Shown here: positions 1-64,000 of the stretch, in pieces
Numbering within the stretch: position 1 is the first letter of the stretch
Layout: each line of letters opens with the position of its first letter
Source: Pseudotabrizicola sp.
GTDB taxonomy: Bacteria > Pseudomonadota > Alphaproteobacteria > Rhodobacterales > Rhodobacteraceae
Reading direction: 5' to 3'
Assembly (NCBI RefSeq): GCF_030684215.1
Contig: NZ_JAUXOV010000076.1
Span: forward strand, 62,001 to 126,000
DNA: 64,000 nt
The notes under the pieces: model-generated
The model's input: only the letters and a program-made list of their open reading frames with translations
Database searches by the model: none
Told to the model about the DNA's origin: nothing
Made by a program: the position numbers and the translations under genes

Positions 1-928
1 GCCCTTCGTTGTAGGGGGGCGGCAATTGCGCGAACATCATCAGCCCCAGATAGACGCCGGAATGGCTGTTGCCCTCATAGCTGTTGATGAAATACGGGAT
101 CTGCGGCGGCGACTGGATGGCGATGTGACAGCCGTCGCCCTTGATCGTCACGGTGGCGGTGATTTCGAAATCGCCATAGCCGTGGCCCGCATCTTCCAGA
201 ATGGCGGTGCCGGTATAGGTGCCATCCGGGACCTCGGCGATCAGGCCGCGCATATGCGCCTCGGCCATGTCGAGGAGTTCGGCAATGCACTCCTGCACCA
301 AGGCCTTGCCGTATTTGTCCATCAACCGCTTGAGATTGCGCGCGCCCACCTGACAGGCACCGATCAGCGCGTTGAAATCGCCTTCTTGGTCGCGGCGCGC
401 GCGCATGTTGATGAGCAAAAGGTTGAGCACATCATTGCGCGGCTTGCCCTTGTCCCAGATCTTGACGGGCGGGATGCGCAGGCCTTCGGCATAGATTTCG
501 GTCGCATTGGGGTTGTAGCCCGCAGGCACTGGCCCGCCGATGTCGGTCAGGTGGCCCTTGCACACCGTCCAGAACACCAGCTCGCCCTCGTAGAACACCG
601 GCATATACATGCAGGTGTCGATGATATGGCTGCCGCCATAGGTGGGATCGTTGTGCAAGATCAGGTCGCCGTCGTGGATGTCGCCCTCGAAATACCCGGC
701 CACCGATTTCATCGCTGGAATCAGCGAGCCAAGGTGAATGGGAATATCCTGTCCTTGCAGGATCATTTCCGGCGTCGCGTTGAACAGCGCGGTGGAATAG
801 TCATGCGCAAGGTTGAAGACCGAGCTTCTGGCGGTCTGTTCCAGCGCGAGGGTCATCTCGCGCTGTGTGGTTTCCAGCACTCCGCGCACCACGGACAGCG
901 TAATCGGATCGACGTTGCGTTTGGCCAT
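1..928 (-). CDS. HyuB-type hydantoinase B/oxoprolinase subunit, partial (C-terminus off the left edge)
   Basis: The frame is open from ATG at 928 to the window edge, so about 309 N-terminal residues are visible and the rest lies outside. The protein begins MAKRNVDPITLSVVRG, the usual HyuB opening, and continues with HyuB-like stretches such as DLILHNDPTYGGSHIIDT. HyuB is the partner of HyuA in ATP-dependent N-methylhydantoinase, oxoprolinase and caprolactamase enzymes. A GGAGG ribosome site lies a few bases before the ATG. The gene is divergent from the araC gene at 1251, which may control it. It is a third HyuB paralogue and less like the two copies at 5213 and 12011 than those are to each other. 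No HyuA partner is visible. Family assignment is firm; the substrate is unknown. Confidence 0.85.
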   Translation of the reverse strand, partial: MAKRNVDPITLSVVRGVLETTQREMTLALEQTARSSVFNLAHDYSTALFNATPEMILQGQDIPIHLGSLIPAMKSVAGYFEGDIHDGDLILHNDPTYGGSHIIDTCMYMPVFYEGELVFWTVCKGHLTDIGGPVPAGYNPNATEIYAEGLRIPPVKIWDKGKPRNDVLNLLLINMRARRDQEGDFNALIGACQVGARNLKRLMDKYGKALVQECIAELLDMAEAHMRGLIAEVPDGTYTGTAILEDAGHGYGDFEITATVTIKGDGCHIAIQSPPQIPYFINSYEGNSHSGVYLGLMMFAQLPPPYNEG

Positions 929-1250
929 GCCAACCTCCGGTTCGGGGATCGGGCCTTTGGCAAGACAGGGAGGGCCCCGCCCTTGGGCGAGGGGATGTGC
1001 AGGCTCCCTGAACGTACCGAATCCCGGCCTTTTTGTTTCTTTATGGGCCAAGCCTGCCGTTGATTGCGGCGCGCGTCTTGTCTGCGGGCGCACAAGCGTT
1101 TGTCACAGAGCGCGCAACGGTCTGCAGATCGGGCACCGCACGGTAAAGGCGGTGGATTTCTGCTATGCAGGGCGCTTGCGGGAATTGACTTATGACGTGG
1201 AAGCGCACCCAATGGCGCAGGAACCCTTTGCCCCACAGCGGAGGACGCAC
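929..1250. promoter_or_regulatory. Divergent intergenic region between hyuB (partial) and araC
   Basis: About 320 bases carry no convincing gene and must hold the promoters for the two divergent genes. An AT-richer patch around 1185-1198 (TTGACTTATGAC) lies 50-65 bases before the araC GTG, but I cannot define a clear -35/-10 pair. An AraC-type operator would be expected here by analogy. Confidence 0.35.
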
Positions 1251-2213
1251 GTGAACATTCGGTCGCACAGCACAGACAGTCTTCCCGCATCGGCGCGTGC
1301 CGACCATTGGAATGCGGTGATTGCGCGTGCCTATTTCCCACTGGACCTGACCTTTCGCAACGCGGCCAGTTTTCAGGGCACGCTGGACATGAAGGATGCG
1401 GGCGATGTGTCCTTGTCGCGCCTGCGGACCGAAGCCGTGCAATATGAACGCCACCGCCACCACATCGCCGCCGCGTCCGAAGAACAGTATCTGATAACCA
1501 TCCCGCGCCAGTCCCCGGTCGAGTTTCGGCAGTTGGGGCGCGAGGTGCGCTGTGATCCCGGCGGGTTCATTCTGGAGCGCGGGGACGAGCCGTATAGGTT
1601 TTCCTATGGCGCGGCCAATGACCTGTGCGTGCTGAAAATCGACAAGCCCCTGCTTGCGGAACGGCTGCGCAATCCTGATCTGTTTTGCGCCCATGTCATC
1701 AACGGCCGCGAGGGCATCGGCAGCCTGTTCACCACCATGGCCCAGCAGGTGCAGCGCACCGGGGCCGAGGACCCGGCCAGCGGGCGGGTTCTGGGGCGGC
1801 ATCTGATCGAGCTTCTGGCGCTGGCGCTGGACCGCGGCGCGGATATTGAACAGGGCGCCGGGTCTTCGGTGCGCGCGGCCCATCGACGCCGCGCAGAGGA
1901 GGTGATCCGTCGCAATCTGGCCCAAGGCACACTGTCGCCCGAAACCGTGGCCGAGGGCTGTGGCATTTCCAAACGCTATTTGCACGAGTTGTTTTCCGAT
2001 GTGAACTGCACCGTGTCGCAATTCATCCGCGAACAGCGCCTTCTGGCGGCGCGTGATCTGCTCTTGATGCCAAATCCCGGCCCGATGTCGGATGTGGCCT
2101 ACCGCTTCGGCTTTTCCGATCAGGCGCAGTTTTCGCGTCTGTTCAAGGCAAAATTCGGCCAGACCCCCAGCGGGTTCCGGGCCGAGGCGCTGGTCAGGGC
2201 CGCGGGCGATTAG
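1251..2213 (+). CDS. AraC family transcriptional regulator
   Basis: The protein has 320 residues. The GTG at 1251 is chosen because GGAGG (1240-1244) sits six bases upstream; an ATG at 1212 would add 13 residues without a clear ribosome site. The N-terminal two thirds resemble the ligand-binding AraC_binding_2 type domain. The last about 100 residues form the double helix-turn-helix of AraC proteins, with RRNLAQGTLSPETVAEGCGI as the first helix pair and SDVAYRFGFSDQAQFSRLFKAKFG as the second. It is divergent from the partial hyuB gene, the likely target. Its stop overlaps the stop of the convergent dehydratase gene by four bases. The inducer is unknown, though a hydantoin or lactam is a reasonable guess from context. 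Confidence 0.88.
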   Translation: MNIRSHSTDSLPASARADHWNAVIARAYFPLDLTFRNAASFQGTLDMKDAGDVSLSRLRTEAVQYERHRHHIAAASEEQYLITIPRQSPVEFRQLGREVRCDPGGFILERGDEPYRFSYGAANDLCVLKIDKPLLAERLRNPDLFCAHVINGREGIGSLFTTMAQQVQRTGAEDPASGRVLGRHLIELLALALDRGADIEQGAGSSVRAAHRRRAEEVIRRNLAQGTLSPETVAEGCGISKRYLHELFSDVNCTVSQFIREQRLLAARDLLLMPNPGPMSDVAYRFGFSDQAQFSRLFKAKFGQTPSGFRAEALVRAAGD

Positions 2214-3034
2214 GCGGATGCGCTCGCGCTCATGGTGACAGGGCCTCCGGGTTTAACAACCCGCAACACAAGGTCGGTGCCGTTCTGGCGCGCCTCGATC
2301 ACAGCGGGCTGACCAGCAATCAGCGGCGAAAGCCCCCGATAGGTAAACCGCGCCGGAGTTCGGCCCAGCACTTGCGCCGCCATGTTCAGCATCACCATCG
2401 CCTGCAACGGGCCATGCACCACCAGCCCGTCATAGCCTTCGGTCTGGCGGGCGTAATCCGCGTCATAATGGATGCGGTGGCCGTTGAAGGTCAGGGCGGA
2501 AAAGCGAAACAGCAGCACCGGGTCGCTGTGCAGCGCGCGGCGGGCAATCGCCGGGCCAAGGTCTGGCGCGGGCGGGTAGGCGGGGACAGCCTGCCCCGGC
2601 GCGGGGTCGGCACGATAGACCAGATCCTGCCGTTCGTCGATCACGCTTTGGCCGCCCACCGCATAGTCATGCTGCATCGTCACAAAGATCAGATCCCCGG
2701 TGGAGCCTGACTTTGGCACGATCGACGCGATCCGGCTGGTTTTTGTTACCACGTCGCCGGGGGTCAGATCCCCGTGAAACCGGATTTCCCCCCCCGCCCA
2801 CATCCGGCGGGGCAGGGGCAGTTCCGGCAGAAAGATGCCTTGGCGGGGATGGCCGTCACGCCCCAGACGGTCGGACGTCAGCGCATCGGGGGCCAAGGTC
2901 CAGAACAGCCCCAGCGGCACCGGACCCGGTGCCAGATGATCGGGCAGGGTGGATTGCATCTGGCCGATCAGCCGATCGCTGACCACATCCTGCCGGGTGA
3001 TGCTGCGCTGCATCCAGTCTGCGTATTCTGTCAT
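2210..3034 (-). CDS. FAS1-like dehydratase / MaoC-type hotdog hydratase (mesaconyl- or 3-methylfumaryl-CoA hydratase-like)
   Basis: This 274-residue protein has the double-hotdog layout of the FAS1-like dehydratase (HTD2) group. The N-terminal half contains PLGLFWTLAPDALTSDRLGRDGHP and LPRRMWAGGEIRFHGDL. The C-terminal half carries the hydratase-like segment RFSALTFNGHRIHYDADYA followed by EGYDGLVVHGPLQA. Members hydrate or dehydrate short-chain acyl-CoAs such as mesaconyl-, itaconyl- or 3-methylfumaryl-CoA. It is the last gene of the minus-strand run hyuA-hyuB-lysR-OYE-dehydratase, 27 bp after the OYE gene. It could act on a CoA intermediate made by the nearby CaiB-type transferase. The exact substrate cannot be read from sequence. 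Confidence 0.75.
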   Translation of the reverse strand: MTEYADWMQRSITRQDVVSDRLIGQMQSTLPDHLAPGPVPLGLFWTLAPDALTSDRLGRDGHPRQGIFLPELPLPRRMWAGGEIRFHGDLTPGDVVTKTSRIASIVPKSGSTGDLIFVTMQHDYAVGGQSVIDERQDLVYRADPAPGQAVPAYPPAPDLGPAIARRALHSDPVLLFRFSALTFNGHRIHYDADYARQTEGYDGLVVHGPLQAMVMLNMAAQVLGRTPARFTYRGLSPLIAGQPAVIEARQNGTDLVLRVVKPGGPVTMSASASA

Positions 3035-3061
3035 CTACTTGCGTCCTGTGGGGCCGTGCCG

Positions 3062-4243
3062 TCAGGGCAAGGGCCATTCAGGGTCCACCAGACCCATCGG
3101 ATAGGCAAGGCCAAGATCCAGCGGCGGTTGCACCACATATTTGCGATCAAACGGCAGCCAAGGATAGTCCACACCCGAGCGCACGATATAGGGCCAGTCC
3201 GGTTGGGCAAACAGCGGCCGCCCTATGGCCACCATATCCGCCGCCCCCGAGGTCAGCGCCGCCTCGGATTGCGGGCCGTCCGCGATGCCGCCATTGGTGA
3301 TGACTGGCAGGCCAGAAGCCTGTTTCAGGACCGTCGGCATCGGCGTGGGGTCGTTCGGGTCGCGGTTGTCGAGATAGTTGAAACTGGCCCAATGCAGCGC
3401 GTCATAGGCCGAGCCTTTCAGTGCCTCGCCCACCGCGCGGGCATAGTCGGTGCCGCCCGGCCAAGCCCCGGTGAAATCATCCACGCCGTCCTGCGACAGG
3501 CGCAGCACGATCAGCTTGTCCGGCCCGATGGCCGCGCGGATCTTTTCCCCGATCAGCCGGGCAAAGCGGGTGTTGTTTTCTGCCGACCCGCCGAAGTCGT
3601 CCGTGCGCAGATTGGTTTTGGGCGTGATGAACTGCCACAGCAGGTAGCCGTTGGCGCCATGCACCTCGACCCCGTCGGCCCCGGCCTCGATGGCGCGGCG
3701 TGCGCCGTCGGCAAAACCATCTGCAACCGCGTGGATTTCCTCGACCGTCAAGGCGCGGGCGGGCGGAAAGGTCACAAGCGGCCAGTCGCCCTTGATGTTG
3801 CGGATCTGCTTTTCGTAATCGTTGTCGGTGTAAAGCGTCCAGCCCCCGCTTTGGGTGTCGGACGCGCTGACGCCCGGTTGCCCGTTCAGCGTGCGCGGAT
3901 CGCAGACCCGCCCGCCATGCATCAGCTGGATGATGATCTTGGCGCCATTGTCATGCACCGCATCACACACCTTTGCCCAGCCCGCCACATGGCGCGCCGT
4001 GGCGATGCCCGGTTGCGAAAGATAGGCGCGGGACTGGAACGCCTCTTGCTCATAGGTGCCTTCGGTGATGATCAGCCCAAGCCCCCCCCGCGCGCGCCGC
4101 GCGTAATAGGCGGCCATCTCGTCTGTGGGCGTGCCATCTGGCTCTGCCATCTGGCGGGTCAGCGGGGCCATGGCAATCCGGTTGCGCAGGGTCAGCGGCC
4201 CAAGTGTGACGGGCGAGAACAGGGTCGGAAAGACGTCGCTCAT
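3062..4243 (-). CDS. Old yellow enzyme family NADH:flavin oxidoreductase
   Basis: The 393-residue protein starts at the ATG at 4243 (MSDVFPTLFSPVTLGP). A longer frame exists, but it would overlap lysR. The FMN TIM-barrel signatures are present: PLTLRNRIAMAPLTRQMA near the N-terminus, HGGRVCDPRTL, DGVEVHGANGYLLWQFITPKTNLRTDDFGGS around the active site, and PVITNGGIADGP with DMVAIGRPLFAQPDWP for phosphate binding. Family members reduce activated C=C bonds or nitro groups with NAD(P)H. It sits 22 bp after lysR and 27 bp before the dehydratase gene, so the three are probably co-transcribed with hyuA-hyuB. A role on an alpha,beta-unsaturated intermediate is inference. Confidence 0.88.
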   Translation of the reverse strand: MSDVFPTLFSPVTLGPLTLRNRIAMAPLTRQMAEPDGTPTDEMAAYYARRARGGLGLIITEGTYEQEAFQSRAYLSQPGIATARHVAGWAKVCDAVHDNGAKIIIQLMHGGRVCDPRTLNGQPGVSASDTQSGGWTLYTDNDYEKQIRNIKGDWPLVTFPPARALTVEEIHAVADGFADGARRAIEAGADGVEVHGANGYLLWQFITPKTNLRTDDFGGSAENNTRFARLIGEKIRAAIGPDKLIVLRLSQDGVDDFTGAWPGGTDYARAVGEALKGSAYDALHWASFNYLDNRDPNDPTPMPTVLKQASGLPVITNGGIADGPQSEAALTSGAADMVAIGRPLFAQPDWPYIVRSGVDYPWLPFDRKYVVQPPLDLGLAYPMGLVDPEWPLP

Positions 4244-4265
4244 GATGGTGTCCCTTTGAGAATGA

Positions 4266-5189
4266 TTAAATCCGCCCGACCCAAAGGCCGGAACGGACAA
4301 GCTCTGCAATATGGCTACGGATCAGACGCACCACGGCCTTGGTCGCCGGAGCTGCCGCGCGGTGGGGGGCATGGGCCAGGATCAATTCCCGGCTGATCGC
4401 AGGTTGGTCGATCTTTTGCGCCACCAGCTTGCCCGCCTTCAATCCGGCCTGCACCGCCGTCAGCGGCAGGATGGTGCGGATGGTGCCGGTGGCCGCCAGA
4501 TCGCAGATGGTGGGCAGCGTTTCCAACTCCATCGCGATGTTGAGCGGCACTTGCGCCTGCGCACTGGCGGAATCCACCAAGACCCGCAACCCGTGCGGCA
4601 GACCGGGCAAGACCAGTTCCTCTGGCGCGATCTGCGCAAGGCTGACCGCGCCACCATCGCCCAAGACCGGGGCCTGCGCGCCCGAAATCAGATATAGATC
4701 CTCGAACAGAAGATGCTCGGCATCCAGCAGCGCCGAAGATTTCGTCTTGTAAAGCACCGCAAGATCGACCTTGCCCGCCGACAGCCAATCCGCCACATGG
4801 CCGGAAAAGCCCTCCAGCACCTTCATTCGGATCTGGGGATAATCGATACGGATCTGCGACAAAAGCGGGGCCAGCAGGATCAACCCGACCGAGGGCGGCA
4901 CGGCAAGCTTGACCGTGCCATCCAGCGCCCCCGTACTTTGGCGCATGTCCTGACGCAGGGCCTCGACCTCGGCCAAGATACCGCGCGCCCGCGTCAGAAA
5001 GGTTTCCCCCGCCTCGGTCAGCACCACCCCGCGCCCGTTGCGGTAAAACAGGGCATTGCCCATCTCGGTTTCCAGATCACGCACCCGGCGGCTGAGCGCG
5101 GATTGCGCCACGTTGTTTTGCAGGGCTGATTTCGTAAAGCTGCCAGTATCGGCAATACTGACGAAATACTGGAGGTCCAGAAACTCCAT
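4266..5189 (-). CDS. LysR family transcriptional regulator (Nac-like)
   Basis: The protein has 307 residues from the ATG at 5189. The N-terminal winged helix-turn-helix (MEFLDLQYFVSIADTGSFTKSALQNNVAQSALSRRVRDLE) is canonical. It is followed by a LysR substrate domain of usual length containing LKLAVPPSVGLILLAPLLS-like text and a conserved GLPHGLR loop. It lies 23 bp downstream of hyuB and 22 bp upstream of the OYE gene in the same direction. It therefore appears embedded in the catabolic operon rather than divergent from it, which is less common for LysR proteins. Autoregulation of the hyuA1 operon is inferred. Confidence 0.88.
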   Translation of the reverse strand: MEFLDLQYFVSIADTGSFTKSALQNNVAQSALSRRVRDLETEMGNALFYRNGRGVVLTEAGETFLTRARGILAEVEALRQDMRQSTGALDGTVKLAVPPSVGLILLAPLLSQIRIDYPQIRMKVLEGFSGHVADWLSAGKVDLAVLYKTKSSALLDAEHLLFEDLYLISGAQAPVLGDGGAVSLAQIAPEELVLPGLPHGLRVLVDSASAQAQVPLNIAMELETLPTICDLAATGTIRTILPLTAVQAGLKAGKLVAQKIDQPAISRELILAHAPHRAAAPATKAVVRLIRSHIAELVRSGLWVGRI

Positions 5190-5212
5190 GCTGCGTGTCT
5201 TTCCCCCTTGCG

Positions 5213-6988
5213 TTAGGCGACGCGCAGGCTGGCGCGCAGATCGGTGGTGGCGGCCATGTCCAGACCCCAGCCGTAGCCATCGGTCGTGGGCTGGAACACA
5301 ACCCCATAGACCGTACGAGCGTGGTCCGGGGTGATGTAGCCGTCCAGCAGATCGTCCAGCACCTTTTTCGGGTCGCGGTTCAGCGGATCGCCATAGCCCC
5401 CGCCACAAGGCGACAGATAGGTGACCACATCGTTCAATTCCGCCCGCATCCCCGAGAATTTTGCGTCCACGTCGCGCGGTTCATCCGTGCCATTGGCGTT
5501 GTGGATGCGCACCGCCGCCGTCGCCCCCTCATGCCCGCCAAAGATGCCCCATGGCACATCTTCGTTGCGGTCGGACTCGTGGGTCATGAAACCGGGGGTC
5601 AGGAAGCGTTGGGATTTGACCACCCCCATTCCGCCGCGAAACTCTCCCGCGCCGGGGAACACATCGTCGCGGATTTCATAGCGGTCGCAGACCATGGGCA
5701 GATGCATCCCCAGATCTTCCAGCGGGTTGTTGCGGGTGTTGCGCATCAACTCCTCGATCGTGTCCGGCCCGTCCGATCTGGGGCGCCCGCCCATCGCGGC
5801 CTCGTTCACCTCGATCAGCACCCAATACTCCCCCGAAGGGCGCAGACCGGAATAGCTTGCAAAGGACAGGCAGGCCGCGTTTCCGGCGGTGCATTTGTCG
5901 GGCAGGACCGGGGCCAGCGCCTTGATGATAAGGTCGACCACGCGCTGAATCTGGTTGAACCGCGCCTCGCAGGACGCGGGCGCAATCGGGTTGAAGATCG
6001 ACCCAAGGGGCGCCGTGACCTTGACCGGGCGAAAGCTGCCTTCGTTTTGCGGAATGTATTCGGGGTGGGTATAGGTATCCAGCAGCAGCGCGCGAAAAGC
6101 AAAGTAGCACGCCACCTTGGTCGAGCCCTCGAACGGCACGTTGAAGGCGGTCGGCACCTGCGGCGACGATCCGGTCAGGTCCACCTCGACATCATCGCCG
6201 CGCACGCGGACGGTGACCTTGATCGGCAGGCGCTTGCCGCGGGTGCGGCCGTCATCATCCATGAACCCTTCGGCAAAGTAATCGCCATCCGGGATCTTGG
6301 CAATTTCGCGCCGCAGCATCATTTCGGAATAATCCATCAACTGACGCGACGCCTGTTCCACAGTGTCGCGGCCATAGGTGTCCATCAATTCGCAATAGCG
6401 GCGCACGCCCAGTTCGGCGGCAGCGATCTGCGCCTCAAGGTCGCGCATCACCAGACCCGGCACCCTTGTATTGCCGCTGATATAGCGCCACAGCGTGTCG
6501 TTGCGCCGCCCCGACTCGACCAGTTTCAGGCCGTTCAGCAACATGCCTTCGGCAAAGACATCCGGCACGTCGATGATCAGGCCGGGGGTGGCGGCGCCAA
6601 TGTCCAGATGATGCGCGGTATTGGCGGAAAAGCCCACCAGTTCGCCATGGTAAAAGATCGGCATGACGATGCCGATGTCGGGCGAATGGCTGGCGCCAAA
6701 ATAGGGGTGGTTGTGGATCACCACATCGCCTTCGCGCCACGACTCCTTGGGCAGGCTCTGTTCGATCCCGCGCAGATAGCCGGGGATGGACCCGATGTGC
6801 ATCGGTGTCGAATCCGACTCGCACAGCGTGTTGTAATCCAGATCGAACAGACCCGCGCCGAGATCCTGACTTTCGCGGATGATCGACGAATAGGACATGC
6901 GATACAGCACGTTGCCCATCTGTTCGGCGATGGCATGCAGCGCGCCGCCGATGACTTGCAGGGTGATCGGATCAATGGTCTTTGTCAT
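5213..6988 (-). CDS. hyuB: ATP-dependent hydantoinase/oxoprolinase subunit B (copy 1)
   Basis: The 591-residue protein begins MTKTIDPITLQVIGGALHAI and is full length for HyuB. Typical segments include SSIIRESQDLGAGLFD, EGDVVIHNHPYFGASHSPDIGIVMPIF, VDLTGSSPQVPTAFNVPFEGS, a conserved ASCEARFNQIQ stretch and the C-terminal SPCGGGYGDPLNRDP. With HyuA it forms an ATP-dependent ring-opening amidohydrolase acting on hydantoins, 5-oxoproline, N-methylhydantoin or lactams. It starts four bases after the hyuA stop, so the two are coupled. It is similar over its full length to the copy at 12011, indicating paralogues with probably different ring substrates. Confidence 0.92.
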   Translation of the reverse strand: MTKTIDPITLQVIGGALHAIAEQMGNVLYRMSYSSIIRESQDLGAGLFDLDYNTLCESDSTPMHIGSIPGYLRGIEQSLPKESWREGDVVIHNHPYFGASHSPDIGIVMPIFYHGELVGFSANTAHHLDIGAATPGLIIDVPDVFAEGMLLNGLKLVESGRRNDTLWRYISGNTRVPGLVMRDLEAQIAAAELGVRRYCELMDTYGRDTVEQASRQLMDYSEMMLRREIAKIPDGDYFAEGFMDDDGRTRGKRLPIKVTVRVRGDDVEVDLTGSSPQVPTAFNVPFEGSTKVACYFAFRALLLDTYTHPEYIPQNEGSFRPVKVTAPLGSIFNPIAPASCEARFNQIQRVVDLIIKALAPVLPDKCTAGNAACLSFASYSGLRPSGEYWVLIEVNEAAMGGRPRSDGPDTIEELMRNTRNNPLEDLGMHLPMVCDRYEIRDDVFPGAGEFRGGMGVVKSQRFLTPGFMTHESDRNEDVPWGIFGGHEGATAAVRIHNANGTDEPRDVDAKFSGMRAELNDVVTYLSPCGGGYGDPLNRDPKKVLDDLLDGYITPDHARTVYGVVFQPTTDGYGWGLDMAATTDLRASLRVA

Positions 6989-6992
6989 GGCC

Positions 6993-9092
6993 TCAGATCT
7001 CCTGATGGGTGCGGTCGATCACCAGATCGCCCAGTTTCATCACGCGCGCCTGATAACCGGGCGGCACGATGGTGGTGGAATTTTGCTGCACGATCACCGC
7101 AGGCCCTGTGACCACATCCTCGGCGCGCAGCTTCATGCGGTCGAAGCGGGTGGTCTGGATCGTGGCACCATCGTCAAAGGTGGTGGCGCGGGCATAAAGC
7201 GCCGCCTCGGACGGGTTGCGCCGCCCGCCTTTTTCCAAAGGCGGCAGGCGCAGGGTCTCGGACCGGGACGATCCGATGACCCGCAAGGTAACGATCTGCA
7301 CCGCCTGATCCTCGAAGGCATGGCCGTATTCGGTGCGATGCACCGCAAAGAAGCGGCGCGCGATGTCTTGGGCAGATTCTGCCGTGATCGGGCCGTCCGG
7401 CACCTCAACCCGCAATTCGAACCCCTGACCCACATAGCGACATTCCGCGATGCGGGTGAAAATCTGCCCGTCAGGCGCGATGCCATCGGCGGCAAGCTGG
7501 GCCGTGGCTTCGGCGCGCAGGCGGTCATAGGCGGCGTTCAGCCCCGCCAGCGCCTCGGGCGTGGCCGATTGCAGGATGGTAAGCGACGATTGCGTATATT
7601 CATAGCGCGGTTCCGTCACCAAAAGTCCCATGGCCGCCGTGATGCCCGGATGCAGCGGCGAGATCACGTTCTTGACCGCAATGATCTCGCCCAATGCCAC
7701 GCCATGCAGCGGCCCGGCGCCGCCAAAGGCCATCAGGCTGTAGTTGCGCGGATCAATCCCGCGTGCGACGGAATTTGATGCAATCGCCAGCGCCATGGTG
7801 TTGTTGATGATCTTCAAGACCCCCAGCGCCGCATCCTTGACCGACAGGCCCAAAGGTTCAGCCAGATGGGTGCGGATCGCGGTTTCCGACAGGGCAGGGT
7901 CGATCTTCAGCCCGCCGCCAAGGAAATGTTCGGCGTCAAGCCGCCCAAGCACGACCTGCGCATCGGTGACCGTGGGCAGGGTGCCGCCCTTGCCATAGCA
8001 CGCCGGTCCCGGTTCCGCCCCGGCCGAGCGCGGACCGACCCGGAACGCGCCGCCGCTGTCGATATACGCAATGGACCCGCCGCCCGCGCCGATGGCGTCG
8101 ATGTCGATCATCGGCACCAGAACCGGCATATGGGCCACCTCGGTGTCGCGCGGGTTCTTGATGGTCAGATCGCCATCGCGGATCACGCTGATATCGGCCG
8201 AGGTGCCGCCGATGTCGATGGTGATGATGTCGCGCTGCTGGCAGGCCTCGCCGGTCCAGCGCCCGCCGATCACGCCCCCCGCAGGCCCCGACAGCAACAG
8301 CCCCACCGGGTTGCGACAGGCCTGTTCCACCGTCGTCACGCCGCCGTTGGATTGCATGATGCGGACAAAGGCGGTGACGCCTGCCTCGCGCAAGCGCCGT
8401 TGCAGGTTGTCCAGATAGCGGGCGGTGCGCGGGCCGATATAGGCGTTCATCGCCGCCGTGGAAAAGCGTTCATATTCGCGGATGGTGTTCACCACTTCGC
8501 TGGAAGCGCAGACAAAGGCATCGGGCATAACGCGGCGCACGATCTCCTTGGCGCGCAATTCATGGTCATTGTTCACAAAGGAATAGAGAAAGCCGATCAC
8601 CACCGCCTCCAGCCCGCGTTGGGCAAAGAGTTCGGCGGCGCGCTCGACCGCATCCACATCAAGCAGCGTGTCCACCCGACCGTCGGGCGGCATCAGCCGT
8701 TCGGCAACCGCAATCCGGTTGCGGCGCTTGATGAGAGGGGCGCTTTGCCACGGCACATCGAATTGCAATGAAAAGTTGTGCGGGCGCTTGTGACGGCCCA
8801 TGTGCAGGATGTCGCGGAACCCTTGCGAGGTGATCATCCCAACCTCGGCCCCGTTGCGTTCGATCACGATGTTGGTGGCCACGGTCGTGCCGTGGAACAG
8901 CGCGTCGATCTGGCCCGGTTGCACGCCCGCAATGGCGCAGAGTTCGACCACGCCCTGCACCACGCCCACGGATTGATCCGCCACCGTGGACGAGACCTTG
9001 TGCGTAAACACCTTTTGCTGACCGGCGCTGTCCACACGTTCCAGCACCAGATCCGTAAAGGTTCCCCCGACGTCGACCCCGACCCTGATCAT
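6993..9092 (-). CDS. hyuA: ATP-dependent hydantoinase/oxoprolinase subunit A (copy 1)
   Basis: The 699-residue protein is full length. It opens with the actin-like ATPase phosphate loop MIRVGVDVGGTFTDLV. It carries LFHGTTVATNIVIERNGAEVGMITSQGFRD, the second phosphate motif TIDIGGTSADISVI and the glycine-rich SLMAFGGAGPLHGVALGEII. HyuA binds ATP and phosphorylates the ring carbonyl before opening. An AGAGGG ribosome site precedes the ATG. It heads the run hyuA-hyuB-lysR-OYE-dehydratase after a 374-bp non-coding stretch, so it probably has its own promoter. Known relatives include N-methylhydantoinase, 5-oxoprolinase, caprolactamase and acetophenone carboxylase subunits, so the substrate stays open. 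Confidence 0.92.
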   Translation of the reverse strand: MIRVGVDVGGTFTDLVLERVDSAGQQKVFTHKVSSTVADQSVGVVQGVVELCAIAGVQPGQIDALFHGTTVATNIVIERNGAEVGMITSQGFRDILHMGRHKRPHNFSLQFDVPWQSAPLIKRRNRIAVAERLMPPDGRVDTLLDVDAVERAAELFAQRGLEAVVIGFLYSFVNNDHELRAKEIVRRVMPDAFVCASSEVVNTIREYERFSTAAMNAYIGPRTARYLDNLQRRLREAGVTAFVRIMQSNGGVTTVEQACRNPVGLLLSGPAGGVIGGRWTGEACQQRDIITIDIGGTSADISVIRDGDLTIKNPRDTEVAHMPVLVPMIDIDAIGAGGGSIAYIDSGGAFRVGPRSAGAEPGPACYGKGGTLPTVTDAQVVLGRLDAEHFLGGGLKIDPALSETAIRTHLAEPLGLSVKDAALGVLKIINNTMALAIASNSVARGIDPRNYSLMAFGGAGPLHGVALGEIIAVKNVISPLHPGITAAMGLLVTEPRYEYTQSSLTILQSATPEALAGLNAAYDRLRAEATAQLAADGIAPDGQIFTRIAECRYVGQGFELRVEVPDGPITAESAQDIARRFFAVHRTEYGHAFEDQAVQIVTLRVIGSSRSETLRLPPLEKGGRRNPSEAALYARATTFDDGATIQTTRFDRMKLRAEDVVTGPAVIVQQNSTTIVPPGYQARVMKLGDLVIDRTHQEI

Positions 9093-9466
9093 CTTGCTGC
9101 CCTCTGTGTGTCACTGGCGCGGCGACCTGTGTCCCGGAAGGGCAGGGCTGACGCGCGGTTGAGCTTGACCGATAGCATGGGGCATGGATCGCGGGTCTGA
9201 CAAAGGGATTTTTGCATACCGTCTTTTCGGGGCATCGTCCGGCGCCCCGGATCAGAACAACGATGACGCGATGAAGTTACTGGAAATAAGGGGTTTTCAC
9301 TGCAAGATATGCCGAAACAGGCTGATAGTGCGCCAAGCTATCCGTTTCAAAGCTATCTGATTTTCCAAAAGTTGTGCGCTGGTGTACAAAATCCATGCAC
9401 ACTTGGGCGCTACACAACAGGGCGCACCCGGCAGGATGCGCCCTGTGTCTGTCGTGTCGGATCGGG
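9093..9466. promoter_or_regulatory. 374-bp non-coding region upstream of hyuA1
   Basis: No convincing gene is present on either strand. The half nearest the hydantoinase gene carries a hairpin terminator (9417-9446). The middle (about 9200-9400) is AT-richer than its surroundings and is the likely promoter/operator region for the hyuA1 operon. I could not assign a clear -35/-10 pair or operator. Confidence 0.4.
9417..9446 (-). terminator. Hairpin after the D-hydantoinase gene
   Basis: A perfect 10-bp stem (ACAGGGCGCA paired with TGCGCCCTGT) encloses a 10-base loop, 20 bp past the hydantoinase stop. There is no long T-tract on the minus strand, so termination may be weak or Rho-assisted. Confidence 0.55.
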
Positions 9467-10921
9467 TCAAACGCCGATCGGCATCATCGCCTCGGAGCGC
9501 GCAACAGGGCGCGGGGCGGTCAGGGCGCGCCAGGTGGTCAGCGCCTGCGACGTTGCGGGGAAGGCCGGTCGGTCGATGTGCCGACCCCGGCCCGGTTGCG
9601 GCTGCACCGCCCCCGGCCCCCAGACCACATCGCCGCGCGACAGGGTGTATCGCGGCATGCCCGTCACCTCATAGCCCTCGAACACATTGTAATCGATGAT
9701 GGATTTCTGATCGACGGCGCGGATGGTGCGGCTGGCCTTGGGGTCGAACACCACGATGTCGGCATCGGCCCCCACCATCACCGCCCCCTTGCGCGGATAG
9801 ATGTTCAGGATTTGCGCGATATTGGTCGAGGTGACGGCCACAAATTCATTCATCGTGATTCGGCCCGTCATCACCCCATGCGTCCAGAGCAGCGACAAGC
9901 GGTCCTCCAGCCCCCCGGTGCCATTGGGGATCTTGGTGAAATTCCCCCGGCCTGCCTGTTTCTGCGCGGTAGTAAAGGCGCAGTGATCGGTGGCCACCAC
10001 ATGCAAGGACCCGGCGGCCAGACCTGCCCAGAGGCTGTCTTGGTGTTTCTTGTCCCGGAACGGCGGGCTCATCACCCGTTGCGCGGCAAAATCCCAGTCG
10101 GGATGGGCATAGACGCTTTCATCAAGGATCAGATGCTGGATCAGCGGCTCGCCCCAGACCCGCGTGCCGCGTTGGCGCCAGCGGCGGATGGCCTCATGCG
10201 CCTCCTCCGAACTGGTGTGTACGATATAGACCGGCACCCCCACCGCATCGGCAATCATGATCGCGCGGTTTGTCGCCTCGCCCTCGACCTCGGGCGGGCG
10301 GGAATAGGCATGCGCCTCGGGGCCGGAATTGCCCTCGGCCATCAGCTTTTGCTGCAATCCGGCAATCAGATCGCCGTTTTCGGCATGGACAAAGGGAATG
10401 GCCCCCAGCCCGGCACAGCGGGTAAAGGACGCGAACATTTCGTCGTCATTGACCATCAACGCGCCCTTGTAGGCCATGAAATGCTTGAACGTGTTGACCC
10501 CGCGCGCCACCACGGTTTCCATCTGGTCGAACACCCGTTCCGACCAGCCGGTGATCGACATATGAAAGCCGTAGTCGATGCTGGCCTGCCGCGCAGCGCG
10601 CGCGTTCCACAAATCCAGCGGGGTGAGCAGTTCATCCGGGTCAGAGATGATGTGATCGATCACCAGTGTCGTGCCGCCCGAGGCCGCGGCAAAGGTGCCG
10701 CTTTCCCATGTCTCGGCGGTGCTGGTGCCCATGAAAGGCATTTCCAGATGCGTGTGCGGATCAATCCCGCCCGGCATCACATAGGCCCCCGTCGCGTCGA
10801 TCACCGTATCCCCCGACAGCGCCTCGCCAATGGCGGTGATGCGCCCGCCCTCGATCAGCACATCGGCGTCATAGCTGCGGTCGGCGGTGACAATGGTGCC
10901 GCCCTTGATCACGGTGGTCAT
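9467..10921 (-). CDS. hydA: D-hydantoinase / dihydropyrimidinase
   Basis: The 484-residue cyclic amidohydrolase has the metal ligands of the family: H56 and H58 in GGIDPHTHLE, the lysine to be carbamylated at K152 (AYKGALM), H179 (FVHAENGD), H235 (YIVHTSS) and D312 (VATDHCAFTTAQK). It opens the ring of 5,6-dihydropyrimidines or 5-substituted hydantoins to N-carbamoyl products without ATP. AGGAG lies seven bases before the ATG. It begins 13 bp after the D-carbamoylase gene, and that pairing favours D-hydantoin use over simple pyrimidine breakdown. A hairpin follows the stop. The C-terminal tail of about 40 residues is typical of bacterial hydantoinases. The true physiological substrate is not decided by sequence. 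Confidence 0.92.
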   Translation of the reverse strand: MTTVIKGGTIVTADRSYDADVLIEGGRITAIGEALSGDTVIDATGAYVMPGGIDPHTHLEMPFMGTSTAETWESGTFAAASGGTTLVIDHIISDPDELLTPLDLWNARAARQASIDYGFHMSITGWSERVFDQMETVVARGVNTFKHFMAYKGALMVNDDEMFASFTRCAGLGAIPFVHAENGDLIAGLQQKLMAEGNSGPEAHAYSRPPEVEGEATNRAIMIADAVGVPVYIVHTSSEEAHEAIRRWRQRGTRVWGEPLIQHLILDESVYAHPDWDFAAQRVMSPPFRDKKHQDSLWAGLAAGSLHVVATDHCAFTTAQKQAGRGNFTKIPNGTGGLEDRLSLLWTHGVMTGRITMNEFVAVTSTNIAQILNIYPRKGAVMVGADADIVVFDPKASRTIRAVDQKSIIDYNVFEGYEVTGMPRYTLSRGDVVWGPGAVQPQPGRGRHIDRPAFPATSQALTTWRALTAPRPVARSEAMMPIGV

Positions 10922-10934
10922 CGCAAATCTCCTG

Positions 10935-11873
10935 TCATTCGGGGGGAAGGATGGCGCCCGTGCGTTCCACGATCAGCCCGTAATGTTCCGGGCGCCGATG
11001 GCGGGCAAAGTTGAAGATAGTTTCCTTGTAGATGCGGCCCATATCCAGATCGCATTTGGCGGTGATGACCTCGTCCTGCACGGTGACCGCCTGTGCCACG
11101 ATCTCGCCCGAAGGCGCGATGATGACGCTTTGCCCGCCCATGCGCGAGCCTTCTTCGGTGCCGCATTTGGCGCAGCCGACCACCCATGTCGCGTTCTGGT
11201 AAGCCCCCGCCTGCATCGACAGGTGGTTGTGAAACAGCGTCAGACTGTTCACCGCCTCGTCGCCTGTATGGTCAAAGGGCGTGTTATAGCCAAGCATCAC
11301 CATATCGACGCCCTGCAAGCCCATGACGCGATAGGTTTCCGGCCAGCGGCGGTCATTGCAGATCGCCATGCCCATCACGCCACCAAAGCCGCGAAACACC
11401 CCAAAGCCCAGATCGCCGGGTTCGAAATACCGCTTTTCCAGATGTTGGAACGCCCGTCCGGGCTGTGGTTCGTCATGGCCGGGGAGGTGGACCTTTCGGT
11501 ATTTGCCGATGATCTCGCCCTTGGAATTCACCAGGATCGAGGTGTTGAACCGCCGTTTCACCCCGTTTTCGACCACCAGTTCGGCATAACCAAGGTTGAA
11601 CCCCATCCCCAATCGCCGCGCCTCGTCAAACAGGGGCTGCGTGTCGGCGGAAGGCATGGCGCTTTCATAGAAACTGTCGAGTTCCGCTTCGTCCTCGATC
11701 ATCCAGCGCGGGAAAAAGGTGGTCAGCGCCAGTTCGGTGAACACCACCAGTTCCGCGCCCCGGCCACGGGCCTCGCGCATCATCTCGATCAGGCGGCGCA
11801 CGGTGTGCTTGCGGGTTTCCGACCGGGAAATCGGGCCCATCTGGGCGGCGGCTGTAATCAGGAAACGGGACAT
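10935..11873 (-). CDS. N-carbamoyl-D-amino acid hydrolase (nitrilase fold)
   Basis: The 312-residue nitrilase-superfamily protein has the triad at the positions of the well-studied Agrobacterium D-carbamoylase: E47 (VVFTELALTTFFPRW), K127 (GKYRKVHLPGH) and C172 (ICNDRRWPET). The stretches GFNLGYAELVVE and FQHLEKRYFEPGDLGF are also D-carbamoylase hallmarks. It releases NH3 and CO2 from N-carbamoyl-D-amino acids, giving free D-amino acids. It lies 13 bp upstream of the D-hydantoinase gene, so the two enzymes form a two-step pathway. The 137-bp gap to hyuB2 contains a hairpin, suggesting either a new promoter or attenuation. Beta-ureidopropionase is a less likely alternative. Confidence 0.9.
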   Translation of the reverse strand: MSRFLITAAAQMGPISRSETRKHTVRRLIEMMREARGRGAELVVFTELALTTFFPRWMIEDEAELDSFYESAMPSADTQPLFDEARRLGMGFNLGYAELVVENGVKRRFNTSILVNSKGEIIGKYRKVHLPGHDEPQPGRAFQHLEKRYFEPGDLGFGVFRGFGGVMGMAICNDRRWPETYRVMGLQGVDMVMLGYNTPFDHTGDEAVNSLTLFHNHLSMQAGAYQNATWVVGCAKCGTEEGSRMGGQSVIIAPSGEIVAQAVTVQDEVITAKCDLDMGRIYKETIFNFARHRRPEHYGLIVERTGAILPPE

Positions 11874-11952
11874 GCTAGGGCCTTTCTTGGGAGGGCAGGG
11901 TGCAAGGCCCCCGGCGGACTTTTTTCAACTCTGCCCCATTTCGCCCACAGAA

Positions 11953-11982
11953 CAAGGCCCCGCACATCGGGGCGGGGCCTTG
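11953..11982 (-). terminator. Hairpin between hyuB2 and the D-carbamoylase gene
   Basis: An 11-bp GC-rich perfect stem (CAAGGCCCCGC / GCGGGGCCTTG) with an 8-base loop lies about 30 bp after the hyuB2 stop. Without a good T-run it may act as an attenuator or mRNA-stabilising structure that separates expression of hyuA2B2 from the D-hydantoin genes. Confidence 0.5.
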
Positions 11983-12010
11983 CATAGCTGTTGTGCCGAC
12001 AGAAGAAGGT

Positions 12011-13798
12011 TCAGCCGCGAATGGTGCGCATTTTTGTGCGCAAGGACTCGGTTGCGGGCATGTCCACGGTTTCCGCGTCAAGGTCCAGCACCACGCCGTA
12101 GCTGTCGCGCGCATCGGCCTCGCGCACGAAACCATCCAGCACATCCTCCAGCACCTTGAGCGGCGGGCGCGTCAGTGGATCACCATAGCCGCCGCCATTC
12201 GGGCTGTAATAGGTCATCACATCATTGGCCTGTACCGCCAGTCCCGAGAATTTGGAATACATCTCTTGCTCTTCGCCCGGACGGTCGGGGTTGGTGATGG
12301 TGCAACGCCCCACCGCGCCGTCAGCCCCGCCAAAGATGCCCCAGGGCGCATCGGTGTGGCGTTCGGATTCGTGGGTGATAAAGGCTGGCGTCAGCACGCG
12401 TTGCGATTTGACCACCCCGATCCCGCCACGATGCGCGCCCGCGCCGGGGGGGGCGTCATCGCGCAACTCATAGCGGTCGCAGATCATCGGGATATGCATC
12501 GCAAGATCTTCAAGCGGGTTGTTGCGGGTGTTGGCCATCAGGTTGTCGATGCAGTCCGGCCCGTCCGACCGGGGCCGCCCGCCATAGGCGCCCTCGTTTA
12601 CCTCCAGAAACACCCAGTAATCGCCATTGGGCCGCAGCCCCGAATAGGCGGCAAAGCTGATCGAGGCAGACGACCCCGCGATCACCTGATCGGGCATCAC
12701 AGGGGCCAGCGCCCGGATGATAAGGTCGATCATTCGGTTGCATTGGGTAAAGCGCGCTTCTGCACTGGCGGGGGCGCGCGGGTTGAAGATCGACCCCAAG
12801 GGGGCCGTCACCTTGATCGGGCGGAACGAGCCCTCGTTCGACGGCACCCGCAGATCGGATGTCGCGGCATCCAGCAGCAGCTTGCGAAACCCCGCATAGG
12901 CCGCCACCTTGGTCGAGCCCTCGAACGGTACGTTATAGGCGGTGGGGGTCTGGTCGGCCGACCCGGTCAGGTCAACCTCGACCTCATCGCCGCGCACCCG
13001 GACGGTCACCTTAACCTTCAACTGCGCATCGCGATTGCGGCCATCGTCGTCCAGCCAGCCTTCGGCGGTGTAATCGCCGTCGGGAATGGCGCTGATGCGT
13101 TGGCGGGTCATGCGCTCGGCATAATCCATCAACTGCCGTGCGGCGGCAAAGACCGTGTCTTCGCCGTATTTCTCCAGCAGTTCGACAAAGCGGCGCGCCC
13201 CCATCCGGGCCGAGGCGACCTGTGCCTCGATGTCCATCACCAACTGGCCCGCGGCACGGGAATTGCGGCGGATATAGTTCCACATCGCATTGTTGGGCGC
13301 GCCCTTGCGATAAAGCTTGGTTCCGGCAAACAACATGCCTTCGGCAAAGACATCTGGCACGTCGATAATCAGGCCGGGGGTGGCCGCGCCGATATCGACA
13401 TGATGCGCGGTGTTTCCGGCAAAGCCGACCAGACGGTCCTGATAAAACACCGGGACCACGATGGCCAGATCGGGGGTATGCGAGGCACCGTAATAGGGGT
13501 GGTTATGCACCACCACATCGCCCTCATACCATTCGCCATCCTCCAACGTCTGCGCAATGCCGCGCAGATAGCCGGGGATCGACCCGATGTGCATCGGCGT
13601 GCTTTCGCTTTCGCACAGCGTGTTGAAATCGGCATCAAACAGGCCCGCGCCCAGATCCTGACTTTCGCGGATGATGGAGGAAAACGACATGCGATAGAGC
13701 ACATGGCCCATTTCCTCGGCAATCGTCTCGAAGCTGCCGCGAATGACCTGAAGCGTGATCGGATCGACTGTCTCGGCGATCGGGGTGATTTTGTTCAT
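12011..13798 (-). CDS. hyuB: ATP-dependent hydantoinase/oxoprolinase subunit B (copy 2)
   Basis: The 595-residue full-length HyuB begins MNKITPIAETVDPITLQVIR. It contains SFSSIIRESQDLGAGLFDAD, EGDVVVHNHPYYGASHTPDLAIVVPVF, PTAYNVPFEGSTKV and the C-terminal SPNGGGYGDPLTRPP. It follows hyuA2 after 12 bp and is followed by the D-carbamoylase gene after 137 bp. Because an N-carbamoylsarcosine amidase-like gene heads this unit, N-methylhydantoin (a creatinine breakdown product) is the best candidate substrate for the A2B2 enzyme. In the known pathway the ATP-dependent N-methylhydantoinase product, N-carbamoylsarcosine, is the amidase substrate. That link is inference from context. Confidence 0.92.
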   Translation of the reverse strand: MNKITPIAETVDPITLQVIRGSFETIAEEMGHVLYRMSFSSIIRESQDLGAGLFDADFNTLCESESTPMHIGSIPGYLRGIAQTLEDGEWYEGDVVVHNHPYYGASHTPDLAIVVPVFYQDRLVGFAGNTAHHVDIGAATPGLIIDVPDVFAEGMLFAGTKLYRKGAPNNAMWNYIRRNSRAAGQLVMDIEAQVASARMGARRFVELLEKYGEDTVFAAARQLMDYAERMTRQRISAIPDGDYTAEGWLDDDGRNRDAQLKVKVTVRVRGDEVEVDLTGSADQTPTAYNVPFEGSTKVAAYAGFRKLLLDAATSDLRVPSNEGSFRPIKVTAPLGSIFNPRAPASAEARFTQCNRMIDLIIRALAPVMPDQVIAGSSASISFAAYSGLRPNGDYWVFLEVNEGAYGGRPRSDGPDCIDNLMANTRNNPLEDLAMHIPMICDRYELRDDAPPGAGAHRGGIGVVKSQRVLTPAFITHESERHTDAPWGIFGGADGAVGRCTITNPDRPGEEQEMYSKFSGLAVQANDVMTYYSPNGGGYGDPLTRPPLKVLEDVLDGFVREADARDSYGVVLDLDAETVDMPATESLRTKMRTIRG

Positions 13799-13810
13799 GA
13801 CGGGCCCTCC

Positions 13811-15889
13811 TTACGCGGTGATGGGGCGGATGCGGGTGTTGCCGTAATCCAGCGTCTCGGCGACATATCCGGGCGGGATCAGCGTGGTGGCATTGTGCTG
13901 GTGCAGCAGCGCCGGGCCCTCGACCAGATCTCCCGCCCGCAACTTGGTTCGGTCATAGCGCGGGGTGTCCAGCGTGCGGCCATCGTCAAAGGTGGTGGGG
14001 CGGGTGAACATCAGCGCATGTGCGATGCCCGATCCGTCCGTGCGGGCGATTTTCGGAATATCGACCCGCCGCACCGAGGCAGAGCCGATGGCGCGCAGGG
14101 TAATCAGTTCGACCTCGGCCTCGCGGTAGCTGTAGCCGTAATCAGTCTGGTGGCGGTCGTGGAAGCTGTCGGAAATCACATGGCGGTTCTCGGCCGTGAT
14201 CTCGCCCTCGGGCAGGGTGGCGCGCAGCTCGAACCCCTGACCATGATAGCGGCATTCCGCGATCACGGTGATCTGTTGCGCCGTTCGCGCGATGCCGTCG
14301 CTGTCCAGCTCCTCTTGCACGCGGGAGCGCAGGCTTTGGGTCGCGGCATTGATGCGGGCCAGATCGGCGGCCCCGGCCTTGCCCAACTCTACAATCACCG
14401 CTTCGGTATGTTCATATTGCAGGTCGGTTTTCAGCAGGCCGACCGCGGCGGTGATGCCGGGGGCGACCGGCACGATTACATCCTTGCAGGCCATCGCCTC
14501 GGCCAGCGCGACCCCGTGCAGGGGGCCAGCCCCGCCAAAGGGCATGATGGAAAACGCCCGCGGATCAACCCCGCGCGCCACCGAATTGGACCGGATCGCC
14601 AGCGCCATGTTGTTGTTGATGATCTTGATGATCCCAAGTGCCGCATCGGTCACACTCAGCCCCAGCGGCTTTGCGATCTTTTCCTCGACCGCGCGGAAGG
14701 ACAGGGCGGCATCCAGCTTCAGATCGCCGCCAAGCGCCATGTCCGGGTCCAGCCGACCCAGTACGATCTGGGCGTCGGTGACGGTGGGTTCGGTGCCGCC
14801 CCGGCCATAGCAGGCCGGTCCCGGTTCCGATCCGGCAGAGCGCGGGCCGACGTGAAAGGCCCCGGCCTCGTCGATAAAGGCAACCGATCCGCCGCCCGCG
14901 CCGATGGTGACAAGATCGATCATCGGGGTCAGCACCGGATGGCCGCCGACAAAGGTGTCGCGAGGGTTCATGATCTTGACCACGCCGCCGGGGATGGTCG
15001 AAATATCGGCCGAGGTGCCGCCGATATCGACGGTGATGATGTTCGGCTCATCGGCCATCACGCCTTCGGATGCGCCGCCGATCACACCGCCCGCAGGCCC
15101 CGACATCAGGATGCGCACCGGACGGCGCGCGCAGGCATCGACGGTCGACACGCCGCCATTCGATTGCATGATCCGCAGACGGGACGTCACACCCGCCTCG
15201 CGCAGGCGGGCATCCAGATCGCGCAGGTAAAAGGCGGTTTTCGGCCCGACATAGGAATTCATCGCGGCTGTGGAAAACCGTTCATATTCACGCATCACAT
15301 TCGCCACCTCGGACGACAGCGTGATGTAGGCGTCCGGCATTTCCTCCAGCACGATGTCGCGCGCCCGTTTTTCATGAGCGTCGTTCAGAAAGGCGAACAT
15401 GAAGCCGATGACGATCGACTTGATCCCGCGCTTGCGAAACAGGGCGCAGGCGGCGCGGACCGCGTCTTCGTCCAGCGGCGTTTCGATCCGCCCGTCGGGC
15501 GGCAGTATGCGTTCGGCCACCGCCACCCGGTTGCGGCGCTTGACCAGCGGCTGGCTTTGCCACGGCACATCGAAATGCAATGAGAAGTTATAGGGCCGCT
15601 TGTGCCGCCCGATGTGCAGGATGTCGCGGAAGCCTTGGGTGGTGATCATCCCGCAATCGGAACCGTTGTGTTCGATGGTGATATTGGTTGCGGTGGTGGT
15701 GCCATGCACGATGGTCTCGACATCAGAGGGCGCGATCCCGGCCATCTGACAGATCCCCTGCACGCCTTGCACCACGCCGATGGACTGGTTTTTGAGGGTG
15801 GTTGGCACCTTGTGGTAGAACACGCCCTTTGCGCATTCCAGAACAAGGTCGGTGTTCGTGCCGCCCACATCGACGCCAATTCTGGCCAT
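13811..15889 (-). CDS. hyuA: ATP-dependent hydantoinase/oxoprolinase subunit A (copy 2)
   Basis: The protein has 692 residues from the ATG at 15889, chosen because GGAGAG lies just upstream and the protein then begins MARIGVDVGGTNTDLVLE, the family's first phosphate motif. The longer open frame would add a meaningless 20-residue lead. Other motifs are IVHGTTTATNITIEHNGSD, TVDIGGTSADISTI and SIMPFGGAGPLHGVALAEA. The F-to-N change in VGGTNTD relative to copy 1 lies next to the nucleotide loop. It forms a two-gene unit with hyuB2 and is preceded by the amidase gene csh with an 81-bp gap holding a hairpin. Confidence 0.92.
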   Translation of the reverse strand: MARIGVDVGGTNTDLVLECAKGVFYHKVPTTLKNQSIGVVQGVQGICQMAGIAPSDVETIVHGTTTATNITIEHNGSDCGMITTQGFRDILHIGRHKRPYNFSLHFDVPWQSQPLVKRRNRVAVAERILPPDGRIETPLDEDAVRAACALFRKRGIKSIVIGFMFAFLNDAHEKRARDIVLEEMPDAYITLSSEVANVMREYERFSTAAMNSYVGPKTAFYLRDLDARLREAGVTSRLRIMQSNGGVSTVDACARRPVRILMSGPAGGVIGGASEGVMADEPNIITVDIGGTSADISTIPGGVVKIMNPRDTFVGGHPVLTPMIDLVTIGAGGGSVAFIDEAGAFHVGPRSAGSEPGPACYGRGGTEPTVTDAQIVLGRLDPDMALGGDLKLDAALSFRAVEEKIAKPLGLSVTDAALGIIKIINNNMALAIRSNSVARGVDPRAFSIMPFGGAGPLHGVALAEAMACKDVIVPVAPGITAAVGLLKTDLQYEHTEAVIVELGKAGAADLARINAATQSLRSRVQEELDSDGIARTAQQITVIAECRYHGQGFELRATLPEGEITAENRHVISDSFHDRHQTDYGYSYREAEVELITLRAIGSASVRRVDIPKIARTDGSGIAHALMFTRPTTFDDGRTLDTPRYDRTKLRAGDLVEGPALLHQHNATTLIPPGYVAETLDYGNTRIRPITA

Positions 15890-15939
15890 GATTGCTCTCC
15901 TGTTGAACGTCCCGGCGCTTTTGGCCGTGGAAAGAGGGG

Positions 15940-15961
15940 CGGGCCGCACGGGGGCGGCCCG
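15940..15961 (-). other. GC-rich hairpin in the csh-hyuA2 gap
   Basis: An 8-bp perfect stem (CGGGCCGC / GCGGCCCG) with a 6-base loop sits nine bases after the csh stop. It could be a processing or stability element that sets the ratio of the amidase to the hydantoinase subunits, or a weak terminator. Confidence 0.45.
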
Positions 15962-15970
15962 TCGCCGGGG

Positions 15971-16687
15971 TCAGGCTGCGGCTTTGGCCGCGAGACCGTT
16001 GATATAGCTGAGACATTCCTCGACCGTCTGGACGTCGCCAAACTTGGCGTCGATGTCGAACAGGTTCCATGCCACAGCGCCCGGCACGCGGTCGCCGATA
16101 CATTCGCGGACCGCGATCGGGCGGAAGCCATCGGCGATGCCGTCACAGACCGTCTGGCGCACACAGGCGCAGGCGGTCACGCCGGTCACAAGGATGGTAT
16201 CCACGTTGTTGGCGCGCAGGATGCCGCCCAGTTCGGTGCCATGAAACGCCGAGGCGCGTTTTTTCAGCAGCGTGTATTCGCCCGGAACCGGGGCGATGCG
16301 GCTGTCGATGGCCCACAGATCCTTGTCTTTCAGGTTCACGACATCAATCGGGATCTTGTTGTGCCACAGGCCCATGTCGGTGAAATCGGCGTTGCGGTCG
16401 GTGATTTCATAGGCGGTGGTGACATGGATCACCGGCAGGCCTGCAGCACGGAACGCCTTGAGCAGCTTTTGCATGCCCGGAATGATCTCGCCGTCCATCT
16501 TTTCCTGATCGCAGGTGAACGGGTTGCCCGGGCGGGTCCAGGCATTGGCCAGATCGACACTGACAAGAGCGGGGCGCTTGCCAAAGCCCACGCGGCGTTG
16601 GAACCCGCGTTCCTGATACAGCTTTGACGCGGTGTCAAAAGCCTGTTGCAGCAGACGGTCCAGTTCCTTGGCGTCAACATCACTCAT
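15971..16687 (-). CDS. N-carbamoylsarcosine amidase-like cysteine hydrolase (isochorismatase fold)
   Basis: The protein has 238 residues from the ATG at 16687 (GGAG eight bases upstream). It carries the cysteine-hydrolase triad of the family: D45 (ALVSVDLANAW), K143 (LLKKRASAFHGT) and C175 (VTGVTACACVRQT). N-carbamoylsarcosine amidohydrolase releases NH3 and CO2 from N-carbamoylsarcosine to give sarcosine. The association with HyuA/HyuB, an ATP-dependent N-methylhydantoinase, matches the known creatinine/N-methylhydantoin route. A related ureidoacrylate- or maleamate-type hydrolase cannot be excluded. It is the first gene of the minus-strand unit and is divergent from a lysR gene at 16846, the likely regulator. 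Confidence 0.82.
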   Translation of the reverse strand: MSDVDAKELDRLLQQAFDTASKLYQERGFQRRVGFGKRPALVSVDLANAWTRPGNPFTCDQEKMDGEIIPGMQKLLKAFRAAGLPVIHVTTAYEITDRNADFTDMGLWHNKIPIDVVNLKDKDLWAIDSRIAPVPGEYTLLKKRASAFHGTELGGILRANNVDTILVTGVTACACVRQTVCDGIADGFRPIAVRECIGDRVPGAVAWNLFDIDAKFGDVQTVEECLSYINGLAAKAAA

Positions 16688-16812
16688 TTTTGTTCTCCAT
16701 TGATGCAGAAAATGACGGGCGCCGACCTGAAGTCCTTGCCCAATATCGAAAGCGATGACACCAAGATGCCGCATAAAATCCGCTTGGAGAAATGGCATGT
16801 TCGCAAGTATTG

Positions 16813-16827
16813 ATGCGCGATATGCAT
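16813..16827. promoter_or_regulatory. LysR-type T-N11-A palindromic box
   Basis: ATGC-N7-GCAT (ATGCGCGATATGCAT) is an interrupted palindrome that contains a T-N11-A core. It lies 18 bases before the lysR ATG and 125 bases before csh, in the 158-bp divergent gap (16688-16845). That is the expected place for an autoregulatory LysR recognition site. Confidence 0.5.
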
Positions 16828-16845
16828 TACTGATCGGGGCGGGAT

Positions 16846-17748
16846 ATGGCGCGATTTGCCGGGGTGGAACATGTGCAGTCCTTTCTGGTGCTGGCCGAAG
16901 AGCTGAACTTTCGCCGCGCGGCGGACCGGTTGAACCTTGACCAATCCGCGCTCAGCCGCCGGATTCAGAAATTGGAACATGCGCTGGGGTTTCGCCTGTT
17001 GGAACGCACCACGCGCGATGTGGCGCTGACTCAGGCGGGGCGACGGTTTTACGATGACAACGCCCATCTGGTGCAGCGCTATGACGATACGGTCGTTGCT
17101 GCGCGCCGCATTGCCGAGGGCAAGGCCGGCACTCTGCGGCTGGCCTATATGGCCTTTGCCGCGACCGAGGCGATGCCGCAGGCGGTGGCGCGCTTTCGCA
17201 CCGCCCACCCCCATGTCGAAGTGGCGCTGCGCTATATCCGCACCCAAGGGCAAAAGATCGCGCTGGCACAGGATGAGGTGGATGTGGGGTATATGATCGG
17301 ACCGTTTGATCATCCCGATTACTACAGTCTGCCGCTGACCTCGGAGCCGCTGTATGTGGTGGCGCCGCGCAACCACGACCTGTTGCGCCGCCCGACGATC
17401 ACCCCGGTCGATCTGGCCGATCAGGATCTAATCCTTGGCGATATGCGCGAATGGGATGAATACCGCTGGCGGCTGGATGATCTGTTCAGCGCCGAGGGCG
17501 TGAAGCTTCGGGTCACGCTGGAGGCGTCAAATACGCTGGCGCTGATCGGTCTGGTTGCGGCGGGGCTGGGTGTGACGATCTATCCCGAAAGCCTGATCGG
17601 CTTTCTGGGCCGCACGGTCGAGGTGCGCCAGATCATGCATCCGCAGTTTCGGTCCCGCACGGTTCTGGTGTGGAAACGCAGCAATCAAAGCCCGCAATTG
17701 CGCGCCTTTGTGGCGGTGGCGCGCAACCTGCCGCTGGGGTCTGCCTAG
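16846..17748 (+). CDS. LysR family transcriptional regulator
   Basis: The 300-residue protein begins with the helix-turn-helix MARFAGVEHVQSFLVLAEELNFRRAADRLNLDQSALSRRIQKLE. The C-terminal effector domain has the usual FRTAHPHVEVALRYI, DVGYMIGPFDHPDY and GLVAAGLGVTIYPESL segments. It is transcribed away from csh-hyuA2-hyuB2 across a 158-bp gap with a palindromic T-N11-A box, the standard layout for control of a divergent catabolic unit. Its stop codon overlaps the convergent CaiB gene's stop (shared CTAG). The effector is unknown; a hydantoin or N-carbamoyl amino acid is a plausible guess. Confidence 0.9.
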   Translation: MARFAGVEHVQSFLVLAEELNFRRAADRLNLDQSALSRRIQKLEHALGFRLLERTTRDVALTQAGRRFYDDNAHLVQRYDDTVVAARRIAEGKAGTLRLAYMAFAATEAMPQAVARFRTAHPHVEVALRYIRTQGQKIALAQDEVDVGYMIGPFDHPDYYSLPLTSEPLYVVAPRNHDLLRRPTITPVDLADQDLILGDMREWDEYRWRLDDLFSAEGVKLRVTLEASNTLALIGLVAAGLGVTIYPESLIGFLGRTVEVRQIMHPQFRSRTVLVWKRSNQSPQLRAFVAVARNLPLGSA

Positions 17749-18878
17749 GGGGGCGGCGCGAATTCGTGGCGCAGGGCCGCGCCATGTTCATCGACGCCCG
17801 GCACCACCGCAGGCAGGGAATCGCGCGCATCGGAAAACCGCAAACCCCGGTCCATCAGATCCACCGGTCCGCTTGCCGTGGCCACGCGGGTGCGGCGGGC
17901 CTGTGGATGGTCTGCCAGATCGGCCAGATCCGACAGTCGCCCGCAGGCGATGCCCGACCGGTTCAAAAGCGCAATGGCCTGATCGCGGGGCAGGGCGGCC
18001 ATCACCGGGGCAATCAGCGCGTCGATCTGGTCGCGATGCGCCACCCGCGCGACATTGGTGGCAAAGCGCGGGTCTTGGCTAAGGTCCGCCCGGCCCAGAA
18101 TGCCCGCGGCAAAGCTGACCCATTCGCGGTCGCTTTGCACCGACAGCAGAACCGCGCGGCCATCGGCACAGACAAAGGCGCCATAAGGCGCGATGCTGGG
18201 GTGCTGCACCCCCATCCGCGCCGGGGCCATCCCGCCGTAATGCGATTGCAGATAGGGCACGTTCATCCAGTCCGCCATCGTCTGGAACAGCGATACCTCG
18301 ACATGCCGTCCAATGCCGTTGCGCTCCCGCGCGATCAGCGATTGCAGGATGCCCGCAAAGGCGGTTTCCCCCGCCGCAATGTCACAAACTGAAATCCCCA
18401 CCCGCGCCGGGCCTTGCGCGGTGCCGTTGATCGACAAAAGCCCGGACTCGGCCTGAATCAGCATGTCATAGGCCTTTTGGTCGCGATACGGCCCCTCCTC
18501 GCCATAGCCGGAGATCGAGACATAGATCAGCCCCGGATGTGCCGCGCACAAAGCGTCCCGGCCAAGCCCCAGACGATCCGCAGCACCGGGGGCAAGGTTT
18601 TGCACAAAGACATCCGCCCGGGCCGCCATCGCGCGCAACAGCGCCAGATCCTCGGCACGGCGCAGGTCCAGCGCGATGGATTCCTTGCCCCGGTTCAACC
18701 AGACGAAATAGGCGCTTTCCCCATGGACAAGCGTATCGTAGCGGCGGGCAAAATCGCCTTCGGGGCGTTCGACCTTGATGACCCGCGCCCCCGCCTCGGC
18801 CAGTCGCGACGTGGCAAGCGGGGCCGCCACCGCCTGTTCCAACGAAACCACCAGAATTCCGTCCAGATCGGCGGTCAT
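17745..18878 (-). CDS. CaiB/BaiF family CoA transferase
   Basis: The protein has 377 residues from the ATG at 18878, which overlaps the upstream acyl-CoA dehydrogenase stop as ATGA. Class III CoA-transferase signs are GILVVSLEQAVAAPLATSRLAEAGARVIKVERPEGDFARRYD, the aspartate-containing LIYVSISGYGEEGPY loop (catalytic Asp expected nearby in QNLAPGAADRLGLGRDAL) and HPSIAPYGAFVCADGRAV. The family moves CoA between organic acids, often succinyl-CoA to a dicarboxylate. Coupling to an acyl-CoA dehydrogenase suggests activation followed by oxidation of one acid. The acid is not identifiable. A link to the FAS1-like hydratase at 2210 is possible but not adjacent. Confidence 0.88.
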   Translation of the reverse strand: MTADLDGILVVSLEQAVAAPLATSRLAEAGARVIKVERPEGDFARRYDTLVHGESAYFVWLNRGKESIALDLRRAEDLALLRAMAARADVFVQNLAPGAADRLGLGRDALCAAHPGLIYVSISGYGEEGPYRDQKAYDMLIQAESGLLSINGTAQGPARVGISVCDIAAGETAFAGILQSLIARERNGIGRHVEVSLFQTMADWMNVPYLQSHYGGMAPARMGVQHPSIAPYGAFVCADGRAVLLSVQSDREWVSFAAGILGRADLSQDPRFATNVARVAHRDQIDALIAPVMAALPRDQAIALLNRSGIACGRLSDLADLADHPQARRTRVATASGPVDLMDRGLRFSDARDSLPAVVPGVDEHGAALRHEFAPPP

Positions 18879-20053
18879 GCGGGTGCCCCGTAGCTTTTGG
18901 GCAGGCCCAGCACCTGTTCGGCGATGTAGCACAGGATCAGGTTGGTGCTGATCGGGGCCACCTGATATAGCCGCGCCTCGCGGAATTTGCGTTCCACGTC
19001 ATATTCTTCGGCAAAGCCAAAGCCGCCATGGGTCTGCACACAGGCCTCGGCGGCCTCCCAACTGGCATCGGCGGCCAGCATTTTGGCGGTATTGGCCTCG
19101 ACCCCCGGATTGTGGCCCGCGTCATACAGGGCCGCGGCGCGGTAGACGATGGCCTCGGCGGCGATCATATGGGCATAGGCGCGGGCCAGCGGGAATTGCA
19201 CCCCCTGATTGCGCCCGATCGGGGCGCCAAAGACCACCCGCTCCTTGGCATAGGTCGAGGCCTTGTCGATGAACCATTTCGCATCGCCGATACATTCGGC
19301 GGCAATCAAGATGCGTTCGGAATTCATCCCCGACAGGATATAGCGAAAGCCCTTGCCCTCGTCGCCGATCAGGGCGGTGGCGGGGATCCGCAGGTTGTCA
19401 AAGAAAACCTCGGTGGTGGCGTGGTTCATCATGGTGCGGATCGGGCGAATGTCGATGCCATTGCCGATCTTGCCGCGCAGGTCGATCAGGAACACCGACA
19501 ACCCATCGGTGCGCGTCTGCGCCTCCTCGCGGGGGGTGGTGCGTGCCAGCAGGATCATCAGGTCGGAATGTTCGGCCCGCGAGGTCCAGATCTTCTGGCC
19601 GTTGATGACATACTCATCCCCCTCGCGCCGGGCAAAGGTCTTGAGCGCCAGCGTGTCGGTGCCGGAACTCGGCTCTGTCACGCCAAAGGCCTGAAGCCGC
19701 AACGACCCATCGGCGATGCCCGGCAGGTATTGGCGTTTCTGGTCCTCGCTGCCATGGCGCAGCAAGGTGCCCATCGTATACATCTGCGCATGGCAGGCGG
19801 CGGCATTGCAGCCCTGACGGTGGATTTCCTCAAGCACCACCGCCGCCGCCGACAGGCTCAACCCCGACCCGCCATAGGCCTCGGGGATCATCGCGCCAAG
19901 CCATCCTTCGCGGATCAAAGCGTTGACGAAATCTGTCGGATAGGCGCGGCGGCTGTCCAGATCGCGCCAGTAGCTGCCGGGAAACCCGGCACAGACCCGC
20001 GCCACACCGTCGCGGATTGCGTCAAATTCGACCGTTGGATTAAATGCATTCAT
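18875..20053 (-). CDS. Acyl-CoA dehydrogenase
   Basis: The 392-residue FAD enzyme is taken from the ATG at 20053 (MNAFNPTVEFDAIRDGV), with AGGAG ten bases upstream. Ten extra residues are possible from an earlier ATG. Family signatures are AFGVTEPSSGTDTLALKT, IWTSRAEHSDLMILLART, the ERVVFGAPIGRNQGVQFPLA segment and the C-terminal QTHGGFGFAEEYDVERKFREARL. It oxidises an acyl-CoA to the 2-enoyl-CoA, feeding electrons to ETF. It is translationally coupled to the CaiB gene, suggesting sequential steps. Chain specificity is not readable; branched or dicarboxylic short acyl-CoAs fit the context. Confidence 0.9.
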   Translation of the reverse strand: MNAFNPTVEFDAIRDGVARVCAGFPGSYWRDLDSRRAYPTDFVNALIREGWLGAMIPEAYGGSGLSLSAAAVVLEEIHRQGCNAAACHAQMYTMGTLLRHGSEDQKRQYLPGIADGSLRLQAFGVTEPSSGTDTLALKTFARREGDEYVINGQKIWTSRAEHSDLMILLARTTPREEAQTRTDGLSVFLIDLRGKIGNGIDIRPIRTMMNHATTEVFFDNLRIPATALIGDEGKGFRYILSGMNSERILIAAECIGDAKWFIDKASTYAKERVVFGAPIGRNQGVQFPLARAYAHMIAAEAIVYRAAALYDAGHNPGVEANTAKMLAADASWEAAEACVQTHGGFGFAEEYDVERKFREARLYQVAPISTNLILCYIAEQVLGLPKSYGAPA

Positions 20054-20582
20054 CGCCGAAGGGCTCCTTTTGCGTGGTGCCATTGGTGACAGGTTTGCTG
20101 GCGAAATTGAAATAGTGACGCAGACTTTCAGCTATGTGCTGCGCGTATGGGAGGTGAATCGGTGGTCGCATCGGCCTTTGCCCCTGCCGCAGCACCGCTG
20201 CCGCGCCGCGCGCAACCCCTTGGCGTCAGGGATCTATTCGCAATAATGCAACTATTAATCAATGTGTTACATGGCTCCGCCGTCCCGGTATGGCGCGGCG
20301 GAACGGGCTGGGGCCACGCGCCTTGCCCGTGGGGCGGTGGGGCAAGGCGTGGGCGCGATCCGCCGGGACCGCAGCCACCGCCGATTCGGACGCTGCGCTG
20401 CGGCATGCGGCGCGGGCGCGCAGTATTCAAGTGCATACAATTTACGAATCTCGTGCGTTTCCAGACGGATTTCGTGCCCCTCTCCGTTGACCCCGGTGGG
20501 GGAGCAGAGTAAACGAGTTCGCAAGAGTGCAAGCGGATCGCCAGCATCCGCAGCTCGCAGTCGCCAGCCGAAGGAGCATCTC
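20054..20582. promoter_or_regulatory. 529-bp intergenic region upstream of nuoA
   Basis: The divergent gap between the acyl-CoA dehydrogenase gene and nuoA holds no convincing gene. Open frames on both strands here have low-complexity Pro/Arg/Gly composition and no family-like motif. An AT-rich stretch at about 20228-20275 and a second at 20433-20475 are the likely control regions for the two directions. Confidence 0.45.
20487..20515 (+). promoter_or_regulatory. Candidate nuo operon promoter
   Basis: TTGACC (20487-20492) and TAAACG (20510-20515) are separated by 17 bases, about 70 bases before the nuoA GTG. The -10 match is imperfect, so this is a candidate only. Confidence 0.35.
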
Positions 20583-21472
<890 letters not shown>

Positions 21473-21483
21473 GGAGAAACGAC

Positions 21484-22128
21484 ATGTCCGAAGCCCAGAT
21501 ATCGGAAGCCTTGCAAGAGCTTGCCGCCCATATCGAGATGAAGCGGCCCAATGATGTGCTGTCCAGCCGGATCGCTTTTGGCGAACTGACGCTGGAGGTG
21601 GTCGCCAGCCATATCGCTGATTTCAGCGATTTTTTGCGTGTCGATGCGGGCTGCCGGTTTTCGTCGTTGGTGGATATTACTGCGGTTGATCACCCGACCC
21701 GCGAGCGTCGCTTCGATGTGGTCTATCATTTCCTGTCGATGTATCAAAACCACCGCATCCGCATCAAGATCGCGGTGGGGGAACAGGACATGGTGCCGTC
21801 ACTGGTTGATGTGTACCCTAGTGCCAACTGGTTTGAACGCGAAGTGTTCGACATGTTCGGCATCCTGTTTTCCGGCCACCCTGACCTGCGCCGCATCCTG
21901 ACCGATTACGGTTTCCGCGGCCATCCGCTGCGCAAGGATTTCCCCACCACCGGCTACACCGAAGTGCGCTACGATGAGGCGCAAAAGCGCGTGGTCTATG
22001 AGCCGGTCAATCTGGTGCAGGAATACCGGCAGTTTGATTTCATGTCGCCATGGGAAGGCGCGCAATACGTGCTGCCCGGTGACGACAAGGCGGGGGCACC
22101 GCGCAAGTCTGCCGAGGGGGGCAAATAG
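21484..22128 (+). CDS. nuoC: NADH-quinone oxidoreductase subunit C
   Basis: The 214-residue peripheral-arm subunit (30-kDa family) carries the signature ERELFDMFGI-like [37 protein letters not shown]. It follows nuoB by 11 bp with GAGGAGAAACGAC before the ATG. Separate nuoC and nuoD genes are the usual alphaproteobacterial arrangement. Its last codons (GAGGGGGGCAAATAG) also act as the ribosome site for the next gene, a sulfotransferase instead of nuoD. Confidence 0.95.
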
Positions 22129-23076
22129 GTGTCTGCACCTGTGCCAAACCACCTCTTTTGCGTTGGTGCGCAAAAGGCAGGGACCACTTGGCTTTACGAC
22201 TATTTTTCCGCGCATCCGCAGGTGCATGTTCCGCCAGTGAAGGAAATGCACTATTTCAACGTGTTGCATGATCCCAATCAGGCAGGATTCTATCATGCGC
22301 GACGCAATGCCGTGCAAAGCATGCTCGAAACGGCAGGTGATGGGGCGGAAAATCGGGGCGCGCAACCGGGAGATCCGGTGTCGCTTAATACGGTGCTTGA
22401 CCTTGTAAAGATGCACGAATCCAAAGAGTCAGACCACGCCGCTTACCGTCGGTTTATGGTGAAGGACGCCGGGGCGTCGCCTTGGGTGGCCGATATCACG
22501 CCAGCCTATTGCACCTTGGGGCCAGGGGTTATGACCTCGATGCTTCAGGCTTTCCCCGGTGCCAAAATGATCTACATTCTGCGCGATCCGGTCAGCCGTC
22601 TGTGGTCCCAGGTGCAGATGGAACTGCGCAGGCGCAGGGCCAGTGGTCAGGTTCAGTATACCGCAGAGATGCTGATTTCCTCACTGCTTGAGGGGCATGA
22701 AGATCATATGCTCGCGCGGAGCAATTATCCTGGCACTTTGTTTGCGCTTGGGCATTTGCCCAAGGATCGTGTCAAATACATGTTTTACGAGACTTTGTTC
22801 TCGGATAACGCCATGCTGGAACTGTGTAATTTCCTGAATATCGGCTTCAAGCCGGGAGATTACAGCCGCCGTGTCAGGGCCGGAGTCGAGGCAAAAATGA
22901 CGGAAGACCAAATAATGATCTTTCGCTGGCTGCTGGCTTCGGTTTATCGACGCGTCTACGATGCGTTTGGCAACGCGGTGCCACGCGGTTGGGATTTGTC
23001 AGCAATGGATGCAAAGCGTCCGAGTTTTCTTGATGTGTCGAAAATCGGGCCTCACGTCATGAGCAAGGCAGGATAA
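22129..23076 (+). CDS. PAPS-dependent sulfotransferase embedded in the nuo operon
   Basis: This 315-residue Sulfotransfer_1/3-type protein starts at the GTG at 22129, immediately after the nuoC TAG. The PAPS 5'-phosphosulfate loop is visible at residues 13-21 (GAQKAGTTW) and the 3'-phosphate motif at 152-160 (RDPVSRLWS) after MIYI. No signal peptide is evident, so it should be cytosolic. It stops one base before nuoD, and its 3' end supplies the AGGA ribosome site of nuoD. By eye its codons are more A/T-rich than those of neighbouring nuo genes, suggesting later arrival. The acceptor (lipid, sugar, amine or protein) is unknown. No direct link to complex I is established. Confidence 0.88.
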
Positions 23077-23077
23077 T

Positions 23078-24313
23078 ATGGACGGCGATATCCGCAAGAA
23101 CACCTATGACGACGGTTCGACCGACTTTGAGACGGGCGAGCAGAAAATCCGCAATTTTAACATCAACTTCGGCCCGCAACACCCTGCGGCCCATGGCGTT
23201 TTGCGCTTGGTGCTGGAGCTTGACGGCGAGATTGTCGAACGCTGCGATCCGCATATTGGCCTGCTGCACCGTGGCACCGAAAAGCTGATGGAAAGCCGCA
23301 CCTATCTGCAAAACCTGCCCTATTTCGACCGGCTCGACTATGTGGCGCCGATGAATCAGGAACATGCATGGTGTTTGGCGATAGAACGGCTGACCGGAAC
23401 AGTGGTTCCGCGCCGTGCATCGCTGATCCGGGTGCTTTATTCCGAGATTGGTCGGGTGCTGAACCACCTGCTGAACGTGACCACGCAAGCCATGGACGTG
23501 GGGGCGCTGACGCCGCCGCTCTGGGGTTTTGAGGAACGTGAAAAGCTGATGGTGTTCTATGAGCGGGCCTGTGGTGCCCGCCTGCACGCCGCCTATTTTC
23601 GCCCCGGTGGCGTTCACGTTGATCTGCCCGACCGGCTGGTGGAAGATATCGACCAATGGGCGGTGGAATTCCCGCGTGTTCTGGATGACATCGACACACT
23701 TCTGACCGAAAACCGCATTTTCAAGCAGCGCAATGCCGACATCGGTATCGTGACAGAGGAAGATATCCTGACATGGGGCTACTCTGGTGTCATGGTGCGC
23801 GGCTCTGGTCTGGCATGGGATTTGCGCCGCAGCCAACCTTATGAATGCTATGACGAATTTGACTTCAAGATTCCGATTGGCAAGAACGGCGACTGCTATG
23901 ACCGCTATCTGTGCCGCATGCAGGAAATGCGCGAGTCGACCAGCATCATCCGGCAGGCCTGCGCGAAACTGCGGGTGGAAAAGGGCGATGTGCTGGCCCG
24001 TGGCAAGATCACGCCGCCCAAGCGTGGCGAGATGAAGACCAGCATGGAAGCCTTGATCCACCATTTCAAACTTTACACCGAAGGGTTCCACGTGCCCGCT
24101 GGTGAGGTTTACGCATCGGTTGAGGCTCCCAAGGGTGAATTCGGCGTCTATCTGATGGCCGACGGTACCAACAAACCCTACCGCGCCAAGATCCGCGCGC
24201 CGGGATTTCTGCACCTGCAATCCATGGATTATATCTGCAAGGGGCATCAGCTTGCTGACGTCTCTGCCATCATCGGCACGATGGACGTCGTGTTCGGGGA
24301 GATCGACCGCTAA
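23078..24313 (+). CDS. nuoD: NADH-quinone oxidoreductase subunit D
   Basis: The 411-residue 49-kDa-type subunit forms much of the quinone pocket. Family signatures are [36 protein letters not shown] and the conserved [16 protein letters not shown], with DVVFGEIDR at the end. The ATG is one base after the sulfotransferase stop (GGATAATATG). The TAA overlaps nuoE by one base. Confidence 0.96.
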
Positions 24314-25479
24314 TGCTGCGCCGCCTTCACAAAGACCAGCCTGCCTCGTTTGAATTCACGCCCGCAAACCTTGCTTGGGCGCAGGGGCAGATTTCCAAAT
24401 ACCCCGAGGGGCGGCAGGCCTCTGCCATCATCCCGCTTTTGTGGCGCGCTCAGGAACAGCATGGCTGGCTGACGCGTCCGGCGATTGAATATGTGGCGGG
24501 TATGCTGGGTATGGCCTATATCCGCGCGCTGGAAGTGGCGACATTCTACTTCATGTTCCAGCTGCAACCGGTTGGGTCAATTGCCAATATCCAAATATGC
24601 GGCACAACGTCGTGCATGATCTGCGGTGCCGAAGACCTGATTGCGGTGTGTCAGGAACTGATTGCCAAGCAGCCACATACAGTGTCGTCAGATGGCAAAT
24701 TCTCGTGGGAAGAGGTCGAATGTCTGGGTGCGTGCAGCAATGCGCCGATGGCCCAGATCGGCAAGGATTACTACGAAGATTTGACGCCTGAAAAGCTGCG
24801 CGACCTGATCGCGCGGTTCAGCGCTGGCGAAGTGCCGGTTCCCGGCCCGCAAAACGGGCGTTACGCGTCCGAGCCGCTGACCGGGCTGACCTCGCTCAAA
24901 GACCATGAGGCGGGGCGCAAACCCTATAACGCCAGCGCGCAGCTTGCGGTGGATATCGGCGAGACGGTCAAGCGGATTGATGGCACCGAAGTGCCGCTGA
25001 CCACGCCATGGCTGGGCAAACCGAAAGCGCCGAAAAGTGGTGCCAAGTTCAGCGAACCCAAACCGGGTGCGGGCCGTCCGGCGGATGATACTGGCGTGAC
25101 GGTGCAGGAAGCGCCAGCGCAGTCAAAGGGCAAGCCAGTGTCAAAGGATGACCCGGCAAGCACCCCAGCCGAAGCCAGCGCTGTGGCATCCGAAGCGGTG
25201 AAGCCCAAGGGGTTGACAGCTGCGCGCGGTGGGGCCGCTGACAACCTCAAAGAAATTGAGGGCATTGGCCCTGTGCTGGAAAAGCTGTGCCACGAGCTTG
25301 GCTTTTTCCACTTTGACCAGATTGCTGGCTGGTCCGGGGCAGATATCGCCTGGATGGACCAGAATCTGAAAGGGTTCCGTGGCCGTGTGACCCGCGACAA
25401 ATGGGTGCCACAGGCCAAGATCATCGTGACCGAAGGGCTGGAGGCATTCCGCATCCGGGCCAAGACCAACGACTACTAA
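24313..25479 (+). CDS. nuoE: NADH-quinone oxidoreductase subunit E with C-terminal HhH-like extension
   Basis: The protein has 388 residues, more than twice the roughly 165-residue core. Residues 1-170 are the thioredoxin-like NuoE with [2Fe-2S] cluster N1a ligands in [11 protein letters not shown] and [11 protein letters not shown] Pro/Ala/Lys-rich linker (about 200-305) follows. A C-terminal domain (about 308-388) contains [20 protein letters not shown] and a WVPQA segment, resembling helix-hairpin-helix domains seen fused to NuoE-like proteins in Rhodobacteraceae. The linker looks unstructured. The extension's role is unknown; it may stabilise or anchor the N-module. Confidence 0.93.
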
Positions 25480-25488
25480 GGGGCTTGA

Positions 25489-25713
25489 ATGAACCGGCCA
25501 GACCCAGACCACGCACGCAAACTGGCGCTTCAGGCCCGGCTTGTGGCATTCGTTCTGGCCGGGACCATGCTGCTTTGGATTGGCGTGCAATATCTGGGCG
25601 GACAACGGGGCTGGGATGCCCGCTATGTCTTTCTGTTCGACTTTGCCGCAATTGCCGCGTTCATCTGGGCGCTGGTTGTGACGTATCAGATCTGGCGCTC
25701 GCGTCGGGGATAA
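25489..25713 (+). CDS. Small DUF5337-like membrane protein
   Basis: The 74-residue protein has two membrane helices: about 20-38 ([19 protein letters not shown]) and 46-66 ([19 protein letters not shown]). A basic C-terminus RSRRG follows. It sits between nuoE and nuoF, nine bases after nuoE and ten before nuoF. Genes of this type are recurrent inside the nuo operon of Rhodobacteraceae. Function is unknown; a complex I accessory or assembly role is inference. Confidence 0.8.
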
Positions 25714-25723
25714 GGAAAAGACG

Positions 25724-27019
25724 ATGCTCAAGGATCAGGACCGCATCTTTACCAACCTTTACGGGATGCATGACCGCAGCCTTGCCGGGGCGAAAAAGCG
25801 TGGTCATTGGGATGGCACGGCTGCGATCATCGCACGCGGCCGCGATACGCTTATCGAACAGATGAAGGCATCGGGCTTGCGCGGGCGCGGCGGGGCGGGG
25901 TTCCCGACCGGCCTCAAGTGGTCGTTCATGCCAAAGCAGTCCGATGGGCGTCCGGCATATCTTGTGATCAACGCTGACGAGTCCGAGCCGGGCACCTGCA
26001 AAGACCGCGAAATCATGCGTCACGATCCGCATACGCTTATCGAGGGTGCGCTGATCGCGGCTTTTGCGATGAATGCCAACGCTTGCTACATCTACATTCG
26101 CGGGGAATACATCCGCGAGAAAGAGGCGCTGCAAGCCGCGATAGACGAATGCTATGACGCGGGCCTGCTGGGCAAGAACGCCGCAAAATCGGGCTGGGAT
26201 TTTGACCTTTACCTCCACCATGGGGCCGGGGCCTATATCTGTGGCGAGGAAACCGCGCTGCTGGAAAGCCTTGAGGGCAAGAAGGGCATGCCGCGGATGA
26301 AGCCGCCGTTCCCGGCTGGCGCTGGCCTGTATGGTTGCCCAACAACCGTGAACAATGTGGAATCTATTGCCGTTGTGCCGACCATTCTACGCCGTGGGCC
26401 GGAGTGGTTTGCGAGCTTTGGTCGCCCAAACAACGCAGGCACCAAGCTGTTCGCCATATCGGGCCATGTGAACGCGCCTTGCGTGGTCGAAGAATCAATG
26501 TCGATCCCGCTGAAAGAGCTGCTGGATCGTCATTGCGGCGGTGTGCGCGGCGGCTGGAAGAACATCAAGGCGGTGATCCCCGGTGGGTCTTCGGTGCCGA
26601 TGCTGAACGCGGCGCAGTGCGATGATGCGATCATGGATTTCGACTGGCTGCGCGAGCAGCGCTCGGGTCTTGGGACGGCGGCTGTCATCGTGATGGATCA
26701 GTCCACCGATGTGATCAAGGCGATCTGGCGGCTGTCAAAGTTCTATAAGCACGAGTCTTGTGGCCAGTGTACGCCCTGCCGTGAAGGCACCGGCTGGATG
26801 ATGCGGGTGATGGACCGTCTGGTGCGTGGTGAGGCCGAGGTAGAGGAAATCGACATGCTGTTGTCGGTGACCAAGCAGGTTGAGGGCCACACGATCTGCG
26901 CTCTTGGCGATGCCGCGGCCTGGCCGATCCAAGGCCTGGTCCGCCATTTCCGCGATGAGATCGAAGACCGGATCAAGGCCAAGAAGACCGGGCGCATCAG
27001 CGCGGTTGCGGCTGAGTGA
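25724..27019 (+). CDS. nuoF: NADH-quinone oxidoreductase subunit F
   Basis: The 431-residue flavoprotein binds NADH, FMN and cluster N3. The FMN/NADH loops are [16 protein letters not shown], the [12 protein letters not shown] segment and [22 protein letters not shown]. The [4Fe-4S] ligands are in [14 protein letters not shown] with the distal Cys in [13 protein letters not shown]. Its stop overlaps the ATG of a small lipoprotein gene (TGATG). Confidence 0.96.
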
Positions 27020-27285
27020 TGGGCAAGAGCGCCGCCCTTTCCCTGACGCTGGCGCTTGGCGCTTGTGTGCAACCAGCCCCGCAAGGTGCTGGTCAGGGTG
27101 CGGCTGCGCCGTCTGTTGCCCCGTTGCGGGTGACCAACAATGGCCAACCCTTCCGCCAGTATGATGGGGCCGCCGCGCGCCGGGTGGCCGATGCCACCTA
27201 TGCCGCGCAGGGCCGCCGCCTGCGCCCAGGTGTCTATGACCGGTTTGAGGCGGGTACATGGGTTTATGTCGGGGGGTGCGTCTGA
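27019..27285 (+). CDS. Small putative lipoprotein in the nuo operon
   Basis: The 88-residue protein begins [27 protein letters not shown] is a lipobox with the cysteine at residue 14, so it should be a lipidated periplasmic protein. The rest is short and ends with PGVYDRFEAGTWVYVGGCV; I recognise no known family. The ATG overlaps the nuoF TGA. Together with the lipoprotein at 29922 it suggests a periplasmic side component near complex I, but that is inference. Being coupled to nuoF argues that it is a real gene. Confidence 0.65.
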   Translation: MGKSAALSLTLALGACVQPAPQGAGQGAAAPSVAPLRVTNNGQPFRQYDGAAARRVADATYAAQGRRLRPGVYDRFEAGTWVYVGGCV

Positions 27286-27361
27286 TGCGCTATCCGATAA
27301 CAGCCCAAGTTTGCGTGAACACCCGGTCTTGTCATCGCCTATCAGCGCAAACAGCGCCTAT

Positions 27362-27386
27362 CTCCTTGGCATGGAATGCCAAGGAG
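27362..27386 (+). promoter_or_regulatory. Perfect hairpin hiding the Shine-Dalgarno of the DUF5333-like gene
   Basis: An 11-bp perfect inverted repeat (CTCCTTGGCAT / ATGCCAAGGAG) has only a GGA loop. Its 3' arm contains the AAGGAG (27381-27386) that precedes the ATG at 27393. There is no T-tract, so it is not a terminator. The structure would block ribosome binding unless melted, consistent with translational control, temperature sensing or a need for an unfolding factor. Confidence 0.7.
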
Positions 27387-27392
27387 GCCCTG

Positions 27393-27794
27393 ATGAAACT
27401 GATCCCGATGACACTTGCCGCCCTGATGCTTGCCGTGCCCGCCTTTGCGCTGGTGCCGATCAATCAGGAAAAGCGGATCAACGACACGCTGCGCAGCGGG
27501 TTTATTGCCGATGCGATTGCGGACAATTGCCCGACGATGCAGCCGCGCAAGTTGCGCGCGCTGAACGAACTTTTGAAGCTGCGCGATTATGCTTTGTCGC
27601 AGGGCTATAGCGCTGCCGAAGTGCGGGCCTTTGTGGAAAGCAAGTCTGAAAAAGCGCGTGGGCGCGCCGAAGCTGCGGCTTGGCTGGCGTCCAAAGGGGC
27701 GGTTCCGGGCAAGGCTGACGCTTATTGCGCGGCGGGCACGGAAGAGATCGCGCGCGGCAGTCTTGTCGGCGCATTGCTGAGGGTAACACGGTGA
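27393..27794 (+). CDS. DUF5333-like secreted protein
   Basis: The 133-residue protein has a signal peptide (MKLIPMTLAALMLAVPAFA, cleavage around 19-20). A helical mature part follows: QEKRINDTLRSGFIADAIADNCPTM, SAAEVRAFVESKSEKARGRAEA and a final Cys-containing KADAYCAAGTEEIARGSLVG. Proteins of this family recur in the nuo operons of Rhodobacteraceae. The ATG at 27393 is chosen over longer frames because of AAGGAG at 27381 and the signal peptide. Translation may be limited by the hairpin over that site. Likely periplasmic; function unknown. Confidence 0.8.
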   Translation: MKLIPMTLAALMLAVPAFALVPINQEKRINDTLRSGFIADAIADNCPTMQPRKLRALNELLKLRDYALSQGYSAAEVRAFVESKSEKARGRAEAAAWLASKGAVPGKADAYCAAGTEEIARGSLVGALLRVTR

Positions 27795-27908
27795 CCTTGG
27801 CGCACATATTCAGCCGGGCAGTGCGCTGCCCGGCCCAGAACACGGCTCAGAACACGGCGCGGGGGCGGCTGTCCGTCCCTTTTGCCACGATGGCTGCGGA
27901 GTAAGCAG
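27795..27908. other. Gap before nuoG with a hairpin and a short direct repeat
   Basis: A 9-bp perfect stem at 27813-27834 (GCCGGGCAG / CTGCCCGGC, TGCG loop) is followed by the direct repeat CAGAACACGG twice (near 27836-27857). No T-tract is present. The structure may protect or process the nuo mRNA between nuoF and nuoG. A 37-codon frame starting with GTG at 27791 exists here but has no support as a gene. Confidence 0.45.
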
Positions 27909-29918
27909 ATGACGAACCTGAAGAAGATCAGCATTGATGGCATCGAAGTCGAGGTTGATGGCGCTATGACCATCATTCAGGCGGCCGAGGTGGCAGGCGT
28001 GGAAATCCCGCGCTTTTGCTATCACGAGCGCCTGACAATCGCGGGCAACTGCCGGATGTGTCTGGTTGAAGTGGTCGGCGGCCCGCCCAAACCGGCGGCA
28101 AGCTGTGCCATGCAGGTTCGTGATCTGCGTCCCGGTCCGAATGGCGAAGCGCCCTTGGTGAAAACCAACAGCCCGATGGTCAAGAAGGCCCGCGAAGGCG
28201 TGATGGAGTTTTTGCTGATCAACCACCCGCTGGATTGCCCGATCTGTGATCAGGGCGGCGAGTGTGACTTGCAGGATCAGGCGATGGCTTACGGCGTTGA
28301 TTTCAGCCGCTACCGCGAACCAAAGCGCGCGTCCGAGGATCTGAACCTTGGCCCATTGGTCGCCACCACCATGACGCGCTGCATTTCCTGCACCCGCTGC
28401 GTGCGCTTCACCTCGGAAGTTGCGGGCATCACCCAGATGGGCCAGACCGGGCGCGGCGAAGACAGTGAGATCACCAGCTACCTGAATGAGACGCTGAACT
28501 CGAACCTTCAGGGCAATATCATTGACCTGTGCCCGGTGGGCGCGCTGACAAGCAAACCCTATGCCTTTACCGCGCGGCCGTGGGAGCTGACGAAAACCGA
28601 ATCCATCGATGTGATGGATGCTTTGGGGTCCAACATCCGTATCGATACCAAGGGGCGCGAAGTCATGCGCATCCTGCCGCGCAACCATGATGGCGTGAAC
28701 GAGGAATGGATTTCCGACAAAACCCGGTTCATCTGGGATGGTCTGCGCCGCCAGCGGCTGGACACGCCCTATATCCGCGAGAATGGCAAGCTGCGCAAAG
28801 CGGGCTGGGGTGAGGCTTTGGCCGTCGCTGCGGCCGCGATGAAGGGCAAGACCGTTGCGGCTATCGTCGGCGATCTGGCCCCGGTTGAGGCTGTGTTCAG
28901 CCTCAAAACGTTGGTCGAAGGCCTTGGTGGCCGCATTGAATGCCGCACCGATGGGGCAAAGCTGCCCGCTGGCAACCGCTCGGCCTATGTTGGCACGGCG
29001 GCGATTGAAGATATTGACACGGCCAAGACGATCATCCTGATCGGGACCAATCCGCGCGACGAGGCTCCGGTACTGAACGCCCGTATCCGCAAGGCATGGG
29101 CGAAGGGCGCGAATATCACGCTGATCGGGCAGGCGGCAGATCTGACCTATGACCACAGCCACGCGGGCAATGACCGTGCGGCCTTGGTCAAGGCGACCGC
29201 TGACGCGGCAGAGACGGCGAATGCGATCGTGATCGTTGGCCAGGGTGCCTTGAACGAAGCCGATGGTGAGGCGGTTCTGTCTCAGGCGATGAAACTGGCC
29301 GAGGTGATGGGGGCCAAGTTTCTGGTGCTGCACACTGCCGCTGCGCGTGTCGGCGCCATGGATGTTGGCGCTGTGACCGATGGCGGCATGTCTGCCGCGA
29401 TGGATGGCGCGCAGGTGGTCTATAACCTTGGCGCGGATGAGGTGGATATCGCAGCTGGCCCGTTCGTGATTTATCAGGGCAGCCACGGCGACCGTGGCGC
29501 GCACCGGGCCGACCTGATCTTGCCGGGTGCCGCCTATACCGAGGAAAATGGCCTGTTCGTCAACACCGAGGGCCGTCCGCAACTGGCGATGCGCGCGGGC
29601 TTTGCGCCGGGTGAAGCCAAGGAAAACTGGGCTATTCTGCGCGCCTTGTCAGCAGAACTGGGGGCAACCTTTCCGTGGGATTCACTGGCCGCCCTGCGCC
29701 GTGCACTGGTCGCGGCTCATCCGCATCTGGGGCAGATTGATGATCTGGCCGACAATGGCTGGACCCCGCTTGCGCTGCGCGACCCGGCAAAGGCAACCTT
29801 CCGCCCCGTGGTCCCCGATTTCTACCTGACCAACCCGATTGCGCGGTCGTCGCAGGTGATGGCGGAACTGTCCGCCATGGCCCGAGCGCGGGCGGCCACA
29901 CCTTTGGCGGCGGAGTAG
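27909..29918 (+). CDS. nuoG: NADH-quinone oxidoreductase subunit G
   Basis: The 669-residue iron-sulfur subunit shows N1b ligands in [19 protein letters not shown] and the later CAMQV. N5 ligands are in [20 protein letters not shown]4 ligands are in [14 protein letters not shown] and CPVGALTSK. Electrons pass from NuoF through NuoG to NuoI. A molybdopterin-oxidoreductase-like fold follows (about 225-669) without the extra cluster motif of E. coli-type NuoG. The ATG at 27909 ([11 protein letters not shown]) is preceded by GGAG. Confidence 0.95.
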
Positions 29919-29921
29919 CCG

Positions 29922-30323
29922 ATGCCCCACGCGCCCGTTCTTGCCAGCCTGACCGCCGCTTTCGTGGCGCTGTCGGCTTGTGCCGAGACTGGGGCCGTGT
30001 CACAGGGCGACTTCGTGCCATCGTATCAGGGCATTCAGACCGTGCTGTTGCAAGACGACATGGTCAGCTTCCGCGTCGCCCTTCAGGGTGGGCGCGGAAA
30101 TGATGATGTTGAAGCATATGGCCGCTGTGCGGCTGCACAATACGCGCTGATCCGTGGATTTGGGTTTGCGCGCCATGTGCGGACCACAGTGGCGAAGACA
30201 GGAAATACCTGGCGGGGGGACGCGGTCTATCTGATCTCGGCCGCACTGCCACCCGGACTCCGCACGATCGACGCCGAAGTGACGGTGCGTGATTGTGGGG
30301 CGCTTGGGATACCGACGATTTGA
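29922..30323 (+). CDS. Putative lipoprotein between nuoG and nuoH
   Basis: The 133-residue protein begins [29 protein letters not shown] is a lipobox with the cysteine at residue 20. The mature part has [38 protein letters not shown] and a Cys-containing end, and looks like a small alpha/beta domain. It begins three bases after the nuoG stop, so co-expression with complex I is clear. I recognise no named family; many Rhodobacteraceae nuo operons have a small reading frame here. Confidence 0.7.
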
Positions 30324-30339
30324 AGATGAGAGGCTGAGA

Positions 30340-31377
30340 ATGTCTGACTTTCTGGCAACGCCAATGGGCACGTTGGTTCTGGTCGCGGCGCAAAGCCTGC
30401 TGATCGTGGGCTTCGTGATGATCAGCCTGTTGTTTCTGGTGTATGGCGACCGCAAGGTCTGGGCCGCGGTGCAGATGCGACGGGGGCCAAACGTTGTGGG
30501 GGCCTTTGGCCTGCTGCAATCGGTGGCCGATGCGCTGAAATATGTGGTCAAGGAAATCGTGGTGCCTGCGGGTGCTGACCGCCCGGTGTTCTTCCTCGCG
30601 CCCATGTTGTCTTTCGTGTTGGCGATGCTGGCCTGGGCGGTGATCCCGTTCAACGATGGCTGGATTTTGGCCGATATCAACGTGGCGATCCTGTTCGTGT
30701 TCGCGGTGTCTTCGCTTGAGGTTTACGGCGTGATCATGGGGGGGTGGGCGTCGAACTCCAAATACCCGTTCCTCGGCTCGCTGCGGTCCGCCGCGCAGAT
30801 GATTTCCTATGAGGTGTCGCTGGGCCTGATCATCATTGGCATCATCATCTCGACCGGGTCGATGAACTTCTCGGCCATCGTCGCGGCGCAGGACGGGGCT
30901 TATGGCTTGTTCTCGTGGTACTGGCTGCCGCATCTGCCGATGGTGGTGTTGTTCTTCATCAGCGCACTTGCCGAAACCAACCGCCCGCCGTTTGACTTGC
31001 CGGAAGCGGAGTCCGAGCTGGTGGCCGGGTTCATGGTGGAATACTCCTCGACCCCATACCTGTTGTTCATGGCCGGAGAATACATCGCCATCTTCCTGAT
31101 GTGCGCTCTGATGACGCTGTTGTTCTTTGGCGGCTGGCTGTCGCCCATTCCGGGGCTGCCTGATGGCTTCTTCTGGATGTTCATCAAAATGGCGTTCTTC
31201 TTCTTCCTGTTCGCCATGGTGAAAGCCATCGTGCCGCGCTATCGCTACGACCAACTGATGCGCATTGGCTGGAAAGTCTTCCTGCCGCTGAGCTTGGGTT
31301 GGGTTGTGCTGGTGGCATTCCTTGCGAAATTCGAAGTTCTGGGCGGCGCTTGGGCCCGCTGGACGATTGGGGGCTGA
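30340..31377 (+). CDS. nuoH: NADH-quinone oxidoreductase subunit H
   Basis: The 345-residue membrane subunit forms the base of the quinone channel. It has eight or so predicted helices and the signature [28 protein letters not shown]. The [29 protein letters not shown] acidic loop is strongly conserved. The ATG at 30340 is used; the longer frame reads through from the lipoprotein. The TGA overlaps the nuoI start. Confidence 0.95.
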
Positions 31378-31379
31378 TG

Positions 31380-31874
31380 ATGGCTAACATCGACTGGAAC
31401 CGCGCGACCCGGTATTTCCTGTTACAGGATTTTCTCAAGGGGTTTGCCCTGGGGATGAAGTACTTCTTCGCACCTAAGGCCACGCTGAACTATCCGCATG
31501 AAAAAGGGCCGCTGTCGCCACGATTCCGTGGCGAACACGCGCTACGCCGCTATCCCAATGGCGAAGAACGCTGCATCGCCTGCAAGCTGTGCGAGGCGGT
31601 ATGCCCGGCCCAAGCCATTACCATCGATGCCGAACCGCGTGACGATGGCAGCAGGCGAACCACCCGCTATGACATCGACATGACCAAATGCATCTATTGC
31701 GGTTTTTGTCAGGAAGCCTGCCCAGTTGATGCCATAGTCGAAGGCCCGAACTTTGAGTTCAGCACAGAAACCCGCGAGGAGTTGTTCTATGACAAGGACA
31801 AACTGCTTGATAATGGCGCGCGTTGGGAGGCGGAAATTGCCCGCAATCTCGAACTCGACGCACCGTATCGGTGA
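31380..31874 (+). CDS. nuoI: NADH-quinone oxidoreductase subunit I
   Basis: The 164-residue 8Fe ferredoxin subunit has two clusters, N6a and N6b: [16 protein letters not shown] and [16 protein letters not shown]. The N-terminus anchors to the membrane arm ([28 protein letters not shown]). The ATG at 31380 (MANIDW) is preferred, and ATG at 31377 is an alternative. Its TGA overlaps the next gene's start. Confidence 0.95.
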
Positions 31875-32290
31875 TGGCCATGAATGACGCTTACACCAAG
31901 ATGCTGCAACAGATGATGGAAAGCGGGCAGGAAATGCTGCGCTCTTTCAATCCAGGGGCCGAGGGCATCAAGATGGGGGGGATGGAAAAGCTGTTCCCCA
32001 CCATGCCAAAAGACATGATGGAGATGTGGTTCGGCAAGACCTTCAACCGCGAAGGGCTGGATGCCAAAACCCGCCTGCTGGTCACCATTGCCGCGCTGAC
32101 CGTTCTGGGCGCGCAAGCCGAGCCGCAGTTGAAACTGTCGGTGCGCCATGCGCTTGCCGCCGGGGCCACACAGCGCGAAATCGCCGAGGTGATCTGGCAG
32201 ATGAGCATGTTCGGCGGCCTGCCGGCCATGCAAAAAGCGCTGGAAATTGCGCAAAGCGTGTTTGCCGATACTGAGGGGACTGACGAATGA
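31874..32290 (+). CDS. Carboxymuconolactone decarboxylase-like protein in the nuo operon
   Basis: The 138-residue protein has an AhpD/CMD-type helical core, with [57 protein letters not shown]. No CxxC pair is present, so it is not an AhpD-type peroxidase partner. Genes of this class occur at this position in related nuo operons. It overlaps nuoI and nuoJ (TGATG and ATGA), showing tight coupling. An assembly or quinone-related function is speculation. Confidence 0.85.
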
Positions 32291-32901
32291 CCGTCGCAGA
32301 TTATGCCTTTTATGCCTTTGCGATCGTCGTGGTCGCGGCAGGTCTTATGGTCACCATCAGCCGCAACCCGGTGCATTCGGTGCTCTGGCTGATCCTTGCG
32401 TTCCTGTCGTCGGCCGGGCTGTTTGTGCTCTTGGGCGCCGAGTTTGTGGCGATGCTGTTGATCATCGTCTACGTCGGCGCGGTCGCGGTTCTGTTCCTGT
32501 TCGTGGTGATGATGCTCGACATCGACTTTGCCGCGCTCAAGGGCGAGATCGCGCGTTACATGCCGCTGGGTCTGCTGATCGGCGTGGTGCTGCTGATGCA
32601 GCTGTCGCTGGGCATTGGTGCTTGGGTTCAGGCCGAAGGCGCGATGGGCTTGCGTCAGGCGGTGGCACCCGCGATGGATCAGGTGGAAAACACCCGCGCA
32701 CTGGGGCTGTTGATCTATGACAAGTATCTGCTTTTGTTTCAGCTTTCGGGTCTGATCCTGCTGGTCGCCATGATCGGTGCAATTTTGCTTACCCTGCGCC
32801 ACCGCAAGGATGTAAAGCGCCAGAACGTGCTGCATCAGATGTGGCGCGATCCGGCCAAGGCGATGGAGCTGAAAGACGTAAAGCCGGGGCAAGGTCTCTA
32901 A
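32287..32901 (+). CDS. nuoJ: NADH-quinone oxidoreductase subunit J
   Basis: The 204-residue membrane subunit has five helices. The conserved [51 protein letters not shown] segment contains the pi-bulge helix central to proton pumping. It shares an ATGA with the upstream CMD gene. A short hairpin lies in the 83-bp gap before nuoK. Confidence 0.95.
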
Positions 32902-32920
32902 GGCTTCAGAAATAGGGTAG

Positions 32921-32938
32921 GGCGGGGTTCACCCCGCC
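32921..32938 (+). other. Hairpin between nuoJ and nuoK
   Basis: A 7-bp GC stem (GGCGGGG / CCCCGCC) with a TTCA loop lies 20 bases after the nuoJ stop. No T-tract follows, so it is more likely an mRNA-stability element than a terminator. Confidence 0.45.
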
Positions 32939-32984
32939 TCTGCGACAAAGACAAAACGGGGCAAAGACCCGGAGGGACTTGAGA

Positions 32985-33290
32985 ATGGTTGGTCTGGAAC
33001 ATTACCTGACAGTCGCGGCGGCTTTGTTCGTCATCGGCATTTTCGGCATCTTCCTGAACCGGAAGAATGTCATCGTCATCCTGATGTCGATTGAACTTAT
33101 GCTTCTGGCGGTGAACATCAACATGGTCGCGTTTTCCAGCCATCTGGGCGATCTGGTGGGGCAGGTGTTCACTATGTTCATCCTGACCGTTGCGGCGGCC
33201 GAGGCGGCGATTGGGCTTGCGATACTGGTGGTGTTCTTCCGCAACCGTGGAACGATCGACGTTGAAGACGTCAACGTGATGAAAGGCTGA
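32985..33290 (+). CDS. nuoK: NADH-quinone oxidoreductase subunit K
   Basis: The 101-residue subunit has three helices. Conserved glutamates sit in [15 protein letters not shown] and [21 protein letters not shown], residues essential for proton transfer in the family. The ATG at 32985 follows GGAGGGAC; an in-frame TTG two codons earlier is less likely. Confidence 0.95.
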
Positions 33291-33294
33291 ACCC

Positions 33295-35421
33295 ATGGCA
33301 ACGATCATTCTTCTGGCGCCCCTTGTTGGCGCGCTGATCTGCGGCTTTGGCTGGCGCATCATTGGCGAACGTGCCGGGCAGATCATCACCACCGGCTTGG
33401 TGTTTCTGGCGGCATTCCTTTCATGGATCATCTTTCTGACCTTTGACGGTGAGACCTACCGCGTGGTGCTGTTGCGCTGGATCGAATCTGGCACGCTGGG
33501 CAGTGAATGGGGCATCCGGGTTGACCGGTTGACCGCGATCATGCTGGTCGTCGTGAACTCGGTGTCGGCCTTGGTGCATCTGTATTCGTTCGGCTATATG
33601 GCGCATGACGACAACTGGGGCCATCACGAGCATTACCGTGCACGGTTCTTTGCCTATCTGTCGTTCTTTACCTTTGCCATGCTGATGCTGGTCACCTCTG
33701 ACAACCTTGTTCAGATGTTCTTTGGTTGGGAAGGCGTGGGCGTGGCCTCATACCTGCTGATCGGGTTCTACTATAAAAAGCCAAGCGCCAATGCGGCCGC
33801 GATCAAGGCGTTCGTGGTCAACCGCGTGGGTGACTTCGGCTTTGCCCTTGGCATTTTCGCGCTGTTCTACCTGACCGACTCGATCCGCTTTGATGAGGTG
33901 TTTGCCGCCGCTCCGGCCCTGGCAGAAACCAGCGTCCGGTTCCTGTGGGCCGACTGGAACGCGGCCAACCTGATTGGCGTGCTGCTGTTCATTGGCGCGA
34001 TGGGGAAATCGGCGCAACTGTTCCTGCACACATGGCTGCCCGACGCGATGGAAGGCCCGACCCCGGTGTCGGCGCTGATCCACGCGGCCACCATGGTGAC
34101 TGCCGGTGTGTTTCTGGTCTGCCGCATGTCGCCGGTCTATGAATATGCACCCTCGGCGATGACGATGATCACCGTGCTGGGGGCCGCGACGGCCTTTGTT
34201 GCAGCAACGATTGGTCTGGTGCAGAACGATATCAAGCGCGTGATCGCTTATTCCACCATGTCGCAGCTTGGCTATATGTTCGTGGCGGCGGGTGTGGGCG
34301 TCTATTCGGTGGCCATGTTCCACCTGTTCACACATGCGTTCTTCAAGGCGATGCTGTTTCTGGGCGCAGGCTCGGTGATCCACGCCACGCATCATGAGCA
34401 GGACATGCGCAACTATGGTGGGTTGCGCAAAAAAATCCCCTACACGTTTTGGGCGATGATGATCGGCACGCTGGCGATCACGGGTGTCGGCATTCCGCTG
34501 ACCCATATTGGGTTCGCCGGGTTCCTGTCCAAGGATGCGGTGATTGAATCGGCCTTTGTTGGCAATCAAGGCGCGTTTTGGTTGCTGGTGGTCGCGGCAG
34601 GGATGACCAGTTTCTATTCCTGGCGTCTGATGTTCATGACCTTTTACGGCAAGAACCGCGCCGGTACGGTGGGGCATGGCCACGTACACGGTCACGATGA
34701 CCACCCCCACGAGCCGCACGAAAGCCCGACCGTCATGCTGATCCCGCTGGGGGTGCTGGCGCTTGGCGCGGCGTTCTCGGGGATGATCTGGTACAGCGTG
34801 TTCTTTGGCGATGAAGACAAGGTGCGCAACTGGTTCGGTCTGGATGCTGCACATCACGAGACACAGGCAGAGGCCGCCCCGGTGGCAGGAGCCGTCGTAG
34901 CGTCCCAAGCCGCAGAAGGTGCTGCCGAAGGCGCCGCAGAAGCTGAACCCGCGCATCAGGCCGCTGTGGCACCGAAAGGCGCCATCTTTATCGGGCCGGA
35001 AAACACCGTGCTGCATGACGCGCATTATGTGCCAACATGGGTCAAGGTCAGCCCCTTTGTTGCCATGGTGCTTGGCTTTGCGCTGTCGTGGTTGTTCTAC
35101 ATCAAGAACCCGTCGCTGCCGGGGCGACTGGCGGCCAACCAGCGCCCGCTTTACCTTTTCCTGTTGAACAAATGGTATTTCGACGAGCTGTATGACTGGA
35201 CAATCGTGCGCCCCGCCAAGTGGCTGGGGGGCTTCCTTTGGAAAAAGGGCGATGGGGCTGTTATTGACGGGTCCATCAACGGCGTGGCGATGGGGATTAT
35301 TCCCATGTTGACCCGCCTCGCCGGTCGGGCGCAGTCCGGCTATGTTTTTCACTATGCCTTCGCCATGGTCCTTGGGGTTGTTGCCCTGATCACCTGGCTC
35401 ACGCTGTCTGGCGCGCAGTAA
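33295..35421 (+). CDS. nuoL: NADH-quinone oxidoreductase subunit L
   Basis: The 708-residue antiporter-like subunit has about 16 helices. Typical elements are [69 protein letters not shown] and a histidine-rich cytoplasmic loop ([17 protein letters not shown]). An Ala/Glu-rich loop (about 525-560) precedes the long lateral helix and last transmembrane segment. It pumps protons at the distal end of the membrane arm. Confidence 0.95.
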
Positions 35422-35439
35422 GGGGGCGAAAGAGTATCC

Positions 35440-36978
35440 ATGGACAACCTGCTTTCCATCATCACCTTCATTCCCGCAGTGGCTGCCGTCATCATGGCGC
35501 TGTTCCTGCGTGGCGATGACGTCGCTGCCCAGAACAACGCCAAGTGGCTGGCGCTGCTGGCCACATCGGCAACGTTCCTTGTCTCGCTGTTCATTTTGGC
35601 TGGGTTCGATCCGGGCAACACCAGCATGCAGTTCGTTGAAGAATACGACTGGATCCTTGGCCTGAAATACAAGATGGGGGTCGATGGTATCTCGGTCCTG
35701 TTTGTGATGCTGACCACGTTCCTGATGCCGATCACCATCGCGTCGTGCTGGACAGTGGAAACCCGCGTCAAGGAATACATGATCGCGTTTCTGATGCTGG
35801 AAACGCTGATGCTGGGCGTGTTCTGCGCGTTGGATCTGGTGCTGTTCTACCTGTTCTTTGAGGCCGGGCTGATCCCGATGTTCCTGATCATCGGGATCTG
35901 GGGCGGCAAAGAGCGGATCTATGCCGCGTTCAAGTTCTTCCTGTATACCTTCCTTGGCTCTGTCCTGATGCTGGTCGCGATGATCGCTATGTATTGGGAT
36001 GCGGGCACGACGGATATTCCAACGCTGCTGACCCATGATTTTGCGTCCGAGACATTCTCGGTGCTGGGGATTACGGTGGTCGGCGGATTGCAGACCATGC
36101 TGTTTCTGGCGTTCTTTGCCAGCTTTGCGGTCAAGATGCCGATGTGGCCGGTGCACACATGGTTGCCGGATGCGCACGTGCAGGCCCCCACCGCAGGGTC
36201 GGTGGTGCTTGCTGCGATCTTGCTGAAAATGGGCGGCTACGGCTTTTTGCGCTTCAGCCTGCCGATGTTCCCGGTGGGGTCGGATGTGCTGGCGCCCGTT
36301 GTGTTGTGGATGTCGGCGATTGCCATCGTCTACACCTCGCTTGTGGCCCTTGCGCAGCAGGATATGAAAAAGCTGATCGCTTATTCGTCGGTGGCCCATA
36401 TGGGCTATGTGACGATGGGGATTTTTGCCGCCAACCAGCAGGGCATTGACGGCGCGATTTTCCAGATGATCAGCCACGGCTTTATCTCGGGCGCGTTGTT
36501 CCTGTGTGTGGGCGTGATCTATGACCGCATGCACACTCGGGACATTGACGCCTATGGCGGTCTGGTGAACCGGATGCCGGCCTATGCGATGATCTTCATG
36601 TTCTTCACCATGGCCAACGTGGGCCTGCCGGGCACCTCTGGCTTTGTGGGCGAATTCCTTGTGCTGGTCGGCGTTTTCCAGGTGAACACATGGGTCGCTG
36701 CCGTGGCCACCTCGGGTGTGATCCTGTCGGCGGCGTATGCTTTGTGGCTCTATCGCCGCGTGGTGATGGGAGAGCTGATCAAAGAGGCGCTCAAGTCGAT
36801 CACCGACATGACCCGCCGCGAAAAGGCAATCTTTGCGCCCTTGGTGTTCATGACCCTGCTTCTGGGCGTCTATCCGTCGCTGGTCACCGATATCATCGGC
36901 CCCAGCGTCACCGCTCTTGTGACCGATTATCAGGCCGCGATCCCCGTCTTGGGTGATACGCAACTGGCCCAGCAGTAA
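35440..36978 (+). CDS. nuoM: NADH-quinone oxidoreductase subunit M
   Basis: The 512-residue antiporter-like subunit contains [32 protein letters not shown], the [36 protein letters not shown] channel segment and [10 protein letters not shown]. Paired conserved Glu and Lys residues in these helices support proton translocation. It follows nuoL by 18 bp and precedes nuoN by 14 bp. Confidence 0.95.
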
Positions 36979-36992
36979 AGGAAGCGGGAACC

Positions 36993-38429
36993 ATGACCGC
37001 AGCTGATTTCAACACCATCCTGCCAGAGTTCATTCTGGCCACCTTTGCGCTTGGGGCGCTGATGTTCGGGGCATACGGGGGCAAGGACAAGACCGCTGCC
37101 ACGCTGGTCTGGGCCACCTCTGGCCTGTTCTTCGCGCTTGCGCTCTACATCGGCTTTGGCGCCGCGGGCGAGCGTATGGCTTTTGGCGGGCTGTTCACTG
37201 ACGACCCGTTTGCGCGCTTTGCCAAGGTGATCATCCTTGTGTCCGCGGCCTGCGTGATGCTGATGGCACAAGATTACATGCAGCGCCGTGACCTGTTGCG
37301 GTTTGAATTCCCGATCCTTGTGACGCTGGCCGTGATCGGCATGATGGTCATGGTGTCGGCAGGCGATCTGATGACGCTTTATATGGGGCTGGAGCTGCAA
37401 TCTTTGTCGCTTTATGTCGTGGCCGCCATGCGCCGCGACAGCACCAAATCGTCGGAAGCCGGGCTGAAGTATTTCCTGCTGGGGGCGCTGTCGTCGGGCA
37501 TGTTCCTCTATGGCGCATCGCTCGCCTATGGCTATGCGGGCACCACGCAATTTGCGGGCATCCTGTCCACGCTGGGCGGTGATACGCCGGTGGGTCTGAC
37601 CATTGGTCTGGTGTTCATGCTGGCGGCCCTGTCGTTCAAGGTCTCGGCCGCGCCCTTCCACATGTGGACGCCGGATGTGTATGAAGGCTCGCCCACCCCG
37701 ATCACCGCATTTTTTGCCACCGCGCCAAAGGTTGCGGCGATGGCCCTGATCGCGCGTCTGGTGCATGACGCCTTTGGCGGCATCCCTGCCGAATGGACGC
37801 AGGTTTTGGCAGCGCTTGCCGTGGTGTCGATGTTCCTTGGCGCGATTGCCGCGATCGGGCAGCGCGATATCAAGCGCCTGATGGCTTATTCCTCGATTGC
37901 CCACATGGGTTATGCACTGGTGGGTCTTGCCTCTGGGACAGCCCAGGGCGTACAGGCCATGCTGATCTATATGGCGATCTACGTCACGATGAACGTGGGC
38001 ACCTTTGCGTTCATCTTGTCGATGGAACGCGATGGCCGCCCGATCACCGACATCCAGTCGCTCAACATGTTCTCGAAAAAAGAACCGCTCAAGGCCCTTG
38101 CCTTGCTGGTCCTCATGTTCAGCCTTGCCGGCGTGCCGCCAATGCTGGGCTTTTTCGGCAAGTTTTATGTGCTCAAGGCAGCGGTGGATGCAGGGATGGT
38201 CTGGCTTGCGATTGCGGGGGCTGTCGCATCGGTCATCGGTGCGTTCTATTATCTGCGCATCGTCTTCTTCATCTACTTTGGCAAAGAAGGCGAACCCGCC
38301 GACAGCAACATGGCCCCCGTGCAATGGGTGATGATGATCGGCGTGGCTGTGATCATGGTCCTGGGCATCGTCAACCTGTTCGGGCTGGAACCTGTCGCGG
38401 CGCTCGCCGCCGAAGCTCTTGTCCGATAG
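36993..38429 (+). CDS. nuoN: NADH-quinone oxidoreductase subunit N
   Basis: The 478-residue third antiporter-like subunit shows [70 protein letters not shown] and a [19 protein letters not shown] helix. It ends the nuo set, and its last 11 bases overlap the birA start. Confidence 0.95.
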
Positions 38430-39174
38430 CACATGGCCAGACCGGGTAGGGCGCGTTGCCCTGCCTTTCGTTGACAGCACCAATGCCGAAGCCTTTCGCC
38501 GGGCCCCGCATCTGCCGGGGCCTGCGTGGATTCTGGCAGCCGAGCAGACCGCAGGCCGGGGCCGCCGCGCGCGACCCTGGGCCAGCCCTCGTGGCAACTT
38601 CTATGCAACCCATGTGATGCAGCCATCCGAGCCGCCGCAGACCATCGCCCTGCGCAGCTTCGTTGCAGCACTTGCACTGCATGATGCCCTGAGCGTGGCA
38701 ACAGGCAGCCCGCAGGCCATCGCCCTCAAATGGCCCAATGATGTGCTTTTGTCGGGGGGCAAGGTCGCGGGTATTTTGCTGGAATGCCAGACCGCAGGGC
38801 AGGGCAGCCAAACCCTTGCGATTGGCATCGGCGTGAACCTGATTGGCCATCCAGACGCCGCTCAGGTCGAGCCGGGTGCCACGCCGCCCGTCTCTGTGCT
38901 CTCAGAGTCCGGTCAACGTCTCACGCCCGAGGGTTTCCTGGCCCTTCTCGCCCCGGCCTATGCCAGATGGGAAGCAGTCTTTATCGCTCAGGGTTTCGCC
39001 CCGATCCGCACCGCATGGTTGGGCCGCGCGGCCCGTCTGGGAGAGCCGATCCGCGCCCGGACGGGGACACATGACCGACAAGGCATCTTTGAAAGCATCG
39101 ACGCCGATGGGAACCTGATCCTGCGCACGCCCCACACAACCCTTGCCATCCCCGCCGCCGAGGTGTTCTTTTGA
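38419..39174 (+). CDS. birA: Biotin-[acetyl-CoA-carboxylase] ligase
   Basis: The 251-residue group I biotin protein ligase has no N-terminal DNA-binding domain. It attaches biotin to carboxylase carrier proteins via biotinyl-AMP. Signatures are [12 protein letters not shown], the ATP/biotin loop [20 protein letters not shown] and [20 protein letters not shown]. The start is TTG at 38419, inside nuoN. No closer ATG or GTG is in frame, so translation is probably coupled to nuoN. This birA-after-nuoN order is usual in Rhodobacteraceae. Confidence 0.92.
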
Positions 39175-39215
39175 TCACCCGCGCCTTCATCTTGGCGAAA
39201 CTACTCCACGGGGGT

Positions 39216-39236
39216 CCGAGGGTGTGAAGCCCTCGG
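39216..39236 (+). other. Hairpin between birA and coaX
   Basis: A 7-bp perfect stem (CCGAGGG / CCCTCGG, loop TGTGAAG) sits in the 104-bp gap. It is followed by TCCGGCCCGG rather than a T-run. It may be an attenuator or a fragment of a repeated intergenic element. Confidence 0.4.
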
Positions 39237-39278
39237 TCCGGCCCGGTCCACCAGATCCAACGCCCGGAATTCATCCTC

Positions 39279-40052
39279 ATGCTTCTCGCCATTGACTGCG
39301 GCAATACCAACACCGTGTTTTCCATCTGGGATGGCACGCGGTTCATGTCCACCTGGCGCATCGCCACGGATCACAAGCGCACGGCGGATGAATATTTCGT
39401 CTGGCTCTCGTCGTTGATGACCATGACCGGCACCAAAGCCACCATCTCCGAGGCTATCATCTCCAGCACGGTGCCACGCGTGGTGTTTAATTTGCGGGTG
39501 CTGTGTGATCGCTATTTCAACTGTCGCCCCTTGGTCGTGGGTAAGCCGGAATGCCGCCTGCCGGTGGCACCGCGTGTAGATCAGGGCACGACCGTGGGGC
39601 CGGACCGGCTGGTGAACACAGCGGGCGCGCATCATCGGCATGGCGGCGATCTGATCGTGGTTGATTTCGGCACCGCCACCACCTTCGATGTGGTGGATAC
39701 AGACGGCGCCTATGTCGGCGGGGTGATCGCCCCGGGCGTCAACCTCAGCCTTGAGGCGCTGCACATGGCCGCCGCCGCCTTGCCGCATATTGATGTCGCC
39801 AAACCGGTCAAAACCATCGGCACGAATACGGTGGCCTGTATGCAATCAGGCGTGTATTGGGGGTATATCGGGCTGGTCGAGGGCATCGTGCGCGAAGTGC
39901 GCCGCGAACGCGACCGTCCCACCAAAGTTATTGCGACCGGGGGGCTTGCCTCCTTGTTCGCCCAAGGCACCGACTTATTTCACATGATCGAGGACGATCT
40001 GACCATGCATGGCCTCGTCCTGATCCACGACTTCAACAAGGAAACTGCATGA
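39279..40052 (+). CDS. coaX: Type III pantothenate kinase
   Basis: The 257-residue ASKHA-fold kinase makes 4'-phosphopantothenate, the first step of CoA synthesis. Motifs are the nucleotide loop MLLAIDCGNTNTVFSIWDG, GPDRLVNTAGAHHRH and VVDFGTATTFDVVDTDGAYVGGVIAPG. It overlaps the rnj ATG by four bases (ATGA). The order birA-coaX-rnj is a common alphaproteobacterial cluster. Confidence 0.94.
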   Translation: MLLAIDCGNTNTVFSIWDGTRFMSTWRIATDHKRTADEYFVWLSSLMTMTGTKATISEAIISSTVPRVVFNLRVLCDRYFNCRPLVVGKPECRLPVAPRVDQGTTVGPDRLVNTAGAHHRHGGDLIVVDFGTATTFDVVDTDGAYVGGVIAPGVNLSLEALHMAAAALPHIDVAKPVKTIGTNTVACMQSGVYWGYIGLVEGIVREVRRERDRPTKVIATGGLASLFAQGTDLFHMIEDDLTMHGLVLIHDFNKETA

Positions 40053-41725
40053 GCGCGAACCGTCTGATCTATCTTCCCCTCGGAGGCGCGGGCGAGATCG
40101 GGATGAACTGCTATGTCTATGGCTATGGCCCCGTGGGCCGCGAACGGCTGATCGTGGTCGATCTGGGCGTGACCTTCCCCGATATGGATGGCAGCCCCGG
40201 TGTTGATCTGATCATGGCCGATATCTCTTGGCTGGAAGCACGGGCCGACCGGATTGATGGTATCTTCATCACCCATGCGCACGAAGACCATATCGGCGCG
40301 CTTGGACTGCTTTGGCCCAAGCTGAAATCACGCGTCTATGCCCGCCGTTTCACCGCCACCATTGGCCGGCTCAAGCTGGACGAGGTTGGTCTGCCGCTGG
40401 ACACAATTACTACGGTTGAGCCGCGCCCTGCCGTGATCAAGGCCGGGCCGTTCGAGGTGCAATTCGTGCCGGTCAGCCATTCGATCCCCGAGGCGAGCGC
40501 CTTGGTGATCGACACGCCTGCGGGCCGGGTCTTTCATTCCGCCGATTTCAAGATCGACGCCAACCCGGTTGTGGGCGAGCCTTGGGATGATGTGGCGATC
40601 AAGTCCATTGCCGATGAGCGTCCGATCAAGGCGCTGATGTGCGATTCAACCAACGTGTTTTCCACCCATCCGGGCCGGTCGGAATCCACCCTTGGCCCCG
40701 CGCTCAAGGATCTGATTTCCTCGTGCGGGGGGATGGTGGTGGCGACCACCTTCGGCTCAAACGTCGCCCGTCTGAAAACGCTGGCCGAGGCAGCGCGCGC
40801 GTCGGATCGGTCGATCTGCGTGTTGGGCCGGTCGATGCGGCGGATGTTGTCGGCGTCGGAAGAAACCGGCGTGCTGACCGGCTTTCCGCGACTTGTGTCC
40901 CCTGAAGAAGCGCTGGATATTCCGCGCGGCAACCTGATGCTGCTGGTGACCGGATCACAGGGCGAGCGCCGGGCGGCATCGGCGCAGCTTAGCCGGGGCA
41001 AGTATCTGGGATTGCAGATGAAAGACGGGGACACCTTCTTGTTTTCATCCAAAGTCATTCCGGGCAATGAACGCGGTGTGCTCAAGATCATGAACGCGTT
41101 TTCCGAAATGGGCGTTGATGTGGTGGACGATTCCGGCGGGCTTTACCATGTGTCGGGCCATGCCAACCGCCCTGATCTGGAGCATGTTCACCGCCTGTTG
41201 CTGCCCGACATGCTGATCCCGATGCACGGCGAACACCGCCACCTGCGCGAACATGCCAAGATCGCGACCGAATCCGGGATCGCGGCCGAAATCGTCACCA
41301 ATGGCATGATGATGGATCTGACGGGCGAATCCCCGAAAGTCGTCGAGTATATCGAAACCGGACGGCTGTATCTGGATGGCAATGTTCTGATCGGCGCGCT
41401 GGACGGTGTGGTGCGAGACCGTATTCGCATGGCGCTGAACGGTCATGCGATGGTCACTGTCATTCTGGACGAATCCGACGAACCGCTGGGCGAGGCTTGG
41501 GTCGAACTGTCGGGCCTGCCCGAAGTGGGCCGCGGAGAGCGTAATCTGGCCGAGACGCTGGAAGGCGATCTGTCGGCCTATCTTGAAAGCGCCGGGGCTA
41601 AGGTCTTGCGCGATGACGCCAAACTCGACGAGGCTTTGCGCCGCATCGTGCGGCAGGTTGCGATGGAAGAAATTGGCAAAAAGCCGGAAGTGACCGTTGT
41701 GGTCAGCCGGCTTCAGGCAGAATAA
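40049..41725 (+). CDS. rnj: Ribonuclease J
   Basis: The 558-residue metallo-beta-lactamase/beta-CASP nuclease has the zinc motif FITHAHEDHIGALGLLW. It also has the SHSIPEASALVIDT and HSADFKID motifs, the beta-CASP segment and the C-terminal VSGHANRPDLEHVHRLL with PMHGEHRHLREHAKIA. It has 5'-exo- and endonuclease activity in mRNA decay. The ATG at 40049 (MSANRLIYLPLGGAGEIGMN) overlaps coaX. Two stem-loops follow, ending at a clear bidirectional terminator. Confidence 0.94.
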   Translation: MSANRLIYLPLGGAGEIGMNCYVYGYGPVGRERLIVVDLGVTFPDMDGSPGVDLIMADISWLEARADRIDGIFITHAHEDHIGALGLLWPKLKSRVYARRFTATIGRLKLDEVGLPLDTITTVEPRPAVIKAGPFEVQFVPVSHSIPEASALVIDTPAGRVFHSADFKIDANPVVGEPWDDVAIKSIADERPIKALMCDSTNVFSTHPGRSESTLGPALKDLISSCGGMVVATTFGSNVARLKTLAEAARASDRSICVLGRSMRRMLSASEETGVLTGFPRLVSPEEALDIPRGNLMLLVTGSQGERRAASAQLSRGKYLGLQMKDGDTFLFSSKVIPGNERGVLKIMNAFSEMGVDVVDDSGGLYHVSGHANRPDLEHVHRLLLPDMLIPMHGEHRHLREHAKIATESGIAAEIVTNGMMMDLTGESPKVVEYIETGRLYLDGNVLIGALDGVVRDRIRMALNGHAMVTVILDESDEPLGEAWVELSGLPEVGRGERNLAETLEGDLSAYLESAGAKVLRDDAKLDEALRRIVRQVAMEEIGKKPEVTVVVSRLQAE

Positions 41726-41727
41726 CG

Positions 41728-41747
41728 CGGGGGCTGAAAGGCCCCCG
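41728..41747 (+). other. Hairpin just after rnj
   Basis: A 7-bp GC stem (CGGGGGC / GCCCCCG) with loop TGAAAG begins three bases after the rnj stop. It precedes the stronger terminator at 41765. Confidence 0.5.
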
Positions 41748-41764
41748 GTCCTTCAGACCGAAGA

Positions 41765-41792
41765 AAAGGCCCTGCATCGCTGCAGGGCCTTT
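41765..41792. terminator. Bidirectional terminator between rnj and the DEAD-box gene
   Basis: A 12-bp perfect stem (AAAGGCCCTGCA / TGCAGGGCCTTT) with a TCGC tetraloop is flanked by A-rich and T-rich ends. It serves both convergent genes. Confidence 0.85.
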
Positions 41793-41817
41793 GATATTTG
41801 GTGGGATGAAAAGCAGA

Positions 41818-43437
41818 TCAACCGTCAGTGCCGGTTGCAGGCTCATCTTCGACATCATCTTGCGTGACGGCCGAAATCTTGAAGCTGCGCAGGATAAAAT
41901 CTGGCACATGGTCGCCCATGCCGACAACCGCGTGATCCCGGCGATCATCGCGACGGTCGCCCCGACGATCATCGCGGCGCTCACGCTGTTGGGGCGGGGC
42001 AGCTGCATCTTCACGACGTTCCGAGCGCCGATCATCGCGCGGAGCGTCCCGACGTTCGGTCCGGCGGTCGTCGCGACGTTCTTCGCGGCGCGGCGCGGGC
42101 GCTTCGGCCACCTCTGCCAAAGGCGCCACAACCGCTTCGGGCTGTTCAATCGGCACCATGCTGGCGGGGGCCGCAGTTTCATCGCGCTTGGGTTTGCGGT
42201 TGCGGTCACGGTCACGGGTCTTGCCGCGCGCATCGCCACGCGCTTCACGCGGGCGGTCGGAGGAGGATTCGTCCAGCCCCGTCAACGCACCCTCTGGCAG
42301 GACGCCACGTGGGATCGGTTGCTTGACCAGCGATTCAATGGCCGACAGGTATTTGTCGTCGTTCGGCACCGCAATTGTATAGGCCTTGCCCAGACGCCCC
42401 GCGCGGCCGGTTCGGCCAATGCGGTGGACGTAATCTTCGGGGTGCGACGGCACGTCGAAGTTGAACACATGGCTGACCGCCGGAATGTCCAGTCCGCGTG
42501 CGGCCACGTCAGAGGCCACAAGCAAATGCAACGACCCGTCACGGAACGCATCGAGCGTTTTCATACGCTGCGATTGTTCCAGGTCGCCATGGATAGGCGC
42601 CGCATTAAAGCCGTGGGCTTTCAGCGACTTGGCCACCACATCCACATCCATCTTGCGGTTGCAGAAAATGATCGCGTTGGTGCAGGCTTCACCCTCGCTC
42701 TTGATAAGACTGCGCAGGACAGCGCGCTTTTCGGTAAAGCTGCGATCTTTGCGCGATGGCGAGAACTGGATCAGCGCCTGTTCGATGGTGGCCGAGGCAG
42801 AATTCTGCCGCTCAACCTGAACCCGTGCCGGGTTGGTCAGGAAGGTGTTGGTGATCCGCTCAATTTCAGGCGCCATGGTTGCGCTGAAGAACAGGGTCTG
42901 GCGGGTGAACGGGGTCAGTTGGAAAATGCGTTCGATATCGGGGATAAAGCCCATGTCCAGCATCCGGTCGGCTTCATCCACCACCATGATCTCCACCCCG
43001 GTAAGCAGCAGTTTGCCACGCTCAAAGTGGTCCAGCAGGCGGCCCGGCGTTGCGATCAGCACATCAACGCCACGGTCGATCAGCTTGTCTTGTTCACCAA
43101 AGGACACGCCGCCAATCAGCAGCGCCTTGGTCAGCTTGGTGTGCTTGGCATAGGCGTCAAAGTTTTCCGCTACCTGAGCAGCCAATTCGCGCGTGGGGCA
43201 CAGCACAAGGCTGCGCGGCATCCGCGCACGGGCGCGACCACGGCCAAGCCGGGTGATCATCGGCAGCGTAAAGCTTGCGGTTTTTCCGGTGCCGGTCTGG
43301 GCAATTCCCAACACATCGCGGCCTTCCAAAGCGAAGGGAATCGCCTGTGCCTGAATGGGGGTAGGGGTTTCATAGCCGGTATCAATAACGGCTTGCAGAA
43401 CGCGCGGGTCCAGCGCGAGGTCAGAGAATTTAAGCAT
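41818..43437 (-). CDS. DEAD-box ATP-dependent RNA helicase
   Basis: The protein has 539 residues from the ATG at 43437 (MLKFSDLALDPRVLQAV). Helicase motifs are present in order: Q motif, AQTGTGKTASF (I), PTRELA (Ia), TPGRLLD (Ib), VDEADRMLD (II), FSATM (III), then VATDVAARG-like VASDVAARGLD (V) and HRIGRTGRAG (VI). The C-terminal tail (about 385-539) is basic/acidic low complexity rich in RRDDRR-type repeats, an RNA-binding tail of RhlE/CsdA-like enzymes. Likely roles are ribosome assembly and mRNA decay at low temperature. A hairpin sits in the leader before the ribosome site. Confidence 0.93.
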   Translation of the reverse strand: MLKFSDLALDPRVLQAVIDTGYETPTPIQAQAIPFALEGRDVLGIAQTGTGKTASFTLPMITRLGRGRARARMPRSLVLCPTRELAAQVAENFDAYAKHTKLTKALLIGGVSFGEQDKLIDRGVDVLIATPGRLLDHFERGKLLLTGVEIMVVDEADRMLDMGFIPDIERIFQLTPFTRQTLFFSATMAPEIERITNTFLTNPARVQVERQNSASATIEQALIQFSPSRKDRSFTEKRAVLRSLIKSEGEACTNAIIFCNRKMDVDVVAKSLKAHGFNAAPIHGDLEQSQRMKTLDAFRDGSLHLLVASDVAARGLDIPAVSHVFNFDVPSHPEDYVHRIGRTGRAGRLGKAYTIAVPNDDKYLSAIESLVKQPIPRGVLPEGALTGLDESSSDRPREARGDARGKTRDRDRNRKPKRDETAAPASMVPIEQPEAVVAPLAEVAEAPAPRREERRDDRRTERRDAPRDDRRSERREDAAAPPQQRERRDDRRGDRRDDRRDHAVVGMGDHVPDFILRSFKISAVTQDDVEDEPATGTDG

Positions 43438-43450
43438 CAGCGTCCTTTGG

Positions 43451-43469
43451 TTGTGGGATCGGCCCACAA
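43451..43469 (-). other. Leader hairpin of the DEAD-box helicase gene
   Basis: A 7-bp perfect inverted repeat (TTGTGGG / CCCACAA, five-base loop) lies 14 bases upstream of the ATG, immediately before the AAAGGA ribosome site on the minus strand. It could influence translation initiation. The rest of the 43438-43704 divergent gap holds no visible gene. Confidence 0.45.
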
Positions 43470-43704
43470 ATCATGAAAAGGGACGCATCCAATCCGGCGC
43501 CCCGGCAACAAGCCCGCCGTATGCGGGACTGTGTATTGCCCTATCTTAAAACGCGGCTCAGGTCAATGTGGCGGTTTTTGAGGCAACGGATGCAACCAAT
43601 ACCCTGCCAACACGTTGAATCGTCACACACGCCTAGGGACAGCTGCGCCCCTATGCTACGCTTGTTCCGCGCGTGAAGCGCCTAGCCGATTGAAAGGGCT
43701 CTCT

Positions 43705-44544
43705 ATGCTTATCCGTTACGGCTATGACTTCACATTATACTGCGCGCGCGAGACACCTGTTGTGACCATGGTCAGCGCCCGGACAGAGCGCGCGGGCGAT
43801 ATGCTGTGCCCTGAGGTTCACACCCGCTTTCCCGATGTGGAAGAAGAGATTTATACCGATAGCTTCGGTAATATCTGCCGCCGGTTCAACGCGCCATCGG
43901 GGGTCATCCGGCTTCACGGGGTTGGTTATATGCGCGACAGTGGTCTGCTGGACCCGGTCACACCCGATGCACCCGAACATGACGTATCAGACCTGCCAGA
44001 TGAGGCGCTGATGTATCTGTTGTCGTCGCGCTATTGCGAGGTGGACCGGATGAGCCAGCTTGCCTGGGATCTGTTTGGCAACACCGCGCCGGGCTGGGGC
44101 AGGGTGCAGGCGATCTGCGACTATGTGCATGGCCATATCACGTTCAACTATCAGGACGCGCGCAACACCCGTAGCGCCTTTGATGCGTGGCAAGAGGGGC
44201 GCGGAGTGTGCCGCGATTTCGCGCATCTCGCCATCACCCTGTGCCGCTGCATGAACATACCGGCGCGGTATGTGAACGGCCAGTTGGGGGATTTCGGCAT
44301 CCCCTACACCGCCGACCCGATGGATTACGCAGCGTGGATGGAGGTGTATCTGGGCGGGGCGTGGCACACGTTTGATCCGCGCAACAACATGCGGCGGATC
44401 GGGAGGATCGTGATTGCGTATGGGCGCGATGCAGTCGATGTGCCGATGATCACGTCTTTCGGGCCACATCTGTTGCAATCCTTCACCGTTATCACGGATG
44501 AGGTGTCGGAAGCTGATCTGGCACAGCAAGACGCCGCGCAGTAG
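43705..44544 (+). CDS. Transglutaminase-like family protein
   Basis: The 279-residue cysteine protease/transglutaminase fold protein has an N-terminal beta domain (1-95). The core carries the nucleophile C169 (GRGVCRDFAHLAITLC) and the acid D224 (WHTFDPRNN). Where classical members have a catalytic His (HAW), this protein has AAW at residues 209-211. Enzyme activity in the usual sense is therefore doubtful, or His221 may serve. The ATG at 43705 is used; a longer frame runs into the divergent promoter. The end overlaps an 8-bp hairpin. Role unknown. Confidence 0.83.
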   Translation: MLIRYGYDFTLYCARETPVVTMVSARTERAGDMLCPEVHTRFPDVEEEIYTDSFGNICRRFNAPSGVIRLHGVGYMRDSGLLDPVTPDAPEHDVSDLPDEALMYLLSSRYCEVDRMSQLAWDLFGNTAPGWGRVQAICDYVHGHITFNYQDARNTRSAFDAWQEGRGVCRDFAHLAITLCRCMNIPARYVNGQLGDFGIPYTADPMDYAAWMEVYLGGAWHTFDPRNNMRRIGRIVIAYGRDAVDVPMITSFGPHLLQSFTVITDEVSEADLAQQDAAQ

Positions 44545-44551
44545 CGCGGCG
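44532..44551. terminator. Hairpin at the end of the transglutaminase-like gene
   Basis: An 8-bp stem (CGCCGCGC / GCGCGGCG) with loop AGTA spans the TAG stop, in the 19-bp convergent gap with prfC. It lacks a T-run, so it is a weak call. Confidence 0.4.
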
Positions 44552-44563
44552 CCAAGGGCCTCG

Positions 44564-46162
44564 TCAGACCATCATTTCCTTGGTCGCGGTCAGCCGCAAT
44601 TCGGGATAGTCGCGCAACACCCGGTCAATGTCCCATTGCAGGCGCGTCAGGAACACCACGTCGCCATCGTGATCGGTAGCGATGTGTTGCTTGTTGATGT
44701 TGATCAGCTTTTCCACTTCGGCCTTTGGCCCCTGCACCCAGCGGGCCGAGGTGAACTGGCTGCCCTCAAACCGAACGGGAAGGGCATACTCCGCCTCAAT
44801 CCGGCTGGCCAGCACGTCAAACTGCAAGGCCCCGACGACGCCGACAATAAAGCCGGACCCGATCATTGGCTTGAACACCTTGGCGGCACCTTCTTCGGCG
44901 AATTGCATCAGCGCCTTTTCCAGATGCTTGGCTTTCATCGGGTCGCCAGCGCGCACGCCTTGCAACAATTCGGGCGCAAAGGACGGGATACCGGTAAAGC
45001 GCAAAGCCTCGCCTTCGGTCAGGGCGTCACCGATGCGCAACTGGCCGTGGTTCGGAATGCCGATGATGTCACCGGCCCAGGCTTCCTCGGCCAGTTCACG
45101 GTCGGCGGCGAGGAACATCACCGGGTTGGCAATCGCCATCTGTTTCTTGCTGCGCACATGGGTCAGCTTCATGCCGCGCGCAAAGTGGCCAGAGGCAAGC
45201 CGCACAAAGGCCACGCGGTCGCGGTGTTTCGGGTCCATATTGGCCTGCACCTTGAACACCACGCCAGTCACGGCAGTTTCTTCGGGCGCGACCTTGCGGG
45301 TGGCAGTGGGTTGTGGTTGCGGCTCGGGGCCGAATTTGCCGATGCCGTCCATCAGTTCCTTTACCCCGAACGAATTGATCGCTGAGCCGAACCAGATCGG
45401 CGTCATGGACCCATTCAGCAGCGCCTCGCGGTCAAGCGCGGGCAACAATGCGCGCGCCATTTCCAACTCTTCACGCAGCTTGGCAAGTGCCTCTGCTGGC
45501 ACGTGTTCGGCCAGCTTCGGGTCGTCCAACCCATTGATCTGAATGGTTTCGGCCACCCGGTTGCGGTCAGCGCGGTCCATCAGTTCCAGCCGGTCGTTCA
45601 GAATGTCATAGCAGCCCAGAAAATCGCGGCCCGACCCGATGGGCCAGCTTGCGGGCGACACATCAATCGCCAGATTTTCCTGAATCTCGTCGATGATCTC
45701 AAACGTATCGCGCGCCTCGCGATCCATCTTGTTGCAAAAGGTCAGGATCGGCAGATCGCGCAGGCGGCAGACTTCGAACAGCTTGCGTGTCTGGCTTTCC
45801 ACACCCTTGGCGCCGTCAATCACCATCACCGCCGCATCCACCGCCGTCAGCGTGCGGTAGGTGTCTTCGGAAAAATCCGAGTGGCCGGGGGTGTCGACAA
45901 GATTGAAGCGATATTCGCGGAAATCGAACGACATGGCCGAGGCGGAAACCGAGATCCCGCGTTCCTGCTCCATCTTGATGAAATCAGACCGGGTGCGCCG
46001 CGCCTCTCCCTTGGCGCGGACCTGTCCGGCCATCTGGATAGCACCGCCAAACAGCAGGAATTTTTCGGTCAGCGTGGTTTTGCCTGCATCGGGGTGAGCG
46101 ATAATGGCGAATGTGCGCCTGCGGGCGATTTCGGGCGGAAGCGGGGGGCGATTGGTCAACAT
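44564..46162 (-). CDS. prfC: Peptide chain release factor 3
   Basis: The 532-residue translational GTPase has G1 AHPDAGKTTLTEKFLL, G3 VDTPGHSDF, G4 NKMDREARD and the RF3-specific RDFLGCYDIL and FGVKELMDGI stretches. It recycles RF1/RF2 from the ribosome after termination. It is in line with the Hint-domain gene 50 bp upstream and convergent with the transglutaminase gene. Confidence 0.95.
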   Translation of the reverse strand: MLTNRPPLPPEIARRRTFAIIAHPDAGKTTLTEKFLLFGGAIQMAGQVRAKGEARRTRSDFIKMEQERGISVSASAMSFDFREYRFNLVDTPGHSDFSEDTYRTLTAVDAAVMVIDGAKGVESQTRKLFEVCRLRDLPILTFCNKMDREARDTFEIIDEIQENLAIDVSPASWPIGSGRDFLGCYDILNDRLELMDRADRNRVAETIQINGLDDPKLAEHVPAEALAKLREELEMARALLPALDREALLNGSMTPIWFGSAINSFGVKELMDGIGKFGPEPQPQPTATRKVAPEETAVTGVVFKVQANMDPKHRDRVAFVRLASGHFARGMKLTHVRSKKQMAIANPVMFLAADRELAEEAWAGDIIGIPNHGQLRIGDALTEGEALRFTGIPSFAPELLQGVRAGDPMKAKHLEKALMQFAEEGAAKVFKPMIGSGFIVGVVGALQFDVLASRIEAEYALPVRFEGSQFTSARWVQGPKAEVEKLININKQHIATDHDGDVVFLTRLQWDIDRVLRDYPELRLTATKEMMV

Positions 46163-46212
46163 ATCGGCGCGTTTATCGCAAAGCGAAACGCGCGTCCATC
46201 ACCCCCGGCGCG

Positions 46213-47232
46213 CTACTTTTCCTCGGGGCCCCGACGCGGTGGCGAATACAACGCCTCACGGCCCACTTCGTCCAGAAACTGGCGGCTGGCCTCGGTCCCG
46301 AAATGTTGCACCTGAGCCAGGCCGGGAAACTGCGCTTTTACATCCTGTGCCATATCGGCAGGCAGGCGGGACAGGGTCGCATCATTCACCATCAGGCTTT
46401 CGGCGGGCACGCCCTCGGCATAGATGATCTCGTGTTGGTCGAACACCAAAGAGAAATAATCGACAAAGCCGCCGATCCGCTGGAATACCCGTTCATCATC
46501 GACCAGGTGCTTGGCCTGGACCAGCAGTTCCGAGGTTTGCAGCCCCGCGCGTCGCTGGCGCTGATACAAAAAGATGCGGTGATGCGGGCTGACGATCAGA
46601 TCGCCAGCGTTGCCAAGCGTGCCAGCGGTGATGACCACGGGCGCAAAAACGCCTTGGGCGCGCAAGGTGGCCTTGCCCAGCCAGCGCAAAGGCTGCGGGC
46701 CATGATCGCGGGTCAGAACCTTGTCACCGGCGCGCAGGGCCTCAATCGGGTGCTGGCGGCCATCGGCAAGGGTGATCATGGTGCCGCGCGCAAAGGACAC
46801 ACACAGCAGATCGGCCAGCCGCACTGCTTCGGGTGTGTCGTCAATGGCGACAAGTGTATAATCCGCCAATGCGGACATCGGCGACAGAGGCAAAGCCAGC
46901 CCGGTCCCGTCGTCAAGCCGCATCAAAAGCAGGTCGATCTTGTCACCATCGGGGGCCATCAGGGTATAGCGCGCCTCTAGCCGAACAGAATCACCCGGGC
47001 TGCCGATCTGGCTGCCACTGGCCACCCGTTGGCCGTCCTGTCCATGCGACAGGATCAACCGCAGCGCCTGCACACCCTCTTCCAGCGCGTAAATATCTCC
47101 TTCGCATACCTCATGCGGACCGGTCAGGCCATCGCCGCTGTTGACGCCGTGAATGACGTAAATGCTTTGCGCCGGAAACACCTGACAGGCGTGGCCGGGA
47201 AGCGTAGCCGGATCGGGAAGCGGAGGGGTCAT
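46213..47232 (-). CDS. Hint-domain protein
   Basis: The 339-residue protein has an N-terminal region of about 140 residues like those found before Hint modules (AQSIYVIHGVNSGDGLTG). The Hint fold then follows: SFARGTMITLADGRQHPIEAL, GDKVLTRDHGPQPLRWLG and DLIVSPHHRIFLY with a His pair at 217-218. The position normally filled by the first Cys of Hint_2 proteins appears to be Ser146, with Cys144 two residues before. Such proteins are numerous in Rhodobacteraceae, and their function (self-processing of a secreted or adhesive protein) is not settled. It is divergent from the SDR gene. Confidence 0.85.
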   Translation of the reverse strand: MTPPLPDPATLPGHACQVFPAQSIYVIHGVNSGDGLTGPHEVCEGDIYALEEGVQALRLILSHGQDGQRVASGSQIGSPGDSVRLEARYTLMAPDGDKIDLLLMRLDDGTGLALPLSPMSALADYTLVAIDDTPEAVRLADLLCVSFARGTMITLADGRQHPIEALRAGDKVLTRDHGPQPLRWLGKATLRAQGVFAPVVITAGTLGNAGDLIVSPHHRIFLYQRQRRAGLQTSELLVQAKHLVDDERVFQRIGGFVDYFSLVFDQHEIIYAEGVPAESLMVNDATLSRLPADMAQDVKAQFPGLAQVQHFGTEASRQFLDEVGREALYSPPRRGPEEK

Positions 47233-47365
47233 GCTGCGTTTATCCGTTCTGAAAGCTGATGGCCGCCCCAGAGACCACGCTGTTTGCCTTAGCCCGAAGG
47301 CGCTCTTGCGTCAACGCGGCTTGGGCTGCTACGCACAGGGAAACACCGAAGGTATGGGGGCGACT

Positions 47366-48145
47366 ATGGATCTGGGGATCAAGGGAAAACGGGCGTTGGT
47401 CTGCGCCGGGTCCAAAGGGCTTGGCCGGGGCTGCGCTGAGGCTTTGGCGGCGGCCGGAGTCGATCTGGTGCTGAATGCGCGCGGGGGCGATGCACTGGAG
47501 GCGACCGCAGCCGCGATCCGGGCGGCTTACGGGGTGACGGTCACTACGGTTGCTGCCGATATCACCAGCGAAGACGGGCGGGCACAGGTGCTGGCGGCGG
47601 CAGGGGCGGTCGATATACTGGTGACCAACGCAGGTGGCCCACCTCCGGGGGTGTGGAGCGACTGGGCGCGCGATGATTTCATCCGTGCACTGGATGCCAA
47701 TATGCTGACACCGATTGCCCTGATGACCGCGCTTTTGCCTGGCATGATTGACGCGGGCTGGGGCCGGGTGATCAATATCACCAGCCAGTCGGTCAAGGCA
47801 CCGATTGCGCAACTGGGCCTGTCGAATGCCGCGCGCACGGGTCTTACCGGCTATGTCGCGGGCACAGCGCGGCAGGTGGCGCCGCATGGGGTGACGATCA
47901 ACAATCTGTTGCCGGGCATCCACGACACCGACCGTGCCGCAGCCCTGGACGCAGGCGTGATGAAGGCCGAAGGGATTGACGAGGCCGAGGCCCGCGCGCG
48001 GCGCGCCGCCACCATCCCTGCGCGGCGCTATGGCACGGCGGCCGAATTTGGCGCGGCCTGTGCGTTTTTGTGTTCAGTTCACGCGGGGTTTATCGTCGGG
48101 CAGAATATCTTGCTGGACGGTGGTGCCACCAATGCCACGATCTGA
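47366..48145 (+). CDS. Atypical short-chain dehydrogenase/reductase (BKR-like)
   Basis: The 259-residue Rossmann protein has the NAD(P) motif VCAGSKGLGRG and the VTNAGGPPPG loop. The normal YxxxK catalytic pair is absent: the region reads GLSNAARTGLTGYVAGTARQ. This matches a known branch of SDRs with SN-x-R in place of Tyr/Lys. The usual ketoreductase chemistry may therefore be changed. The ATG at 47366 follows GGGGG; ATG at 47354 is an alternative. It is monocistronic, followed by tandem repeats and a GC hairpin. Confidence 0.85.
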   Translation: MDLGIKGKRALVCAGSKGLGRGCAEALAAAGVDLVLNARGGDALEATAAAIRAAYGVTVTTVAADITSEDGRAQVLAAAGAVDILVTNAGGPPPGVWSDWARDDFIRALDANMLTPIALMTALLPGMIDAGWGRVINITSQSVKAPIAQLGLSNAARTGLTGYVAGTARQVAPHGVTINNLLPGIHDTDRAAALDAGVMKAEGIDEAEARARRAATIPARRYGTAAEFGAACAFLCSVHAGFIVGQNILLDGGATNATI

Positions 48146-48155
48146 GTAGCACGTA

Positions 48156-48197
48156 CCCGGACTGATCTGCCCGGACTGATCTGCCCGGACTGATCTT
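48156..48197. repeat. Three tandem copies of a 14-bp unit
   Basis: CCCGGACTGATCTG is repeated head to tail at 48156-48169, 48170-48183 and 48184-48197; the last copy ends in T instead of G. It begins about ten bases after the SDR stop. It may be slippage-generated or a protein-binding array. Confidence 0.9.
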
Positions 48198-48202
48198 ATT
48201 GA

Positions 48203-48225
48203 GCGCGCTGCGCGCGCGCGGTTTT
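48203..48225 (+). terminator. Possible terminator of the SDR gene
   Basis: GCGCGC-TGC-GCGCGC followed by GCGG and TTTTT resembles an intrinsic terminator, though several foldings of the alternating GC run are possible. Confidence 0.4.
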
Positions 48226-48263
48226 TGTCTCGTCGCGCGCCGTTGGCGCGTCTTCTCGGCGGG

Positions 48264-48295
48264 CCTCCGGCGGGGATATTTGAGAACAGAAAATG
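48264..48295 (+). repeat. Dispersed intergenic repeat, copy 1
   Basis: A 32-nt element begins CCTCCGGCGGGGATATTT and ends GAACAGAAAATG. It matches the element at 52909-52940 (opposite strand) at 31 of 32 positions. It sits in the leader between the SDR and ABC transporter genes. Confidence 0.85.
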
Positions 48296-48365
48296 CGGCA
48301 GGGGCGGGTCTTGCTCTGGGGCGGATGGGCTGTTAGGGCAAGTTGACGAAAACACTGGGAAACCG

Positions 48366-49448
48366 ATGCAAGTGCCACAGCCCCGCCTGATTGTGGATCA
48401 TCTGAGCCGGTCCTTTGCGGGCCGGGTGGTTGTGGATGATGTCTGCCTTGAGGTGGCGGCGGGTCAGGTGACCTGTTTGCTGGGACCATCGGGCTGCGGG
48501 AAATCCACCACGCTGCGGATGATTGCCGGGGTCGACCGGCCTGACGCGGGCCGCATTGTGATTGACGGCGCAGAGGTGTCGGGGCCGGGGCGGCATCTGC
48601 CGCCCGAACACCGCTCGGTCGGGTTGATGTTTCAGGATTTCGCGTTGTTCCCGCATCTGACGGTGACCGACAATGTCGCTTTTGGGTTAAAGGGCGACCG
48701 GGCGGCGCGGATGCGGCGGGTGGATGAACTGCTGGAGCGGGTCACACTGAGCGGCTTTGGTGCAAAGCATCCACATCAATTGTCGGGGGGCGAGCAGCAG
48801 CGCGTGGCTTTGGCACGGGCCTTGGCCCCGCGGCCGCGTGTCATGCTGATGGATGAGCCGTTTTCAGGTCTGGACAACCGCTTGCGCGATGGCATCCGCG
48901 ACACCACGCTGGATATTCTGAAGTCCGAGGGCACCGCTGTTGTGCTGGTCACTCATGAGCCGGATGAGGCGATGCGGATGGCCGATGAAATTGCGTTGAT
49001 GCGGGGCGGGCGCATTGTGCAAAGTGGCGCGCCCTATAACGTCTATAATACCCCTGTCGACAAGGCGGCAGCTGCATTTTTCAGTGATATCAACGTGATC
49101 CGTGGCGTGTCGCGTGGCGCGTTGACTGAGACCCCCTTTGGGGCGTTTCTGACACCGGGCCAGCAGGACGGCGCGGCGGTGGACATCGTGATCCGGCCCC
49201 AGCATCTGAAGATCGACTTTGACCGCGCCGGGCGCGGCCCTAATCCGACGCCGCAAGAAGGCACGCCGGCCAGTGGTTCTGTGATCCGGTCGCGGTATTT
49301 GGGGCGCGAAAGTCTGGTCGAGTTTCGCATGGCGTTTGATGGATCAACCCTGATGGCGAGTGTGCCGGGGGTGTTCTTGCCCAAGGTCGGCACCGTGCTG
49401 TGGCTGATGATCCGGCGCGATCGCTGTTTTGTCTTTCCGGCGCGCTAG
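48366..49448 (+). CDS. ABC transporter ATP-binding protein (FbpC/PotA-like), orphan
   Basis: The 360-residue ATPase has Walker A LLGPSGCGKSTT, Q-loop LMFQDFALFPHLT, the signature QLSGGEQQRVALARAL, Walker B VMLMDEPFSGLD and the H-loop LVTHEP. A C-terminal TOBE-like regulatory part (about 240-360, with IVIRPQHLKI and SRYLGRESLVEF) follows. It belongs to the group that powers uptake of ferric iron, polyamines or similar. No permease or binding protein gene lies next to it, so it may serve a system encoded elsewhere. The ATG at 48366 is chosen; no strong ribosome site is visible. Confidence 0.88.
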   Translation: MQVPQPRLIVDHLSRSFAGRVVVDDVCLEVAAGQVTCLLGPSGCGKSTTLRMIAGVDRPDAGRIVIDGAEVSGPGRHLPPEHRSVGLMFQDFALFPHLTVTDNVAFGLKGDRAARMRRVDELLERVTLSGFGAKHPHQLSGGEQQRVALARALAPRPRVMLMDEPFSGLDNRLRDGIRDTTLDILKSEGTAVVLVTHEPDEAMRMADEIALMRGGRIVQSGAPYNVYNTPVDKAAAAFFSDINVIRGVSRGALTETPFGAFLTPGQQDGAAVDIVIRPQHLKIDFDRAGRGPNPTPQEGTPASGSVIRSRYLGRESLVEFRMAFDGSTLMASVPGVFLPKVGTVLWLMIRRDRCFVFPAR

Positions 49449-49452
49449 CCGT

Positions 49453-50130
49453 TCAGCCCTCACCCGACATCAGCGCGCGGTAATCGGCCAGCGTTTTGCC
49501 GCGTTCATTGGGGTAGGTCTCGCCGGTTTCATCCATTGCCATGATCCTATCTACGCGGAAGCTGCGAAAGCCACTGCGCTGTTCGCACCATGCGCCAAGT
49601 GTCCAGATCCTGCCTGTCAGATCCAGCGCAAGCGGGCGGATGTCGCGGTGGGTCTCGCGCCCCTCGGGATCGATATAGGTCAGCGTCAACCGCTGCCGGG
49701 CCTTGATGGCGCGGCGCAGCAAAGGCACATGCGCGGTGGCCCGGTTGGTTTCCTTGCCGGTGAAGACGAACAGATCATCTGCATCCGCCTCGGGCGGGGC
49801 CGGGGTTACGCTTGCAATCTTGGTGGCCAGAATGCGGGCTGCACGGGCAAGGGTCTGATCCGGCCCCGCTGCCACCAGACGCACGCCCGCGCGCAGAGCA
49901 TCGAGCTCGGCTCCGGTCAGGATCATCGGCGGCAGGGTGATCGGCGCGCGCAGGATATAGCCTACGCCGCGCTCTCCCTCGACCGGCAGGCCAGATGCCA
50001 TCAGCGTGGCCATGTCGCGCCAGATCGTGCGCACCGACACGCCCAGACGGGTTGCCATCTCTCCGGCACGGTGCAACCGCCCGTCGCGCAGGATCTGGAT
50101 CAAGTCGAACAGGCGGTCGGTGCGGCGCAT
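49453..50130 (-). CDS. WYL-domain transcriptional regulator (YafY-like)
   Basis: The 225-residue protein has an N-terminal helix-turn-helix (RRTDRLFDLIQILRDGRLHRAGEMATRLGVSVRTIWRDMATL). The WYL ligand domain has ALKARQRLTLTYIDPEGRETHRDIRPLAL and GAWCEQRSGFRSFRVDRI. It ends four bases from the convergent ABC ATPase gene. A perfect CTGACA-N6-TGTCAG palindrome is 22 bases upstream of its ATG and is a likely autoregulatory site. Confidence 0.9.
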   Translation of the reverse strand: MRRTDRLFDLIQILRDGRLHRAGEMATRLGVSVRTIWRDMATLMASGLPVEGERGVGYILRAPITLPPMILTGAELDALRAGVRLVAAGPDQTLARAARILATKIASVTPAPPEADADDLFVFTGKETNRATAHVPLLRRAIKARQRLTLTYIDPEGRETHRDIRPLALDLTGRIWTLGAWCEQRSGFRSFRVDRIMAMDETGETYPNERGKTLADYRALMSGEG

Positions 50131-50152
50131 GGCGGGTTCCGGTAGGGGGCAA

Positions 50153-50170
50153 CTGACATATAGCTGTCAG
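50153..50170. promoter_or_regulatory. Palindromic operator CTGACA-N6-TGTCAG
   Basis: A perfect 6+6 bp inverted repeat lies 22 bp upstream of the WYL regulator gene and 122 bp before tatA. Its TGACA/TGTCA half-sites fit sites predicted for YafY-type regulators, but the binding protein is inference. Confidence 0.65.
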
Positions 50171-50292
50171 GTATCTGGTGGCAACGCCCTGTCTGTCGGG
50201 ATGAATATGGCTAGGAACATCGGTGTGAGGGCGATACATGGACTATAGCACGGACGGGCAACACCCCGTTCTGATCAGCAGGAGGATTTCAC

Positions 50293-50508
50293 ATGCTTAA
50301 CAATATTGGCCTTCCCGGCCTTCTACTTATCGCGGTGGTGGTGTTGGTCCTGTTTGGACGTGGCAAGATCTCATCCCTGATGGGCGAGGTGGGCAAAGGC
50401 ATCACCGCGTTTAAAAAGGGTGTGAAGGACGGCTCGGAAGAAATTGAAAACGCATCGAATACGCCTGCGCGTGACGTGACGCCCGAAGCGGAAAAAGACA
50501 AGGTCTGA
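50293..50508 (+). CDS. tatA: Sec-independent protein translocase TatA
   Basis: The 71-residue protein has one N-terminal membrane helix ([17 protein letters not shown]), the [23 protein letters not shown] amphipathic helix and a charged tail. TatA polymerises to form the pore for folded, twin-arginine-signal proteins. It is preceded by AGGAGG ten bases before the ATG and starts a tatA-tatB-tatC-DUF815 run. Confidence 0.95.
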
Positions 50509-50545
50509 CCTGATTTTTCGCTGACTGGAAAGGAAGCCCTGCGCC

Positions 50546-51127
50546 ATGTTAGATCTCGGCATGTCCGAATTGCTTGTCATCGGGATCGTCGCGCTGATCG
50601 TGATTGGCCCCAAAGACCTGCCCGAACTGTTCCGCAGTCTGGGCCGCTTTACCGCCAAGATGCGGGGCATGGCGCGCGAGTTTTCGCGGGCGATGGAAGC
50701 GGCGGCGGACGAGTCCGGTGTGAAAGATGTGGCAAAAGATCTGAAGAGCGTGACCTCTGCCAAATCAATGGGGCTGGAGGCGGTCAAGGAAGCCACTGCA
50801 AAGTTTGAAAAGTGGGATCCGTTGAAAAACGCAGCCCGCCCGACCACTGCGGCCAAGCCCGCATTGCAACCTGATCCGCAAGCCGCCCCGCCTGCAGCGC
50901 CCCCCCCTGAACCGGCCCCGGCGATGGGTCCAGCGACGCAGGCTTTGGCCGATGCCAAGGCCGCGCGGCAGGCCATTGTCAAGGAAACTGCGGCCAAGCT
51001 GAAGAAGCCCGCCACGCCTGCTGCGACCCCGGCGGCCACCGATGCGGCCTCCGCCTCGGCCCCGATCAAAAAGCCGCGCGCTCCGCGCAAACCGAAATCC
51101 GATCAGACCCCCAAGGCCGACGTATGA
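50546..51127 (+). CDS. tatB: Sec-independent protein translocase TatB
   Basis: The 193-residue protein begins MLDLGMSELLVIGIVALIVIGPKDLPELFRSLGRF, the TatB membrane helix and hinge. A long amphipathic helix and a Pro/Ala/Lys-rich tail (about 110-193) follow. With TatC it forms the signal-peptide receptor. It overlaps tatC by ATGA. Confidence 0.94.
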   Translation: MLDLGMSELLVIGIVALIVIGPKDLPELFRSLGRFTAKMRGMAREFSRAMEAAADESGVKDVAKDLKSVTSAKSMGLEAVKEATAKFEKWDPLKNAARPTTAAKPALQPDPQAAPPAAPPPEPAPAMGPATQALADAKAARQAIVKETAAKLKKPATPAATPAATDAASASAPIKKPRAPRKPKSDQTPKADV

Positions 51128-52041
51128 CCAAAGCAGACGATATCGAAGACAGCTCTGCGCCCCTGATCGAGCATCTGGCCGAACTGCGCAACCGCCTGAT
51201 CTGGGCGGTGTCTGCGTTTATCATTGCCATGGTGGCCTGCTTTTTGGTGGCTGAACCGATCCTTGGCTTCCTGTTGACTCCCATTGAAGATGCGATGCGG
51301 GCTTTGGGCAACCCGAACCCGATCATGCAATACACCGCCCCGCAGGAGTATTTCTTTACCCTGATTCATATTTCCGTGGTGGCGGGGCTGGCACTGTCTT
51401 TCCCGGTCATCGCCTATCAGCTGTGGCGCTTTGTGGCACCGGGTCTGTACCGCAATGAGAAGAACGCGTTCTTGCCGTTCCTGATCGCCTCGCCTGTGCT
51501 GTTCATTCTGGGCGCGGTGTTCTCGCATTACATCGTGACGCCGCTGGCAATGACCTTCTTTCTCGGCTTTGCAGATGCGACCTCTGTCGTCTCGGCGCTG
51601 TTGCCTGCCATTTCCGATGCACCGATTGCTGATATGCCGGTGGCGACTCCTTTGACTGAAGCGGTCAAAAAGCAAGGCATCGACATTGTGTTTCAGGGTA
51701 AGGTCAATGAAACGCTTGATATTTCGTTGAAACTCATCATCGCCTTTGGCCTGTGCTTCCAGCTTCCGGTGCTGCTGACCCTGATGGGCAAGGCAGGGTT
51801 GGTGTCCTCCGCCGGGCTTGCCGGCACGCGCAAATATGCGGTCGTGATGATCCTGTTGACTGCCGCCCTGGTCACGCCCCCCGATATCCTGAGCCAGCTG
51901 ATCCTGTTTCTGGCCGTCTATCCGCTTTACGAGGTGTCAATTTTCCTGATCCGCCGGATCGAGAAAAAGCGCGAGGCAGAGCTGCGCGCCCAAGGTCTGT
52001 GGGAAGACCCAGAGGCGGATGAGGAAGACCACCCGGCATGA
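51124..52041 (+). CDS. tatC: Sec-independent protein translocase TatC
   Basis: The 305-residue protein has six predicted membrane helices and the TatC marker APLIEHLAELRNRLIWAV near the N-terminus. TAPQEYFFTLIHISVVAGLALSFPVIAYQLWRFVAPGLY also identifies it. It ends with a charged tail overlapping the next gene by four bases. Confidence 0.95.
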   Translation: MTKADDIEDSSAPLIEHLAELRNRLIWAVSAFIIAMVACFLVAEPILGFLLTPIEDAMRALGNPNPIMQYTAPQEYFFTLIHISVVAGLALSFPVIAYQLWRFVAPGLYRNEKNAFLPFLIASPVLFILGAVFSHYIVTPLAMTFFLGFADATSVVSALLPAISDAPIADMPVATPLTEAVKKQGIDIVFQGKVNETLDISLKLIIAFGLCFQLPVLLTLMGKAGLVSSAGLAGTRKYAVVMILLTAALVTPPDILSQLILFLAVYPLYEVSIFLIRRIEKKREAELRAQGLWEDPEADEEDHPA

Positions 52042-52877
52042 CCGAAGACGCGCTTTCCCGCATCGCCGCCGCATTAGAGCGGCTGGCCCCAAGCCCGCGC
52101 CCGGCCCCTGATTTTGGCGCGGCCGATGCCTTTGCCTGGCACACCGACCCCGACCGGCTGGAGCCGGTCAGCCGCGTGGCACGCCTGGATCTGGCGCTGC
52201 TGATCGGTGTCAACCGCGCGCGTGACACGCTGTTGGACAACACCCGCCATTTCGCGCGCGGCCTGCCGGCCAACAACGCGTTGCTCTGGGGCGCGCGCGG
52301 CATGGGGAAGTCCTCGCTGGTCAAGGCGATCCACGCCGCAGTTCTGGCCGAGGGCCTGCCGCTGAAGATCGTGGAACTCGCGCGCGAAGATCTGCCTTCG
52401 GTGCAGCGCCTGCTGGCACTGCTGCGCGGATCAGACGCGCGCTTTATCCTGTTTTGCGATGATCTGTCCTTCAGCCATGACGACCAGCACTACAAATCAC
52501 TCAAAGCCGTATTGGATGGCGGCATTGAGGGCCGGCCCGAAAATGTGTTGCTCTATGCCACATCAAACCGCCGCCACCTGATGCCGCGCGACATGATCGA
52601 AAACGAACGCTCCACCGCGATCAGCCCGTCCGAGGCGGTCGAGGAGAAAGTCTCGCTGTCAGACCGCTTTGGCCTCTGGCTGGGGTTCCATCCCTGCACT
52701 CAGGACGATTACCTCAACATGATCCGGGGCTATTGCGCTGCACATGGGGTCAGCGTCCCCGAGGACCGCCTGCGCGCCGAGGCGATTGAATGGCAAGCAA
52801 CCCGTGGTGCGCGCTCGGGCCGCGTCGCCTGGCAGTTCTTCTGCGACCTCGCCGCCCGCGAAGGCATCCGTCTGTAG
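52038..52877 (+). CDS. DUF815 family AAA-type ATPase
   Basis: The 279-residue P-loop ATPase has Walker A at residues 85-92 (GARGMGKS) and Walker B at about 137-142 (FILFCDD). It also has an arginine-rich NRRHLMPRDMIENE sensor region and DRFGLWLGFHPCTQDDYLNM near the C-terminus. DUF815 proteins are widespread but lack a proven role. The ATGA overlap with tatC suggests co-translation with the Tat system in this group. Direct function in export is inference. Confidence 0.9.
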   Translation: MTEDALSRIAAALERLAPSPRPAPDFGAADAFAWHTDPDRLEPVSRVARLDLALLIGVNRARDTLLDNTRHFARGLPANNALLWGARGMGKSSLVKAIHAAVLAEGLPLKIVELAREDLPSVQRLLALLRGSDARFILFCDDLSFSHDDQHYKSLKAVLDGGIEGRPENVLLYATSNRRHLMPRDMIENERSTAISPSEAVEEKVSLSDRFGLWLGFHPCTQDDYLNMIRGYCAAHGVSVPEDRLRAEAIEWQATRGARSGRVAWQFFCDLAAREGIRL

Positions 52878-52908
52878 CACAGACGCAGACCCCAAAGCTC
52901 TGCCTGCT

Positions 52909-52940
52909 CATTTTCTGTTCTTAAATATCCCCGCCGGAGG
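52909..52940 (-). repeat. Dispersed intergenic repeat, copy 2
   Basis: On the minus strand it reads CCTCCGGCGGGGATATTT then AAGAACAGAAAATG, differing from copy 1 at 48264 by one base. It lies between the convergent DUF815 and LysM/M23 genes. Confidence 0.85.
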
Positions 52941-52965
52941 CATCCGACAGGGACATCATGCGCGC

Positions 52966-54171
52966 CTATTGCAGGAAAGGCACCGGGTCGGTGCTGTCCA
53001 CACCCCGCCGAACCTCAAAGTGCAGGAATGATGGCGTGCCGGCCCTGACCGCTGCGATGGTCTGGCCCCGGCTGACCGTATCGCCCTTTTTCACCGTAAT
53101 CTTGTCCACACCGGCATAGACCGTCAGCAGATTGTCGGCATGGCGCACCACGATGATCGGGGTTTGCGCGGTATCGGTGGTGATCGCGGCCACAGTGCCG
53201 GCGGCAGCGGCCTTGACGGCCGTACCTGCCGGGGCAGAAATATCAATGCCGTCGTTGCGGCCCTTGGCATAAGGCCGGATGATCGACCCTTGCACCGGCA
53301 TCTGCATCTTGGTTGACGTGCTGCGCTGCGCGCCCAGATCGGGCGAGGCTGGGGTCTCTTTGGGTTTTGCGGCAGCAGGCGCGGTCTTCTCTGCGGGCAG
53401 GGGCTGCGTGGCCGATGGCGGTGTCGGCGTGGCCGATCCTGCACCGGGCACGCTGACCGCTTGCCGTGCCGCAGGTGGCGGCGCGTCAGAGGCCAGCGGG
53501 ATGATCAGATATTGCCCTTCGCGCACATCAAGGTTCGGGCCAAGCCCATTCCATTCGCCAAGCGCCTTGGCCGAGATGTTATAGCTGCGCGCGATCGAAA
53601 ACGCGGTTTCGCCGCGCTTGACCTGATGGCGCACCGGTTCGCGGCCCGTGCTGGGTTTGGTGGTGGCGGGGGGCGTTGGTGTGCCCACGCGGTCCAGCGC
53701 GGTGGTGGCGATGCTTGACACATCCACGGGCGCAGGGCTGGCCCCGGTTCCGGTCATGATCCCGCCGCCTTGCACCGGACCGGTGTCCAGGATCCGGCGC
53801 GGCAGGGCCACGATTTCGCCCTCGCGCAGCGTGTCGGTCGGGATGATCGCGTTATAGCGTGCCAGCTCGTCCGCCGGAATGCCGACCCGAGCGGCAACCG
53901 AGGCAACCGTATCGCCGCGCCGGGCAACAGCCACCTGATACCCGGGATAAGAGATCACGCCGCGCCCATCGGGTGTGGGCCTGCGTTCAGTGGCGCTAAG
54001 CGCCGCATCTGTCGTGTCCAGCACGCCCGGACCGTTGCGCAGATCCCAGTCCAGCCCGGTAAACGGACTGCCGCCAGAAGTCGGCATGCAGGCCGACAAA
54101 GCCCCAAGGGCACTGCCCAGCCACAGGATGCGCATAAGGGGGGCCATCGGGGCCGGTGAGTTGCGGGTCAT
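52966..54171 (-). CDS. LysM/M23 (LytM) lipoprotein, NlpD/EnvC-like
   Basis: The 401-residue outer-membrane lipoprotein has a signal with lipobox GALSAC (Cys28). Two LysM domains (about 75-120 and 175-220) bind peptidoglycan, a Pro/Ala-rich linker follows, and the C-terminal M23 domain is at about 300-401. The M23 metal site looks degenerate: NDGIDISAPAGT replaces HxGxD, and YAGVD replaces the usual YxHL; only HFEVRRG remains. Like NlpD and EnvC it may activate amidases rather than cut. The ATG at 54171 is chosen over 54237 because the lipobox signal then begins properly. It lies downstream of surE-pcm. Confidence 0.9.
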   Translation of the reverse strand: MTRNSPAPMAPLMRILWLGSALGALSACMPTSGGSPFTGLDWDLRNGPGVLDTTDAALSATERRPTPDGRGVISYPGYQVAVARRGDTVASVAARVGIPADELARYNAIIPTDTLREGEIVALPRRILDTGPVQGGGIMTGTGASPAPVDVSSIATTALDRVGTPTPPATTKPSTGREPVRHQVKRGETAFSIARSYNISAKALGEWNGLGPNLDVREGQYLIIPLASDAPPPAARQAVSVPGAGSATPTPPSATQPLPAEKTAPAAAKPKETPASPDLGAQRSTSTKMQMPVQGSIIRPYAKGRNDGIDISAPAGTAVKAAAAGTVAAITTDTAQTPIIVVRHADNLLTVYAGVDKITVKKGDTVSRGQTIAAVRAGTPSFLHFEVRRGVDSTDPVPFLQ

Positions 54172-54223
54172 GCTCTGCCTCTTGTGTTTGTCGGGCGGTG
54201 TTTCCCGCCCTTTGTTACGCCAT

Positions 54224-54886
54224 CTACTCTGCACCAAGACCTTCGATCAGCGGCACGAAACGCACCGGGCGCAGTTCTTCGTAATCATATCCGCTGCTGA
54301 TGCGGGTCACCTTGATCAGACTTTGCACGGTATCGGACTGTCCCACCGGCAACACCATGATACCCCCAACTTTGAGTTGCGCCAAGAGGGGCCCGGGCGG
54401 GTCTTCGGCGGCAGCGGTCACGATAATGCGGTCAAAAGGGGCCTGATCGGGCAAACCATAGCTGCCATCGGCAGAAAAGGCGGTAATATTGACAAGCCCC
54501 AGATCCTGAAACACGCCTTGCGCCTCACGCACCAGACGCCGGTGACGGTCCACAGTGTAGACGCGCCGGGCCAGATGGGCCAGAATGGCAGCCTGATAGC
54601 CTGATCCTGTTCCCACCTCCAAAACCGTATCGCGTGGCTGCACATTCAGCGCCTGCGTCATCAGACCGACCACCGAAGGCTGGCTGATGGTCTGCCCACA
54701 GGCAATCGGCAGCGGCATGTCATCATAGGCGCGGTCAGCGAAATGGCCGCGCACGAACAGGCCACGGTCAACCCGTTCCATCGCGGTCAGCACGCGGGCG
54801 TCAGTCACGCCCCTTGATCGCAGTCCAAACAAAAAGCGCATCTTGCGTTCGGCGTCCGTCTCATCCGGGCCGCCGCTTCCCATCAT
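54224..54886 (-). CDS. pcm: Protein-L-isoaspartate O-methyltransferase
   Basis: The 220-residue SAM enzyme starts the repair of isoaspartyl residues. It carries [19 protein letters not shown] and the SAM motif [16 protein letters not shown], with the post-motif [12 protein letters not shown]. It overlaps surE by four bases and lies 52 bp upstream of the LysM/M23 gene, the usual surE-pcm-nlpD order. Confidence 0.94.
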
Positions 54887-55668
54887 GCCAGTTGCGCCTC
54901 CAACGGCGCGAGCAGGTCATGCGCCGTCAGATCAGCGCGCATGGGTGTCACGGAAATCCAACCCTCAAGGTTAACAGCAGCGTCTGTGCCGGGCAGGGTG
55001 GGCGTGTGCTGCGGGCCGCCCTTGATCCACAGATAGCGCCGCCCGGTCGGCGACAGATGCGGCTCGCACGAAAACGAGGTGTCGCGGCGAAAACCTATGG
55101 CTGCAACTTTGGTGCCCTGCACCTTCTCGGCGGCGACAGGCGGGAAGTTCACATTGTAGAACACCCGATAATCGTCCTGAGTCCAGATGCCCTTGTCCAA
55201 CAGCTTGCGCACCACGGCAGCCCCATGCTGGGCCGCAGCCTGAAATGGCGTGTCCAGATCATCGGTGCCGCGCCCCATGTATTGCGACAGTGCAATCGCC
55301 GGAATGCCTTGCAGCGCCGCTTCCATCGCGCCGCCAATGGTGCCGGAATAGAGCGTGTTTTCAGCCGCGTTGTTGCCCCGGTTCACCCCCGACAGCACCA
55401 GATCGGGCTTGGCCCCATCCAGCACATCGTAAATTGCGGCCAGTACACAATCGGCCGGACTGCCCTCGGCGGCATAGCGGCGCTCTGCCAGACGCGCGAT
55501 CATCATGGGGTGCGAATAGCTGATGCAATGACCCACGCCCGATTGCTCAAACGCGGGGGCCACGGTCCAGACCTCACCGTCGGGGCCGGCGATCTCATGG
55601 GCGATGACGGTCAGAACCTCCAGCCCCGGAGCGTTGATGCCGTCGTCATTGGTGATCAGAATGCGCAT
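54883..55668 (-). CDS. surE: 5'/3'-nucleotidase SurE
   Basis: The protein has 261 residues from the ATG at 55668 ([19 protein letters not shown]). The metal site is built by ITNDDG, the [13 protein letters not shown] loop and [26 protein letters not shown]. It dephosphorylates nucleoside monophosphates and short polyphosphates under stress. The longer frame extends into the divergent M20 gene region and is not used. Confidence 0.94.
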
Positions 55669-55786
55669 GAAATTCGTCCTTTCCCCCTGCTTAGACGACC
55701 GATGCACAGGCGGCAAGCACAAGCGCCACCTTTGCTTGACATCACCGCTTTTGCACTGTCCGCTGGCCCCAAAGAAAGGCCCCGAC

Positions 55787-56938
55787 ATGACATTGACCGC
55801 GCAGGACGTCATCGATCTGACCCGGTTCCGGCACGATCTGCACCGCCACCCCGAGGTATCGGGGCATGAGGCGCAAACCGCGCTGCGGGTGCAGGCGGTG
55901 TTGCAGGGGCTGGGGGCCGACCAGATAGTGACAGGTCTGGGGGGACATGGGGTGGCGGCGGTGTTTTCGGGCGCTGCACCGGGCCCCACGGTGATGATCC
56001 GGGCTGAACTGGACGCGCTGCCTATCCTGCAAAATCCGGGCCTTCCGCATCGGTCCTTGACCGACGGGGTCGCGCATCTGTGTGGCCATGATGGCCATAT
56101 GGCGATTGTGTTGGGCGTCGCGCGCCATCTGTCGCGCCACCGGCCCGCGACGGGCCGCGTCGTGGTGATGTTTCAGCCTGCTGAAGAAGACGGCTCGGGG
56201 GCGGCTTTGGTGCTGGCTGATCCGCGCTTTGCCGCTTTGCGTCCCGACTGGGCCTTTGCGCTGCACAATATGCCGGGCCTGCCGCTGGGGCGCGCGCAGG
56301 TGTCGGCGGGGCCGATGAATTGCGCCTCTTGCGGGATGCGTCTGCGCCTGACCGGACGCACCGCCCATGCCGCAACGCCAGACACCGGCCTGTCACCGCA
56401 GGCGGCCATTATCACGCTGATCCCGGCCTTGACGGCGCTGGGGCCGGGCGGCGCACTGGCCCCCGGCTTCCGGCTGGTGACCTTGACCCACGCTCGCCTT
56501 GGGACGCCCAGCTTTGGCATCGCGCCGGGTGAGGGCGAGGTTTGGGCAACTCTGCGGAGCCTGACCGACGCTGATATGATCGACCTCAGGGCGCAGGCGC
56601 AGGACTTGGCCCAGGCGGTTGCGGGCGCGCATGGGTTGGGGCTGGATATCAGCTGGCACGATGATTTTGCGGCCTGCCACAATGAGCCTCAGGCGGTTGG
56701 CCTCATAAAGGCGGGGTTGACCGTCGCCGCCATCCCCTTTGGCCCCACCGACGGCCCGATGCGCCCATCCGAGGATTTTGGCCGCTTTGCCAGCAGCAGC
56801 ACGCGGTCTGCCATGTTTTTGCTGGGCAGCGGCGAGGATTGCGCGGCGCTGCATGATCCGGCTTATGATTTCCCCGACGCGCTGATTGCGCCCGGTGTCT
56901 CTGCGTTTTTGGCGATTACCGCCCGAGTTCTCGGCTAA
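55787..56938 (+). CDS. M20D family amidohydrolase (hippurate hydrolase-like)
   Basis: The protein has 383 residues from the ATG at 55787 (AAAGG nine bases upstream). It starts [22 protein letters not shown] and has metal ligands in [11 protein letters not shown] and [17 protein letters not shown], with the lid [18 protein letters not shown]. Such enzymes cut N-acyl or aromatic amide bonds (IAA-amino acid, hippurate). The substrate is unknown. It is divergent from surE, with about 118 bp of upstream region. Confidence 0.9.
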
Positions 56939-57025
56939 GCTGTGCCTTTTTGCACAAGTCCCGCGCGACCATAGGCGAAGACGAAGCGGCCCCTTTGGCC
57001 TATCTTTAGGCCAAAGGAGACCAAC

Positions 57026-57964
57026 ATGAGCTGGAACCCCATTCTTGACCCGTCCATCCCGATCGGTGACGCTGTGGACGCCATTGAGACCGTCATTGTG
57101 CCGCGCGCCCGCGATCTGGGCGGGTTTGAGGTGCGCCGCGCGCTACCATCTGCCGCGCGGCAGATGGTGGGGCCGTTCATCTTTTTCGACCAGATGGGCC
57201 CTGCCGAATTTCTGACCGGCAAAGGCATCGACGTGCGCCCGCATCCGCACATCGGCCTTGGCACCGTCACCTATCTGATGAAGGGCCGAATTCATCACCG
57301 CGACAGCCTTGGCACCGATTCATGGATCGAGCCGGGGGCAGTGAACTGGATGCTGGCAGGGCAGGGCATCACTCATTCGGAACGGCAGGATGGAGACATC
57401 CGCAACACGCCGCATGATCTGTTCGGACTGCAGACCTGGCTGGCCTTGCCGCGCGCGATGGAGGACAACCCGGCGGCCTTTGTCCACGCCACCAAGGCAG
57501 ACCTGCCCGAACTGGAGGGCGAGGGTAAACAGGTGCGGCTGATTCTTGGCACCGCTTATGGCCAGACAGCACCGGTCGATGTGGGGTTTGAAGTGTTCTA
57601 CGCCGACGCCCATCTTTCCCCCGGTGCTGCGATCCCGCTGCCCGATGATCACGAGGACCGCGGGGTCTATATCCTGTCGGGTGAGGTAACCGTGGGTGGT
57701 CAGACCTTTGACGCGGGCCGGATGCTGGTGTTTCGCCCCGGCGACTGCATCTCGGTCCGGGCGGGCGATTCTGGCGCGCGGGTGATGCTGCTGGGCGGCG
57801 CAACGATGGACGGGCCGCGCCATATCTGGTGGAATTTCGTGGCCTCGTCGCGTGAGCGGATCGACGCCGCGCGTGAGGCATGGCGGGCGGGCGATTGGGC
57901 GCATGGCCGCTTCCGTCTGCCGCATGATGACGCGGGCGAATTCATCCCTGCACCGGAAAGATAG
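57026..57964 (+). CDS. Pirin family protein
   Basis: The 312-residue bicupin has the pirin metal ligands visible as H73 and H75 (RPHPHIGLGT), H117 and E119 (ITHSERQ). FIFFDQMGPAEF and GVYILSGEVTVGGQTFDAGRM in the second cupin are typical. Pirins can act as redox sensors or quercetinase-like dioxygenases. GGAG lies nine bases before the ATG. It is monocistronic, 109 bp before a tRNA-Asp gene. Confidence 0.93.
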   Translation: MSWNPILDPSIPIGDAVDAIETVIVPRARDLGGFEVRRALPSAARQMVGPFIFFDQMGPAEFLTGKGIDVRPHPHIGLGTVTYLMKGRIHHRDSLGTDSWIEPGAVNWMLAGQGITHSERQDGDIRNTPHDLFGLQTWLALPRAMEDNPAAFVHATKADLPELEGEGKQVRLILGTAYGQTAPVDVGFEVFYADAHLSPGAAIPLPDDHEDRGVYILSGEVTVGGQTFDAGRMLVFRPGDCISVRAGDSGARVMLLGGATMDGPRHIWWNFVASSRERIDAAREAWRAGDWAHGRFRLPHDDAGEFIPAPER

Positions 57965-58072
57965 GCTTGCGCGAAAAAAGCGCGGGAATGGATCAAAGCC
58001 CGCTTGACGCCCCCTGCGCATCCCCCTAAAAGCCCCCCTACGGCGCGGGTAACACCGGGTCGGACGGAATGT

Positions 58073-58149
58073 GCGGTTGTAGCTCAGTTGGTTAGAGTAC
58101 CGGCCTGTCACGCCGGGGGTCGCGGGTTCGAGCCCCGTCAACCGCGCCA
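58073..58149 (+). tRNA. tRNA-Asp (anticodon GTC), copy 1
   Basis: The 77-nt cloverleaf has acceptor stem GCGGTTG/CAACCGC, a D-arm AGCTCAGTTGGTTAGAGTAC, the anticodon loop CTGTCAC (GTC), the T-arm GGGTTCGAGCCCC and an encoded CCA. The sequence is identical to copy 2. Confidence 0.97.
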
Positions 58150-58159
58150 TTCCTGCCCC

Positions 58160-58189
58160 AAAAAGCCCTCGCAAAAGCGGGGGCTTTTT
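58160..58189 (+). terminator. Terminator after tRNA-Asp copy 1
   Basis: A 13-bp stem with one G-T wobble (AAAAAGCCCTCGC / GCGGGGGCTTTTT, loop AAAA) is followed by GGTTTT, a classical intrinsic terminator. Confidence 0.9.
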
Positions 58190-58356
58190 GGTTTTCCGCC
58201 TCCGTCCAAGGCTTCGGGTTTAAATATTCAAATCAAATGCTTGTGCGGAATCATGCGGCGACCTTGTGGCGGTTTCAAAGGGTCACGGCAGTTTTGACTT
58301 TGCCCCACTTTCCGGCTTGACGCCCCCAGTCGGCGGCTATATCCCCGCTGCATCGC

Positions 58357-58433
58357 GCGGTTGTAGCTCAGTTGGTTAGAGTACCGGCCTGTCACGCCGG
58401 GGGTCGCGGGTTCGAGCCCCGTCAACCGCGCCA
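58357..58433 (+). tRNA. tRNA-Asp (anticodon GTC), copy 2
   Basis: It is identical over 77 nt to the copy at 58073. It lies about 207 bp downstream with unrelated flanks and its own 5' region. Encoded CCA is present. No clear terminator follows before the next gene. Confidence 0.97.
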
Positions 58434-58512
58434 CTTCTCCCCTATATGCAGTCTTTAGAATATGTGTTAGGCCCGAAAATGTTTCAGCCTTTGGCCAAAC
58501 ATCGGAGTTTGC

Positions 58513-58731
58513 ATGCGTTTTCTGGATCAACTGCCCCTGAGCTATGCCGTCATTGCCGCGCTGACGCTGGGGCTGTCACCGTTTTTGCCTGAACCGCATC
58601 TGGTGGAAAAACTGCGGATGCTGGCGCAGGGAAATTTGATCAAACCTATCGACATCGGTGATCTGGTATTGCACGCTTTACCTTGGATGATCCTGTTGGC
58701 CAAGCTGGCGCGGATCGCTGCAAAGCGCTGA
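58513..58731 (+). CDS. Small hypothetical membrane protein
   Basis: The 72-residue protein has two hydrophobic helices (YAVIAALTLGLSPFLPE and LVLHALPWMILLAKLARI) joined by a polar turn with EPHLVEKLRMLAQGNLIKPIDIGD. It is conserved-looking and of the type found in Rhodobacteraceae genomes next to DUF3445 genes, but I cannot name a function. It sits 15 bp before the DUF3445 gene, so the two may be co-expressed. Confidence 0.7.
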   Translation: MRFLDQLPLSYAVIAALTLGLSPFLPEPHLVEKLRMLAQGNLIKPIDIGDLVLHALPWMILLAKLARIAAKR

Positions 58732-58746
58732 ACGAAGGGGCGGGCG

Positions 58747-59538
58747 ATGGATGGGGTTGTTCAATCACGCTTGCCCTTTGCGCCTTGGGCTGATGCGCGC
58801 ACGCGGCGGTTGCCGGGGATTTTGCCGCTGGATATGGCCGATTGGCTGCGGGTGGATGATGCCTATGCCGGTCAGATGGCGCTGCGAGACCGTCTGATTG
58901 CAGAGCGCGAGGACGCGGTGGTGGGGCAGGTGAGCCTTGCCGCGCAAGCCATTGAGGAATTCTATGAATTTACGCTCGCGCGCTTGCCTGAAGGCTTTGT
59001 GTGGGCCGGGGATTCGGTGACGCGCCCGGACGGTGTGCGGCTGACCTTGGACCCCGCGCGCCCATTGCAGACGCTGGGGCGATTGGTGCAGCAAGACCTG
59101 TGTTTGATGCAAGAGCATGGCACGGGCGAGCATATGCTGTCGGCGGCGGTGTTGTGCTTTCCGGCGGGCTGGACCTTGGCCGAAAAGCTGGGGCGGCCTT
59201 TGATGCGGATGCACCGGCCCGTGGAGGACTACACGCCCGATATGGGCCGCAGAGTGCAGCGGTTGCTGGATGCGGTGCGGGTCGAGACGCCGCTTTGGCG
59301 CGCCAATGCCCACCATTCGCGTGCTCCCTTGTTCAACCCGCTGACCGAGGACGCACCCAAGGACACGGTGGCGCAGGGCGCGATGCCGTTTATCCGGTCG
59401 GAACGGCAATGCCTGATCCGGTTGCCAGTCAGCCGTGCGGTGCTGTTCTCAATCCACACCTATGTGGTGCGGCTGGAGGATCTGACGGCAGCGCAGGCGT
59501 CAGCTTTGGCCGAGTTTCCCATTCACCGCGCGCTTTAG
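58747..59538 (+). CDS. DUF3445 family, haem-dependent oxidative N-demethylase-like protein
   Basis: The 263-residue protein carries the DUF3445 pattern: LPFAPWADARTRRLPGILPLDMADWLRVDD at the N-terminus, EHMLSAAVLCFPAGWTLAEKLGRPLMRMHRPV and RSERQCLIRLPVSRAVLFSIHTYVV. Characterised members include the DmmA dimethylamine monooxygenase subunit and HODM-type demethylases binding haem. The substrate here is unknown. It could oxidatively demethylate methylated amines, which is interesting given the N-methylhydantoin genes in this window, but they are 40 kb apart. Confidence 0.85.
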   Translation: MDGVVQSRLPFAPWADARTRRLPGILPLDMADWLRVDDAYAGQMALRDRLIAEREDAVVGQVSLAAQAIEEFYEFTLARLPEGFVWAGDSVTRPDGVRLTLDPARPLQTLGRLVQQDLCLMQEHGTGEHMLSAAVLCFPAGWTLAEKLGRPLMRMHRPVEDYTPDMGRRVQRLLDAVRVETPLWRANAHHSRAPLFNPLTEDAPKDTVAQGAMPFIRSERQCLIRLPVSRAVLFSIHTYVVRLEDLTAAQASALAEFPIHRAL

Positions 59539-59570
59539 CTTCTGGCTGTAACATCCTGACCACAAACGAA

Positions 59571-59594
59571 AAGGCCGCCCCAAGGGGCGGCCTT
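59571..59594 (-). terminator. Bidirectional terminator between DUF3445 and glnA
   Basis: A 10-bp stem (AAGGCCGCCC / GGGCGGCCTT, loop CAAG) is followed on the minus strand by TTCGTTTG, giving a good glnA terminator. Confidence 0.85.
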
Positions 59595-59614
59595 CGGTTT
59601 TGGGACTGCTGTGA

Positions 59615-61024
59615 TCAGCAGGAGTAGTACATCGCATATTCGATCGGGTGTGGCGTATGCTCGTAGGCGTACACTTCTTCCCATTTCAGCGCCATGTAAC
59701 CTTCCAACTGGTCTTTGGTGAACACGTCACCAGCGATCAGGAAGTCCATGTCTTTTTCCAGCTCTTCCAGCGCTTCGCGCAAGCTGCCGCAAACGGTTGG
59801 GATCGCGGCCAGTTCTTCGGGCGGCAGATCATACAGATCCTTGTCCGAAGGCGCGCCGGGGTCGATCTTGTTCTTGATGCCGTCTAGGCCAGCCATCAAC
59901 AGACCCGCAAAGGCCAGATAGGGGTTGGCTGCCGGATCGGGGAAGCGGGCCTCAACACGCTTGGCCTTTGGCGATTCCGTCCACGGAATACGAACCGCAC
60001 CCGAGCGGTTGCGGGCCGAATAGGCCAGCAGAACCGGTGCTTCGAACCCTGGGATCAGGCGCTTGTAGCTGTTGGTGGCCGGGTTGGTCAGTGCGTTCAG
60101 GGCCTTGGCATGCTTGATGATGCCGCCGATGAACCACAGCGCCTCTTGCGACAGGTCGGCATATTTGTCGCCTGCAAACAAAGGCTTGCCGTCTTTCCAG
60201 ATCGACATGTTCACGTGCATCCCCGAGCCGTTGTCGCCTTTCATGGGCTTTGGCATGAAGGTTACGGTCTTGCCGTAAGCGGCCGCGACGTTGTGGATGA
60301 CGTACTTGTATTTCTGGATGTTGTCGGCCTGTTCGACCAGACCGCCAAAGATCATGCCAAGTTCGTGCTGGCAGGTCGCAACTTCGTGGTGATGCTTGTC
60401 AACCTTGATGCCCATACGCTTCATGGTGGACAGCATTTCGCCGCGAATGTCTTGGGCTTCGTCAATCGGGTTGACCGGGAAGTAGCCGCCCTTGTGGGCT
60501 GCACGGTGGGCAAGGTTGCCACCTTCGATTTCCGCGTCGGTGTTCCAGGCTGCGGCTTCGGCGTCAATCTGGAACGACACCTTCTGCGGGCTGACCGAGT
60601 AGCGCACGTCGTCGAACATGAAAAATTCGGCTTCTGGCCCGCAGTAGAACGCGTCGCCAATGCCCGAGGATTTCAGGTAGGCTTCGGCTTTCAGCGCGGT
60701 ACCACGCGGGTCGCGGCTATAGGATTCGCCCGTGTCGGGCTCAACCACCGTGCAATGCACGCACATGGTTTTTTCCGCGTAGAACGGGTCGATATAGACC
60801 GAGGTTGCGTCGGGGATCAGCTTCATATCGGACTGATCAATCGACTTCCAGCCGGCGATGGAGGATCCATCGAACATAAAGCCTTCTTCAAAGAAGTCTT
60901 CGTCCACGAGATCAACCACCAGCGTCACGTGCTGGAGCTTACCTTTGACGTCGGTGAAGCGGATGTCGACATACTCGACTTCTTCATCCTTCATCAGTTT
61001 CAGAGCTTTTTTAATAGCGCTCAT
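59615..61024 (-). CDS. glnA: Glutamine synthetase, type I
   Basis: The protein has 469 residues from the ATG at 61024 (an ATG at 61027 adds one Met). It makes glutamine from glutamate and NH3. Catalytic and binding stretches visible are [77 protein letters not shown] and the adenylylation tyrosine in [10 protein letters not shown]. It is downstream of glnB across a 61-bp gap with a hairpin. Confidence 0.96.
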
Positions 61025-61057
61025 CATGCTGCCTTTCGGTTTCTGGGTGTTACAGTG

Positions 61058-61074
61058 CAGGCCAAGCGGGCCTG
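61058..61074 (-). other. Hairpin in the glnB-glnA gap
   Basis: A 6-bp stem (CAGGCC / GGCCTG, five-base loop) lies in the gap. It could stabilise or divide the glnB-glnA message. Confidence 0.45.
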
Positions 61075-61085
61075 ATGTTGGGGGG

Positions 61086-61484
<399 letters not shown>

Positions 61485-61607
61485 TCAGCCGCGACAATTG
61501 ACTAAGGTTTGTGCAATGGCAAGCGCGGTGGGATTCTCGCAGGTATGATTAAAATTTGTGCGGTAATGCTAATTTATGAGCGATTTAAAAACGGAATGGG
61601 CGGAAAT

Positions 61608-63227
61608 ATGACTGAAGTTCTGACATCTGCCCAAATGCGCGCCGTTGAGGCGGCAGCGATTGCCAGTGGCACCGTCACCGGGCTGGAGTTGATGGAGCGT
61701 GCCGGGCGTGGCGTGGTGGAAGCGGTGTTCGATGAATGGCCGGAGCTGCGCGGCGGCGCGGGCACAGATGAGTATTGGGGCCAAGATGAAAACCATGGGC
61801 CGCGCCGGGCGGTGGTGTTGTGTGGGCCGGGGAACAATGGCGGCGACGGGTTCGTGGTGGCGCGGCTGTTGCATGGTTTGGGCTGGGAGGTGGAGGTGTA
61901 TCTGTATGGCGATCCGGCAAAGCTGCCGCCGGATGCGCGGGTGAATTATGTGCGGTGGTGCGGGATAGGGGAGGTGCGGGCGCTGGAACTGGATGCGGTG
62001 TCCGCAGGTCGGCCGGTTGCGCTTTGTGTCGATGCCCTGTTCGGCACAGGTTTGGCGCGCGCTGTCGCAACGTCGGTTGTCGCGGCGGTGAAAGCCTTGT
62101 TTAATGCTTTTCTGGGGGATTCAAAGGTGGTGTCTGTCGATCTTCCCTCGGGCCTTTGCGCGGACAGCGGGCGGGTGTTGGCAGGGGAAACGGCTGGGCC
62201 TGGATTAGGTGAGGTGTTGCGCCCTGACCTGACGGTCAGCTTTCATCGGGCAAAGGTCGGTCACTGTCTGAGCGAAGGGCTGCGGCAGCGGGGGCGATTG
62301 CGGGTGGTGGACATTGGCCTTGACGCTTTGCCTTCGACCACTGAGACGGCAACGGTACCGACGCCAACAAACGCGGTTGGCAAAGCCACGGATGCCCACA
62401 AATACTCTCACGGCCATGCGCTTATTCTCTCCGGCCCCGCTGGCCGAGGCGGGGCGGCGCGTTTGGCGGCGCGGGGGGCGCTGCGGATCGGGGCGGGGGT
62501 GGTGACGGTGGGCTGCGCTGCGGACGCGTTGGCGGAGCATGCTTCGCGGCTGGATGCGGTGATGCTGCGGGAGGTTGTGGATGCGCGGGCCTTGGCTGCT
62601 GTGCTGGAGGATGGGCGGATCAATGCGCTTTGTCTGGGGCCGGGGATGGGGGCGGGGGCGCGGGAGGCGGCGCTGGTGGGCGTGGCTTTGAGGGCCGGGG
62701 TGGCACGGCGGGGTGAACCCCGCCGTGCGCTGGTGCTGGATGCTGATGCGCTGACGTTGATCGCACGGGATGCCGCGCTGTTTGGGGCCTTGCATGACAG
62801 ATGTGTGCTGACGCCGCATGCCGGGGAATTTGCGCGGTTGTTTCCCGACATTGCCGCGCGGTTGGCTGCGCCTGCGACCACGGGGCCTGCCTATTCCAAG
62901 GTGGATGCCACGCGCGACGCGGCGGCGCGAGCCGGGTGCACAGTGCTGTTCAAGGGGCCGGATACGGTCATTGCCGGGCCGGATGGGCGCTGTGCCGTCA
63001 ATTCGGCACCGTATGACCGTACGGCGCCTTGGCTGGCGACGGCAGGCTCGGGCGATGTTTTGGCAGGGTTTATCAGTGGGCTGCTGGCACGTGGCTTTGC
63101 GCCGTTTGACGCCGCTTGCACCGGGGCCTGGCTGCATGTGGAATGCGCGCGCAGTTTCGGGCCGGGGTTGATTGCAGAGGATCTGCCCGAGGCACTACCA
63201 AAAGTGTTCCGCGCCTTGGGGGTGTGA
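61608..63227 (+). CDS. nnr: Bifunctional NAD(P)H-hydrate epimerase / ADP-dependent dehydratase
   Basis: The 539-residue repair enzyme has an N-terminal epimerase domain (about 1-215, MTEVLTSAQMRAVEAAAIASGTVTGLELMERAG, GPGNNGGDGFVVARLL). The C-terminal ribokinase-like dehydratase (about 230-539) contains HKYSHGHALILSGPAGRGGAARLAARGALRIGAG and the ATP-binding AGSGDVLAGFISGLLARG. It restores damaged NADHX/NADPHX. The ATG at 61608 is preferred for its match to the domain start, though no strong ribosome site is visible. It is divergent from glnB and ends at a clear terminator. Confidence 0.92.
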   Translation: MTEVLTSAQMRAVEAAAIASGTVTGLELMERAGRGVVEAVFDEWPELRGGAGTDEYWGQDENHGPRRAVVLCGPGNNGGDGFVVARLLHGLGWEVEVYLYGDPAKLPPDARVNYVRWCGIGEVRALELDAVSAGRPVALCVDALFGTGLARAVATSVVAAVKALFNAFLGDSKVVSVDLPSGLCADSGRVLAGETAGPGLGEVLRPDLTVSFHRAKVGHCLSEGLRQRGRLRVVDIGLDALPSTTETATVPTPTNAVGKATDAHKYSHGHALILSGPAGRGGAARLAARGALRIGAGVVTVGCAADALAEHASRLDAVMLREVVDARALAAVLEDGRINALCLGPGMGAGAREAALVGVALRAGVARRGEPRRALVLDADALTLIARDAALFGALHDRCVLTPHAGEFARLFPDIAARLAAPATTGPAYSKVDATRDAAARAGCTVLFKGPDTVIAGPDGRCAVNSAPYDRTAPWLATAGSGDVLAGFISGLLARGFAPFDAACTGAWLHVECARSFGPGLIAEDLPEALPKVFRALGV

Positions 63228-63229
63228 AA

Positions 63230-63252
63230 AAAGCCGCCCCAAGGGCGGCTTT
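63230..63252. terminator. Bidirectional terminator after nnr
   Basis: A 10-bp stem (AAAGCCGCCC / GGGCGGCTTT, loop CAA) lies in the 49-bp convergent gap between nnr and the Hint-like gene. Confidence 0.85.
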
Positions 63253-63276
63253 GCTTTCGGCAGACTATTGTCGAAA

Positions 63277-63762
63277 TCAGCCGCGCTGTACGGCCGTTTC
63301 GCACCCCAGTTCCAGCCCGGCGGCAAAGATCACCTGCGGATCTGCGAAATGCAGGGTGACGATCCGGGCCTCGGCCACGGTTTCGCTGCGGATATAGGCG
63401 CCATCCACAAGACGGTCAGCGCGCATCACGGCCTGATCAACGCCAGTCATGGCCTTGGCGCGCCAGTCGCGGATCAACAGCGGTTGTTGCGGCGCGACGA
63501 TCATGTCGGCCTCGGGGCGGTCTTTTCCCAAAACGCCTTCGGAAATGCGGATCACGCTGGCATTCTTGACAACGGCGATCTCAACCCCAGTGACCGCGCG
63601 TGCGCCGGACCGGGTGATGATCTTGTCACCGGGGGCCACAAACTCGATCGGCATGGCGCCTGCAAGGGTCAGGATAATGGTGCCTGCCGCGATCCCGCAG
63701 AGCGGCATTTTGGTGCTGGCATCAACGGTACCTGCGGTGGGTCCAACGGAAAGCTCTGCCAT
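63277..63762 (-). CDS. Short Hint-like protein
   Basis: The protein has 161 residues from the ATG at 63762 (GGAG six bases upstream; 63786 is an alternative). The Hint pattern is visible as CGIAAGTIILTLAGAMPIEFVAPGDKIITRSGARAVTGVE with Cys22 in the first block. The usual VSPxHR block reads VAPQQPLLI, so the catalytic His is missing. It is shorter than the protein at 46213 and lacks its N-terminal half. Function unknown, perhaps a degenerate self-processing module. Confidence 0.75.
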   Translation of the reverse strand: MAELSVGPTAGTVDASTKMPLCGIAAGTIILTLAGAMPIEFVAPGDKIITRSGARAVTGVEIAVVKNASVIRISEGVLGKDRPEADMIVAPQQPLLIRDWRAKAMTGVDQAVMRADRLVDGAYIRSETVAEARIVTLHFADPQVIFAAGLELGCETAVQRG

Positions 63763-64000
63763 GATCAACTCCAGTGCCAACATTTTGTCTGCCTCATGCT
63801 TTTTTGATCCGAAATATGGCAGGAACAGGGCGGCGGCGAGGCTTTCTTGGGCGAGGGCGGGGCATTTTCGGGGCTGCGTGGCCGGAATGCCGCCAAAATC
63901 TCGACGGTAAGGCCAGCCACGGAGGATGCGTTTTTGCTCTCGCCAGTCGCGGAACGCTTTGCTAGAACACCGGGGCACGGCGGGTATGCCCCATAGCGGG
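63763..64000. other. Right-edge region without a visible gene
   Basis: The final 238 bases contain no gene I can support. An inverted repeat GGGGCA (63972-63977) / TGCCCC (63987-63992) lies near the edge and may belong to the next transcription unit outside the window. The region upstream of the Hint-like gene should hold its promoter. Confidence 0.35.

Follow-up and report, generated by a model that had tools for sequence, protein, structure and literature searches.

A sulfotransferase gene lodged between nuoC and nuoD in Pseudotabrizicola sp. and its recurrence at the same junction in Rhodobacteraceae

Unidentified, non-core reading frames are known within the nuo/nqo operons of Alphaproteobacteria, for example in Paracoccus, and the gene described here resembles them in being a non-core gene inside the operon. 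It differs in that a sulfotransferase in the gap between nuoC and nuoD was not met in our literature search, which covered open-licence papers. Among the described enzymes, the closest are the bacterial sulfotransferases of the Sulfotransfer_3 family (PF13469), such as 3rnl, a bacterial sulfotransferase with unstated substrate. These have the same domain, donor-site motifs and length as the protein studied here; a difference lies in the proteins encoded in the nuoC-nuoD gap (hereafter the slot proteins), which, compared with one another in pairs, are 37% identical in the median (5th-95th percentile 28-49). A profile of the 29 proteins aligned here, the window's included, matches 3rnl at 6e-23 and, much more remotely (1e-11 to 1e-12), the heparan sulfate 3-O-sulfotransferases (1t8t, 1zrh, 1vkj), which we take to be animal enzymes; their core aligns and a Glu in the KElhYfd/NEVHFFD segment is shared, but they act on another substrate. 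NoeE, a glycan-acting rhizobial sulfotransferase, has a model that matches one of 29 proteins aligned here (7e-4) and does not match ours. NoeE and LpsS, which belong to rhizobial surface or signal chemistry, are like our protein alphaproteobacterial sulfotransferases, and both act on glycans; LpsS is assigned to the Stf0 family (PMC12445080). Sulfotransfer_3-type enzymes and extra nuo frames are therefore both known, and what is new relative to the literature searched is a recurrent slot for sulfotransferases.

The window, i.e. the whole stretch of 64,000 nucleotides of Pseudotabrizicola sp. that was analysed, carries the gene on the plus strand at 22129-23076 (GTG start, 315 aa), annotated as a PAPS-dependent enzyme of the Sulfotransfer_3 type. 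The GTG directly adjoins the stop codon (TAG, 22126-22128) of nuoC (21484-22128, plus strand), and a single base (T, 23077) separates the gene from the ATG at 23078 of nuoD (23078-24313, plus strand). The packing given in the preliminary description, with no spacer behind nuoC and one base before nuoD, agrees with these coordinates, and its proposal that the gene takes its ribosome site from the nuoC tail and supplies that of nuoD is supported by two likely sites on the plus strand. The first, GAGGGGGG (22114-22121), lies in the nuoC tail, 7 nt 5' of the GTG, and the second, AAGGCAGGA (23065-23073), in the tail of the sulfotransferase gene, ahead of nuoD. NuoC and NuoD of the window are ordinary; compared with most members of the genus, nuoC has a tail extended by 8 residues, and immediately 5' of the sulfotransferase gene this tail is unlike that of the genus mates. 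A search for sigma-70-like promoters in 20400-24600 gave no matches against 1.9 expected by chance, which is weak evidence. The layout suggests that the gene would be co-transcribed and coupled with nuo. Other non-core frames are found elsewhere in the nuo operon of the window, at 27258-27794 (nuoF-nuoG), 29922-30323 (nuoG-nuoH) and 31823-32290 (nuoI-nuoJ). Across 93 loci of the family, the median length of the gap between nuoF and nuoG is 1288 bases.

The protein matched the Sulfotransfer_3 profile with 58.8 bits (cut-off 27) and Sulfotransfer_1 with 38.8 bits (cut-off 22), and no NCBIfam model names it. Both motifs pointed out in the preliminary description were found, and their conservation was read from the alignment of 29 proteins, the window's among them. 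GAQKAGTTW (residues 13-21, 22165-22191, plus strand), which we take to be the 5'-phosphosulfate-binding loop, has G13, G18, T19 and W21 invariant and K16 nearly so. In RDPVSRLWS (residues 152-160, 22582-22608, plus strand), whose Arg and Ser presumably bind the 3'-phosphate, R152, D153, P154, R157 and S160 are invariant in 29/29. KEMHYF (residues 38-43, 22240-22257, plus strand) contains E39, conserved in at least 90% of the proteins, which in the profile alignment pairs with the Glu of the NEVHFFD segment of the heparan-sulfate 3-O-sulfotransferases, the residue that we assume to be their catalytic base. The genome also contains a match to APS kinase, the maker of PAPS (G000:C79, 209.5 bits). 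An AlphaFold2 model built from two sequences, that of the window protein plus the first of the L034 pieces, reached a pLDDT of 38. Judging from its motifs, the gene encodes a PAPS-type sulfotransferase in which the donor-site motifs and the likely catalytic Glu are intact, and PAPS would be its sulfate donor.

The nuo operons of Rhodobacteraceae were surveyed, a check that the preliminary description had proposed, and a sulfotransferase at the same site turned out to be common. Coordinates of sulfotransferase and nuoC matches were compared in 394 genomes of the family, and sulfotransferase matches directly behind nuoC were seen. We examined the 150 best loci of the 377 genomes with nuoC, those with the nuoC most like the window's; without the window's genome, a genus mate (G003) and three loci lacking nuoD, 145 loci of other genera remained. 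In one of the three (L082) the contig breaks off within a sulfotransferase gene. The gap holds a recognisable sulfotransferase in 58/145 of these other genera with nuoC most like the window's (L150, with the gene in two pieces, is counted as a carrier), while 86/145 have nuoC and nuoD without one and a single further locus has a fragment. The latter (L060, G351), left outside the 58, is a frame of 118 residues with weak sulfotransferase similarity that may be the remnant of a lost gene. Together with 15 loci of the own genus there are 160 loci with nuoC and nuoD, and a gap match in 60 of them (the window, the 58 recognisable genes and the 118-aa fragment).

The 60 ORF matches of the 58 carriers are all on the nuo strand. 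For 40 of the 52 measurable cases, the distance between their stop and the closest nuoD start in frame is between -20 and +30 nt (18 overlap by one base), a measure that, by using the nearest start, favours closeness; gap lengths were measured from the ends of protein alignments. Among 95 nuo regions longer than 17 kb, 33 loci contained 35 sulfotransferase ORF matches, 34 of them between nuoC and nuoD, and the other junctions covered, from nuoA to nuoL, had none, though several have large gaps too, apart from a single gene between nuoB and nuoC (L181, G085). Along the same lines, the sulfotransferase is flanked by nuoC and nuoD in 30/30 of the best loci of an order-level search, whose genera overlap with the 58/145 count and 11 of which are species of one genus (g294). 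At the level of the class, a sulfotransferase match was present in 29 of 385 genomes, 26 of these 29 lying outside the family, and none of 27 loci outside the family had nuoB, C, D or E beside the sulfotransferase within 1.5-kb flanks.

The slot members do not form one clade in the sulfotransferase trees, in which deep branches are weakly supported, and most of the slot proteins fall into large neighbouring groups. Two tandem sulfotransferases of different subtypes share the same gap in L200/L005 (G389) and in L123 (G380). Within genus g294 the slot sulfotransferases are, by their substitution pattern, under purifying selection, with a median dN/dS of 0.13 (53/55 pairs from 11 genomes, dS near saturation). 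Their median dN is 0.21, versus 0.03-0.04 for nuoC and nuoD.

The sulfotransferase is the commonest gap tenant in this sample of 160 and has several companions, which were sought with single queries (E 1e-3) in the 160 nuoC-nuoD gaps. A gene for a small two-TM protein was present in 40/160, a Lumazine_bd_2/NTF2-like protein in 7/160, a GFA-domain protein in 6/160 and an FlK-like thioesterase in 4/160, at times together with the sulfotransferase; 52/160 gaps are shorter than 100 bases and contain none of these tenants. Since several types of gene are found in the gap, we consider the nuoC-nuoD junction a passenger slot. The two-TM gene accompanies 13/60 sulfotransferase carriers and occurs in 27/100 gaps without sulfotransferase. 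Its product has about 60 residues and two hydrophobic stretches (e.g. in L135, L146 and L196), and the one example scanned had no Pfam match. Long ORFs hinted at a fusion of this protein with the sulfotransferase, a possibility that was rejected because the two are in different frames in L081. In several genus mates (L036-L044) the nuoC-nuoD gap contains a mini-frame, about 9 codons long, whose end overlaps the nuoD start as TGATG, and in L034 a mini-frame resembling the start of nuoD precedes the sulfotransferase.

A lower GC content than that of the nuo genes had been noticed by eye in the preliminary description. This holds in comparison with nuoB to nuoE, both in GC (0.542 vs 0.574-0.607) and in GC3 (0.604 vs 0.694-0.757), but not with nuoA and nuoK, which are lower still in total GC. 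Codon use was compared as suggested. In GC3 and in codon-adaptation score (0.527, leave-one-out) the sulfotransferase gene ranks lowest among 24 hand-picked genes of the region, and it is again the lowest in a machine-chosen set of 43 ORFs that includes some wrong-strand ORFs. The native nuoA is nearly as atypical (0.533), which weakens the argument, so that composition agrees with a transfer and is not decisive.

As for the substrate, the window gene itself sits in nuo and not next to genes of capsule synthesis or export, and the clues come from its relatives. Five proteins of the family encoded outside the slot (L010, L023, L202, L205 and L208) fall among the slot proteins in the sulfotransferase tree. 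Three of them (L010, L023 and L202) have a KpsE-like gene at a distance of 0.7-2.3 kb and are adjoined by KpsE/KpsT-like or sugar genes (names given by eye), whereas for L205, placed weakly as the off-slot protein nearest to the window subtype, and for L208 the 5.8 kb in view contain no capsule genes. In L202 (2391-4772, minus strand) a frame of 794 residues combines an alpha/beta-hydrolase-like part, recognised by eye, with a sulfotransferase, and is adjoined by capsule-export-like genes. More widely, 10/28 off-slot matches were within 20 kb of a KpsE-like gene and 18/28 were not (counted by hand, with no comparison with chance); these 28 are the placed matches in genomes that were also searched for KpsE, some of them fragments, and the 10 include the second sulfotransferase of the window's genome, about 9 kb from a KpsE-like gene. 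Three genus mates have distant sulfotransferases (27-28%) outside the slot, each with a KpsE-like gene about 18 kb away. All these KpsE-like matches are below the cut-off of the model and they are nearly universal (80/80 and 71/74 genomes, 0 above cut-off). Two or more of them were found in 44/58 carriers vs 53/86 others (p 0.10), which does not separate the two sets; the tallies were made by hand and some matches may be pieces of one gene. APS kinase, present in 369/394 genomes of the family, cannot tell carriers from others for this very reason. The alignment with the heparan-sulfate enzymes, together with the three of five off-slot relatives beside capsule-export or sugar genes, favours a sugar of a surface polysaccharide as the most likely acceptor.

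Within its own genus the gene is exceptional. A nuoC match was present in 14/16 genomes (all but G009 and G010), and only the window's, 1/14, has a sulfotransferase in the gap; in the 13 others the end of the NuoC alignment lies 3 to 64 bases from nuoD. One of the genus genomes (G012) has a second nuo copy with another frame in the gap. In the NuoB/C/D and genus trees the window sits in a supported group whose other members are without the sulfotransferase (an initial tree of the genus built on nuoC and nuoD had little resolution, and the longer one was rooted by choice on G004/G007). Among the relatives found, the nearest occupy the slot of an uncultured Paracoccus MAG (52-54%) and that of G389, where two sulfotransferases stand in tandem and the nuoD-side one is 41-43% identical to the window protein. 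A mixture-model tree unites these sulfotransferases with 99/98 support, but in the NuoB/C/D tree the same three genomes do not group. Such a conflict, from a gene-tree comparison of the kind suggested in the preliminary description, favours arrival by transfer; against it, sliding identity gave no sign of an imported flank in nuoC or nuoD. Presence of the sulfotransferase changes 33 times on the NuoB/C/D tree, and at least 16 times when only the changes forced by starred branches are counted; both figures apply to a set into which 15 loci were brought for the very reason that they carry the gene. Of the earlier suggestion of a fixed cargo gene, the cargo half is favoured, and fixation is contradicted by the 1/14 genus genomes and these repeated changes. 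The window copy is likely a recent arrival, and its nearest kin suggest a route: it would have come from another genus of the family in which this subtype already occupied the nuoC-nuoD gap, and recombination in the conserved nuo flanks is a plausible way of entry. Carriage by a mobile element was considered separately and is unsupported: there was no phage match, and the relatives in plasmid records (15, of which 14 predicted non-mobilizable and 1 conjugative) were all below 60% identity.

The explanation that we favour, and hold to be probable with some reserve, is that of a polysaccharide-sulfating enzyme in a recurrent nuoC-nuoD slot, recently arrived from another genus. A cytoplasmic enzyme would transfer sulfate from PAPS onto a hydroxyl group, most likely of a sugar in a capsule-type precursor of a surface polysaccharide. 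The nuoC-nuoD junction of the family would have repeatedly taken up sulfotransferases and other small genes, as passengers oriented like the operon and set directly against nuoD, a placement proposed to give steady expression at the nuo level without breaking that of nuoD. The arrival could be contested if the family ancestor had possessed a slot sulfotransferase that was lost many times and kept in the window's genome. The large neighbouring groups that include most slot proteins, the tandem pairs of two subtypes in G389 and G380, the lack of an imported flank in nuoC or nuoD and the atypical codon use shared by nuoA all fit such an old inheritance. We nevertheless think it rather unlikely, as several separate losses would be needed within the genus alone (on a tree rooted by choice) and the window, the Paracoccus MAG and G389 are grouped together by their sulfotransferases but not by their Nuo proteins. 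A chance insertion without function, which the solitary occurrence among 14 genus genomes and the atypical composition might suggest, appears quite improbable given the full-length frame with K16, E39, R152 and S160 intact, the recurrence of this subtype between nuoC and nuoD in two unrelated genera and the purifying selection seen among the slot relatives of another genus. The preliminary description had named as signs of such an insertion a gene confined to this strain, with its own promoter and a lost PAPS site; since the gap sulfotransferase is common in the family, this picture does not hold.

Other readings would tie the enzyme to its neighbours in the operon. Sulfation of a quinone or a membrane lipid, which would link respiration to sulfation, draws on the gene's place among those of an enzyme that uses quinone, on the two-TM gene that shares the slot in 13/60 carriers and on the sulfated menaquinone of mycobacteria, which is made by a sulfotransferase. 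But the sequence gives no hint of a lipid, 27/100 gaps lacking the sulfotransferase have the two-TM gene as well, and the closest solved kin are 3rnl, of unstated substrate, and the heparan-sulfate enzymes; we regard this reading as improbable. Still less credible, indeed very improbable, is that the enzyme modifies complex I itself (e.g. a residue of NuoC or NuoD during synthesis) and that the slot keeps it with its target, even though the gene abuts nuoC and nuoD and prefers this junction over the others. Also in favour of this reading, the 49-kDa/NuoD homologue is known to carry a conserved Arg methylation, Paracoccus denitrificans included (PMC3750175). The 86/145 other genera and 13/14 genus genomes with nuoC and nuoD and no sulfotransferase argue against it, as does the faster change of the sulfotransferase relative to nuoC and nuoD. 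A covariation scan of 4956 Nuo columns (difference above 0.4 between carriers and others) found 15/17 strongly differing residue-column pairs commoner in non-carriers; those commoner in carriers were His at NuoL 686 (15/22 vs 11/57) and Cys at NuoM 103 (14/21 vs 12/55), and no Tyr, Ser, Thr or Lys was gained in carriers in any of these columns. The differences are taken as mostly tree structure, and the scan lent no clear support to the link between respiration and sulfation that had been suggested for this gene. A role as complex I subunit or assembly factor is disfavoured by the gene's absence from most of the genera and genus genomes examined.

Returning to the passenger slot, a core respiratory operon is a seemingly poor place for a passenger, and yet one junction of it holds sulfotransferases repeatedly. 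More speculatively, and we put this forward as a doubtful extension, the junction may be a natural exchange slot whose genes pass from genus to genus and are re-lodged by recombination in the nuo flanks, with the amount of a sulfated glycan, quinone or lipid tied to the expression of the respiratory chain. The gain and loss between close relatives offers a natural test of how core operons accept cargo without loss of function. The slot also points to an uncharacterised set of sulfotransferases with a predictable address, open to expression and assay.
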